This document shows, piece by piece, positions 1-64,000 of a DNA stretch of 64,000 bases (position 1 is its first letter; every line of letters begins with the position of its first letter). The stretch is taken from contig NC_088867.1 in assembly GCF_032884065.1 (NCBI RefSeq), forward strand, positions 28,143,507 through 28,207,506, given 5' to 3'. A program made the position numbers and the translations under genes. The notes beneath the pieces were generated by a model, which saw only the letters and a list, made by a program, of their open reading frames with translations, was not told the DNA's origin and made no database searches. Source of the stretch: Artemia franciscana (lineage: Eukaryota > Arthropoda > Branchiopoda > Anostraca > Artemiidae).

Positions 1-338
1 CCCGCCTGTGCCCCCGGCGTCCCCGTTGTAGTTGTGTCCCGGACGTCATTTATATTCCCTGTGTCCCGGTCGTGATTTGTGTCCGGGTGTCCCAGTCTGT
101 AATTACTCTTTGAGGTTCCCGGTCGTCATTTATATTCCCTGTGTCCCGGTCGTCATTTGTGTCCCGGTATGTAATTTCATCAGTTGACAAACATGACGTC
201 AGTCGACAAACAACTTCATGACGCATACAGCTGAATCCTTATAATGACGTCAGTCGACAAACATGACGTCAGTCGACACACAAACATGACGTCATTCGAC
301 ACACACACACACAGACAACTTATTTTTATATATATAGA
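1..338 (-). mobile_element. Helitron 5' end, truncated by the window edge
   Basis: Read on minus, the element starts with TC at 338-337 and continues TATATATATAAAAATAAG, then TTGTCTGTGTG. This is the same 5' terminus as the Helitrons at 45466 and 47135. The base outside the TC is A, as expected for A^T insertion. Four TGACGTCA motifs follow (287-294, 264-271, 245-252, 194-201). From about 180 down to 1 it contains the same GGGACACAGGG-type minisatellite found inside the other copies. The replicase N-terminal part seen in the 45466 copy is missing. Confidence 0.8.
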
Positions 339-3639
<3,301 letters not shown>

Positions 3640-3640
<1 letters not shown>

Positions 3641-4423
3641 ATCCTTTGTTATCTCACACTGGGCTTTTTGGAGATAACATGCAATCTTTTTACGTTTTTG
3701 CACAGCGGCGTAAGTGTGAGTATCTTCAAAATTGTAAAATTTTTGTACGCAAATTCGGCAGTATCTGCCAAATAGAGAGGCACAGTATCAGAACCAAATA
3801 AAGTCAAAAGAGGTGTAAGGCAAGAAAGTATTCTTAGTCCTTTCATTTTCAGACATGCAATCTCTAAGATTCTAAACCACATCTCTTAATCTCTTCTACT
3901 TTGCAGTACCAACTTATGTTACATAGCTTACGACGATCATGTTCTTCCGCTCAGCAGATCGAAGGCAGACTTGTAAGGTAACCTGAATAGAGTGCAAAGT
4001 GAATTTCGGTCTATCGGACGTATCGAAAAGTATGAGTTCCTAAGTTTCAACACAGCTAAAAATGACAGGTTTACCCGTGGAAATTATTCGGTTCCTGTTG
4101 TGTCATACTTGAAATATCTTGGCTTCATTATTTCAGAAAAGCTGCACAAAACCAGGCAAACCGCTGTGAAGGTCACAACCGTCGCCATTAAACGTGATTA
4201 CAAGACTGTTGTTCCAAATGGGGGTGGTACTTCAGGATATCGCTTGCTTCAATTTATCGTTCAGTGTACCAACCCTACGTTAGTTCCCTCGCCAGTGCGT
4301 TTAATCTACTTACCGAGAGTGACACCGGTAAAATCGATAGGTGCTATCTTAGATAAGCAAAGTTTCTATTGTTTATTCCTAAGCGGTGCCAAAATTCTCG
4401 TCATGAAAAATTTGGAATTATGA
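3640..4423 (+). pseudogene. Degenerate LINE reverse transcriptase fragment (CR1/Jockey-like)
   Basis: Plus-strand translation shows the RT order KVKRGVRQES-ILSPFIF (about 3800-3850), then CYIAYDD (about 3917-3937), then EFLSFNTAKND, VSYLKYLGFIIS and a TRQTAVKVTTVAIKRDY tail. These match the RGVRQG-LSP, YADD and 'YLG-I' blocks of non-LTR retrotransposon RTs. The catalytic YADD has become AYDD by loss of one codon, an in-frame TAA follows shortly after, and frameshifts lie upstream of about 3800. The copy is dead. The clade is inferred only from general similarity. Confidence 0.8.
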
Positions 4424-4849
4424 ATCCAGTCAAAGAGTGGTCGTCAACTTTCTTTTGACAAAATGTGTCGAAATGCTAATTTTTTAATCTGTCGAGGTAG
4501 AAACGTGTGTTTCTTTAGGAATGAGAACGTTACTACACCTCCTTGAGGCTAGTATGTAGTGTAACATCCTATTTGAGGAAAAACAAAAAGTGATCCTTAT
4601 GTGTACCTCATGGGCTCCTAAGCACCAGCCGATATACTCATATGTGGTATACAGCGGAAAGAGTAGAGAAAATCCTGCTACAAGACGATACTGTATGAAT
4701 TAAATATGAGTGGTGGTTTGACCTCAATTTGAGGTTCTCATTTCGAGAATATCGAAGACGTCGCAAGAATTGTGAGCCCTACTGAAAATCCAACATCTCA
4801 GGATCAAAAATACAAAATTTGCTTCGATTGAATATCTAAACACCGTAGG

Positions 4850-5454
4850 ATGACGATCATTTTCATACTAATTCTGGCGGCTCTCCTGTACGGGTTATCT
4901 TCGATATAGTTAGCAATCAAGTTCTGTAACTGACCTTCAGTAACACTGTCAGGAACGAAAGGGGCAATTCCATAATGGACTGAAACTTTTAGCTCTAGTC
5001 TTAGCGATTGGTCCTTAGATTTGATAGCATCAGCTACAGCAGTAGCTTCATTTTTATTACTTACGACGAGGCGCCAAGTATCTTTTCCGGTCTAACCTTA
5101 GTTACTGCCAACTTTGAGTCACCACACGTTATCAATAAAAGTCTTGCGGCTTTTGGCTTCTTTCAGCTCTTTAGATGGATTCTTTAATATAACGGCAAAA
5201 GAGGGTCTGGATGACTGTGTGGAGGCTTGAGACAAAGAAGGTAACGGGTTGCGGTTCGACAGGACATAATTACCGAATTTGACATATAGTTCGTCAACTT
5301 TACGGTTAAACGTAGTAATTGATTCCCCTGTGACAACTGGTACTTCGTCAGGCTCGTACAGCGCGAAACGTGGTAGTAGTATCTACTTTTCATCACAATT
5401 TTCAAGAATTTTAAGCATGTCCAGACAGTTATATGCAGCTTTCTGTTGGTCATT
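4850..5454 (-). pseudogene. Degenerate LINE ORF1 (gag-like) fragment
   Basis: In one minus frame 5454-5119 reads NDQQKAAYNCLDMLKILENC, a stop, then RFALYEPDEVPVVTGES, FNRKVDELYVKFGNYVLSNR and ELKEAKSRKTFIDNVW. After a frameshift it continues with TWRLVVSNKNEATAVADAIK and IAPFVPDSVTEGQLQNLI. The style (Ser-rich linker, 'VVSNKNEA-VADAIK' domain) resembles the ORF1 proteins of arthropod non-LTR elements. There is no intact ORF. The longer open frames overlapping here on both strands are shadows. Confidence 0.55.
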
Positions 5455-5654
5455 TGGGCGATTCATTCAATTTGCAAAATTTCACAAAATTTTCTTTCCT
5501 TCCATTAACGCATCATTGCTAAAAAAAAAGTCCGCCCCGGTTTTCGCAATATCGGCGTGAACATTCCCCACATTGCGTGAGCAACCGCAAATAAATTTGC
5601 GGCCAGATTTTTTTCTCGTATTTTTATAAGCTCTTTGACAATCCTTGCGCAATT

Positions 5655-5840
5655 ATCGCTTCTCAGCCTTTGGGCAAAGACAGTGTAGTAGTTGTTCTCA
5701 TCATCTTAATATCTAATCCGGTCCATACATAGGGTCCAATTTATTAAACTGATTTTTAGAAACCAGAGGGATGTCGGGGCTTGCTCTGCTCCCTCCACGT
5801 GTTGTTCCGGTATTGCAGTATCTGTGGGATCGGCGCACCC
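5655..5840 (+). pseudogene. U2 snRNA-like sequence, full length (186 nt)
   Basis: Starts ATCGCTTCTCAGCC and ends CGGCGCACCC, as U2 does (about 188 nt). It contains the branch-point recognition segment GTGTAGTAG, the TTAATATCTAAT region, a Sm-like site (GATTTTTAG), the CTTGCTC stem segment and GGTATTGCAGTATC. The U6-pairing segment is altered (GGGCAAAGACAG instead of GGCTAAGATCA), so it is probably a pseudogene or repeat-embedded copy. Confidence 0.85.
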
Positions 5841-5864
5841 TTATCTAGGGGATTCATATATATT

Positions 5865-6027
5865 ATAGTCACCAGGCTGGAGAACTGCCTTGTTCATGAA
5901 CGAGGCGCTCCCAGGGTTAGGGCTCTTCATTACACTTTGGATTGACTGACCCCTGAGAATATTCCGAAATTGGGTAACTCAATAGCGTAATTTTTTGTGG
6001 GGGAATGCTTTTTCGTGAACCGGGGTC
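5865..6027 (+). pseudogene. U1 snRNA-like sequence, full length (about 163 nt)
   Basis: Matches U1 from ATA..CACCAGGC at the 5' end through TTCATGAACGAGG, GCTCCCAGGG, ATTACACTTTGGATTGACTG, ACCCCTGAG, the Sm site AATTTTTTGTGG, to a 3' stem ending CCGGGG. U1 is about 164 nt. The 5' splice-site-pairing segment reads AGTCACCAG rather than ACTTACCTG, so normal function is unlikely. It lies 24 nt downstream of the U2-like copy, on the same strand. Confidence 0.85.
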
Positions 6028-6491
6028 TATACATTGTAAAATATCATCCTTTAGGTTCTTTCACGTTTCATATATCATTTGGTTTAAAAGAAAAACTACA
6101 CAATTTGTTGTTATTGTTAAGACGATAATGCGACATGTAAACTTGATCTTTTAGGCCTTTTTGAAAAACATAATTTCTTGATAACTTCATATGTTTGAAA
6201 TACGGTGGAAAAATTGTCATTGAAAAGGGGCGTGTTTTCTTGGGTGTTTTATTAAAGAAACTGAAAGTACAACACAATTCGCATTCCCTGGGAATGTATA
6301 GCTGGGATCGGTTCACCCTTATCCAGGGAAAACCTAAGCTCATCCCTGCCAGTGTTTTTTACTATCAAGCATTTCAACTCTGATGCATTTATAAATTGTT
6401 GATAGAGAAATTTTAGAATCGTTAAACTATTTGATATAATTATAATTGATTTTAAAAAACAGATCAACATTTTGAATTGAAAGCACGGCCT

Positions 6492-6701
6492 TCATCCGCA
6501 AGCTTGGCAGTTGTAGCAGGGAGGAGGGAGAGGGAGAAACTTCTCGACGCGGATTAGTTCATACTCGATTATCGCTGCCGAGGAAATGACTGCTAATAAG
6601 TCGTCTCGACGTGAAAACCGAAGCTTAAAGGACCTAGTTTTGCCGATAGATTCTACAGTACCCTGCACCCCCGATACCAGAGTTGAACAGGTCATTCGCA
6701 C
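6492..6701 (-). pseudogene. LINE ORF1 C-terminal fragment with CCHC-like knuckle
   Basis: The minus-strand frame contains KTRSFKLRFSRRDDLLAVI, EYELIRVEKFLPLP and CYNCQACG. The 'R/V-E-F-P-P-x-C-x2-C' layout is typical of the zinc knuckle ending ORF1 of many non-LTR elements. It is cut by a stop exactly where the inverted-repeat arm begins. It may belong to the same family as the fragment at 4850-5454. Confidence 0.45.
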
Positions 6702-6966
6702 TCTAACATTCTGTGTCCCATATCAGATATGAAGCTTAGCCACCCAATTGCATGTGGCTGTTATTTCAGAGAGTATTGAAATACTGGTCTCTCATCACCA
6801 ACACCAAGCTTTTAGTTCGAATTTTGACGAGTTTTTTACAAATCAATTATAAGTCTCAAATAGCTTAACGACCAGTCGACTAGCAATTTAAAATTATGCA
6901 TTAGAGTTGAAATACTTCATAGTGAAAATTAAATAGCGGCCACGAGCTTAGGTTTACCCTACACAA

Positions 6967-7228
6967 GGGTGCGCCGATCCCATAGATACTGCAATACCGG
7001 GTCGACGCGAAGAGGGAGAGGAGCATACCCTTCCGGTTTCTAAAAATCAATTGAATAAACTGGGCCCTATGTATGGACCGTATTAGATATTAAGCTGATG
7101 AAAACAAATACTACACAATGATCTTTGCCCAAAGGCTGAGAAGCGATAATGCGCAAAGATTGTCGAAGACCTTACAAGAATACGAGTAACAAAGTTTGGT
7201 CGTAAACTTATTTGCGGCTGCCATCCTT
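6967..7228 (-). pseudogene. Third U2 snRNA-like copy with conserved 5' flank
   Basis: The U2-like body is 7147-6967 (181 nt), starting ATCGCTTCTCAGCC and ending CGGCGCACCC. About 75 bp upstream (7148-7228; GCCGCAAATAAGTTT, ACTCGTATTC, CGACAATCTTTGCGCA) also matches the flank of the copy at 5655 (about 5575-5654). Downstream there is shared flank but no U1. Shared non-transcribed flank suggests duplication at DNA level, not retroposition. Confidence 0.78.
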
Positions 7229-7329
7229 AAATAACATTTAATTAATTTATAAGCTTATTTTGCATTTTTCAAACAGTTCAAAACTTATCACACCATCTAA
7301 AAGTTAATTTTAAAATTTCTATGGTAAGC

Positions 7330-7875
7330 AAAAAATTATCAAGTCATACAAAATTGTCATCTTTAACACTACATTACCTGTAAGTTATAGTCCAGCTCAG
7401 AGACAAAAGTGGAAAAGACAAAATAAGAGCAGCAAAAAAAAAGAATATAGGCCATAAGTCAGAGACACGTAATTTTGCCATTTAGCAGCCAATAGTCGGA
7501 ACTAGTGTTGATAAATGGTGTCAATTCATGGTAATTAGTAGGAGAAGGGATAAAAAAAAGTTTTTAAAATCCAGAGAGGAGAATTCTGTTAAAAAAAACA
7601 AATTGTTTCTGCAGTACCTTCCCCCCCCCCCCACGATCACGAAGTTGAACAGATCATTCGCACTCCAATATTCTGGGCCCCGTGTTCTTATAAGCTTGTG
7701 ATTTTAGGCTCAATTTTTTCAATATATTTCAAACATGTGACTTTATCAAGAAATTATCATTTGCATACAACTGCATACAAACTGTCATTTAAAGCAAAAC
7801 AATGATCAAGTCTCCGTGGCGAAATCGATTAAGGCGCGAATGGAGCAGAAGCCATCTCTTAAAAATGGAAAAGTC
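7330..7875 (+). repeat. Left arm of a second inverted repeat, with tRNA-like end
   Basis: Its reverse complement recurs at about 9648-10195, for example CAGAGACAAAAG, TTTCTGCAGTACC, CATTCGCACTCC and the AAGCCATC segment. The right end (7812-7870) resembles the 5' half of a tRNA, with an A-box-like TGGCGAAATCGATTAAGG, but I find no B box. Part of it (about 7612-7700) also resembles 6645-6730. Confidence 0.7.
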
Positions 7876-8446
7876 CCCTTAGACAAAGATTGTTTCCCTG
7901 AAAATAAAATTTACTTAAAATTTTATTTTATTGAAAATAAAATAAAATTTAAAATTTTGAAAATATGTATGATGAAGGCCGTGCTTTCAATTCAAAACGT
8001 TGATCTGCTTTTTTTTAAATCAATTATAATTGTCTCGAACAGTTTAACGATACTAAAATTTCTCGATCAACCATTTGCAATTGTATCACAGTTGAAATGC
8101 TTGATAGTAAAAAAAAAACACTGGCAGGGATGAGATTAGGTTTTCCCTGGACAAGGGTGAACCGATCCCAGATACACATTCCCAGGAAATGCGATTTGTG
8201 TTGTGCTTTCAATTGCTTTAATAAAACACCCAAGAAAACACGCCTCTTTTCAATGACAATTCTTCGAACCTATTTCAAACATATGAAGTTATCAAGAAAA
8301 TATGTTTTTCAAAAAAGCCTAAAAGGTCAAGTTTACATGTCACATTATCGTCTTAACAATAACAAAAAATTGTGTAGTTTTTCTTTTAAGCTAAATAATA
8401 TGTGAAATATGAAAGAACCCAAAGGATGATATTTTACAATGTATAG

Positions 8447-8610
8447 ACCCGGGTTCACGCAAAAGCATTCCCCCACAACAAAAATTACGCTATTGAGTTA
8501 ACCAAATTCGGGGTATTCTCAGGGGTCAGTCAATCCAAAGTGCAATGGAAAGCCCTAATCCTGGGGGCGTCTCCGTCATGAACAAGGCAGTTCTCCAGCC
8601 TCGTGAGTAT
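8447..8610 (-). pseudogene. U1 snRNA-like sequence, directly fused to U2
   Basis: 164 nt, the canonical U1 length, starting ATACTCACGAGGCTGGAG on minus. It contains TTCATGACGGAG, CCCAGGATTAGGG, CACTTTGGATTGACTG, ACCCCTGAG and the Sm site AATTTTTG. The 5' end begins one base after the end of the U2-like copy. The splice-site-pairing segment is ACTCACGAG instead of ACTTACCTG. Confidence 0.86.
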
Positions 8611-8611
8611 A

Positions 8612-8799
8612 GTATGTGCCGATTCCACAGATCCTGCAATACCGGGACAACACGCGGAGGAAGCAGAGCAAGCCCCGACATCTCTATGGTTTCTAAAAAT
8701 CAGTTTAATAAACTGGACCCTATGTATAGACCGTATTAAATATTAAGCTGATGAGAACAAATACTACACTGTATCTTTGCCCAAAGGCTGAGAAGCAAT
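8612..8799 (-). pseudogene. U2 snRNA-like sequence upstream of the fused U1
   Basis: About 188 nt. It starts ATTGCTTCTCAGCC, retains GTGTAGTA, TTAATAAACTGGACC-type sequence on the opposite strand and GGTATTGCAGGATC, and ends CGGCACATAC where canonical U2 ends CGGTGCACCC. Confidence 0.85.
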
Positions 8800-8825
8800 A
8801 GTTGCGCAAGGATTGTCAAAGAGTA

Positions 8826-9647
8826 TGAGGCACTTTTGACTCATCTCACCAAAAGTGCACATATTGCCTTTTGGTGAGATGATCTTCCCCTTTAAGCATT
8901 CTTTGAAGTTTCAACTTAATACCCAAATCAGTTCTTGAGATGCGCGGTTTTAACAATTTTCATACCCATAGAATCTTTTGATTTAGCTCGAATTTCCCCT
9001 CAATACTGTAAATAAAGTAGTATGGTAGTAGTAATGGTGGTAGTTGTGGTAGTATTGGTAGCATGCAAATATTGCCTTTTTGATTATATCCCTTATCATT
9101 TTTTGAATTTTCCAAATTAATATACTCAGTTATTCCTTTGTTACACCCTTATGACAATCCTTATACACATAATGTGTTTTGATTTAGTTCAACACTCCCC
9201 TCAAGATTCTCTGAAAGGCTCACCTAAGTTTACCCCGTCTTCTTGGAAAGTAAAGTTCAAACATGCATACCTTTCTCATTAGCATATACTGTGTGTAGAC
9301 AATGAACGAGTTGCCTAGCTTACAGCCCTTGTCCCGAGGGCAATGGGGAGGTTAACAACCCCAAAGACATAATTACTGGACCTTTTAACAAAGTTGAACA
9401 AAATAGATCTCTTAAAATTTCGATCGGATATGTTTTGGGGAATGATAGGCTTGGGGGGGATTGATTGCCCTCCATTCATTTTTGACTCGTAAAAAGGGGA
9501 CTATAACTTCGGACTTCCAATAAATTGAGCTCCATCCGATCCAAAGCGTATATGACCACCCGTTCAATAAAACTTTATATGCCGCAGGGCATACCTTACA
9601 ACCCTTGCCCATGGGCTCTGAGGCATTGTGTGAAAATAATGTTTATG
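8826..9647. other. Diverged dispersed-repeat sequence, no gene seen
   Basis: Contains phrases of the dispersed family that is better preserved at 22850-25300 (TCCCGAGGGCAATGG, GACTCGTAAAAAGGGGAC) and a short GTA/GTG-rich tract at about 9018-9060. No exon is recognised. Confidence 0.45.
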
Positions 9648-10195
9648 CCTCGTAAGGGATTTTTCCGTTTTTAAGGGATGGCTTCCACTCCATTTGCACC
9701 TTAACCGATTGCGCCATGGAGGCTTGATGATTGTCTTGCTTTAAATGATAGTTTGTCTGCAGTTGTTGTGTTCATATCTGATAATTTTCATTTTGATTAA
9801 TTTTTTTTTGATTAATTTTTAATTAATTTATTTGATAATTTTAAAGAAATGTGATCAATTTCTTGATAAATTCACATGTTTGAAACATTTTGGAAGAATT
9901 GAGCTTAAAATCTTTAGCATATAAGAATATGGGGCCCAGAATATTAGAGTGCGAACGATCGGTTCAACCTTTGGATCTGGAGTTGGGGGTACTGCAGAAA
10001 CAATTTGTTTTTTCTTTAAAAAAAATTCTCCTCTCGGGATTTTCGAAAATGTTTTTTAATCCCCTCCCCTAATAACTACTGTGAATTGAGGCCATTGATC
10101 AACCCAAGTTGATTTTGTCTTTTCCGCTTTTGTCTCTGAGTAGGACTACTTACAGGCGATTCAGTTTTAAAGATGACAATTTTGTCAGCGGTCAT
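9648..10195 (-). repeat. Right arm of the second inverted repeat
   Basis: Reverse complement of 7330-7875. On minus, its tRNA-like end reads CTCCATGGCGCAATCGGTTA, which fits a Pol III A box better than the left arm does. It could be a worn tRNA-derived SINE head. Confidence 0.65.
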
Positions 10196-10907
10196 GATAA
10201 AATAATTAATAAAAAAACACGTTTTAAATGTTTTCACTTTTTTTTACCTTCATAAATAAAAATTATCACAACTATAAGGAATAAATATCAGTATATGTCA
10301 ATTAAACTGACAATCCACGGCCATTCGTTTTTTTTCTTTGAGTAAAGCGCAAATTATTTTATGGTCTTGAGAAGGCAGGGGGGTTATCAGCCATACTGAT
10401 GTTAATTTTTGCTCGTTGTGAGCTTGATTCGGCTATTTATTATAATTTCTCTTCTTTTTTAGTTTCATTTATTTATCGATAGTGATTTGTGGTAGTTTTA
10501 CGCTTGGAAGATTATTTGACCTTATTTTCTCTCATATTTGGCTAAATGGAGCTCTTAACTTTTCTTTGAAAAACTTGTTTTGCGGAAAAAGTTTTTAAAT
10601 TTACTTAGGCTTTTTACTTGAGTTACTCTTCAAGAATGATTAAATTTTAGAAAAAAGATTCAGGAAAATAATATTTAAAAAAGAGATACTTCTAAAATAC
10701 TTCCGCAAGTACTAAAGAGATGGAAGAAGCCCAGAGTGATTTTTCAAGAATTACTGCCATTTAATCAAAGTAGTTGGTTGGAAATATATTTAGTCAAAAT
10801 AGGCGGTGGGAAAAACTATATTTAAACAATTCTAATTCTAAATATTTTCACAAATATTACAGAGATGGAAAAAATCCTTCAATTGTTTTTAAAAAATCAT
10901 CGGTTTT
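10196..10907. other. No recognisable feature
   Basis: AT-rich, without coding signal or recognised repeat. Confidence 0.35.
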
Positions 10908-13310
10908 TATGGCACTTGGTATTAACCAAGTGACATAATATGTCACTTGGTTATAGCAATCGCCAATTCTGTTGGTTCCGGTTTTGCTACTTTAGGCACT
11001 TCCAGGTAAGCTAGGACGATGAAATTTGGCAGGCGTATCAGGGACATGACCAGCTTAAATTAGAAATAGTCGTTTTCCCAATTTGACCATCTGAGGGGAG
11101 GGAGTGGGGGGCCGGTTAATTCGTAAAAAATAGAAAAAATGAAGTAAATCCCGACTGAATCTGATGAGCTTGGGGGGAGTTGGAGGGGGGGAACCTAAAA
11201 TCTTGGAAAACACAGAGTGGAGGGATCGGGATGAAACTTGGTGGGAAAAATAAACACAAGTCCTAGATACATGATTGACATAAACGGAACGGATGCGCTT
11301 TCTTTGGGGTATTTGGAGGGTGGGAGGGGGGTAATTCTGAAAAATTAGGAAAAATGAGGTATTTTTAACTTACGAAACGGTGATCGGATCTCAATGAAAT
11401 TTGATGTTTAGAAGGATATCGTGTCTTAGAGCTCTTATTTTAAAACTTAACCGGATCTGGTGACATTGGGGGGGGGGAGTTGGGAGGGGGAAACCTAAAA
11501 CTTGGAAAACACTTAGAGTGGAGGGATCGGGATGAAACTTGGTGGGAAAAATAAACATAAGTCCTAGGTACATGATTGACATAAACGGAACGGATCCGCT
11601 CTCTTTGGGGTAGTTGGGGGGGGGTATTTCGGAAAAATTAGAAAAATGAGGTATTTTTAACTTACGAACGAGTGATCGGATCTCAATGAAATTTGATATT
11701 TAGAAGGATATCGTGGCTCAGAGCTCTTATTTTAAACCCGACCGGATCTGGTGACATTGAGGGGGGGAGTTGGGAGGGGGAAACCTAAAACTTGGAAAAC
11801 ACTTAGAGTGGAGGGATCGGGATGAAACTTGGTGGAAAAAATAAGCACAAGTCCTCGATACATGATTGACATAAAAGGAACGGATCCGCTCTCTTTGGGG
11901 TAGTTGGGGGAGGGGTTAATTCTGAAAAATTAGAAAAAATGAGGTATTTTTAACTTACGAACGAGAGATCGGATCTCAATGAAATTTGATATTTAGAAGG
12001 ATCTCGTGTCTCAAAGCAATTATTTTAAATTCTGACTGTATCTGGTGACATTGGGGGAAGTTTGGGGTGGGGGAACTTAAAATCATGGAAAACGCTTAGA
12101 TTGGAGAGATAGGGATGAAACTTGATGGGGAAAATAATCAGAAGTCTTACATTCGTGATTTACATAATTGGAACGGATCCGCTCTATTGGGGGGGGGGGG
12201 TCGATTATGAAAAATGAGAAAAAATGACGTATTTTTAACATACGAAGGAGTAATCGGATCTTCATGAAACTTCATAGTTACAAGGATCTCGTAACTCAGA
12301 TCTCTTATTTTAAATCTCAACCGGATCAAGCGTAATTGGGGGGGGGGGGCAGTTGGGGGGACCGGAAATCTTAGAAAATACTTAAAGCGGTGAGATTAGG
12401 ATGAAACTGGATGGGAAGAATAGAAACCTGTCTAAGATACGTGACTGACATAACCGGACCGGATCTGCTCTCTTTAGTGGAATTGGGGGGGGGGGAATTT
12501 TGAAAATAGAGGTATTTGTAACTTACGAAAGGGTGACTAGATCTTAATGAAATTTGATATTTAGAAGGATCTTGTGCTTTAAAGTTCTAATTTTAAATTT
12601 CCGACCAGATCCTGTGACATTGGGGGGAGTTGGGGGGGAGGAACTGGAATTTTTGGAAAACGTGAAAATTGGGGTATTTTTATCTTACGAATAGATGATC
12701 GGATCTAAATGAAATTTGATTTTTAGAAGGAATTTATGTCTCAGAGCTTTTATTTCAAATCCCGACCAGATCTTTTGACATTGGGGGGTGTTGGAGGTGG
12801 AAATCTTGGAAAAACACTTAGAGTGGAGGAATCGGGATGAAGCTTGGTGGATAGAATAGACAAATGTCCTTGATACGTGATTGACAGAATCGTACTGGAT
12901 TTGGTCTCTTTGGGGGAGTTGGGGGGAGGGCTTCAGTGATTTGGCGAGTTTGGTGCTTCTGGACGTGCTAGGACGATGAAAATTGGTAGGCGTGTCAGGG
13001 AGCTGCACAATTTGACTTGATAAAGTCGTTTTCCCAGATTCGACTATCTGGGGGGCTAAAGGGAGAGGAAATATCAGAAAAAATTAGGTATTTATAACTT
13101 ACGAGTGGGTGATCAGATCTTAATGAATTCTGATATTTAGAAGGACATCGTGACTCAGAGCTCTTATTTTAAATCCTGACCGGCATTAAGCCTCTTATTT
13201 TCCTTTTTAAATCAATCTATTGATTCATATAATTTTGTTAGAGCTCATACCATATGATCTCTTGGCTCTTAGCTCTTCTCGCCTCGTCACAAGTGCCATA
13301 TGAGCTCTTA
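10908..13310 (-). mobile_element. Composite satellite element, copy 1
   Basis: The left end carries ATGGCACTTGGTATTAACC, part of an imperfect palindrome (CACTTGGTATTAACCAAGTG). The right end carries CACAAGTGCCATATGAGCTC. The outer ATGGCACTTG / CAAGTGCCAT pair forms a short terminal inverted repeat. Between them run degenerate tandem units of about 290 bp, marked by CGGATCCGCTCTCTTTGGGG, ATCGGGATGAAACTTGGTGG and TTTGATATTTAGAAGGAT. This copy is inverted relative to the copies at 18187 and 38989. There is no transposase, so it is either non-autonomous or a satellite transposed with its edges. Confidence 0.75.
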
Positions 13311-14712
13311 GCTCTTGTTAATCAATGAAATGGTTAAAAGTACTATATGCTTAGAATGATTGCAGAAGACAGATAACATAAAGGTCCTTAATTATTTTGT
13401 CAAAAGTATCAAATACAACGTTTGTAATTACTATATTTCCAAAATTTAATTGCAAGATAGTTGTATGACACTCAATTATCCTACGAAGCGGTTGACTTCT
13501 AATCAAATGGTGGGGGGGACAGGAAATACTGCATCTATTGAAAAACTATTTATACCACACTTCTGAAATATAAAAGAGATGGAACCAAATTCCTCAACTA
13601 TTGTTTATGGTTAATTGTATTTTAGTGTACATCGGCAGTTGGAAATAGCACATTTCGTAAAAAAGTAATTCTAGCAGTCCCCCAAAACATCAACAATACA
13701 GAAGAAAGAAAGTAAATAATTTTTCAGACAGATAAGTTTTATCCTATACTGCACTTTGATTGCCAATATTTTGACAACATCGGACTTTTAAAATAGTTCA
13801 GTTCAAACTAATCTAATAAAAGTTGCTGTGTATACAATGTTGGTGGGAAATGAAATATTAAAAAATAATAATCCTAAAATATTTTCAAAAATACTAAAGA
13901 GGTAAAAAAGAAGACGATGCAACGTTGAAAGGGCCATGACTCTTCTTTGGTCCACTAGTTATCTAGGTCGTTGCATAATGTTGGTTCAAACAATTTGAAA
14001 CATGCCTAAATCTCTGCTAAGAAGTTGAAAGTAGGAGGGAGGAGGTAGTAGAGGCGAGAGACCTGTTTTAGTCCTCCAGTCATACATACCTAAAATACTT
14101 CCACGGTTCTGGTCACAAAAAGTAGCAGTTTTTTTTTACTTTTTGCTGAAAAATTGTTTCTTTTTGTGTGGGGTATGGGGGGGGCAGGGTTGTGAGGTGA
14201 ATATCACGATAATTTTATACAGTTGACCTTTACGGTCCTTATTCTAGCAAGTTTAACAGTTTGGGAAATCCCCAACTTATAAATCCCGAAGCCTTGTAGC
14301 GCTCAGATTGATAAAAGCCAAATGAATATGTCGAGCTGGGACTTCATTATTTGGCAGATGCTCATGAAGTAGTCAGATGTGGTTTTAGGGGGGGGAGGGG
14401 GCAGAGGAAGTACTTGCTCCGGACACAGAAATTTTAGGAGCACAAAACCTCAAAAAAAGTAATGTAATATTTATGATCATTTTATAATTTTGAAATTTTA
14501 TTTTTATAAAACAAAGTAGATGGTGAAGTTGGAAACAATTATAAGCAAATTGAATAAAAAATTTTCACCTTCCCCATATATTCATCACCATTCCTTGAAA
14601 ATAAAAGCAAGCAGACCAAATTAATTAATTACACGTTCTTAGAATTAATTTGCGATTCGGAGACGAATGGGTCTTAGCAAACGTAAGAGTTGCCTATCAA
14701 ATGTATTAGCGA
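13311..14712. other. No recognisable gene
   Basis: AT-rich, with short G tracts and a phrase ('cctccagtcatacatac', about 14074) shared with the diverged repeats at 26600-27560. No exon is seen. Confidence 0.35.
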
Positions 14713-15165
14713 TTGCAGTGCTGGTGGCCAGTAGTGAGCGGTCGTTTAACAAACTTACTGGGGACGTCCTATACTACTTATGATGAAGGTTTGGCTAGAC
14801 TTGAACTCACTACATTGGAATCACGACGTCACTTCCTTACCATGAACTTCGGGCACAAGTGCCTTAGTTCCGACTATCATCGACGTCTTCTTTCCCCCTT
14901 CAAAGAAAACCCCCCAATCCTTCCCAATACAAGACTTAACGCTCGTAGAGCTCCAAATACTCAACTTGACTTGTGTCCCCAAATGTTGACAATGAGGTAC
15001 AAAAACTCTTTCGTTCCCTATTTTGTTTCGCATTTTAATAATTGATTTAACTTTGTAACTATGTTTATCCCTTAAAATTTATTTTATCATTGTAATTATA
15101 ATTGTTCTGACGTGCTTATGCTAGCTTGTGTGCTATTTTAGCCAATAAATCATGTTCTATTCTAT
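14713..15165 (+). pseudogene. 5'-truncated LINE 3' end (ORF2 C-terminus and 3' UTR)
   Basis: The frame 14713-15045 contains TYDEGLARLELTTLESRRHF, LTMNFGHK, SSDYHRRLLSPF and MRYKNSFVPYFVSHFN, the standard C-terminal block of ORF2 in Jockey/CR1-type non-LTR elements. After the stop come about 120 bp of 3' UTR and a short ATTCT repeat tail (TTCTATTCTATTCTA, about 15155-15169), as expected at a non-LTR 3' end. The start codon given by the frame is not meaningful, because the element is 5'-truncated. Confidence 0.75.
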
Positions 15166-15841
15166 TCTAATATTAACGTACGTACTTCAGATCGACTAGG
15201 GGCCAGGGGTGACTAAATGATTTAGTGTTAATGAGCATAGAATGCGAAGAATTAGAACCAATCAGTTGGGATGAGACAATCAATAATTTTGCAGAGGCTA
15301 AAGTAAAAAAAAAAAAAAAATCGGATTTAAATAAATAGAAATTTTGTTAATAAATGAAAATTTCGCTAAAATTTGGCATGAAAATGTTTGGGGGACAGAG
15401 GAGGGCTCTAATCAAGATTTTGTCCCAGGCATAAGACAGGTCAGAATCGCCACTGGAAGCAGCTCCTTTCTGCACCAAGTCATGGTAAATTTTCGTGTTT
15501 TTGCACCACGTTACTAAAATCCTGCAGCTTGGCTTTAGCTTGTTTTGCATCAAATAAGTCTGCAGTTTAAACTTAGCTCTTTCAGCACCAAGTTTTGACG
15601 GACTTCCAGATCACCCTCCGTTTAGCTAGATTCAAGTTTAAACAAAGTGCAATAATCTTATCTTTCTGCTAATAACTTAGGCCGTAGAGAGGGGAGGGAA
15701 TGTTAGAGGAGTCTTGATCCCCAATTAGTGCCTCCAATCCCACATATTTAAATTCCTTCCATGGATCTGGGCTACAAAAAAAAGGCTAATTAAATGCACA
15801 TTCGAGTAATAATAAGCAAGCAATAAAGTTGAAAAATAACT

Positions 15842-15847
15842 TTTATT
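15842..15847 (-). terminator. Polyadenylation signal of the PRADC1-like gene
   Basis: AATAAA on the minus strand, 64 nt after the stop codon. It would give a very short 3' UTR. It is the first such hexamer downstream of exon 5. Confidence 0.6.
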
Positions 15848-15910
15848 TGCCACTTACTTACTTGGTTTTAAGGTTTCACAAGGTATATCATCGTTACAGC
15901 AATATTTACA

Positions 15911-16028
15911 CTACCAGACTAGCCACGGACTGAACCTCACCTTGGTTCCATACTTTGTTATGTTGACAGGGATGTTTATGGTGGCATGAAGAAGCTGTAG
16001 CCTTTCTAGTGTCCGCTTAATCATAACC
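15911..16028 (-). CDS. PRADC1: PRADC1-like exon 5 (C-terminus and stop)
   Basis: Acceptor CTGCAG is followed by 118 nt ending in TAG at 15913-15911. It encodes VMIKRTLERLQLLHATINIP, then VNITKYGTKV and RFSPWLVW. Family members end similarly, with an IPVN(V/I)T sequon strand and a Trp-rich tail. Confidence 0.92.
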
Positions 16029-19000
16029 CTGCAGAGAAAAAAAGGCTTTAAACGCTAATAATCTAAAACAACGACAGTTTTATTCAGACTCGTACCTAGG
16101 ATTTTCCTTAGGAATACGAAGAAGAAGAATCAATACAATCACTTTATGGGAAGTAGGGGAGGGGGAGGGGTCGACTACAGAAAAGGTTTTTGGTTAGATC
16201 TCTTTTAAAGATTAAATAGCCAAGATATGCATATTTTATAAAAACATTCTTGTATCTTTTTCAAGGCATTGGATTAACCCACCATGTCCCATTTCTCTCT
16301 AGCTTCTATCATTAATGGTTCTTGATTTCCTTAAAATAAAAACTTTTTAATTCTATTTCTTAATAAAATTAATCGTGTAATACAATCGAACTGATTTTAA
16401 TGGATACAAAATTAAAAATTGATTAATTTCACCACGCCGGATTTACTAGAGCCAGGTTCTTGGGCGGCACAAACGAGTGGTTAAGATGGTAGATTTCTTT
16501 ATTACAAATGATGTAAATATTTTTTTTTTTGTTTAAAAGAAGATGTTAAAATATTTCAGTGTATATTCCGCAGTCAAAAAAGTGCTTGTTAATTCTTAAA
16601 AATGATTTAATCAAAAATTACCACTACAAAAGCGCTCACTTGATAAAGATCTACGTGTTTCCATATATTCGCGCCCGTATAGGCCTCACCATACTGTAAT
16701 GATGGCTGCATACGGTTAGTGGTGGGCTAATTAGACGGCAAAGTGAGAGTCCCACTACACTAATTACAAGACGAAAGTTTTCGAAGGAAGGACAACCACA
16801 CTTTCACCTCCCGTTTCTGCCCCCGTGCACTTCCACATTGGATCGGACCAAATTTCAAAACAGCTATTGTAACCAAACGGTCGAAGAGTTAAAAAGTCTG
16901 CCTCAGGGGAGGGGCATGATTATGGAGGCCCAGGGGCAAGGGCCACAAATTATACAAATTGTCCATTAAAAAAAGGCTTCATAAACATGTTACAGTTCGT
17001 TAAAATCTGTGACAGTAAGTAATGGAAGTAATTTGTCTTTATACAAATGGTTACGTTGCGATTATAAATAAAATATAATTTAATATAGACTTCCTTGAAT
17101 ACAGACATGCCTCAATCCGTCATTGTGTCAAATAAATTTATCTCCTGTTTTGTTGTAACTGTCAATCTACTTAAATAAATGAGGGTAAAATACGTTTCCA
17201 GTTTGTTATAGTTTTACAATCTTTCAGGACAAAACTACCTTTAAATAGTTTTTAACAGATCGGAGTATCTTCACATTTATGCCCAATAGCATTGTCGCCC
17301 TTTTCGGACTACATTTGTTGTTTTGCCACACAAGGCAGCCAAACTGATTGGCTTTCATTCCTGGTAGAAAAAAGAAGAAAAATAAATAAAATAAACAAGC
17401 TTCTTTGGCTATCCTTTGTGGGAAAGGTAAGAAATTGTGTATTTTTTTAGAAAGAGAGCCGATTCCTCCATTTTGTCTTATACTAGTACTGCTTCACATT
17501 GAATTCAAAAACTAACAATAGGATCTTGGTGTTACATGATTTTCTTTTTTTTTCTATTCTAATACTGAGAAGATTCGCCAAGAAAATGTTTTGAATTCTT
17601 TAACGATTTGATTTTCATCTTTGAAAACCTTTGAAGTTTTTCGAACCTTTTGGCAATTATCTTGGTACACTTCGCTGTTCTCCTCTTTTTCAGATTTTTG
17701 GCTGAAAATAAGACTTCTATTTCCTCTATCTATTTCCAATTTATTTGATAGCAAGAACAATTTTGTTCCAGAAACAAATTTGTATTAGGTTCAAATGCAA
17801 ATCAGAAATGTACCATGTATTTAAACGACTATCTAACCCAGTGGTTCCAAAACCCTTTTAGACCACGAACTCCTTTTCATTGTCAGAACTCGCCACTGAC
17901 CTGTCTCAAAAGTTTGTGTTTATAAAAAACCTGTTTAAAACAGGTTTTAAAAATTGTTATAAGAAGGTGCAATATGTGATGCCTTTCTTCTAAAAATTTG
18001 GAAGTTGAAGGGGTAGGGGTATTTGAAGGGTATCACTTCGCAAAATCTGTGAAATTCTTACCTCAATTCAAATTTTCTTTTCGTGGCCTTAATTTCTGGT
18101 ACACGTCTGGTATTATGGACCTAAAACTGTGGTGGCCTTTTCATTAAAAGTTAAATTTTGATTAAAAACAATATCTAAGAGCTTATATGGCACTTGTGGC
18201 GAGGTCGGAAGAGCCAAGAGCTCATATGTTATGAGCACGTGGTCCTTCTAAATATCAAAATTCATTAAGATCCGATCACCCACTCGTAAGCTAAAAATAC
18301 CACAATTTTTCTAATTTTTCCTCGCCCTTCAGCCCCCCAGATGTTCGAATCGGGGAAAACGACTTTATCAAGTCAATTTGTACAGCTCCCTAACACGCCT
18401 ACCAATTTTCATCGTCCTAGCACGTCCAGAAGCACCAAACTTGCCAAAGCATTGAACCCCACCACCTAACTCCACCAAAGAGAGCGGATCCAGTCCGGTT
18501 ACGTCAATCCAGTATCTACGACATTTATGAGCGTTTTCCAAGATTTCCGGTTCCCCCTCCAACTCCCTCCAATGTCAAAAGATCTGGTCGGCATTTGAAA
18601 TAAGAGCTCTGAGACACGAGTTCCTTCTAAATATCAAATTTCATTAAGACCCGGTCACACGTTCTTAAGTTAAAAATACCTCAGTTTTTCTCCATCAAGT
18701 TTCATCCCGATCTCTCCACCCTAAGGGTTTTCCAAGATTTCCGGTTTCCAAGATCTCTGTTTCCCCCTTACAACCCTCTATGTCCTCAGATCCGATTCGA
18801 GTAGAAAATGGAGCATCTGAGACATAAGGTTCTTCTACATATCAAGTTTCATTAAGATCCGATCGCCCATTCGTAAGATACCTCGATTTTCACGTTTTCC
18901 AAGAATTCCGGTTTCCCCCTCCAACTCCCTTCAATGTCACCGAATCTGGTCGAGATTTAAAATAAGAGTTCTAAAGCACAAGATCCTTCTAAATATCAAA

Positions 19001-22000
19001 TTTCATTAAGGTCTGAGCACCCAATTCGTAAGTTACAAATCCCTCTTTTTTCTAATTTTTCCGAATTACCCCCCCCCCCAACTCTACCAAAGAGAGCGGA
19101 TCCGGTCCGGTTATGTCTGTCACTTATCTTGGACTTGTACTTATTCTTTCCACCAAGTTTCATCTGGTCTCTCCGATTTAAGCGTTTTCCATGATCCCCC
19201 CCCTAATGACACTGGATCCGTTCGGGATTTAAAATAAGAGATCTGAGTTTCGAGGTCCTTCTAAATATGAAATTTCATTAAGATACGATAACTCTTTCGT
19301 AAGTCAAAAATACCTAATTTTTTAGAATTAACCCTCTCCCCAACTCCCCCAAAGAGAGCGGATCCGGTCCGGTTATGTCTGTCACTTATCTTGGACTTGT
19401 ACTTAATCGTTCCACCAAGTTTCATCCTGATCTCGCCGATTTAAGCGTTTTCCATTATTCCCCCCCCCCCCTAATGACGCTGGATCCGTTCGGGATTTTA
19501 AATAAGAGATCTGAGTTTCGAGGTCCTACTAAATATGAAATTTCATTAAGATACGATAACTCTTTCGTAAGTCAAAAATACCTAATTTTTTCTATTTTTT
19601 TAAAATTAACCCTCCCCCCAACTCCCCCAAAGAGAGCAGATCCCTTCCAGTTATGTCAATCCCGTATCTAGGACTTGTGCTTATTTTTCCCACCAAGTTT
19701 CATCCCGATCCCTCCACTCTTAGCGTTTTCCAAGATTTTAGGTTCCCCCCCAACTTCTACTTAACCGGATCCGGTCGGGATTTAAAATAAGAGCTGTGAG
19801 ACACAATATCCTTCTAAACATTAAATTTCATTAAGATCCGATCACTCCTTCGTAAGTTAAAAATACCTCATTGTTTTTAATTCGTCAGAATTAACCCTCC
19901 TTCCCCAAATCCCCCAAAGAGAGCGGATCCGTTCCGGCTTTTTGAATCACGTATCTGGGACTTGTGATTATTGTTACACCAAGTTTCATCCCGATACCTC
20001 CACTCTAAGCGTTTTCAAGATTTTAGGTCCCCCTCCCAACTCCCACTATTGTCACCGGATCCAGACGGGATTTAAAATAAGAACTCTGAGACACGATATC
20101 CTTCCGAAAATCAAATTTCTTTAAGATCCGACCACTCCTTCATTAGCTAAAAATACCTCATTTTTTCTAATTTTTCAGAATTAAACCTGCCCCCCCAACT
20201 CCCCCAAAGAGAGAGGATCCGTTCCGGTTATGTCAATCACGTATCTAGGACTTCTGCTTATCTTTTCCACCAAGTTTCATCCCGATCTCTCAACTCTAAA
20301 CGTTTTCCGAGATTTTAGATTATCCCACTCCCAATTCCCCCAATGTCACAGGATCCAGTCGGGATTTAAAATAAGAGCTCTGAGACACAATGTTCTTCCA
20401 AACTTCAAATTTCATTATGATCCGAATACTCCTTCGTAAGTTAAAAATACCTCATTTTTTCTAATTTTCAGAATTAACCCCCCCCCCGCCACCTCCCCCA
20501 AAAAGAGCAGATCCGTTCCGGTTATGTTAATCACGTATCTAGGACTTCTGCTTATTTTTCCCATCAAGTTTCATCCCGATCCCTTCATTCTAAGCGTTTT
20601 CCAAGATTTTAGGTTCCCCCCTAACTCCCCCCAATGTCACCAGATCTGGTTAGGATTTAAAATAAGAGCTCTGAGACACGATATCCTTCCAAAAATCAAA
20701 TTTCATTAAGATCCCATCACCCATTCGTAAGTTAAAAATACTTCATTTTTCTATTTTTTCCGAATTAACCGACCCCCCACTCTCCCCCCCAGATGGTCAA
20801 ATCGCGAAAACGACTATTTCTAATTTAATCTGGTCCGGTCCCTGATACGCCTGCCAAATTTCATCGTCCTAGCTTACCTGAAAGTGCCTAAAGTAGTAAA
20901 ACCGGGACCGCCAGACAGACCGACAGAATTTGCTATCGCTATATATCACTTGGTTAATACCAAGTGCCATAAAAAACCATAACATTGAAACGTTTATAGA
21001 CATTTAACGACATTTCGAATGGATCCGAGTGCCGGTTATCCTTGTTTACCAGATAAATACCAGACGTGTACCAGAATTGGTACAAAGCCATAATTTTTAA
21101 TAGTGCTAATAACTCCTTTGAATCTTTTTTTATTAGCCATATTTTACAACCTTCTTTAACGGTTTTTATAAAAAAAATCGTTGAAGAAGCATTTATTTAA
21201 AATTGTTACTTTTGTTTTAAAATACAATAAAAATGAATGACTTGGGTGAATCTAACGTAATGTTATGACTGTATTTATGTCTGGTTCAGTGTATGTGACT
21301 AGCAACCACAATTCCCCACGAGCACTAACTTATAGTAAGTTTTTCTTTTTTTCAAACGAGTGTTTGAAAAAAAAAATTTAATTTAAAAAAAACTTTACAA
21401 AATTTGCCCATTGCTTACGTAGTTTACTATTGGGAAGTATGCATATATTTTTCGGGCGGGGCAGAGGGAATTTTCTGCTGGTGGGATTTTCCACAGGGAT
21501 AATTTCCCATGGGAAGAGAAGGAAATTTGTCAGGGGAAATTTTACACAGTAGGGATTGGCCAGAATTCCTATGCGAAATTCTTCTTACGTCTTGCCTTCT
21601 CTTTGCCTACGCAGTTTTACGCGTGGAGATGTTAATGATAATTGTCCGTGGTAAATTTTCACCAAGATTGAATAGTCTAGAGAATAAATCTGTGGGGAGG
21701 AGGGATTTTTCCGTGGAGGTGTAGTCAGATTTTCTGGCATTATTTTAACGACCAGAAATAAAAAAATAATAATAAAAATTATTATTTTAATCAACAATAA
21801 TAACAATAGTAAATAGTTTCGACAGGATATAATAAAGCAGTAATTCCAAACATTCAGAGAAGTAAACAAAATAAACGAAAATTGAACACTATAACTTTTA
21901 GGATGTACTATTTGAAATTGTTAAACCTAATATGTCTAATTACTTCTACAGAATCATCAATAATATATTCTCTAGAAACACCTTCGTTAAAAAAGTTTTC

Positions 22001-22643
22001 AATCCCTTCTCGATCTAATAAAAGAGAAATCCTAAATGAACGTTACTGATACATATTTTTTTTAATCACCTTAAACAAGAGTTTGACTAAGCTTGAATAA
22101 GTTTAAATTTAAGTGATAGTTAAATTCAAGTTGATCCAGTTTTATTGAAATATAGTCACATAAGGAAAGTGAGCTATCACTTTGAGAGTCACAGATCTAA
22201 TCCATCCCATCTAATGTCTACTTCAGTTATTGAAAAATGAATTTTCAAACTTTTTTTTATTGTTTTATAAAAACTTTTTTCCCATTTTCTGTTCTGTTTT
22301 TTTTTTTTCTGAAGAAAACGGAAGAAAACAGAAAAGAGGTAGCCGTTTTTTTCATTACCGTTTTTGTTATGTTCTTTTTTTTTATGCCGTTTTTGCCGTT
22401 TCTGTTTTTCTTAAACCTGTTTTCCGTGTTCTGCCTACGAATAATACTAAATCGCATTCTTGCGACTTTTATTGGATTTCGATACTTGCCATGTGGGATT
22501 CCGGATTCTTGATAGTCTTAAATCAAAGCAAAATCCAAGCGCACAGGGTAAGTTTCGTCAGTTTAGAAAACTTCTATGAATGAAAAGGTGCTTGCAATCA
22601 GAGAAATTTAAGTAAGTAGAAATGTAATGTAATGTAGCTACAC

Positions 22644-22711
<68 letters not shown>

Positions 22712-25312
22712 TACAATTTACCAACTCCCCCTATTATGTTCAGAAATAAAACTTAAAATATACGCTTTCAAAACATTTTGCCATGGGTCACTCTTGCTTC
22801 GACCCTTGTACCTGTAAGCTGAATTAACGCAGAAAAAACACATGGGATGTACACAATTTGGGTGATAGGTTTTTGGACATTAGGGGGGGGGTTAAGTTTA
22901 GTGAACTTGCTTTCAACATTTGATAACTAAAATTATTTTTGTATATTATTAAATTTTAGTCCCCCCCCCAGAAGATAAAATGTTAAATTGTCGACCCAGT
23001 TTTGTTCTGGGTTGACTTTGGACGGGGCCCATTCGATTGGAAATCAAAAGTTCTATTGCATTTGTTAAGAACGAAAAGTGACCGTAGGCCAACTAGCCCC
23101 CCATGCCCCTTAAATATATCTGATCAAAATTTTGTAGATGGCCATTTTGTTAAAAATAGTCCAAAGATCAAAAACTATGTCTTCAGAGTTTGACACACCC
23201 CCCCCCCCAGTCCCTAGGGCAAGGACTGTAAGTTATGTAAGTTGCCTATTGTTAACATATGGGATTTATTGGAAAAAAGGGCATGTTTGATCCTGGATCT
23301 CGAAAAAGGCTTACGGTATTAAGTTGGGACTTCAAGGAAATGTTGAGACGGATAAAAACATAATCAAACAAACTATAAGCTTGTTTGTCAAACAGTTCGT
23401 GGTAATGAACTGTAAGCAAGGAGCGACCCGGCTCAATAGTAACCTGAAACAAACTATAAGCTTGCTTGTCAAACAGTTTGTGGTAATGAACTATAAGCAA
23501 GGAGCGACCCGGCTCAATAGTAACCTAAACTCTGAAAAACGAATTTTGATACCAAAAGATACACCTCAAGAACCGGATTTTTATGCTGATTTTAAATACA
23601 TAAGTTTAGTTTTTTCAAACAAAAGTTATGAGCCTGAAATAATCTGCCTTATTTTTGAAAAAAGGGGGGAAATACCCCCTAAAAGACACAGAATCTTAAT
23701 GAAAATGACATCATCAGATTCAGTGTATCAGAGAACCTTACTGTAGAGGTTTCAAGCTCCTATCTGCACAACTGTGGAATTTTGTACTTCTAGCCAGAAG
23801 AAAGATCACAGATGCGTGTTTATTTATTTTTTTTTGTTCTTTTTTCCAGGGGTGATCGTATCGACTCAGTGGTCCTAGAATTTCACGAGAGGGCTCATTC
23901 GAACATAAATTAAAAGTTCTAGTGCCGTTTTTAAGTGACCAAAAAAATGGAGGGCAACTAGACCCCCTCCCGCGCTCATTTTCCCCCTAAGTGCTCGGAT
24001 CAAAATTTTGAGATAGCCATTTTGTTCAGCATAGTCGAAATATTTAATAACCACGTCTTTGAGGACGACCTAATCCCCCTCAGTCCCCAGAGGAAGGGCT
24101 GCAAGTTATGAACTTTGCCAATTGTTTAAATATAATATTGGTTATTAGGAAGTATACAGACGTTTTCAGTTTTTTTCCGGTTGGGGGGAGAGAGTTAAAA
24201 TGGAGGATCTTTCCATAGAGCAATTTTTCACGGGGGAAGAGAATTTCCATCAAGGCGATGCTGGATTTCCCAGCATTATTCAAAAAATAATTAGAAATAA
24301 AAAAAAAGGTTTTTTTCAATTGAAAGTAAGAAATAACATTAAAACTTAAAACGAACAGAAATTATTACGTATATGAGGAGGTTCATCCCCTCGTCAATGC
24401 CTCGCTCTTGACGCTAAAATATTTTTAATAATTTCAAAAGAGGTATTTATTCTAATTAAATGACCTTTCTGGTTCAAGGTTCATTCTTGAAGAATTAGAA
24501 CAAATCCGAACTTTAGCGTAAAGAGCGAGGTATTGACGAGAGGACGAAACCCCTCATATTACGCATATGAGGAAGTTCGTACCCCCCGTCAATACCTTGC
24601 TCTTTACGCTAAAATTTGAGCTTTGTTAAGTAATGGCCGATATAAACAATAATTTGTTTGTGTTATCTTCCAGCCAATCTTAGCATTTAATTTTACCTCA
24701 AGCAGCTTCATAACTATAATTTGTATGTGATAATAGAAGATATTGTATGTCTTCGGCTTTTGGTTGTTACGGAGGAGTAGGAGACTGTTGTACGTTGAGG
24801 AGGGACTGTCCCCTCCAAAACGCCCCGCTCTTTACGCTAGATTTTTTATTTTTTTATAAAGTAGAGTTGCGAGAAAGAGCCAAACTTTAGCGTAAAGAGC
24901 GGGGCGTTGAGGAGGGGACAGTCCCCTTCATTTACAGAATAGTTTCTGGTCTTTTAAGTTTTAATGTCGCTCGTTACTTTCAGTTTAAAAAATTTGTTGT
25001 TTTTTTAATTTAATTGTGGAAAGGAAATGTCAGCAATATCCAAGGAACGGCTGAGGGTATTAGGTTGGAACTTTCAGGGCATATTGAGAAGCATGTTAAA
25101 AAGTCATCAGATGTGCAACCAGTTCCCTCCCATTGCCTTTTAGCTATCCTCCCCCAGATATATCTGACCAAAATTTTGGAATAGCCATCTTGTTCAAAAT
25201 AGTCAAAAAGCCAAATAACTCTGCCTAAAGGGATTATAAAACCCCCTAAGGTCCATGGGGAAAAGTTAGTATGTGATACAAATTGCCCATTGTTTATATA
25301 TAAGATTGATTT

Positions 25313-25397
<85 letters not shown>

Positions 25398-28300
25398 TGC
25401 TAGGTTTAATATACTACTCTTCACAACAGCTGGCTTATTTTGACCCTGCAATTTACGAAAAAATGAGCGATATAAACAGAGATTCAGGTCATCAGTCCGT
25501 CTCTTCACTTCTCTAGCAGTTAACTTCCGCAGAAAAACAGAGAAGAACTCGTTCAAATCCAACTGAATTCCGCATCTTTCCCAATTAAAATCGTTCCTAT
25601 CAAGCCAGATACTAACCAAAATACATCACCGACTCCACATTAAAAAGACAGCTTTTTTGCTTCGAGCAAGTTTTTCGATACGACTGGGTTTCGGATTAAC
25701 TATTCAAGTAAAAATACTAACAATATAAGCACTGCCCGCGTAGCAACAAGTATTATTACGGCATGTGAGGAGAGAGTTTCAGTGCTCTTGACTGAGAGAC
25801 GAAGATCGGGAAAAAATAATTATGATCCGCTAGAATTATGGACTGACAACTTCTACACTTACTCAGAGTTAAATGAAATTGACGTGAATTTAGTATTGCT
25901 AGGTACTTTGCGCAAAAGCAGTGCTCACGAATGACTGCAAGGTCATTGAACTTCGAATGTTTTTAAGTGACAATTTTGATTGTTTCAAATTTGATTTATG
26001 TGGCCTTTTTGAATGTTTTGTCAATGTTCACTCTACTCTCATAAATTTAAACAACTAAAAATAACGGAAATATTTGCTAAAACGGCCGTTGGAAAGAAAA
26101 AAACAAGCTGTTTCAATTTTTCTGTAAAAAAAGGAAAAAAAAACGGATTTCCGTTTTTTTCTCCGTTCCAGTTTCTGTTCCGTTTTCGATTGTTGTTTTT
26201 TACCTTTTCTGTTAAGGCAAAAATAGAAACGTTGCCGACCCCTATTTTCAAAACGCTTAGGGGATTGAGGGTTGGCAGTTTCCAACTGGAAAAGAGCTAT
26301 CCTTCAAAAAGCACCAAATCGCACAAATTGAGATCCCTTGCATTATTATAGTTCAAATGAAGTGCTATATGCCTAATTGTACGTTGAAAATCCTCATCCT
26401 AAGGAAGAGGTTTGTTGAAAGGGCAACTAGATCGTTAGGACCTTTAAGTCATCGATTTGCCAGGAATTGAGAGCATTAGACTGGTCACTTCTGCGGTGGC
26501 TTGCAGTGAAAGTGGCAGAAAAATAATAGGAATCACATGGAATTTGCTAGGCAGGTACCTACTGCCCATGAGACTTGGCTAAAGAAGCTTCACACCGCAG
26601 ATCTTTACGGCCCAGGTTTTAGTAGGCTTTCAAAGTTTCATAATTCAGAGCACCCCCAACTTTTGAACCTTTGATGCCTGATAGTATCTGGACCGTAGAG
26701 GCCAGTGATCTAAAATGTTTGGGATTTATAAGATTCAGTCGGATCTGAAAGTTTCCGTACACAAGTTTGGAGAAAAATACCTTTGGAAGTCATCATTCTT
26801 ATTTCCCGCTGTTTAAATTATTGACCCTATAGAGTATGAACCAACAGGTGTTCCAGTGGCCAGTGGCCACTTTGTGCCTCCAATCATACATATAAAGAAT
26901 CACTGTATGACTCCGGCCCAAACAAGATGCAAAATCCTCATCTTTGTGCTAAAGTTTGGCAGTGGGAACTGGGAAGGGCCAGGGGATGTCGGATCAACCT
27001 TTAGAAGACTTTGATTCTTCAATCATATACATTCCCAATCCTTGCCTGATTCTGATCAAAAAAGATTCAACAGGCCTAAATGTCTTTTAAAAAGTTGGCG
27101 ATAAGAGTGGCGCTAAGGGGGTGGTGGAGGAACCCTCGACCCACTTTATGTCTCCAATAATACAGTTCTAGTGCCAAATTTCTGCTAAGGTGTTGATGCA
27201 TGAATAAATGGCCACTTCTGTTCTCTGACCCGCTTCTGTTCTCTAATCGTATATATTGAAAAATCCATGCGTGATTTTGTTTTAAATAAGGCACAAGACC
27301 CAACTCTTATGATAAAAAAAATTCGTATTGTTAGGAGGGGAGCAGAGGGGCTACTGCTACAGTTTATGCCTTCAATAATACAGAGTTAAGATGTTTCGTG
27401 AACCGATCAAATAAGGTACAGCAGGTGTATGTTTTTTCTTCAGGAAAGATGACGGAGATAGAGGAGGGAGAGGTGTTGGAAGGGCCACAAACTTACTTTG
27501 TGCCAATTACCATACAAATCGAGAATCATATTGCTTTTCCGATTTAAACAGCACTTAAATTCGAACAAGTGAAACCCATCCATACCAACTCCAGAAAAGA
27601 ATTATACAAACATGTCCAAAATGTCATATCACATTCAACAATGTTGCCAGATGTCCACGCATTCCCGTAATAACTGCCGAGACTATCCCTATCAGTTTCC
27701 AGCAATAAATCAAAATCGCCAGCAAAGTAAAAAAAAAAGGCAAAAACCAAAGTGTTACTACCACAACACAACTAATAAAAATCTAATAACAATTACCCGT
27801 CTTTTCTTGATATAAAAGAAACTGGAATGTCAACTTCTCTTCCTGTACCGTCATCAACCATATCAACCAGATGATCGTCATTTGTGAAGTCATTGTCCAT
27901 TATAATGGCCGCGATGGCCCCGGACTGTTTAGCTCGGACTGCTTTTGTGACAAATGAACATTCCCTAAAGTAAAATTACATTATAAATAAGCGTCAAGCT
28001 GCGGATCATTAAGAAAACGATTTCTTTTAGGACATGGCCGATACATCAGTAGGATTATGTCAAGTTGAGCCGGCATTCGTGAAAACAGCAAACAAAAGAC
28101 GTAAGTGACAAGAATCTATTACTTTGAATTTTATATTTTGAGGAACAGCTAAAAAAGATTATTTCAGAGGTAGGGCGCACTAATCTTTTCTCGGCACTAA
28201 TTAGAGTTTAAAAATCCTGTTTTTAAAACAAGCATGACTTGCTTGAGGCACTTGCTTTTAGCATTGGGCTATTGAAAACGAATCGTGACAAAAAACGAAG

Positions 28301-31300
28301 AAAATTTGGAAGGAAAAATTAGTTAAGAAACCAAACGAGCCAGTGAAAAGTTTTAGCTATATTTGATAGATGATGCAGAGCTAGCCCTTTAATAGAAACA
28401 GAAAAGCTCATGTAACATAAAACAAAAATGCTTTTTCATGAGCCGAAAGGACATTAAGTACTCTGCAAAAAATAACATACTAATTTATACAGCTCTCAAC
28501 AGATTTCTTCCGCCGTCACATCGATGGCTTTCCGTATACAGCTAAATTCTATAAAAAAAAAACGAAAGCAGTAACAAAGAAAACGGGCTGATTTATGAGA
28601 CAACTAATTACACTCAAAGTTGTAAATTCAACAGCTACTGTTACAAAATCTTAAACTATCTGCAAGTCCAGGTGATTGCTGGTCATAAGTTTTCAACCTA
28701 AAATCTTGGTCCTCGACTGCAATTTCAGTATGCTTTCCCAAGTAGACTAAGCCCATAAAATATGAAAAATCTCGGTTGGCCGTTCGCCTGCAGCTGGAGT
28801 GGGCATTATCGGTTGTGATACAGCCAAAAATCTCGGTCATCTCATTATGATTTCAGTGGGCTTTCTCAATAGGCAAATCCCGAACAGTTCGAAAAACCTC
28901 GGTCGCCTGTTCACCTGCAACTCCAGTGGACACTGTGGTCAGGATTAAACCCAAAAATCTCGGTTACCCCACTGCGATTCCACTGAGATTTCCCAGTAGA
29001 AAAAGCCCCTACAATAGGAAAAATCTTGGTCATCCGTTCGCCTGGAAGTCCATTGGACATTGTTGTTCATGAGTCAACCGAAAATCTTGGTCGACTCACT
29101 GTGATCTCAGTGGGCATTCCCAATAGGCAAAACCCGAACAATATGGAAAATATCAGTCGTCCGGTCACCTACAAGTCCAGTGGACATAATTGGTCATGAT
29201 TCTCAATAGGCAAATCCCGAACAGTTCGAAAAACCTCAATCGCCTGTTCACCTGCAAGTCCAGTGGACACTGTGGTCAGGATTCAACCCAAAAATCTCAG
29301 TTACCCCACTGCGATTCCACTGAGATTTCCCAGTAGAAAAAGCACCTACAATAGGAAAGATCTTGGTCATCCGTTCCTCTGGAAGTTCACTGGACATTGT
29401 TGTTGACGAGTCAACCCCAAAAATCTTGGTCGACCCACTGTGATCCCAATGGGCACTCCCAATAGACAAAACACGAACAGTTTGGAAAATATCAGTCGCC
29501 CATTCACCTGCAAGTCCAGTGGACATTGTATGATTCAACCGAAAAATCTCGGTCACCGCACTGCGATTCCAGTGGGTTTTCCCAGCAGGCCACGCCCACA
29601 CAATAGGAAAAATCTTGGTCATCAATTCGCCTTGAAGTCCATTTGACATTGTTGTTCATGAGTCAACCAAAAATCTTGGTCAACCCATGGGGATCCCGGT
29701 GGGCATTCCCAATAGACAAAACCCAGACAGTTTGGGAAATATCAGTCGCTTGTTCACCTGCAAGTCCAGTGGATCTTGTTGGTTATGATTCAACACAAAA
29801 ATCTCGGCACCACACTACGATTCCAGGGGGTTTCCCCAGTAGAAAAAGCCCATACAATAAGAAAAGTCTTGGTCATCCGTTCGCCTGGAAGTCCATTGTA
29901 CCCTGTTGTTCATGAGTCAAACGAAAATCTTGGTCGACCCAATGTGATCCCAGTGGGCATTCCCAATTGGCAAAATCCGAACAGTTTGGAAAATATCAGT
30001 CGCCCATTCACCTGCAAGTCCAGTGGACATTGTTGGTTATGATTCAACCCAAAAATCTCGGGCACCACACTGCAATTCCAGTGGGTTTTCCCAGTAGTCA
30101 AAGCCCATACAATAGGAAAAATCTTGGTCTTTCGTTCGCCTGGAAGTCCATTGGACATTGTTGTTCATGAGTCAACCAAAAATCTTGATCAACCCACTAT
30201 GATCCCAGTGGTCATTCCCAATAGACAAAACCCGAACAGTTTAGAAAATATCGGTCACCCGTTCACCTGCAAGTCCAGTAGACGTTGTTGGTTATGCGAA
30301 AACCGTGGATGCGACCTTGGAAGGCAATTTTCGGTAGTTGGTCGTTGCGCATGCGCTGGACGTGGCCAAGCCACCTGAATTGTTGGACACGGACCCTGTT
30401 CAGGATGGTAGTGTTATACTGCATTCTTTTGAGTAAGTCGGCATTTGAGCCTCGATCTACGTATGTTACACGAGCTATTCATACCACAGGAGCTTTGTCT
30501 CAAACGCGGCGAGTCGCCTGGAGTCATCTACTTTGACTATCCATGTTTCAGAACCGTACATAGCTATAGGAATGATGATAGAGCAGAATAGTTTAAGTTT
30601 TAGCTTCACGGGGATTCAATTTTGTTTCCATATTGGCATCAGAGCTTTGAAGCTGGTGCTACCCTGAGCGAGGCGTCTTTTGATGTCCACTGAGTGATTA
30701 TTGTCGCTCGCGATCTGGCTCCACAGATATGTGAAGCTGTCTACCCATTCTTTTCCCACTCCATTAAGCTTTATTTTTGGTGGAGATGGGCTATTGAACC
30801 TAGACACGCACGTGGTTTTCGTTTTATCCTCGTTGATTTTCGTCTCGAAGGTTCCTGCAACTACTTCAAGGTTATCTGCTTTGGTTTGGAGTTCAGCGAC
30901 GGATCCAGTGAGCATGTCGATGTCGTCTGCGTATGCCAGCTTATCGATTACAATCCCTCCTATCATTGCTCCATTGGTTGCTTCAACATGCGACATTACA
31001 CCAATGGAGGAAGAGATTAAGCATATGAGATGAGAGGATGAATCCTTGCATAACACCAATAGAAGTTGAAGGCCCTCTCTCCGAATTAAGTCGAAAGCTT
31101 GTTTGAAGTCAATGAAGAGTTGATAGAGGTCCTGACCGTATTCAAGGTATTCTTCCATTACTTGACGGATGACAGAAATCTGATACTCAGGAATGATGTA
31201 ACTGGTTAATGCTTTTATCTGTCCAGTAGTATCTTGATCAACACTTTGGCAGGTTGGCTTGTCAGGCGGATTGGACGCTAATTGTCTCATTCAGCTTTTC

Positions 31301-34300
31301 GGGAAGACGTTTTCGGGAAATATTCCTTGTGACAGGCAGCTGTGGCAATTCTGTGGTAGAGGTCTGTTACGACTCCTGAGTCAACTTTCAGGATTTCTGC
31401 TTGCAATCTATCTGGTCCAGGTGATTTATTTGATTTGAGTGACTTCAAGGCAGCTTCAACCTCGCTTCTGAGTGGTGGTGGGCATGGTTCCAATGGAAAG
31501 ATGGTTAAATTCATAAGAACAGCAGGGTTAGGATTGATTGGGGGGCTAACTTTTCATGAAAATGTTGTTTCCATCTCTCTCTTATTCCTGTTGCGTCGTT
31601 AATGGGAGTCCCGTCCTTATCCAGGAGTACATTTGTTAGTGTAGTTTTGAGCCTCGATAGCTCTCGTATTCTTTTGTACACGGCATGGGTATTGCCTTTT
31701 CAGAAGCCGAGCTCGCATTGATCACACTTGTTATGAATGTACGCGGTTAGAGCACGTTTGATCTTCTTTTCTGTTAGTTGCTTAAGATACTTATAAATGT
31801 CTCTGCTTTCTGGGTCTTGCCTATTAGCGACAGCACGCTTGTCTTTACACAGTTTAATGGTCTTATCAGTGGTTCATGGCTTTTCGGAGCCATTAGTTTT
31901 TCCAAGGACTGTCTCGGCGGTCTGTATGAAGATCTCGGTGCTCATGTCGACTAGGGCGTCTAAATCTGTTTCCTCTGGATTCATTGAAGAATTCTCTAAG
32001 AGGGTTTTGAGAGCCAAATCGAGATTCACCCGGTAACGGTTAGTTGCAAGCTGACTCGTCTTTCAGAATATCAGCACAGAATCTCGGTACTTTTTTCTGG
32101 AGTTTTGTTGCCAACTTCAGACGGAGGCGGAAAGATGCCATTACCGGTGTCTGATCGCTGTCGAAGTCTCCTCCTGTAAGAGCAACTGTGTCTAGCGTGC
32201 TGGTTTTCCAGCGTTTCGGGACGATTACATAATCGATGTAGTTTTTGGTGGTTCCGTCAGGTGATTTCCACGTGACTTTCCGTCACCCTCTGTGTTTTAA
32301 AAGAGTATTGGCCACTACCAGCCCGTTGTCTCGGCAGCATTCCAGAAGGCACTCACCTCTTCTATTTCTGGCACCATATCCAAATTTTCCCATGACCTCT
32401 TCATTACGTCGGAATTCGAGCCCGCTACTGCATTTTAAGTCTCCAATAACGAGAATTATGTCTGTTTTTGGAGTGGAGTTTGTGAGGCTTTGGAATTAGC
32501 TGTAAAAATCCTCTGAGTTTTCATCACTACGAGGAGGATCCGGCACATAAAACCTTGGTGATGCTCATGTTCGCAGTTGAACCTTTGAGCCGGATAGCAA
32601 TAATACGTTCGGAGACTGGAGTTGTGGAGATAAGTGATTTCTGTGCTTTCTTCGAAAGAATTCCATCGTTACGACCTCAGAAAAGTAGTTTTACACCCTC
32701 AATCCTTTCAACACCAGTTACTGGGAGATGGGTTTCTGACAGACCAATAATGTCCCATTTATACCTGCTGATTTCTCGTTCAAGTAGATCCTTCCTTCCT
32801 TACTTATCCAGGGTCTTTTCATTTAGATCTCACATGGGAGGGGGTCCGATTCAGGATTTGTTACGTTGAAAATTGTAGTTTAGGCGTAGCCGGTCGTAGG
32901 CTATCAGTAATCTTTCCAGCGGAGCCGGTCGTCACATCGTCGGCTACCCCGGACGCGGTATCTGGTTCGTCGGTTGCCCCAGACGCGGTAGATGGGTCGT
33001 CGGTTGCCCCGGACGTGGTAGATGGTATCGCATGGTCGTCGGATAAAATCCCAGACGCGGGAGAATTGGTTCTTATAAGTTTACTTGTCTTCATCATTAT
33101 ATAATATGAGAGCAATATCTGAGAGGAAAGGATGCTCAGCTAGATTTTGAGACAACTAATGAACCATAATATAAACTCGATAAAACCAGTTATTTACTTC
33201 TATCATTCAGAGAATCCTGAAATAAATAAAGCAGTCCGTGATGCAAATTTCTGAAGTTTTTCTATAGTGTAAAACTATCAAGACAGCTTCAATTCACGAT
33301 TTCCTATAGGGCAATCATGATACACCTATTTTAAAACCGAAAAAAAGAGCTACTCACGGCTTTTAAGAAGAAATGACTTCTAACTCAACATAAATTTTTC
33401 AACCAATTCGCTGCGGGAATAAAAATCTCATGTTCTCATTTATATTTTTAGGTTAATTTGCTCGCAAACAAAGAATGTTTTACTAGGTTCTGAAATTCAT
33501 GAGCCACGAACCGTGGATATTCATAAGCCATTAAAGTAGCAAAGTTCAAGGACCAGAAAAAAAATTCATTTGTAGGCACAATTTTTCAACATTTCCTACG
33601 TGATATTTAGCAATCATTTGCCAGGGTTCCAAAAGGGAACAATATCAGTTCAAGACAAAAACTAAAAATGCCCGAAACTGTGGATTGACAACAACACATC
33701 AAACATTCTTTAGCCTATACAAAATTTTCTAAGATAATTAACACTAAGCTGGCACATGGGGCGGCTATGGTATTGGGTTTATTTCGAAGATTGAAAGGCA
33801 GAATAATCACTATTTTACAATGTGAATTGTTGGCCAGACTTACCCTCTCTCAATAAGAGCTATGGACCCTTCAACTTCGTCTTCATTGATGTAGCGGCTG
33901 CAGCCACAGACTGGATTAACTGGAGTTAATGACGCCCGAAATATAGTGTAATTCTGTAGAATATTGAAAACAAATTACTTCCTATAAGAATGAGGCACCA
34001 ACATGATTTTTAAATTTTTAAATTACAATAATGGTTATTATTAACAATGATTATTGGCAATGCGCAAAGTTACATCCAGCAATAGGGATTAAGTAGCGAC
34101 AAAGCTCGAAAATGAAGTTATTCAAAATGCTACTAATAAATCACTAACTAAAGAAAAAGGAGCTGATTAACTTATTCAAAATCGGTATCACGACCAAGAG
34201 GCGAAAAGGTAAGAGGAAAGGACAGAAAAAATGAACTAAAGAAGTATGCGTGCTGAAAAGGGGGTGGAGTAAAGGTACTCGGACACGTGCCCCCACCCGG

Positions 34301-37300
34301 AAAAATTGAGATGATAAATGTTTTTCCAGTTTTTTAATGCACTATTCACATTTTTAACCTTTATACGCTTATTTTTTTAATTCACCCTCTCCAAGCTTCA
34401 AGTTCTATAACCCCGTCAAAATATATTCCTGCTTATGTGCCTGACTAGGTAGCAGAAAGCAAAAATGAGGGTACAAATAGTACATCAGCAGAGTAATAGA
34501 AATAACGCTGAAATTCCGCTTAAAATACTCGAGTGGAGAGGACAAAATCGGGATACAACAAAACATCCAATTCAGCATATCCTGTTGTAAAGAAAGACGA
34601 AAAAAATGACTTCAAACCCACGCAACAACCAAAGTGGAATAGTACCAAAGTTAACTCGCACGTATTTAAAGATATTCAAACACTTATTGACGTAGGCTTA
34701 TCCACGGGGTGGGTCCAATACCAAAACAGTGAAAAAGCACCCGTTTAATATAACAATTCAAAGAAATCAGATTCCAAAATTTATAAGATTATCGAGGATC
34801 CGGACCCTCCTAAGTAGTCTCACCGTCAATTATGTACGTCAATTCTCATTTAAAGCTGAGAGTACAGAGTACAGAAGTCTTTCTGAGGTTGTACAGGTTT
34901 TACTAGGATGGTACTAATCAGAGGACCTTATTTGGAGGGAAGTTCGCAAGCAACGATTTTCAATGAGTAGAAGACCGTTTAGGCCACTGTTGCAACGTGT
35001 TGTTACATTCTGGAAATAAGCATCGTTCTATTCATTGGCGCCAGAAACAATTCTGGCAGAAAATGAAGCACTTTGGGCTAGAACGAGATCACGAGTTTCT
35101 TTGACAAAAGTAACGAGCAAAGTTGAAACTTGAAACGAACACAAATTATCACTTCGCAGTCTATACAATATATATCTGCAAACTCGGTCAAATAAACTGA
35201 GTCACGGCATTTCCCTATACTTGCAGGATTCGGAAAAAAAACTAGCGCTTTACTGAAAATAGAGCTTGCTTAAATTTTTTAGAGAATTTAAATTGTATAG
35301 CCTACTAAAAGTTATCAATATTATATCTCTAAAATACTATTGACAGCCATATAAACTAGTCTTTTATCATCTACAGCTTAATCAGAGAGTCTTCTACTCC
35401 TAACAGAGCACCCTGTTTTTTCGGTGGGTTTTATATTTTCAATAAAGCGCTAATTTTTCATAATTTTTAAAAATCTATGGAATATCATAAGTCAGTTCCT
35501 TTGAGCAAGCTTTTCATAGACGAATCTATAAACAGCACGTAGATTTAAGCAGTAACTTTTAAACAAGCCATTCAACTTCTCTCTGCGATCTTGGGGTAGC
35601 CTGCTAACCTTGATAGAGAAATAAAAAGAAAATAGGAGACAAATCACTAATAACCACAAAAAAAAACAATTCTTGTTTTTCAAGATGGGCGGCACAAAAA
35701 TCTTCAGTCAAGGGTTTTCATTTCGATCTAACACCATTATGAGGGGTTTCAGGCTCTGTTTCAAAAATTTTTTCCGTAATTAACTTTTACTTTTAAGATG
35801 ATGGTTATCATTCCTGAATCAACTTCAAAAGGAAATTTTTCTTTGCTAGACAGTTTTTTTTTTTTCAAAATGCGTTTTTAGATCTTTCCGTTCCATTAAA
35901 TTATGACTCACTCTTTACTATGTTGCAGCTATTGCTGCAATCATGATCTAAAATAGTACTGACACACAATCCCTGAGAGTAGCAAAAAGAAGAAACTGAG
36001 ATAGACCCCCTCTTTTCCTTAGCCATTGATTTTATGATGTATGTCGGTTAGAGAATTTAGAATGAGTTTTGGACTATATGATAAAGGGCTGGGGATAGAA
36101 TGTTAAAATAAATAATAGAGTCACAGGCAGTCACATTGGCATGAAAAATATAAACTCACAAAATTCCCTGCAAATCCTTTAGCGGGGCGTGAACGAAAAG
36201 TGTATGATATGGCTTCAGGCTCAACAATCTCGAAGAAAACATCTTGGCCAGCTATTTCGGCTATATTCGTCCCATCCATCATGTGTAAATTATTAACTAA
36301 AAAAAAAATCCATTATACCAAGATTTCTTAAAGTAGTTATATATCCAGTTGGGTAATATTTTGTTTTACAGCTTAAATGTGTCCCTTTTATGTCCCAAAT
36401 TTCTAAAATATGTCCCTCATTTGCCCTAATATGACAGCGTGTCCTGACACATAGGAATATGTTCTTTGGACATAAAATTTGGCAACCTTGACTATACTAC
36501 AATCCATACACTTTGAAGATAAAGCATAAAAGCACGTCGTTATTTCCTGGGCTCTTACAGGATACGAAAAAGACAAAGACGCGCCCATTCTGTCGATGGT
36601 AATTCTAAACCACCTCAGATGTCTCGACGTAATCTACTGACATCCGAAGTTTAATTAATATTAGATGTATGGGTGTAACTTAGGGGTGACCTTGTCAAAT
36701 TACATCTAAATTCTTGTCTTAAGTAATCAACATCATTTTTTTACATAAATTCTTTTCATCTTAGGGTGCATACTCATGCGCATTTGAAGGTACGTTGCAA
36801 TCAGGTTTTTTAACGCTAAAATAAAACAAAGTAAAATTTTTACTTGATCAAGTTTGTGTTTGGGCTATAGTTCTTCATTCAGCAACAGCGCAATTTTTCT
36901 GATAGTTGGGAGGAATGAAGGATCACGCATAGCCCTGCAAAAACAAATTGAATTTGCAAAAAAAGGAAACTGTCTAATTACTTTGACTGCTTCTCTGGAC
37001 AAAACTTCTCTAACCACTATAGCTACTTATACCTTGACTACTAGTTCTACGATGGCTACGGTTGCCGCCACTACTATTACCACGACCGACCACCGTTCCT
37101 ACAGATACTCCAAGCACGACTACTCCTGACCTACTTTAGCTCCGACCATTTGCATAAAAACGTGCAATACTGCTTTTAAATCAGGTTCATTCAGGGAACA
37201 TTTAGGACAGTTTAGTAACTCAATATTAAGTAATCAAGTTAAAAAAAAGCACGTATAATTATTTTTTTATTATATTCTTCTTTGTGCCAGGCGGCTAAAT

Positions 37301-40300
37301 GCATAGGGTCTGATATGCAACAAGTGGACGGCGATTGTGTCTGCCGGATTTCCTTTTTGAAGTAATCAATGGACGGTTTTCAGGGATGAAGCCATTCCAG
37401 GTTTACGCATAGCGTCTGACATAGGTATTCTTAAGTACTCAGTCTGTGGCTTCTGCTCTAATAGGCAGTTCGAGAATGCCATATTTTGGTGTATTTGCCG
37501 TGTTGCCACGGCAAAACATGGCATGGACATTAAAGAAAATTTACTTTTAATTATTTAGAATAAGTAAACGATTTAGTTTATTCCATGCTATTTATCGATA
37601 AAAGTCATTTGTTAAATTTACAGTTGCTGTTACACCTAAAAGTCTATCTGATATCTTCAAACTTGTGGAATAATTGCCAAAAATTGTTTGCTGAGCTGCA
37701 GTCAAAGAGAGGACCAGGAGGGTAGTGTTTGTTCCCTCACAATTTAGTTCTCCTCATTTAAATTATCTTGCTCCTCCTTCCTTTGAGAACAGCTTAGCAA
37801 ACTGTTTTTGTCAAATACCTAGGACGTGTGAAAATGTCACATTTGACCACAAGGCATAACAGCAACGATGTTTAATTTCCACCAAGTACTAAATCCAATT
37901 AAAGATTCAACCAAAGAGCATGGGTAACTTATAAGAGTGGAAATTGCCACTAGTTTTGACAACAACAAAAAAACTACCAGTGCCATCTATCGTTTGGTGA
38001 CGGTTGGCATTTTTCAGTGTAAAAATTAAAATAATTAATTTAATTAGTGCAATGGCAAAATTAGGGTAACAACAAGTATCTGATCTCAGTTTCTGATAGA
38101 AAAATGATTACAGAGCTTGAAAAAAAATGCGAAGTGTCACCATAAACCAGATGGCGTCGATAGTATTTTTGTCGACACTTGGCATTAAACGATATATACA
38201 TTTTCCGCCAATCTACACCTCTCTAAAATCCAATGCCATTTAATAATTCATAATCTGTACAGAAACGAGGCCACTGATTTGTCTGAAGTCCCACTTCAAC
38301 CATGTATGGTACGCAATCCAATAGCAGTTGACATTGTTTAATAAACAGCCTATAATGAATGTTCATTTTCTTTGGACTACGTTTATTTTGTGGGAAAATA
38401 TACCACCGTAAGGAAGTCTTCTAAAACTGAAAGATTTTATAATTAGCTTTTCAATAGCTTTAAACCTTTTGGCTATCTCTATCAGTTGTCATTGAATGGC
38501 ATTCTAGCCCTATTTAGACCAAAATCGTCCTCTTGCAAGCCAAAACTGACATAAACTGAGACCTTAATATGGTAAGATGGGTTAAATTGCTCAAATGAGG
38601 GCATTTGAGCTTTAAATTCCAGCTCGATTGAGCCCTCTTCCAATATTCTATGGTAATTGATTCAAAACAATGATCCCAGAGGAAAAATAAACAGATATTC
38701 GTGACCATCCTTCTCACGAAAAAGAATCAAATGTCATATTTTTCAGGTAGGAGTTAGGAAGCTCTGATCTAGGATTCTTCGAAATTTTCTGGTGTAATTT
38801 TCATCAAGACTACACCGCTTTTTGAAAATAATTGCCCGTTTCTTTAAAAAAAAATGATAATCTTTCCTAGGTTAACAAAACTGACAAATTCTGTTTATTT
38901 GAAATCAGCATAAAATGCAAATTCTCTACAGTAACAAAATAGTAACAAAAATAATGACAACTTATTCTTCTAACAAGGGATAAGAGCTCATATGGCACTT
39001 GTGACGAGGTAGGAAGAGCCCAGAGCCAAGAGCTTATATGGTATGAGCTCGAACAAAATTCTAAGAATCAATAGATTGCTTTAAAAGGAAAATCAGAGGC
39101 TTAATGCCGGTCGGGATTTAAAATAAAAGCTCTGAGTCACGAGGTCCTTCTAAATATCAAAATTTGTCAAGATCCGATCACCCACTCGTAAGTTAAATAT
39201 ACCTTAATTTTTCTAATTTTTCCTCGCCCTTCAACCCCCCAGATGTTCGAATCGGGGAAAACGACTTTATCAAGTCAATTTGTACAGCTCCCTAACACGC
39301 CTACCAATTTTCATCGTCCTAGCACGTCCAGAAGCACCAAACTCGCCAAAGCATTGAACACCACCACCTAACTCCACCAAAGTGAGCGGATCCAGTCCGG
39401 TTACGTCAGTCACGTATCTACGACATTTATAAGCATTTTCCAAGGTTTCTGGTTTCTCCCTTCCAGCTCCCCCCAATGTCAACAGATCTGGTCGGGATTT
39501 GAAACAAGAGCTCTGAGACATGAGTTCCTTCTAAATATCAAATTTCATTAAGATCGGGTCACCCGTTCATAAGTTAAAAATACCTCAATTTTTCTTACTT
39601 TTCAAAATTAACAACCCCCAGCTCCCCCAAAGAGAACGGATCCGTACCAATTAAGTCAATCTCGTATCTATAACTTGTGCTTATTCTTCCCATCAAGTTT
39701 CATCCCGATATCTCCACTCTAAGCCTTTTCCAAGATTTTCGGTTTTCAAGTATTCTGTTTCCCCCCTTCAACTCTCTATGTCCCCGGATCCGATTCCAAT
39801 TGAAAATGGAGCATCTGAGACAGAAGATTCTTCTATATATCAAGTTTCATTGAGATCCGATTACCCATTCGTAAGATACCTCGATTTCACGTTTTTCAAG
39901 AATTCCGGCTTCCCCCTCCAACTCCCTTCACTGTCACGGGATCTGGTCGGGATTTAAATGATAGTTTTAAAGCACAAGATCCTTCTAGGTATCAAATTTC
40001 ATTAAGACCTGATCATCAGTTCCTAAGTTACAAATACCTCATTTTTTTAAAATTTTCCGAATTTGGGTTTCAAGGTCCTTCTGAATATGAAATTCCTTTA
40101 AGATACGATCACTCTTTCGTAAGTTAAAAATATCTAATTTTTTCTAATTTTTTTAGAATTAACCTCCCCCAACTCACCCAAAGAGAGCAGATCCGTTCCG
40201 GTTATGTCAATGCCGTATCTAGGACTTGTGCTTATTTTCCCAACCAAGTTTCATCCCGATCCCTCCACTCTAAGCATTTCCAAGAGTTTAGGTTCCGCCC

Positions 40301-43300
40301 CCCCAACGCCCCCTTCACCAGATAAGGTTGAAATTTAATATAAGGGCTCTGAGACGTGATATCCTTCCAAACATCAAATTTCACTAAGATCCGATCACTC
40401 CTTCGTAAGTTAAAAATACCTCATTTTTCTATTTTTTTAGAATTAACCCCCCCCCCACACACACAACCAGAGAGAGCGGATCCGTCCCGGATGTCAATCA
40501 CGTATTTAGGACTTGTGCTTATTTTTCCCACCAAGTTTCATCCCGAACCCTCCATTCGAAGCGTTTTCCAAGATTTTAGGTCCCCCCCACCCTCAAGTCC
40601 TCCAATGTCACCAGATCCAAGCGGAATTTAAAATAAGAGCTATGAAACACGGTATCCTCCCAAATTTCAAATTTCATTAAGATCCGATCATTCCTTCGTA
40701 AGTTAAAAATACCTCATTTTTCTAATTTGTTCAGAATTAACCCCCCTCCCCAACTCCCCCAAACATAGCGGATCCGTTCCGGTTATGTCAATAACGTATC
40801 TAGGACTTATGCTTATTTTTTCCACCAAGTTTCATCCCGACCCTCCACTCTAAGCGTTTTCCAAGATTTTAGGTTCCGCCCCCCCCAACATCCCCTTCAT
40901 CGGATAAGGTTGAAATTTAATATAAGAGCCCTGAGACATGATACCCTTCCAAACACCAAATTTCATTAAGATCCGATCACTCCTTCGTAAGTTAAAAATG
41001 CCTTATTTTTCTAATTTTTCAGAATTAACCTCCCCCCCCCCACACACACACACAACCAGAGAGAGCGGATCCGTCCCGGATGTCAATCACGTATTTAGGA
41101 CTTGTGCTTATTTTTCCCACCAAGTTTCATCCCGAACCCTCCACTCTAAGCGTTTTCCAAGATTTTAGGTCCCCTCCCCCACTCTCAAGTCCTCCAATGT
41201 CACCGGATCCAAGCGGAATTTAAAATAAGAGCTATGAAACACGGTATCCTTCCAAACTTCAAATTTCATTAAGATCCGATCATTCCTTTGTAAGTTAAAA
41301 ATACCTCATTTTTCTAATTTGTTCAGAATTAATCCCCCTCCCCAACTCTCCCAAACAAAGCGGATCCGTTCCGGTTATGTCAATCATGTATCTAGGACTT
41401 GTGCTTATTTTTTCCACCAAGTTTCATCCCGACCCTCCACTCTAAGCGTTTTCCAAGATTTTAGGTTCCCCTCCTCAATTCCCCCCCCCCCAATGTCACC
41501 AGATCCAGTCAGGATTTAAAATAAGAGCTCTGAGACATGATATCCTTCCAAACGTCAAATTTCATTAAGATTCGATCACTGCTTCGTAAGTTAAATATGC
41601 CTCATTTTTTCTAATTTTTCAAAATTAACCCCGCCCCCCCAACATCCCCTTCACCGGATAAGGTTGAAATTTAATATAAGAGCTCTGAGACATGATGTCC
41701 TTCCAAACACCAAATTTCATTAAGATCCGATCACTCCTTCGTAAGTTAAAAATGCCTCATTTTTCTAATTTTTGCAGAATTAACCCCCCCCCCCCCCACA
41801 CACACACAGAGAGAGAGCGGATCCGTCCCGGTAATATCAATCACGTATTTAGGACTTGTGCTTATTTTTCCCGCCAAGTTTCATCCCGAACCTTCCACTC
41901 TAAGCGTTTTCCAAGATTTTAGGTCCCCCCCTCAAGTCCCCCAATATCACCAGATCCAAGCGGAATTTAAAATAAGAGCTCTAAGACACGGTATCCTTCC
42001 AAACTTCGAATTTCATTAAGATCCGATCACTCCTTCGCAAGTTAAAAATACCTCATTTTTTCTAATTTTCAGAATTAACCCCCCCCCCCAAACTCGCCCA
42101 AACAGAGCAGATCCGTTCCGGTTGTGTCAATAACGTATCTAGGACTTCTGCTTATTTTTCCCACCATGTTTCATCCCGATCCCTCCACTCTAAGCGTTTT
42201 CCAAGATTTTAGGTCCCCCTCCAACTCCCCCCAGAGTCACCGGATCTGGTCGGAACTTAAAATAGGAGCTCTGAGACACGATATCCTTCCAAACATCAAA
42301 TTTCATTAAGATCCCATCACCCGTTCGTAAGTTAAAAATACTTCATTTTTTCTATTTTTCCGAATTAACCGGCCCCCACTCCCTCCCCCCAGATAGTCAA
42401 ATCGGGAAAACGACTATTTCTAATTGAATATGTTCCGGTCCCTGATACACATGCCAAGTTTCATCGTCCTAGCTTCCATGGAAGTGCTTGAAGTAGCAAC
42501 ACCAGGACAGACAGACAGACCGACAGAATTTGTGATTGCTATATGTCACTTGGTTCATACCAAGTGCCATAAAAAGCCCAAGGATCATCGCAATACAAAT
42601 GAAAAAATCCAATTCTAACCAAAATAAATGTAACTGAAATAAACAGTACATACACATAAACACAACAAAATTGCACTAGTTACAGAATCTATTTCTATGC
42701 TCCTTTTCTAGTCTAATCTTTCCACACTCACAAGACTCTCATCACTTATTATGCTTGCCAGCCATCTTTCATCGAACCTACAATCTCCTTATGTTTCCTT
42801 TCGTAACTCACTAATTTTTTCTCACTCATCCATCATATGACCTATCGTCTCATCCATAGCTTCTCATATGGTGCAAAAATAGGGACCATCCTGCCGTTGA
42901 CTCTTCCCAAAATAAATTTTTATCAAAACTCTTTTTTATAGAGTTTTGGCTCCTTTTTAATAGGGTTTCGGCTCCTTTTTTATAGAGTTTTGGCTCCTTT
43001 TTTATAGGGTTTTGGCTTCTATTGACAGAGACCACCCTTTATTCTATAATTGAGTTACCTGTTTTTATTTTACTTTGTTTATTTTCAATGTAATCCTCTA
43101 GCCTATCGAAGATAATAAGTTCATGATGAAATGAATTTTGTAAGTGTAAAAAAAATCTGTTCTATCTATTTTTCTAAAATTATCCGTTTTAGAGTTTCGG
43201 TTACTATTGGTGTGGGTCAGTCACTACTGAGTTTTATCCTTTCGTTTCTGTCATGACGTTAAAGATCATGCCGATTTCTTTTCAGAACCCGTTGCTTTCC

Positions 43301-44898
43301 TTCTTTGAGTTATGTGCAAAAAAACAGCTATGATCTACTGATTTTCATTAAAAGTGTAATTTTTACATTTTTCAGTTTTCTTTTCATACTCCTCTATGTA
43401 CATCTTTTTTTATGTAAAGAGGGCATGAATAAATTATTATTATTATTATAGGATGGGTCGTACTACCAATAGGGAAATTTGTTTTCATTTTTTTTACCTT
43501 TATGACTAGAATCACTATCTAAAAATACTGACACAAAGCCAAGTTACCCTTCAATATGGCTCGGAGGCAGAAATATTGCAGGAGGGGATCTAGTGACCCT
43601 TCAATCACTTTCGGCTTTCGAAAAGGGCTCTTAAGTTCTCTCACAGTTCTATGCCCCTGTCTTAACAAGATTAGCAACAGAAAAAAAAAACAATATTAAA
43701 TGAGCTAAATTAAGCAAATCATCTAAAGAAAAATAAAGAAAATAATAATAAACAAAACTCACATCTTAACAAATTCCAAATATTACCATACAAATAGCAC
43801 GAATACGCACAACAGAATGAGAAATTAGGTTGTCTCTGATACAGTTAGAGTTTGGAATAACTTAATAACTTCCAATACCACCATGCAAATACCACGAATA
43901 CGCATGACAGAATGACATGCTAGGTTATCTCCGGTACAATTTGATACAGTTTGTTTTTGTTTCCTTTTCTTTATGTGTTGTGCTTAATTTGGCCTAATTC
44001 ATTTTTTTATCGTTGATAAAGGCTTCCAGACATGAAGTTGAAATATTCGGATTTCTTTATTATTTAGAGTTTGTAGTTTGTTTTCTGTTTTGTCCACTTC
44101 TTTTTTCAAAATATTATATACGTTTTCACTATATTTCTTTCATATATAACAGTTTGTTTAGGCTGAGCTTTGTTATGTAAAATTTAAAGATTAACTTAAA
44201 GACTCGGGAGGGGGGAGTAATGATAGAAGATGATAGAAGCTCCCTCCTAGATTACCAATGAATGGCTCCAGGGAAATTGAGGTCTCTACAATGAGTACAT
44301 GCAACGTTTAAGGCTCCAAATGACTTGTAATTAACATTTGCGTAGTTTACGGCATCTTTGTAGATTGGTACTGGGTTTTGTGCCACAGATTTTTAGCGTC
44401 GAAGATTGCGACGGCGTTAATCTTCTCGATTTTCATTGTCTTCTAACCGCACATTTCTTTGTTCTTCACTTTCGTTTCAATTTGGTCTGATCTTCATTGT
44501 TGCAAGTCTTCTAACCGCATTTTTTTTTTTTTTTTTGTGCTACATTTTAGTTTATGATCCGCAGTGATTGTCCTTGTCGCAAATCTTCTCACGATATATG
44601 TATTATAATTACTATGTTACACTTACTATTTTGTACTTATTTATGCTTATTCCAGTTTAATTTTTGAAGTTAACACGCCAAACTAATGAACTGCTGGAAT
44701 ATTTCAAGGGGTTTAAGGAGAAAAATTACTAGCAGTATGTTACCATAAACTGTTGTTTTTACTTTTAAAAAAAATTCAACTTTGATAGGAACCAAACTTA
44801 CCTCCACACATAATCCCTGTGTTAAGAAGCATAAAGATGAAAGACAGAAGACTCAGCAATGATTTTAACTCCAAAGTTGTTTGGTATATTCTTAACAT
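15911..44898 (-). CDS. PRADC1: PRADC1-like secreted PA-domain protein, five exons, complete
   Basis: Exons 44898-44802, 36296-36160, 33953-33844, 27964-27797 and 16028-15911 sum to 630 nt, giving 209 residues and a TAG stop. Every junction has GT/AG sites, and the intron phases (1, 0, 2, 2) keep one open frame. Residues 1-32 form a signal peptide with a hydrophobic core (LLSLLSFIFMLL). The rest is a protease-associated (PA) domain with family landmarks: DVFFEIVEP, YTFRSRPAKGF, IALIERGGECSF, AIIMDN, DIPVSFISRKDG, MIKRTLE and IPVNIT, ending in PWLVW. This order matches vertebrate PRADC1/PAP21 (about 190 residues), a secreted glycoprotein without a protease domain. NYT and NIT are possible N-glycosylation sequons. 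The biochemical role of the family is poorly defined. I see no frameshift or internal stop, so the gene looks functional. The introns are packed with repeats. Confidence 0.93.
16029..18186. other. Intron 4 of the PRADC1-like gene, proximal part
   Basis: No coding exon or recognised repeat family. AT-rich unique-looking sequence. Confidence 0.4.
18187..20973 (+). mobile_element. Composite satellite element, copy 2
   Basis: Begins ATGGCACTTGTGGCGAGG and ends with the palindrome CACTTGGTTAATACCAAGTG then CCATAAAAA. Inside are about nine degenerate units of about 290 bp. Landmarks per unit: AAATTTCATTAAGATCCGAT, AAGAGAGCGGATCC, CACCAAGTTTCATCCCGAT, CCAAGATTTTAGG. The terminal unit differs and has a GACAGACCGACAGAATTTG stretch. 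C-rich runs occur at fixed positions in the units. Confidence 0.75.
21415..21735 (+). repeat. Dispersed repeat, related to 50580-50965
   Basis: Shares TGGGAAGTATGCATATATTT-type sequence, GAATTTTCTGCTGG, GCCAGAATTCCTAT, GTGGAGATGTTAA and TCTGGCATTATTT with 50630-50965, in the same order. Non-coding. Confidence 0.65.
22646..22709. repeat. (TA)n microsatellite, about 64 bp
   Basis: Pure AT dinucleotide run inside intron 4. Just upstream (22250-22420) is a T/C-rich low-complexity tract whose overlapping open frames are not genes. Confidence 0.97.
22850..24350 (+). repeat. Dispersed non-coding repeat family
   Basis: Contains family phrases that recur at 25070-25290 and 49980-50580: GGAGCGACCCGGCTCAATAG, CAGGGGTGATCGTATC, GAGAGGGCTCATT, GGAGGGCAACTAGACCCCC, GATCAAAATTTTGAGATAGC and CCATTTTGTTCAGCATAGTC. 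No protein is recognised. It looks like a long degenerate interspersed repeat. Confidence 0.6.
23370..23531 (+). repeat. Two tandem copies of an 81-bp unit
   Basis: AAACTATAAGCTTG..., GTGGTAATGAACT and AAGCAAGGAGCGACCCGGCT occur twice with 81-bp spacing (23370 and 23451), nearly identical. 81 is a multiple of 3, so frames stay open through it. Confidence 0.85.
24374..24620. repeat. Foldback stem-loop cluster
   Basis: A segment of about 45 bp (CCTCGTCAATGCCTCGCTCT then TGACGCTAAA) is followed at 24512-24558 by its inverted copy (TTTAGCGTAAAGAGCGAGGT then ATTGACGAG), and at 24566-24620 again in the first orientation. This gives two alternative hairpins with about 100- and 10-nt loops. Confidence 0.8.
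24799..24927. repeat. Near-perfect foldback hairpin
   Basis: The left arm, ending CGCCCCGCTCTTTACGCT (to 24838), pairs with the right arm AGCGTAAAGAGCGGGGCG (from 24889) and onward, for about 38 bp with few mismatches and a loop of about 50 nt. The outer part (GGGACTGTCCC) is itself palindromic. It shares the GCTCTTTACGCT core with 24374-24620. Confidence 0.85.
25316..25395. repeat. (TA)n microsatellite, about 80 bp
   Basis: Pure AT dinucleotide run in intron 4. Confidence 0.97.
26600..27560. repeat. Diverged tandem-like repeats
   Basis: Phrases of the type 'ccactttgtgcctccaatca', 'tttatgtctccaataataca' and 'tttatgccttcaataataca' recur every 150-250 bp, with purine-rich GGAGGGG-type stretches between. 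Similar phrases occur at 14074 and 15735. No coding capacity is recognised. Confidence 0.4.
27797..27964 (-). CDS. PRADC1: PRADC1-like exon 4 (PA-domain core)
   Basis: 168 nt between acceptor TTTAG and donor GTAATT. It encodes ECSFVTKAVRAKQSGAIAA, then IIMDNDFTND, then DGTGREVDIPVSFISRKD. 'G-CSF', 'AIIMDN' and 'DIPVSFI' are the hallmark positions of PA domains of the PRADC1 type. It ends with GG, and the first G of exon 5 completes a Gly codon. Confidence 0.94.
28640..30296. repeat. Hierarchical satellite, about 127-bp monomers in an A-B dimer
   Basis: About 12 monomers. Monomer marks (TGGACATTGTTG and variants) lie at about 28921, 29049, 29172, 29262, 29390, 29518, 29642, 29769, 29896, 30022, 30150 and 30276, so spacing is 123-128 bp except for one shortened unit (90 bp). 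Two monomer types alternate: A has CAATAGACAAAACCCGAACA, B has AGTAGAAAAAGCCCATACAA. Each monomer contains two AAAATCT(T/C)GGTC-like starts about 63 bp apart. Short dyads (CCACTG..CAGTGG, GTCCAGTGGAC) recur in every unit. Open frames inside are artefacts. Confidence 0.85.
30297..33115 (-). pseudogene. Degenerate RTE-like LINE (endonuclease and reverse transcriptase)
   Basis: Minus-strand order: a Thr/Ala/Asp-rich repeat stretch (33060-32925); APE endonuclease blocks KWDIIGLSETHLP, VIGDLKCSSGLEF, GARNRRGECLLE, NTLLKHRG, TWKSPDGTTKNYIDYV; a linker with YKRIRELSRLKTTL and RERWKQHF; RT blocks SNKSPGPDRLQAEILK, FIDFKQAFD and LAYADDID; and a C-terminus with MYGSETW and RWLGHVQRMRNDQLPKIAF. Several stops and frameshifts occur, and the RT segment between motifs A and C is shortened, with no RGVRQG block. 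Both catalytic motifs (D of FIDF, YADD) remain. The RTE-type assignment comes from the APE-RT layout and C-terminal block. Open frames on plus at 31797-32869 are shadows. Confidence 0.85.
33844..33953 (-). CDS. PRADC1: PRADC1-like exon 3
   Basis: 110 nt between acceptor CTACAG and donor GTAAGT. It encodes NYTIFRASLTPVNPVCGC and then GSIALIERG, the PA-domain 'IALVERG' strand. An NYT sequon lies at its start. It leaves two bases (GG) that are completed by exon 4. Confidence 0.92.
36160..36296 (-). CDS. PRADC1: PRADC1-like exon 2
   Basis: 137 nt between acceptor TTAG and donor GTGAGT. It encodes 45 residues including DVFFEIVEPEAISYTF and RSRPAKGFAGNF, equivalent to the PRADC1 segment that precedes the PA domain (aromatic-hydrophobic strand, then the 'PAK-F' motif). 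It ends in phase 0. Confidence 0.9.
38989..42573 (+). mobile_element. Composite satellite element, copy 3 (longest)
   Basis: Same organisation and orientation as 18187-20973. It begins ATGGCACTTGTGACGAGG and ends CACTTGGTTCATACCAAGTG then CCATAAAAA. The first about 450 bp are nearly identical to the start of copy 2, including AAGAGCCCAGAGCCAAGAGC-type sequence and AACACGCCTACCAATTTTCA. Internal unit starts (CAAGTTTCATCC) are at about 40247, 40538, 40828, 41125, 41417 and 41877. (CA)n stretches have grown at the C-rich position in several units (about 40453, 41040, 41797). Confidence 0.78.
42920..43022. repeat. Short tandem repeat, about 23-bp unit, four copies
   Basis: GAGTTTTGGCTCC followed by a T-rich TATAG stretch repeats four times with small changes. 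Confidence 0.75.
43385..43452 (+). mobile_element. Probable LINE 3' tail
   Basis: ATGTAAAGAGGGCATGAATA followed by (AAT/TTA)n, to about 43448. The 'GGGC..GAATAAATTATTATT' form resembles the TAA-tailed end of the element at 63528-64000. No coding part is present. Confidence 0.4.
43770..43955 (+). repeat. Diverged tandem duplication, about 96-bp unit
   Basis: TTCCAAATATTACCATACAA..GCACGAATACGCAC and TTCCAATACCACCATGCAAA..CCACGAATACGCAT are successive copies, followed in both by AGGTT(G/A)TCTC. Confidence 0.6.
44802..44898 (-). CDS. PRADC1: PRADC1-like exon 1 (start codon and signal peptide)
   Basis: The ATG lies at 44898-44896, with an in-frame TGA 15 nt upstream (TGA GCA TCA GGA TTA TAT GGA ATG). 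It encodes 32 residues with a hydrophobic stretch after LELKS, and ends TGTGGAG before the strong donor GTAAGT. One base is left over, and the two Ts that open exon 2 complete a Val codon. The phase match, the in-frame upstream stop and the signal-like composition support this as the true first coding exon. Conservation cannot confirm it, because signal peptides diverge. Confidence 0.82.
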
Positions 44899-45224
44899 TC
44901 CATATAATCCTGATGCTCATCAACTTCTTTCATGGAAGAAATTTTAAGATTTGAGTATACTATTTTACAAATAAGTAAACAAAAAAGTTATATGACAATC
45001 ATGATCGAAGCTGACAATGAGGAAGGGGGCAAAATCTCAGGACCTGACCATCAAAGGGTCATACAACAATATTTTATTAATGTGGAGGTTCACAAGACAA
45101 ATTTTTTTTATATATATTTTTCGGGAAAAGTGGCATCCTGATATATTCTCGCCTAACAAAACGATTTGGATAAGTCAGAAATTTGAAGAAATTCGTTAAG
45201 AGCCTTAATTTTGGTTTTCACAAA

Positions 45225-45232
45225 TGACGTCA
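45225..45232. promoter_or_regulatory. CRE-like palindrome upstream of the PRADC1-like gene
   Basis: A perfect TGACGTCA about 330 bp upstream of the start codon, with a half site (AACGTCA) about 20 bp farther upstream. This is the CREB/ATF consensus. It lies in the non-Helitron flank. Function is inferred from the motif only. Confidence 0.4.
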
Positions 45233-45319
45233 TATCGTAAAATTATAATAACGTCATGACACTTGTGACACTCGAGGGGAAAAATTGAAGATTTTCAACT
45301 ATAAAGAAGTTTATATTAA

Positions 45320-45465
45320 ATAGCTTGAAGAGCAAAAAACTAGTAATTGCAAAAATATTTACAGTGACTTTAACAAGGGATTACAACAATTCAAAAACCT
45401 CAAAAAGGAAAACAAAAAGATTGAAACTTAGTAGAAATCGCTGTTAGAAATCAGACTTGCGGTAA
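45320..45465 (+). repeat. Paralogous target sequence (unoccupied copy)
   Basis: GAGCAAAAAACTAGTAATTG, CAAAAATATTTACAG, TTTAACAAGGGATTACAACA and ATTCAAAAACCTCAAAAAGG match 47109-47134 joined to 48094-48190. Helitron 2 separates the two halves of the other copy. Confidence 0.85.
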
Positions 45466-45517
45466 TCTATATATATAAAAATAAGTTGTCTGTCTGTGTG
45501 TCTGTCTGTGGATCAGG

Positions 45518-45589
45518 TGACGTCATTTTTCTGTGTTGACTGACGTCATGAAATTAGTTGTCGTCATTTTTGCTTTGACGGTGACGTCA
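45518..45589. promoter_or_regulatory. Cluster of three CRE-like palindromes in Helitron 1
   Basis: Perfect TGACGTCA at 45518-45525, 45541-45548 and 45582-45589. The 5' region of the Helitron at the window start has four more. Binding by CREB/ATF/bZIP factors is inferred from the motif. Confidence 0.45.
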
Positions 45590-45988
45590 TTAACGGTATT
45601 TAAGACATTTGTTCACGGAAAAATGTTTAATTTTAAAATGACTGAAGAACCTACAATGGCAACAGCCGAGGAAGCTGCTCAAAGAGTTTATGCCAAAAAA
45701 CTTGCTGCTGATAGAGAAAGTAAGAAAAGAAAGCGTTCCGAGGAATCACAAGAACAGCAAGAAAACAGGCTTGCAGCTGATAGACAAAGTAAGAAAAGAA
45801 AGCGTGCCGGGGAATCACAAGAACAGCAAGAAAACAGGCTTGCGGCTAAAGAACGCAAAACCGCGCAGTTAGATGAAAATCCACCTGGACAGCAAGAGTC
45901 AAAACATATCAAAACTGAAAATGATAGCGATGATGATTGGGTTTGGGATTTTGACTTGGATAAGGTCATCAATGCCTACCAGATTTAA
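45533..45988 (+). CDS. Helitron replicase N-terminal remnant, 151 aa
   Basis: Two tandem 22-residue units (ESQEQQENRLAADR followed by a KKRKR cluster) precede an acidic tail (NDSDDDWVWDFDLDK). Arg-rich 'E-S/T-x-EQRE-x-RLAADR' repeats of this kind occur in the N-terminal region of animal Helitron Rep/helicase proteins. The Rep HUH domain and most of the helicase are absent. The start could be Met at 45533, which gives a hydrophobic N-terminus (VVVIFALTVTSLTVF), or an internal Met at 45623 or 45638 near MTEEPTMATAEEAAQ; the internal starts fit the family better. It may be expressed, but I infer a dead remnant. Confidence 0.6.
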   Translation: MLTDVMKLVVVIFALTVTSLTVFKTFVHGKMFNFKMTEEPTMATAEEAAQRVYAKKLAADRESKKRKRSEESQEQQENRLAADRQSKKRKRAGESQEQQENRLAAKERKTAQLDENPPGQQESKHIKTENDSDDDWVWDFDLDKVINAYQI

Positions 45989-46109
45989 GTTAAAAAACAA
46001 AGGTTCGTCGATATGTACTTCATAGTGACGCTGAAAAATAAAGAAGAAAAAGAAAACTGAAAAAAGAAAAAAGGTAAAAAACTAAAAAAAAAACTAAAAA
46101 GAAAAAACA

Positions 46110-46540
46110 CTCAAAGAGAAATTACAGACCGGGACACAAATGACGACCGAGACAGAGGGAATATAAGTGACGACCGGGAACCTCAAAGAGAAATTGCAGA
46201 CTGGGACACCCGGACACAAATCACGACCGGGACACAGGGAATATAAATGACGACCGGGACACAGGGAATATAAATGACGACCGGGACACAAGGACACAAC
46301 TACAACGGGGACGCCGGGGGCACAGGCGGGATATATAAATGACGACCGGGACACAGGGATTGTTCGAATAGAAATTACAGACCGGGACACCGGGACACAA
46401 ATGACGACCGGGACACCGGGACACAGGGAATATAAATGACGACCGGGACACTCAAAGAGAAATTACAAACTGGGACACCGGGACACAAATGACGATCGGG
46501 ACACAGGGAATACAAATGACGACCGGGACACAGGGACACA
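46110..46540 (+). repeat. Helitron-borne minisatellite
   Basis: A core 27-bp unit (ACCGGGACACAGGGAATATA then AATGACG) and shortened variants (GGGACACCGGGACACAAATG, CTCAAAGAGAAATTACAGAC) in irregular tandem. The same array appears at 1-180 (minus) and 47560-47750. Unit lengths near multiples of 9 keep long frames open on the minus strand; these are not genes. Confidence 0.85.
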
Positions 46541-46699
46541 TCATTAGAATAATGAGGTATAGATCTGAATACGGATTGTTTTTCCCATGGACAATTATAT
46601 GTTGCATGTTCAAGAGTCAGTAAACCTGACAATCTATTTATATGCACAGACAATGGGACAGCGAAGAATGTTGTATATTCGCAAGTTTTACGTAGTTAA
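46541..46699 (+). pseudogene. Helitron Pif1-type helicase C-terminus, tandem copy 1
   Basis: The frame at 46556 reads GIDLNTDCFSHGQLYVACSR, then VSKPDNLFICTDNGTAKNVV, then YSQVLRS and TAA at 46697-46699. 'FSHGQLYVA-SRV' is the last helicase motif of Pif1-type Helitron helicases, followed by the usual tail and natural stop. Upstream it is cut by stops (TAA TGA before GIDL) and then by the minisatellite. Confidence 0.85.
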
Positions 46700-46757
46700 A
46701 AACATATATTTATATCTATCTCTATTCACAGGTGGGACAAAGGGACACAGGGACACA

Positions 46758-46916
46758 TCATTAGAATAATGAGGTATAGATCTGAATACGGATTGTTTTT
46801 CCCATGGACAATTATATGTTGCATGTTCAAGAGTCAGTAAACCTGACAATCTATTTATATGCACAGACAATGGGACAGCAAAGAATGTTGTATATTCGCA
46901 AGTTTTACGTAGTTAA
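46758..46916 (+). pseudogene. Helitron helicase C-terminus, tandem copy 2
   Basis: A 217-bp tandem duplication of the preceding segment (46556 corresponds to 46773), almost identical, ending in the same TAA at 46914-46916. The close match suggests a recent duplication. Confidence 0.85.
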
Positions 46917-47235
46917 AAACATATATTTATATCTATCTCTATTCACAGGTGGGACAAAGGGACACAACAACAATGGTGCGTAACTAATATGGCGCGTAAC
47001 GACTTACGCGCGCGGGGGGGCTTGGGGGGGCGCGAAGCGCCACCCCAACAGCTAGTAATCAAATATTTTTGAATAGCCTAAGTATGAAAAGACATTAAAC
47101 TGCGTAAAGAGCAAAAAACTGATAGTTGCAAAAATCTATATAAAAATAAGTTGTTTGTGTGTTATGTCTGTCTGTCTGTCCACATATGACGTCTGAATTA
47201 TTTAATCATATACCAATTCAAAAACGAATGTATTC

Positions 47236-47292
47236 AAGCCCGAAGTAGCTGAGTTGGTAACGCGTTATGTTCCAGGTTCTAGGTCCGATTAT
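47236..47292 (+). other. tRNA-like segment inside Helitron 2
   Basis: GTAGCTGAGTTGGTAACGCG resembles a tRNA D-arm/A box, and GGTTCTAGGTCCGA 35 nt later resembles a B box (GGTTCGANNCC). It is too short and mismatched for a working tRNA. It could be a captured SINE or tRNA fragment. Confidence 0.35.
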
Positions 47293-47750
47293 AAATGATG
47301 ACGGGGACACAGGGAGTGTTCGATTAGCAATCACCATCAACAAAGCTCAATGGCAATCATTAGAATCATGAGGTATAACTAAAAAAAACTAAAAAAAAAG
47401 GTAAAAAACTAAAAACTAGGAAAAAGACCAATTCAAAAACGAATGTATATACAGACCGGGACACCGGGACACGGGTTTAACCAGATGCGACTAAAATTGG
47501 ATCGTTGTCAGATCTATATATATAAAAATAAGTTCAAAAACGAATGTATATACAGACCGGGACACCGGGACAAAAATGACGACCAAGACACAGGGAATAT
47601 AAATGACAACCGGGACACTCAAAGAGAAATTACAGACTGGGACACCGGGACACAGGGAATATAAATGACAACCGGAACACAGGGACACAACTACAACGGG
47701 GACGCCTGGGGGACACAGGGGGATATATAAATGACGACGGCGACACAGGG

Positions 47751-47960
47751 AATATTCGATTAGCAATCACCATCAACAAAGCTCAAGGGCAATCATTAGA
47801 ATCATGAGGTATAGATCTGAATACGGATTGTTTTTCCCATGGACAATTATATGTTGCATGTTCAAGAGTCGGTAAACCAATCTATTTATATGCACAGACA
47901 ATGGGACAGCGAAGAATGTTGTATATTCGCAAGTTTTACATAGTTCAAAACTTATATACA
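47751..47960 (+). pseudogene. Helitron helicase C-terminal remnant in Helitron 2
   Basis: The frame from 47754 reads IRLAITINKAQGQSLES, a TGA (47805-47807), then GIDLNTDCFSHGQLYVACSR and VGKP. A 4-nt deletion relative to 46621 (loss of TGAC) then shifts the frame. 'TINKAQGQ' and 'FSHGQLYVA-SRV' are the two last helicase motifs of Pif1-type Helitron proteins. Confidence 0.85.
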
Positions 47961-49064
47961 TATATATCTATCTATATTCACAGGTGGGACACAGGGACAC
48001 AACTAAAATGGCGCGTAACTAATATGGTGCGTAACGACTTACGCGCGCGGGGGGGGGGGCTTGGGGGGTGCGAAGCGCCACCCCAACAGCTAGTATTTAT
48101 ATATATTTTAACAAGGGATTGCCGCAATTCAAAAACCTTAAATCGAAAACCAAAAAGTTTAAAGCTTAGTATAAATTATTGCGAGAACAAAATATTGACC
48201 GAATTTCTTTTCTTATAAGCATAAGCAATGACTTTTTAAGACATGAGAAAAAGTTGAAAAATTTTTTCAGTTCAGTTGAGAATCACTAAATTTATTACGT
48301 AAACTGCAAAAATATTTGCAATGCCTGAGCAATAATTTGAACGTTTTAACTCAAACTAGAATAATGCCTCAAAATTTTAAATTAGTTTCTTTTAATTTGC
48401 AGACTAAAGCAATGCAATCTTTAGGAATGATATAAGCAAGTGCATCCCCCCAAAAAAAAATCCTCCCGGAAAACAGCCCCTTCCCCCGTGGAAAATACCC
48501 CCTGCGGAAAATACCCCCCACGAAAAATACCCTCAATGGAAAATAAGGTTTTCCTTATGTTTTTCCTTAATCAAAAGACAAACACGACACCTAAAAATGG
48601 TGTTAGATTGAAACACAAAGTACTCCAGACGAATTTGCAATGAATTTAAAATTCTGAGAAGCTAATTGATTTAAAGTTATCAATAACCATATTTTAGGCT
48701 TCCTAGTTGCAAAAGAGGTAATATCTCATAGTGGCAGTACTGGACTCAACCAAGTTGATTTGCTTTATTTGTAATGAAATTCGGCTATATTTGGTGATCT
48801 GTATTTTCATATCAGCTATAATGAGAAGAGGGTGGGTCATTGTTTAGGTGGGGGTAGGGTAAATTCCTAAAAAAGTACATTTTAATGGACAAACTGATCA
48901 TTCTTCATGAGGCTTCTGATAAATTTTGAAAGAGGTAGGGGGAGTAGGAATTAATTAAAATGTTTTTCCATACAGCTAAAATGTTACATTCCCATATCCA
49001 CCAGGACAGAAGTGGAAAAGCCAAGGCAGGCCATCATCAAAACCACCAGAAAATTTCTTTTGGG

Positions 49065-52000
49065 TGGCCAATACTGCTAGGAACTTAGTTTTCAGCAATG
49101 TTTTAAATGGTTATATTTTTCTTTTTCTATTTACATGAAGTACTTGAATGTATTTAAACAAATGTACATAATGTATTTATCAATAAGATAATGCTGTTGT
49201 AGAGGTTGTGATGGCTTCAGTTGTGTTGAAGACCAAAAGTCTTGCAGTATTTCCATCCATACAAACATAATACTTCTTTTCATTCAATCGAAAATTCTTT
49301 ACTAGTAACATTAACAAGGAATTACTATTCACCAAAATTACTATTCATAGCCAATTTTTTAAGTATATTCAAATTTTATCTAAAATTGAAATTGCAAATT
49401 TAAACATAGGACAATACTAACAAATGTACAATTATCGATTTAGACACTTTAAAAGCAATTAACCAGGGATTTAAGGGGCCAGTACCTCAAGTTATATCTA
49501 GGTTAGGCCGGGGTATGATTTGGGAAACAATCAGACACTAAATAAAAAAGGAGGTTTTTAACTGAAAGCAAGGAACAGATTTGAAACACATTTGAACAAA
49601 TCATTTTCTTACATGAAGAGGCTGTCTCCTCATTAGCTCCCTACCCTTTACTGTGAAGTTACTGTGAGGCTTTTGTAAACAATTCTGAAAAAAAAATTGC
49701 AACTGAAAAAAAAAAGATTTTTCAAGGCACTAACAAACTTTTGTTTAATGAGCAAGATGTTGAGAAGGGACAGTCCCCCTTGTATACAGGGTAATTTGAT
49801 TTTGTTTTAAGTTTCAACTTGCTGCTTACTTTAGTTGAAAAACCTTTTCTATTTTTTTAAATTCATTTCATGAAACTGTAAAGTTCTATGAATGTAACTC
49901 AGAAAAAAGTCCAATATTTCAATGATCTCTGTTGGGATTTTGATGGGTAATCAATCAGTTGTGGTAATGAACTTAGTAAGGAGTGACCCAGCTAAATTAT
50001 AACCAAAACTCTAAGAAACGGAATTTTGATACCAACAATTGGCTTATTACATTGATTCCAAATATATAAGTTTTATCAAGTTTATTCTCACTCATCGAAA
50101 TCTACAAGCCTGAGAAACTTTGTCTGATTTTTGAAAAAAGGGGAAAAGACCCTCGAAAAGTCATAGAATTTTAATAAAAATCAAACCATCAGATTTAGCA
50201 TATTAAAGAACTCTGATGTAGAGGTTTCAAGTTCATATATGCAAAAATGAAGAATCTTGTTATTTTTGTTAGAAGAAAGATGTGTGTTTATTTTTTTTTG
50301 TGTGTGTTTTTTTTTTCAGGGGTGGTTGTATCAGCCCAGTGGGCCTAGAACGTCGGGAGAGGGCTCATTTTAATGGAAACGAAAATTTCTAGAGCCTTTT
50401 TTAAGTGACAAAAAAAATTGGAAAGCAGCTAGGCTCCCTCCCATACCACCTTTTTCCCAAAATTGTCTGATCAAAATTTCCAGACAGCTGTTTTGTTCAG
50501 CATAGTCGAAAGGCCTAATAACAGTGTCTTTAGAGATAAAATAGCACCCCTACAGTCCCAGGGTTTTAATTTGTGGTTGAATTTCAAGCAAATTTTTTAA
50601 TTTGCCCATAGTTTACATATAGTATTTGTTATTGCAAAGTATGCATATATTTTTGGGTGGGGAGGAGAGGATGAATTTTCTGCTGGGAAGATTTTGTATG
50701 GGGAGGATTTACCATGGAGAGGAGAGCTTCCAGGGGATGATTAGGACACTTTTCAGGGAAAATTTTTCTTGAGAGAGTTTGCCAGAATTCCTATAACAAA
50801 TTTCTTTATTCAATTTTATTTTACCAATTCAATTTTACACATGGAGATGTTAAAATTAATTGTCCATGCAAATTGTCACAAGGGTAGAATTTTCGAGAGG
50901 ATATTTCTGTGGGGAGGGGGACTTATCTATGGAGGCGGAGCCAGATATTCTGGCATTATTTAAAAAATGATAAAAAATTAAAAAAAATTTCAACTGAAAG
51001 TAAGGGGCAACATTAAAAAATAAAACAAACAATAAATTATATCAGTACATGAGAGGGGTTCCCCCCTCATCAACACCTTGCTCTTTATACTGAAGTTTAA
51101 ATTTTTTCCCAATTCTTTAAAAACAACTCCTGAAACACAGGAGTTGGTTAATTAGAAAAATAAGTAGCTTTTGTAAAAGTGCCAAAAACTAGTGTGAAGA
51201 GCAAGGTGTTGAGGAGGAGGAAAACCCTTGACATACATGATAATTTCTGTTTGTTTTAAGTTTTAATGTTGCTCCTTACTTTCAGTTGAAAACTTGTTTT
51301 TTTTAAACAAAGCTCAGAGATAAGCATTTTTCTATAGCCAATGCAAAAAGTATATCAATTACAGTAAAAGTATATAAAAATGAAAAAAGCAAGTAATTAA
51401 AAAAATGTACAAAACAATAGCCTACTTACAAAAACAACTGTAAAAAGAAACACATTATAAAAGTAGTTAGTTCAAAATAAAACATTAAAACTAAGATTTA
51501 AAAAATTAGATACAATTTTTAAATTTAATCTTGAATACAAAAAAAAACAATTGTATTTGACACCTTTACACTTCATAACTGTAAAAATTAAATCTTTTTC
51601 AATGTGATTCTGTTTAGGGGAAACATTTCTAATTATAAGTGGCTTCATATATCAGCTCATGGGTACTCTTGCACAGCAAGCAAGAGTTGACAGTATATTC
51701 TTATCAAAATTGCCCCTTATTAAGTTGTTTTCCTTGTGCTTTCTATAATTATGATGACAGAAAATCCTTATATCACTCCAAGCTGTGATTTAAGGTAATA
51801 TAAGGTGTTGTGTACTAATAACTGCAAAAATTACTAATAAACAAATATATATTTAGGACCACCATGAAAAGCTAATTCTTTGATTTTATGTTATTAATAA
51901 TTAGGCTCTTATACTTTCATCCTAGACAAGGATCATTATTTACTTACCATTCATTACTACAAAGAATCTATATTTTTTTTTTTTTTTACTCCAACCAAAT

Positions 52001-52215
52001 CATACAGAAAAAATGTTTGTGGAAAACTGGAAAGGGGTCACTCAGTCACAAATTAGAACCTATATTCTCCTTATTAAGCATTAAATCCTACTGGCAGGCA
52101 GCCAACAATGGGGCAACATGCATTTTTTCCATGGATTTTCTCTATTCTGCTCTCTTTCCTTTGGTTTCCTTATAATTACAATATAGTTCCAAATTTCCAA
52201 GTGGGAGGGGGCCTT
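49065..52215 (+). repeat. Large direct duplication, copy 1
   Basis: Collinear with 54640-56680: AACTTAGTTTTCAGCAATG, ATGAAGTACTTGAATGTA, AAGCAATTAACCAGGGATTT, CAAAACAATAG, GGCTTCATATATCAGCTCAT, GTACTCTTGCA and CTGGCAGGCAGCCA all recur in the same order. Copy 1 is longer because it carries dispersed repeat sequence at about 49900-51050. No exon is recognised. Confidence 0.85.
49980..51240 (+). repeat. Dispersed repeat with terminal foldback, inside duplication copy 1
   Basis: Same phrase order as 23400-24620: GGAGTGACCCAGC, CAGGGGTGGTTGTATC, GAGAGGGCTCATT, CATAGTCGAAA, CATATATTTTTGGGTGGGG, then an inverted pair at 51050-51098 and 51186-51231 around the CTTGCTCTTTA / TGAAGAGCAAG core. This suggests one long non-coding repeat family ending in a foldback. 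Confidence 0.65.
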
Positions 52216-53861
52216 TTGGTGCCCATGATGAGGATTTTCCCTACAAGATCTTTTTCTTATATATCTCTTGGATTAAATAAATTATCTCTTTTATATTTGT
52301 CTTGGATTAAATTATCACTCTGAAGTGCAAATTAAGGTAATTTTTTTAGTAGTATTAGCCTACCATTGAAAAGGGCTTCTCCTTTTTTGTATTTTTGAGA
52401 TGAATTTCTCCTCCTTGTATTCTGAAGAATACTTTTTGCTATTTGATTATTTTGTAGTTAGTGAGGGAGGAGCATAACTCAAAGGATGGATTTCCTAGGG
52501 GATAAATGCCACTGTCTATCTTTTCATTCCTAGAAGCACTTCATTTTATTTTATACTCTTCCTGCCCAATATGCAAATATATACCCTTAATTATAGATTC
52601 CTAGGCATTTTTCCATTTCTTGATTTTGTTGATGTTACTTCTTTGCAGCTGAATATATTTGAACAAAAGAGTTACATAACAAAGAAACAGTAAAACACAT
52701 AGGAATCATATAATTTGGGCTATATAGGCTTTTTGCATATTAGGGAGAAGGTGGGGTAAAGTGAAGTTCTTTTTTAGGAATGATCTAGGTTAAGTATTTT
52801 GGGATTTCAAAAAGTTGTTTTCAAAATTTTATAGTGTCTCTTTTAGAGTAGGCCTAACTACAGACTAATACTGATAAGTTGTTTAATATAGGAGCTATAA
52901 CTTACACATAGATCAATTAAATGGAGAAATACATCATTAGGGCTATATATGGGACCATATGAAAAAGAGGGGATATTTGAAAGTGAAATGATTAGCATAT
53001 TTGGAAACAGAATAAAAAACCAATCAAATTGTGCTTTTACTTGTCCCTATGTCAGTTGTCACATCTTGTTTTCTTTAGATGTGGTCATATATTAGAGCAA
53101 TACCCAGAATATTTGTCAAAGCTTAGACAAATATCAAGGCATTGAGGGGGGAGATCCAGTATACAATTGTGATGGCCTTAACGGTCACGTTTAGAAAGAG
53201 TAACAATCAGGGAACCATATAGCATAGCCTATTTCTCATTTTGATAACTGATTTCTGTGTTAGTCTAGAAGATGAATCTGGACCAATCTACTACAAAACA
53301 ATACAATTTCCAGTTCCTAATTCGTGAAGATCACCTTAAAAAGGTAAAACTGAATTGACCTTCTACCACAATATATTTTTACTTGCTGGCAGACTATCTC
53401 GTCTAGACTAGGACATAAACACAATACTAATTCTATGCATGTGTTTTGCAGTTGACTTCTTATGCCTTCTAAAAACGCTAAAGGCGCGTCTACATTGGGC
53501 ATTTTCTGGAAAACTGGGAAACGGGTAGTACAAACTGCTACTGTTGTTCCATTTTTTCGTTTCTGTGTACGGCAGAAAAAAAATGCCGAAAACGGGCCTG
53601 CATCCAAAAATCAGGAAGTAAAGACAGGCTTTTCCGTTTTATGGGAGCCTAATCAAGCAACAAATTTGAAAATAAAGCCGTGGGACTTACAAAGGGGATT
53701 GGAAGGTCAAATGAACAAACTTTTTTACTAATTGAAGTTTGGAAGGACAAATTTGATGGCCTGCAGAAAAAATAGCCTAAAGCTCAAACTTATATGGACA
53801 TGGTAGAGGAGTTATCGCTAGGAATTTAATTTATCCCCACAAAGAAAAGCTATTACTCTTG
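52216..53861. other. No recognisable gene
   Basis: AT-rich spacer between the duplication copies. Overlapping frames on both strands at 53317-53731 have no family signal that I can name. Confidence 0.4.
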
Positions 53862-54183
53862 GTAAAGGTAAGGTAAAGGATACGGCATTAGACTTTACAG
53901 TCCGTACCGGTGGTGCTGATCTCTGTTTCTTGGCCCTTCAGCCAGGAAGTACAATGGGGGGTTGGGGGCCAGCCATCCTGTGCTTTCGCACACCCTTCCT
54001 GTTTACCTTCCCCAGATTTCTCCAGGTACCCATTTAGAGTTGGGTCGACTCTGGTTAAGCTTACAGAGTCACGCCACTGACCCCCTTCCCAAACTGAAGA
54101 ATTGGGTACGCTGGGATTCGAACCCACGTCCTCTCAGACAAGGGCTCCCAAATCCAGCACACCAACCCACTCGGCCAGGACGG
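53862..54183 (-). mobile_element. tRNA-derived SINE
   Basis: On minus, the head starts near 54180 with CCTGGCCGAGTGGGTTGG (Pol III A box) and has GTGGGTTCGAATCCCA (B box) near 54118, as in a tRNA. A body of about 190 bp follows, with CTCTAAATGGGTACCTGGAG and CAGGAAGGGTGTGCG. The 3' end is a short (TTTACC/TTACC) tail at 53880-53862. Total length about 320 bp. No clear target-site duplication is seen. Confidence 0.85.
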
Positions 54184-54639
54184 CATCTGACAGTTTATAA
54201 ACAGCCAATGAAATCCTGTGTAAAGGCAAAACTAAAATCTTTTGCTCATATTTACATACTTCTTGTGGAGTATTATTTGAAAAGTGTATACTAAAGGAGC
54301 TTTTGATCATATTAATATGCTTTTGTGTATTCATTTTTAAAAAAGAGCTTACAAAAAGCACAATGAGCTTTAATAGAATTTTGAACTCCTGGCTATCTTA
54401 CTGTTATAAATTTCCTAGGATGTACTAAATGACTGATTAGGAAAAGCAAAAACCATAAAACAGTCACTGCCAAACAAGATATGATAGTCTAGTTGTCAGG
54501 TCTCTTCGTGGAAGATATTTACAGATTTGATTAAAATTATTTGATTATATTACCATGCTTTTTTGTGTATTCATATTTGAGAAGACAATAAAAAAGACAC
54601 ATTGAACAGTGATGAGATTTTGAGTTCTAGGCTATTTTA

Positions 54640-56680
54640 CTATTAAAATTTTTTTGGAGTGGCAAATACTACTAGGAACTGAGTTTTCAACAATTTTTAA
54701 TGGTAATATTTTTCTCTTTCTTTTTATATGAAGTACTTCAATGTACCTAAACAAATGTGTGTAATGTATTTATTGATAGAAAATACCATTGTAGAGGTTA
54801 TGATAGTTTCAGTTATGTAAAGGATCAAAAGTCTCCAAGAATTTTTATCCATACGAACAATAATACTCCTTTTCATCCAACTGAAATTCTTTAGTAGTAA
54901 TATTAACAAGGTAGTAATATTATTCATCGCCAATTTTTAAAGCATATTCAAATTTTATCCAAATTTGAAATTGCAAAGTTAAACGTAGGTCAGTACTAAT
55001 CAACGTACAATTATAGATTTATAATTTGAAAAGCAATTAACCAGGGATTTAAGGGACCTTTACCTCAAATTATACCTTTTTTAGGTCTGGGTATGATTTG
55101 GAAAGCAATCAGAAATTAAATAAAAAAGGAGTTTTTCAAATAAAAGCGAGAAACAGATTTGAAACCTCTTGAACAGATTATTCTTTACATGAAGGGGACT
55201 GTCTCCTTCTCAGCTCCTTATCTGTACTGTGAAGTTTGGCTACTGTCCAAGTTTTTTAAGAAAATTTGCAATTGAAAAAAAAATTCTAACCAAATAAAAA
55301 AACTTTTGTTTTATGAGCGAGTTGACAAACCTTTCCAATTTGTTTGATTATATTTCACGAAAGTGTAAAGTCTTTTGAATACTATACTTTTGGTAATGCA
55401 GAAAAAGCATGACTTCTGAAGCACAAGGGTTGTTTGATTATAACGATAAGTAACTTCTTTTTAAAGTGTTTAAAAACAGTAGCGTGAGGAGTGGGCAACC
55501 CCCCTTATATACATAATAATTTCTGCTCGTTTTATGTTTTAATGATGGTTCTTACTGTCAGCTGAATATTTTATTTTTTTTTTTGTTTTTTCTTGTTTAG
55601 GAAGCTTAGTGACAAACATTTTTCTAAAGGCAATGGAAAAAGTATGTCAGAGTAAAATATGAAAAAAAAGTAATTACAAAAAATACACAAAACAATAGAC
55701 TGCTTACAAAAACAACGATATAAACTCCTAGCATTCAGTTCTGTTGAGCAATGCCGAAGGATTGGAAGAATATTTTCTTAACAATATCGACAGTTTTGAA
55801 CTTGGTTATCAAACAACAAAATATTTAATGCCTTTAGACTCAGTGCTTGTAAATATTAACGCATTATCAAATTAGTTTGTTCAAAGTAAAACATTGAGAC
55901 TAAGATTAAGAAAATCAAATACAATTTCTAATTAAATATTTTAATTTAATTTTGAATACAAATTAACAATATATTTGACACCTTTATACATCATAACTGT
56001 AAAAAAATCAAATCTTTTTCAAAGTGACAACTAGATAAATACATTCACTCCTGAAAAAACATCAATAAACGATAACAAAATACGAAAACGTATCCATTCA
56101 CGAGGAAAATACGAAAATTCCCAGCATTCCGTTCAGGGGAAGCATTATTGATTATAATGGCTTCATATATCAGCTCGTGGGTACTCTTGCAATGCAAGCA
56201 AAAGTTGACGGCATATCTTTTACCAAAATTGACCCTTATTAAGTTGTTTTCTGTAATTATATGAACTTTCTTGCGTACTTTTAATTGAACTAATTAATAA
56301 TAAACAAATACATATTTAGGATCATGATAAAAGGTTGATTCTTTGATTTAATGTTATCAATAATTAGACTCTTGTACTTTCCTAATTAACCAGGATCGTT
56401 ATTTACTTACCATTCAGTATTATGAAGAATTTGATTTTTTTTTTGGTTTGTTACTCCAATCAAATCATATAGACAAAAATTTTGTAGAAAACTGAAAAGA
56501 GATCACTCGGTCACAAATTAGAACTTACATTTTCCTTATTAAGTGTCAAAATCTGGCAGGCAGCCATCAACGGGACAACACACATTTTTTCTATGGTTTT
56601 CCCGTATTCTGCTCTCTTCTCTTTGGTTTCCTCAAAATTACTTTATAGTCCCAAATTTCCAGCGGGGGGCCATGCCCCCT
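54640..56680 (+). repeat. Large direct duplication, copy 2
   Basis: Diverged copy of 49065-52215 (see there), without most of the dispersed repeat inserted in copy 1. It ends around the phrase CCCAAATTTCCAGCGGG. Non-coding as far as I can see. Confidence 0.85.
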
Positions 56681-59600
56681 CCCTCTGCCGGCGCCCACGC
56701 TCCTCACAGCCCAGGGCAAAGACTGTAAATTAAGCAATTTGTCAATTGTTTACATGTAGATTTATCATCGAAAAAAGGAGATAGTTTTGATTCTGGGTAC
56801 ATCTAATAAGTCCAAGGGTATTCAGGTGAAGCTTTGGAGAATACTGAGGGGCACCTTTAACTAAATCATAAGGCACTATGTGGGTCTCGTTTATCCAAAA
56901 GGTGGATCTGTGATATCTTAAGAGCAGCTGAGGGTAGTAGTTAAGACTTCCAGGAAAAGTTGAGGGGGTGGTTTTAAAGTGGTTGGAGGGCTGCCAGGCC
57001 CCTCCTATGCCCTCTTTAGCTGGCCTGTCTCTAAAACATTCGATCAAAAATTTGAAATAACAACGCCTATGGAGATGACATAACCCTCCACAGCTTTGAA
57101 GAAGAATGTTCAACACAATCAAAATATACATCGAACATACTAGTTGTCAAAAGGGCATATAAGCAATATCTACGGAAAGGCTGAGGATACTAAATTGAAA
57201 CTAGGGCCTACGGGGTATGTTGACAATTCATTTTGTTCAAAGTATGCAAAAGGTCTAGTAACTATACCTCCGGGGATGCTGTGCTCCCTAGAGCCCCCAG
57301 GGCAACAATTATAAAATACACAATTAAGCGTTTTTTAATTACTCTTGAACGTCCCCCATACACAATGACTTACCACTAGGGGCGTAATTTGCTATGAGGC
57401 AGGGGCAACTGCCCCCTCCAGACTCAAGTTTACCCTCCCAGACATCAGTTTGCCCAATCAGCTTAAATTTGGTTTCTGCAAAAATCTTGTTAAAATTAAG
57501 ATAAGCCTGCATAATTCAAGTATCCAGAGTAACAGGTCAGTTTTCTTTAGTACATCTTTGCCTTTATGGTAATATATGACCCATTTTTCAGTTTCCACTG
57601 CCACTTTCATTTGATTTATGAAAATTGGCTCCAACTTCTACCCCTCCCATGACTTTGACAAAGTTATGCCACTCCCTACTGCCCCTCCTTAATAACACAT
57701 TAGTGTAATATGAAGTAAATCAATTCAGTGAAATAAATCATTAAAATAAATGCCAGAATCATTTGTGTGCAATAAGAAGGGAGGTGTCATCCTGCATCAC
57801 TCTTGTGGACATTACCCACAGAAAAATCCTACAAGACGATTTGATCCCCGCTGAAAAATTTCCCCTTAACGTTCTCTCCATATATAAAATTGTGCGTCTA
57901 AAGAAAAAGAAAGACAAATAAATTTTGCAGAGACTTCAGGGAAATTGTTTCCAGAAAATTTCTTCGCACTGAAAATCCTCCCTCGGGGAATTCCCCCCCC
58001 CCGCCATAAAATATGTCCGTGTGTCTTCCAATAACAAATACTATATGTAAACGATGGAGATGGAGTCATACCCAGAGGCAAATTTATTGGAACTTTCAAT
58101 GATAATGAACCAAATGGCTACATCAAAATTTCGTTCAGATGTCTTTGGGTAAAAGAAGAGGCATGGGAAGGGGGCTAGTTGCCCTCCATTCTGTTTGGTG
58201 ACTTAAGATTTTAATTTGAATGAACCCTCTCCTGATCTTCTAGGACCCTTGGTCTATACAATCACCCCTGGGAGAATAAAAAAAGCTAACGAAACAGGTC
58301 CATGATCTTTAAGTAACGACGAAGACCACACTACCTTCCCATCATAAAAACAACAAATTTGGGAATGTTTTAATTATAGTTTTAAAGATCCTATTTTATT
58401 TTATTTATATATGAAGTTCGCTGAGGACGGCTCTTGGATATAGAGCCGAAATATTCTTAAGGTTTAAACAAATTTCATTGTCTTAGGATAATTAACCGTT
58501 ATTTTACTTGTTTTTGTTTTTATCCATGATCATTCTTTGGTAAAAAAAAAAAAAATACACAATTCCAAATATTAGTAGATGAAAGCTTGAAACCTCTACA
58601 GTAGGGTTCTCTGATCATTTTGTCGTTAAGGCGGGAAGCAGATACATCAAAAAGTGCATGTTAATGCCAAAACATCTTAACTCTCATTGAGATTTCCGAT
58701 AAGTAAAAAGTTAGTTCTAAGGAAGGGGGAGGGGAGGAAGAAATTGATATATAATCTCTCTCGAATTCTGGGAATATTTCTGGTCTAGGCTGTTACTACG
58801 AAAGTTTAGAGTAACATTAAACCCCAAATGAGCAAATTTTATTCCGTATAGGAGGCCGGTTGCCCCTTCCTCATTTCTAACCTCTCCCTCGTGGTCGTAG
58901 AAACTTCGGAGGATGTTCTTGCGATCGTAAACAGAAACGCTGTTGCAGAGACCTCTAGTTTAAAGTTTTAAACTTCAACCTGCTACAAATTAATCATCAA
59001 CGAATCGCAACTAATTGAAATACTTAAACCATTTTTCTTTTTTTTATTGTCCAAGAATTGAATGAGTCTCCAACTTGGTACAAAGTACCAACTATACCAT
59101 TTATTACATTCCCCTCTTGCTTTCAAGTATTTTTTCATACTTTAATGCTTTTCCAAGAGTAGTAGAAGGGGCACCTGCAAAATGATAAAAAATCTGGTTT
59201 CGTTCTAATGGAACTGCGATATAGTTGTGCAAAATTCTATCTTAATGTTAAGTTTGATTGGGCATTTTATTAACTAGACTTCTGATGTCAGTGAAATAAC
59301 AATAAGAAAGCCTAGACAAGATAGATTCTCCTATGACAGTAAGTACATGGTTGGTTAATTGGAGAGCCAACAAAAAGTCAGAAACTTGCATTCCAAAGCG
59401 CAAGGATCTCGGTATAGTTGTAAAACCTTTGCAAAATTCTAAGAAGGGGAAAGTCTACTTTTCAGAATAGCAAAGAAGTTTTTAAGAAATGACTGGCGTG
59501 ATCTTTGTCGGAGGGAGAAACGACTGGCGTATAACTACACATTTTTTTCGAATCAATATTTAAATGGTGACACAAAAAAATGAAAATTTGAGAGGATGTA

Positions 59601-60180
59601 GAGGAGACTGTCTCAGTGGTTTACTCTAAATATACTATTAAACATCTTGAATGTCCTTTTATCTGTAAGCCTTTTTTTTACATCGTCTTGACCCGTAGAA
59701 TGAATTTTGTGGCTAAAAACATTTTCAAAGAATTGAACTTTTCTACGATTCAATCATAGCTCACTCAATTTAATCAAGACTACCAACCTTAGAAAATTTC
59801 TGTGAAAAATCAACATGAGATCTATTGTTATCTTGCGAATCTGAGCATGATAGCTAATTTAGCAAGGATATGTCTTTGCAGCCTCATGTAACTTAAAGCT
59901 CTAAAATAGGGACAACTTTCCTGAATTTTGAACATAGAGGATTAGAAACATGATAGATTAGCAAAATAATTTGCTTAGTTCATGTACCTAGCCCTGTGTA
60001 TGATCACTTGATTGTAGTACAATTTAATGTCACTTGAAGCGAATGCCTATGAAATATGCGAAGTATATTTTAAGAAGATACAACTAAACTGAAAACACTT
60101 TTTATTTCTGATCCTGTTCAACACAAAATCCAAAAAGATGGGAGAAGCAAACAAGGAAGAAGAATATGCATTGTTATTTT
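56681..60180. other. Dispersed repeats and unassigned sequence
   Basis: 56700-57400 and 57780-58330 carry phrases of the dispersed family (CAGGGCAAAGACTGTAAATT, GGGGCTAGTTGCCCTCC, AACCCTCTCCTGATC) on both strands. 58405-58455 has a small stem (GGCTCTTGGATATAGAGCC) of the kind found near ends of retroelements. No exon is identified. Confidence 0.4.
60101..60106 (-). terminator. Polyadenylation signal downstream of the candidate exon
   Basis: AATAAA on minus, about 75 nt after the TGA at 60183-60181. Confidence 0.4.
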
Positions 60181-60241
60181 TCATAACAAAGCACAACTTA
60201 TTTGCTCACTGGTGGCCGAATGTTTCTCAATGAGTTGCTTC
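60181..60241 (-). CDS. Candidate terminal exon ending in a CaaX-like motif
   Basis: Acceptor TTATTTTAG is followed by 61 nt: one base completing a codon, then KQLIEKHSATSEQISCALL and TGA. The segment is helix-like and ends Cys-Ala-Leu-Leu, which fits a CaaX prenylation box (Leu at the end would favour geranylgeranylation). An AATAAA follows at a suitable distance. The rest of the gene would lie at higher coordinates. I cannot name the family, and an exon this short can arise by chance. Confidence 0.45.
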
Positions 60242-61305
60242 CTAAAATAACAATGTTACAATCATTCTAAAAAATGACATAAAAGAGAGCATCCTCGTAC
60301 CCACAAATCATGGCTTATCTTGCTTTTTCACAATTTTACAGAAAAAAAATGTGAGCTACTGAAGGTATTTGTTGCAGCATTATGGCCTACGGATTTAAAG
60401 GAGACCAAATCTGTAAAACAACACTGTGTATCCAAATTGCATGGGACGTTTTGGTATACAGTGCATACATTTTTCTTTCGTAGTATTCAGTGGAGCTAAC
60501 TCACATGAACTAGGGGGAGAGGGGTATTATTACAAATCTAAGGGAGGGGGTACATTTGCTGTTTTTCAATTTTCTCAATGAAAGCAGCGAAAAAAAGACA
60601 AATTAAAAGCTGAAATTAAAGTATTTTTCTAAATCTAGAGGAAGGGGCCAAAATAATTTGGGGTGGTAGCGGTATTTGCCACACCACTCACCCCCAACTG
60701 ACACAACTGGTGGTCTTTCAATAATGGCCACAGGAAAATACATTTCTTTTTTTAATCATTGCTGGGATCTGCTGCCTCTAATGAGGTAAACAGGCCTCTG
60801 AAAACGTGACCAGCGGATAAAAATACACTAGACGAACCTTTTCCACAAAAATATGCAAGATATACCCTTTCATTTGGACATGAGGATAAAAATGAAGACA
60901 AAAAAAAAAAATCAAACGACTTCTTAAGACAAAACAAGCAACTTCTTGGTGGACGAGTGTGAAATTTAGTCCCATCTCAGAATCAGTGAAAGTTTTTTTC
61001 ACTTCAAGGTTTAAAAAGGGAACCTTCTTGATCAAAGGCCATGCTGAACTGTTCAAGATAGAACCATAAGAGCATGCAAAAATCCCAAGTTGAGATACAT
61101 ATTTAGTAATATTATATTCTAAGAAGAAACTACTTCCACTATTTAAAAAAAGATGTCCTCAGGTTTGTATCAATTTGAAAAAGAATTGTGAAGCTCGTTT
61201 ATCACTAGTTTCTGACAAAAGTTATTAGTTGTATACAGTAATAGTTGATGAATAAACAAAAGAGATAATGGATTCCCGATAAAGAAAGAAATAACTAAAT
61301 CTGTC
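60242..61305. other. No firm feature
   Basis: A minus-strand stretch at about 60870-60752 could be read as an exon after an AAAG acceptor (VYLAYFCGKGSSSVFLSAG and on to a TAA), but there is no family match. Confidence 0.3.
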
Positions 61306-61553
61306 TCAATCAGCTTTTATCATTTCACTTGGATTTTTTTTATGTAAAATAGAACTGTAGTCAGGCGACATTGGTGAAATCACATCATTTTGACTGTTGG
61401 GAGATTCTGGGGATTCAACGTCACTATTATGTTTGCCTCTTCCCCCCTTTTCATTTCCAGAAATCTCTTCTTGATGCTTCTTACTTACTTCCTCAGTGAC
61501 CACTTTCTCGATAACGTTATCTTCTCCTTCGTTTTCATAAAAATGTGGCGATT
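61306..61553 (-). CDS. Candidate exon: acidic, Ser/Pro-rich C-terminal tail
   Basis: Acceptor TTTTCTTTGCAG is followed by two bases completing a codon and 81 codons to TGA (61308-61306). It encodes SPHFYENEGEDNVIEKVVTE, then a Lys/Glu segment, then ESPESPNSQNDVISPMSP, ending EMIKAD. The pattern (acidic start, basic stretch, repeated Ser-Pro) looks like a disordered protein tail. An alternative donor GTAAGT follows GAGGAA at about 61490, so it could also be an internal exon of the gene ending at 60181. The family is not recognised. Confidence 0.5.
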
Positions 61554-63527
61554 CTGCAAAGAAAATAAGCTATCAGCAACATAAATGACGACTTAAAAAA
61601 CTAAGCAACCCAGAAAACTCTTTCAACATAAATAATGTTTTCATCACACTCTCTGCTGCTAATTTCTCAGCAATAGTTTACTTAGTGAAGCCAGAACAAA
61701 ATGTTTGCTAGCAGAAAATCACAGGTTGAAATTCAAAGATAAATGACGACATAAAGTGTAAAAAAAAAACAACAGGAAACATAAGGAAAAATTACAAGCA
61801 GGATATGAAGTTACGAAGCATATTTGAAACAAAAATTGAATTGTTATGTTTTAATTTAATTTGCAATAATTTGTTTCTATTATCTTGCTCTCGAAATCTA
61901 TAAAACAATTCTGACTCATAGTTTTCAGCTGACTTGCAGAAACACAGTTTTAGTGCTCCAACCCCTCACTCATCTGCAAAAAAGCATACTTTCTAGTCTG
62001 CTCCTAAGCATATCTTGTAATTAATTCTTTGATAATGAGCTTCGAAAACACAAATAAAGCAGTCAAATCCTAAACTCTAAACAAAAAGAAGATGTGAGCC
62101 TGGGGTCTATACGAAATTGTGCCATAAAATTTACAACAAAGTTGGTTGGGCCATCTCCATAATTGGTATACTTTTGGCTCATTATGTCCTTATGACTGAA
62201 TGTAGAAACAAACATTTAAGTTAGGTTTTCATTGGATCCAACGAAGTTTTACATACAACTCTATCAAATTTTGAACTTGGTAATTTTCGCAGTAAATTGG
62301 GCATGTCTTCTAGCTCTAGTCTATTTTACTTGTGAAGCGTTTATTACCTCCATTTTTCAACAATGAATTCCTTGTTTTGCAACTTGGATTACATATATAC
62401 GAAAAACAGACAATTTTTTAATCGTTGTTTTTTATTTGCTACTCTGTTTCCTTCATGATGGTTCCGTACCCACAATTTCCCAGTCCTCACATTTGCCTTG
62501 TATTTAATGTGCCAGAGTATTTATGTGTACAATAGATAAATGTGCATGACCTGTATATTCAAGTTTTGATTCCCATTTAAGAAATTTAGCACCTTGAGCT
62601 CGACTTTACCGTATTGAAGTAAATTTTTTTCATTTATGGAAGTCGAAAAATTTGATTTATATTGAATAAGCAAGTTTGTAGAACAATAGATCAAATGGCT
62701 TAAGTGTAGTAACATTTGCACAAATTAGTACAAATGTCACAAGATTGTGTCATTTCTTTGAGAACATAGTAATAAGTAGTTAAAATCTAGCTTTGGATAT
62801 TAGGCGCCGAAAGGGACAAGAACTTAGTCAACGACTTATAGGCCCATACCACATTTGGGGTACCTAATAATATTTATCAAAATTTTCGATAAAATTAGCA
62901 AAAAAAAACCAAAGAAATAAAAAACAACTAATGCTTTAGTTACTACCCTATAACGGTGCTTACTACTCTCAGTAAACTACTTGAAAAAATTCTTCGACTG
63001 GAGTAAATTAAATACTGAACAACTGCAATTTATTTTTGGAATAGAATACTTAGAGGAGTGGAATACTTAGTACTGGGTAGAGTGATTTCTAGAACAGAAA
63101 TTTTTTTTTTATCTTTAAATATTTTTAGTGTTAATATTACTTGAAATTTTTGGAAATTGGCACTAAACCCTCTGTGTCGCAGTTTTGTTGTTTTGGTATT
63201 TTCATATGTGTATTTCTATAAAAGCCTCAGCAATTGTGAACACCGATCCAGATAAGTTGGACACAGGCCTAAGGTAAGGCTCGATATTAACCCTATTTTT
63301 CTTCATTTATCAAGACTAAAGCATATTCGAGGCAGTCTTTCTATTGATAGTTATGATTTTGGGCTAATACCCTATATTAACGCCTTGTAACCGATAAGCC
63401 ATAATTTTTTTATACAATAATCTAACTTCAATGACATCACTTCCTTGATCTTTGAGGGAATGTACAAAAACCCAGCTTTTAGTGTACTATTTACAGTGCT
63501 CGTCTGATCTGATTATGCCTTATATTA
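61554..63527. other. No recognisable gene or repeat
   Basis: AT-rich. If a gene ends at 60181 or 61306, this is probably intron. Confidence 0.35.
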
Positions 63528-64000
63528 TAATAATAATAATAATTTATTCCAGAAAAAGCCCGTGGGCCATAGGAAATTTACATAACAAACAATAAATTAA
63601 CTAAAATAAATTAATACTATTTAAGAAAACGCTCAGGATGTAACGCTGCAATCCTGACAAACCTTGCTATCCTTTTCATACTCAGGAAATTTGTCTCTTT
63701 CATTCTATTTACCATCCATATCTCATTCAATTTTTCTTCGCCATACATCTCTCGCCTCCATTCATTCTATTCGACACATTCACACAAAACATGTATTAAA
63801 CTTTCACCCTGAGATCCACACATAGGACAAGCAATAGATTCTACCTTCTCCCCTTTTCTCCCTTGATACTTTCTTTTCTCACCAATCAAAATTCCATTTC
63901 CCCTCCGATCCAAATAAGCCTACAAATCTTCTCTACTTATTTTAAATGACTTATTTTCTCTTGACTTATTATCTCTACTTACTTAATTATATTTTAGTTG
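63528..64000 (-). mobile_element. LINE 3' end (I/R1-like), continuing past the window
   Basis: On minus the reading CPMCGSQGESLIHVLCECVE, then further residues to ALHPERFLK and a stop, matches the Cys-His block (C-x2-C...H...C) at the ORF2 C-terminus of I- or R1-type LINEs. A short 3' UTR with GCCCACGGGCTTTTTCTGGA follows, then a (TTA)n tail at 63545-63528. A stop interrupts the frame after CECVE, so the copy is degenerate. Confidence 0.7.

Follow-up and report, generated by a model that had tools for sequence, protein, structure and literature searches.

The window (the whole 64-kb stretch of DNA analysed) was searched on both strands with the covariance models of Rfam 15 at their gathering thresholds, and five snRNA matches were found, three to U2 and two to U1, with E-values from 5.8e-16 to 1.9e-20. 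We named the copies A (starting at 5655 on the forward strand), B (a lone U2 on the minus strand) and C (the U2-U1 pair at 8447..8799 on the minus strand). All three U2 matches fall within RF00004, scoring 98.8-106.2 bits against a gathering threshold of 46, and both U1 matches fall within RF00003, scoring 83.1 and 72.3 bits against a threshold of 69.5, which the copy A score of 72.3 only just exceeds. An initial annotation made by reading the letters had placed a U2 and a U1 side by side in both A and C, and RF00004 and RF00003 called both snRNAs at these places. As the E-values are far below chance, the U2-then-U1 order on the same strand at both places is real. The features of the three copies, including the flanking segments T1 and T2, are as follows.

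Copy A, forward strand
5581..5654, +, U2 upstream flank common to B (against 7221-7148), probably the old promoter region
5655-5843, +, U2-like sequence (RF00004, 101.3 bits, E 2.9e-19, model positions 1-192)
5818..5850, +, left copy of the duplicated U2 3' end with flank, from alignment
5851..6295, +, 445-bp insert composed of 14 nt, U1 (5865-6025) and T1 (6026-6295), absent from B and common to C
5865-6025, +, U1-like sequence (RF00003, 72.3 bits, E 5.8e-16)
6296..6328, +, right copy of the duplicated U2 3' end, from a shuffle test against U2
6329..6496, +, U2 3' flank T2, common to B and C
Copy B, minus strand
7148..7221, -, U2 upstream flank common to A, from alignment to A
7147-6964, -, U2-like sequence without a U1 (RF00004, 106.2 bits, E 1.9e-20)
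6808..6963, -, U2 3' flank T2 directly after U2, an apparent empty site, from alignment to the joined flanks of A
Copy C, minus strand
8799-8618, -, U2-like sequence with its 3' end lost, the Rfam call running to 8609 (RF00004, 98.8 bits, E 1.2e-18)
8610-8448, -, U1-like sequence (RF00003, 83.1 bits, E 4.5e-19)
8176..8447, -, tail T1, with 246 of 268 aligned sites as in A 6026-6293
8145..8175, -, right copy of the U2 3' end, from alignment and a shuffle test against U2
7971..8144, -, U2 3' flank T2, from alignment to A and B

Two features of this list were absent from the initial annotation, namely the third U2 (copy B) and the second U2 3' end downstream of each U1. The arrangement is explained by that third U2 together with the second 3' ends (6296-6328 and 8175-8145).

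Insert and bracketing duplication in copy A

In copy B, U2 runs directly into T2, whereas in A and C T2 comes only after U1, T1 and the second U2 3' end. Outside the insert, A and B are related on both sides of U2: the 74-bp upstream flanks (A 5581..5654 and B 7221-7148) aligned with 61 matches, 12 mismatches and 2 gap columns (61/73 aligned sites alike), the two copies also share about 7 bp of flank beyond the 3' end of the U2 model, and their T2 segments over 6332-6484 had 113 matches and 29 mismatches. When the flanks of A were joined without the insert and aligned to B, we obtained 342 matches, 67 mismatches and 33 gap columns, and B was unbroken at the joint. The joined flanks of A thus reproduce B, and A therefore carries an insert at 5851-6295, with B looking like an uninterrupted empty site. 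Alternatively, recombination between the direct repeats could have removed the insert from B, although parsimony and the larger divergence between A and B make insertion the more probable direction of change.

The duplicate that brackets the insert is the terminal 31-33 bp of U2 with adjoining flank, the left and right copies in A being alike at 23/26 core sites and different at 3. The stretch carrying the right copy (6240-6345 in A) scored above 300/300 shuffles in each of four comparisons with U2. There was no support for U2 sequence extending farther upstream from the right duplicate, 33 to 189 of 300 shuffles reaching or beating that part in four comparisons. The U1 in A begins 14 nt from the U2-derived stretch and may lack a promoter of its own, and the insert ends without an A-rich 3' end, its tail T1 being 270 bp long.

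Because the upstream 74 bp and the 3' flank are shared with B, the U2 part of A is gene DNA. The initial annotation had considered a template-switched RNA joined before insertion. Two different snRNA sequences were indeed joined, but an RNA-level fusion of U2 and U1 is unlikely given that A has its U2 within resident gene DNA, with flanks common to B and no likeness to a cDNA, and for U2 we rejected it.

Inverted copy, tight junction and probable decay

Positions 5631-6496 of A and 8823-7971 of C are inverted copies of each other, 88.0% alike over 876 columns, and the upstream flank of A is missing from C. Relative to A, 23 bp are also missing from C, and the alignment places them at the last U2 bases and part of the spacer. 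The tight U2/U1 fusion in C is probably due to a later loss of these 23 bp at the boundary. In the initial annotation, this pair was a full-length U2 followed after about one base by U1 on the minus strand. The order and strand held, but homology to the other U2 copies ends at 8618, the last 9 U2 positions of the call (8617-8609) were forced by the covariance model, and the U2 and U1 calls have 2 nt in common (8609-8610). The global model bridged the 23-bp loss and returned an apparent full-length U2, and the near-perfect fusion is partly an artefact, its tightness overstated. The pair read at 5655-6027 is also present, but with 21 nt between the calls (5844-5864) instead of 24 nt. As the model here stretched U2 across a deletion, adjacent covariance-model matches need not represent one joint gene.

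We then counted differences among the copies, the comparisons resting on three U2 and two U1 copies only. Between A and C, 70/812 counted sites differed, the count excluding the spacer, columns with gaps and the 24 nt that precede U2. The differences were 30/341 in U2 and U1 and 40/471 in T1, the right duplicate and T2 (Fisher p 0.90). The snRNA parts and the spacers are thus equally diverged between A and C, as expected of relics. Judged by this lack of constraint on the snRNA relative to its surroundings, A and C class as snRNA pseudogenes, while the comparison of A with B leans the opposite way: U2 differed at 21/181 sites and T2 at 29/142 (p 0.043), and between C and B the counts were 24/167 and 35/144, respectively. 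The lower divergence of U2 than of T2 relative to B may be a weak hint of an earlier constraint on U2. Together with the 3/26 core differences between the bracketing repeats of A, these counts fit an order in which B split off first, followed by the insertion and then by the inverted copying, an order and not a date given the few sites.

Changes at strongly conserved positions were counted over the upper-case letters of the Rfam consensus, for U2 over its first 104 positions only. In U2, 9/57 such positions were changed in A, 7/57 in B and 7/57 in C, four of them in all three copies; in U1, 15/70 were changed in A and 10/70 in C, with 7 in common. At the U1 5' end, positions 6 and 10 were altered in both copies, position 4 in A and position 9 in C. 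Positions 6 and 10 belong to the region of U1 that base-pairs with 5' splice sites. Neither U1 therefore has the intact 5' end of a functional U1 that pairs with 5' splice sites, presuming that the species uses the usual U1, and some of the shared snRNA changes may be species-typical rather than signs of decay.

Among the base pairs of the models, 13/46 in A and 14/46 in C were non-standard for U1, and 10/45 in A and 12/45 in C were non-standard for U2 with gaps counted as broken; a count by eye for U2 gave 9 in A, 11 in C and 8 in B. The folding energies were no better than those of shuffled sequences (z of 0.83, -0.40 and 0.39 for U2 of A, B and C, and -1.69 and -1.14 for U1 of A and C), and the spacer controls had z of -1.06 for T1 and -2.48 for T2, the latter being below every snRNA copy. 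The copies most probably no longer work.

Origin of the U2-U1 composite

We consider that a U1-bearing segment inserted into a decaying U2 copy, and that a local inverted duplication and a 23-bp loss in C followed, with a probability of about 0.6. The starting point would have been a small, decaying group of clustered U2 snRNA gene copies. A 445-bp segment, consisting of U1 close to the head and a tail of 270 bp, would have inserted into the 3' end of one of these U2 copies and duplicated 31-33 bp. The composite would then have been copied nearby in inverted orientation, and copy C would subsequently have lost 23 bp at the U2/U1 boundary, giving the head-to-tail look. The insert, the bracketing duplication, the uninterrupted B, the inverted copy, the 23-bp difference and the equal divergence can all be read from the alignment. 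The initial annotation had named an explanation by one local rearrangement as a case that would refute its reading, and the locus comes close to that case, requiring one joining event and one local inverted duplication.

As for how the segment arrived, retroposition of a U1-headed RNA is our tentative preference, held at somewhat less than even odds. It is favored by the shape of the target duplication and by the 5' border lying 14 nt from the U1 start. The candidate target duplication is seen for one insertion event, as the 31-33-bp U2 repeats around the insert, in which 3/26 core sites differ. With no A-rich end, 14 nt before U1 and a long tail, the segment may also have been joined at the DNA level, which we regard as rather unlikely but as the nearest rival to retroposition. 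In that case, a U1 gene fragment with its 3' flank would have broken just upstream of the U1 start, and recombination within a small-RNA gene cluster, either replication-based or unequal, would have attached it to the 3' end of a U2 and duplicated a short stretch of U2. Such an event would suit the 270-bp tail after U1 and a region that is prone to inverted duplication, as seen for copies A, B and C and for the neighboring repeat X described below, but it is opposed by a 5' border only 14 nt from the U1 start and by borders that resemble an insertion with target duplication.

It is very unlikely that the whole unit of U2, U1 and second U2 end is itself a mobile composite repeat, in line with the snRNA-derived repeat family suggested in the initial annotation. 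Copy C lacks the upstream flank of A, and it has the direct repeat TCATAC (6 bp) lying flush at its two ends; by the same rule, repeats of at least 6 bp occurred in 542/40000 random pairs of places. However, this repeat was noticed after the fact, the ends of A gave only 2 bp by the same direct-repeat rule, and no copy was found elsewhere in the 64 kb; the 6-bp end repeat is not enough to conclude that C was transposed as a unit. Scarcely any weight can be given to a working unit of the compact snRNA kind that the initial annotation had also proposed, or to a dicistronic precursor of about 350 nt. Although A and B keep a common U2 upstream flank and U2 is less diverged than T2 between them (p 0.043), the snRNA and spacer of A and C diverged equally after the joining, which led us to reject a working double gene. 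In addition, both copies of U1 are altered at conserved positions, the 5' end among them; neither the upstream flank nor the 3' end of U2 is left in C; and the snRNA folding energies are no better than those of shuffles.

Known elements and neighboring repeats

To describe the spread of the parts, eight profiles were used (U2, U1, T1, right duplicate with T2, U2 upstream flank and three parts of repeat X). In the 64-kb window, clear matches were confined to 5559-10190 with no further copy elsewhere, and the remaining listed profile matches had E-values of 0.13 to 0.88. In viral contigs, neither the single U1 pattern nor the single U2 pattern had any match. Repeat X, an interspersed repeat, lies around the snRNA copies in inverted arrangement, at 7348-7877 (+), at 10185-9656 (-) and as a piece at 6651-6723, with 81-86% similarity over three pieces. 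A stretch of 55 bp is common to the tail T1 and repeat X, and T1 was otherwise not seen to be repeated. The copies of X and the 55 bp that X shares with T1 show that this small region was duplicated in inverted orientation more than once.

By eye, 7811-7850 of repeat X and its inverted partner at about 9724-9685 resemble what we take to be the 5' half of a tRNA-Asn gene. We do not claim a tRNA relic here, as ARAGORN found no tRNA in the window and Rfam gave none at these positions up to an E-value of 10. Weak Rfam matches in T1 and X, far below the gathering scores, were likewise set aside.

Among known systems, the locus is placed with the snRNA pseudogenes and decaying clustered U2 families, with which it shares diverged copies, changes at conserved positions and local duplication; unlike them, it has a copy whose 3' end is split by a segment that contains another snRNA, an unusual nested arrangement. 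SINEs with heads derived from U1 or U2 (SINEU) were reportedly described in crocodilians by Kojima in 2015. The insert resembles SINEU in having a U1-derived head followed by an unrelated tail, but its clear copies are confined to 5559-10190 of the 64 kb and its retroposition is only the tentative reading given above. A reading as an snRNA-headed retroposon may hold for the U1 segment alone, and it seems improbable that U1 and T1 form a U1-headed retroposon outside the crocodilian SINEU that landed in, or prefers, U2 3' ends.

The Utopia and Keno retrotransposons also insert inside U2 genes, and in the accessible part of the source the U2 sequence downstream of their inserts starts at nucleotide 39 and some Utopia families produce 20-bp target duplications (PMC4640811). 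In our copies, U2 resumes after the insert at about nucleotide 159-164 instead of 39, by which site we rejected an insertion of Utopia or Keno as that part of the source describes them, and the 445-bp insert has no reverse transcriptase. The same part of the source describes U2_sat, a U2-derived satellite of sea squirts (PMC4640811), which is alike in being a U2-derived repeated sequence, but here there is no tandem array and U1 is present. Chimeric insertions of snRNA and LINE-1 occur in mammals, according to the accessible part of another source (PMC13174262), and are alike in joining an snRNA to another sequence in the same orientation; here, by contrast, resident gene DNA supplies the U2, and the insert showed no recognizable LINE part. 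Among the titles and abstract openings listed in a literature search, no U2-U1 composite was seen, though one may still be in print.

The locus illustrates that separate snRNA genes can come to look fused when an insertion is followed by inverted copying and the loss of a short stretch. Further copies of the U1 segment elsewhere would make it one more of the few mobile elements that derive from snRNAs, and if it is truly a U1-headed retroposon, one spliceosomal RNA gene family would have been the landing site for an element built from another.

The window also contains other repeats and open frames. Tandem Repeats Finder detected three related arrays, with units of about 290-296 bp, at 11145-12643, 18933-20778 and 40076-42465, the first in the opposite orientation to the others, and another array at 28700-30296 has a 127-bp unit and a 255-bp double unit. 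A 224-aa open frame at 30616-31290 (-) has a partial reverse-transcriptase match (PF00078, E 1.1e-05), which at 25.6 bits is weak and below the curated cut-off of 29.6, and is probably a retrotransposon remnant. A tandem repeat of about 27 bp per unit occurs at 33-158 and, in the opposite orientation, at 46138-46540 and 47556-47685. A 155-aa open frame at 45521-45988, which contains two Lys/Arg-rich repeats, adjoins the tandem repeats of this unit.
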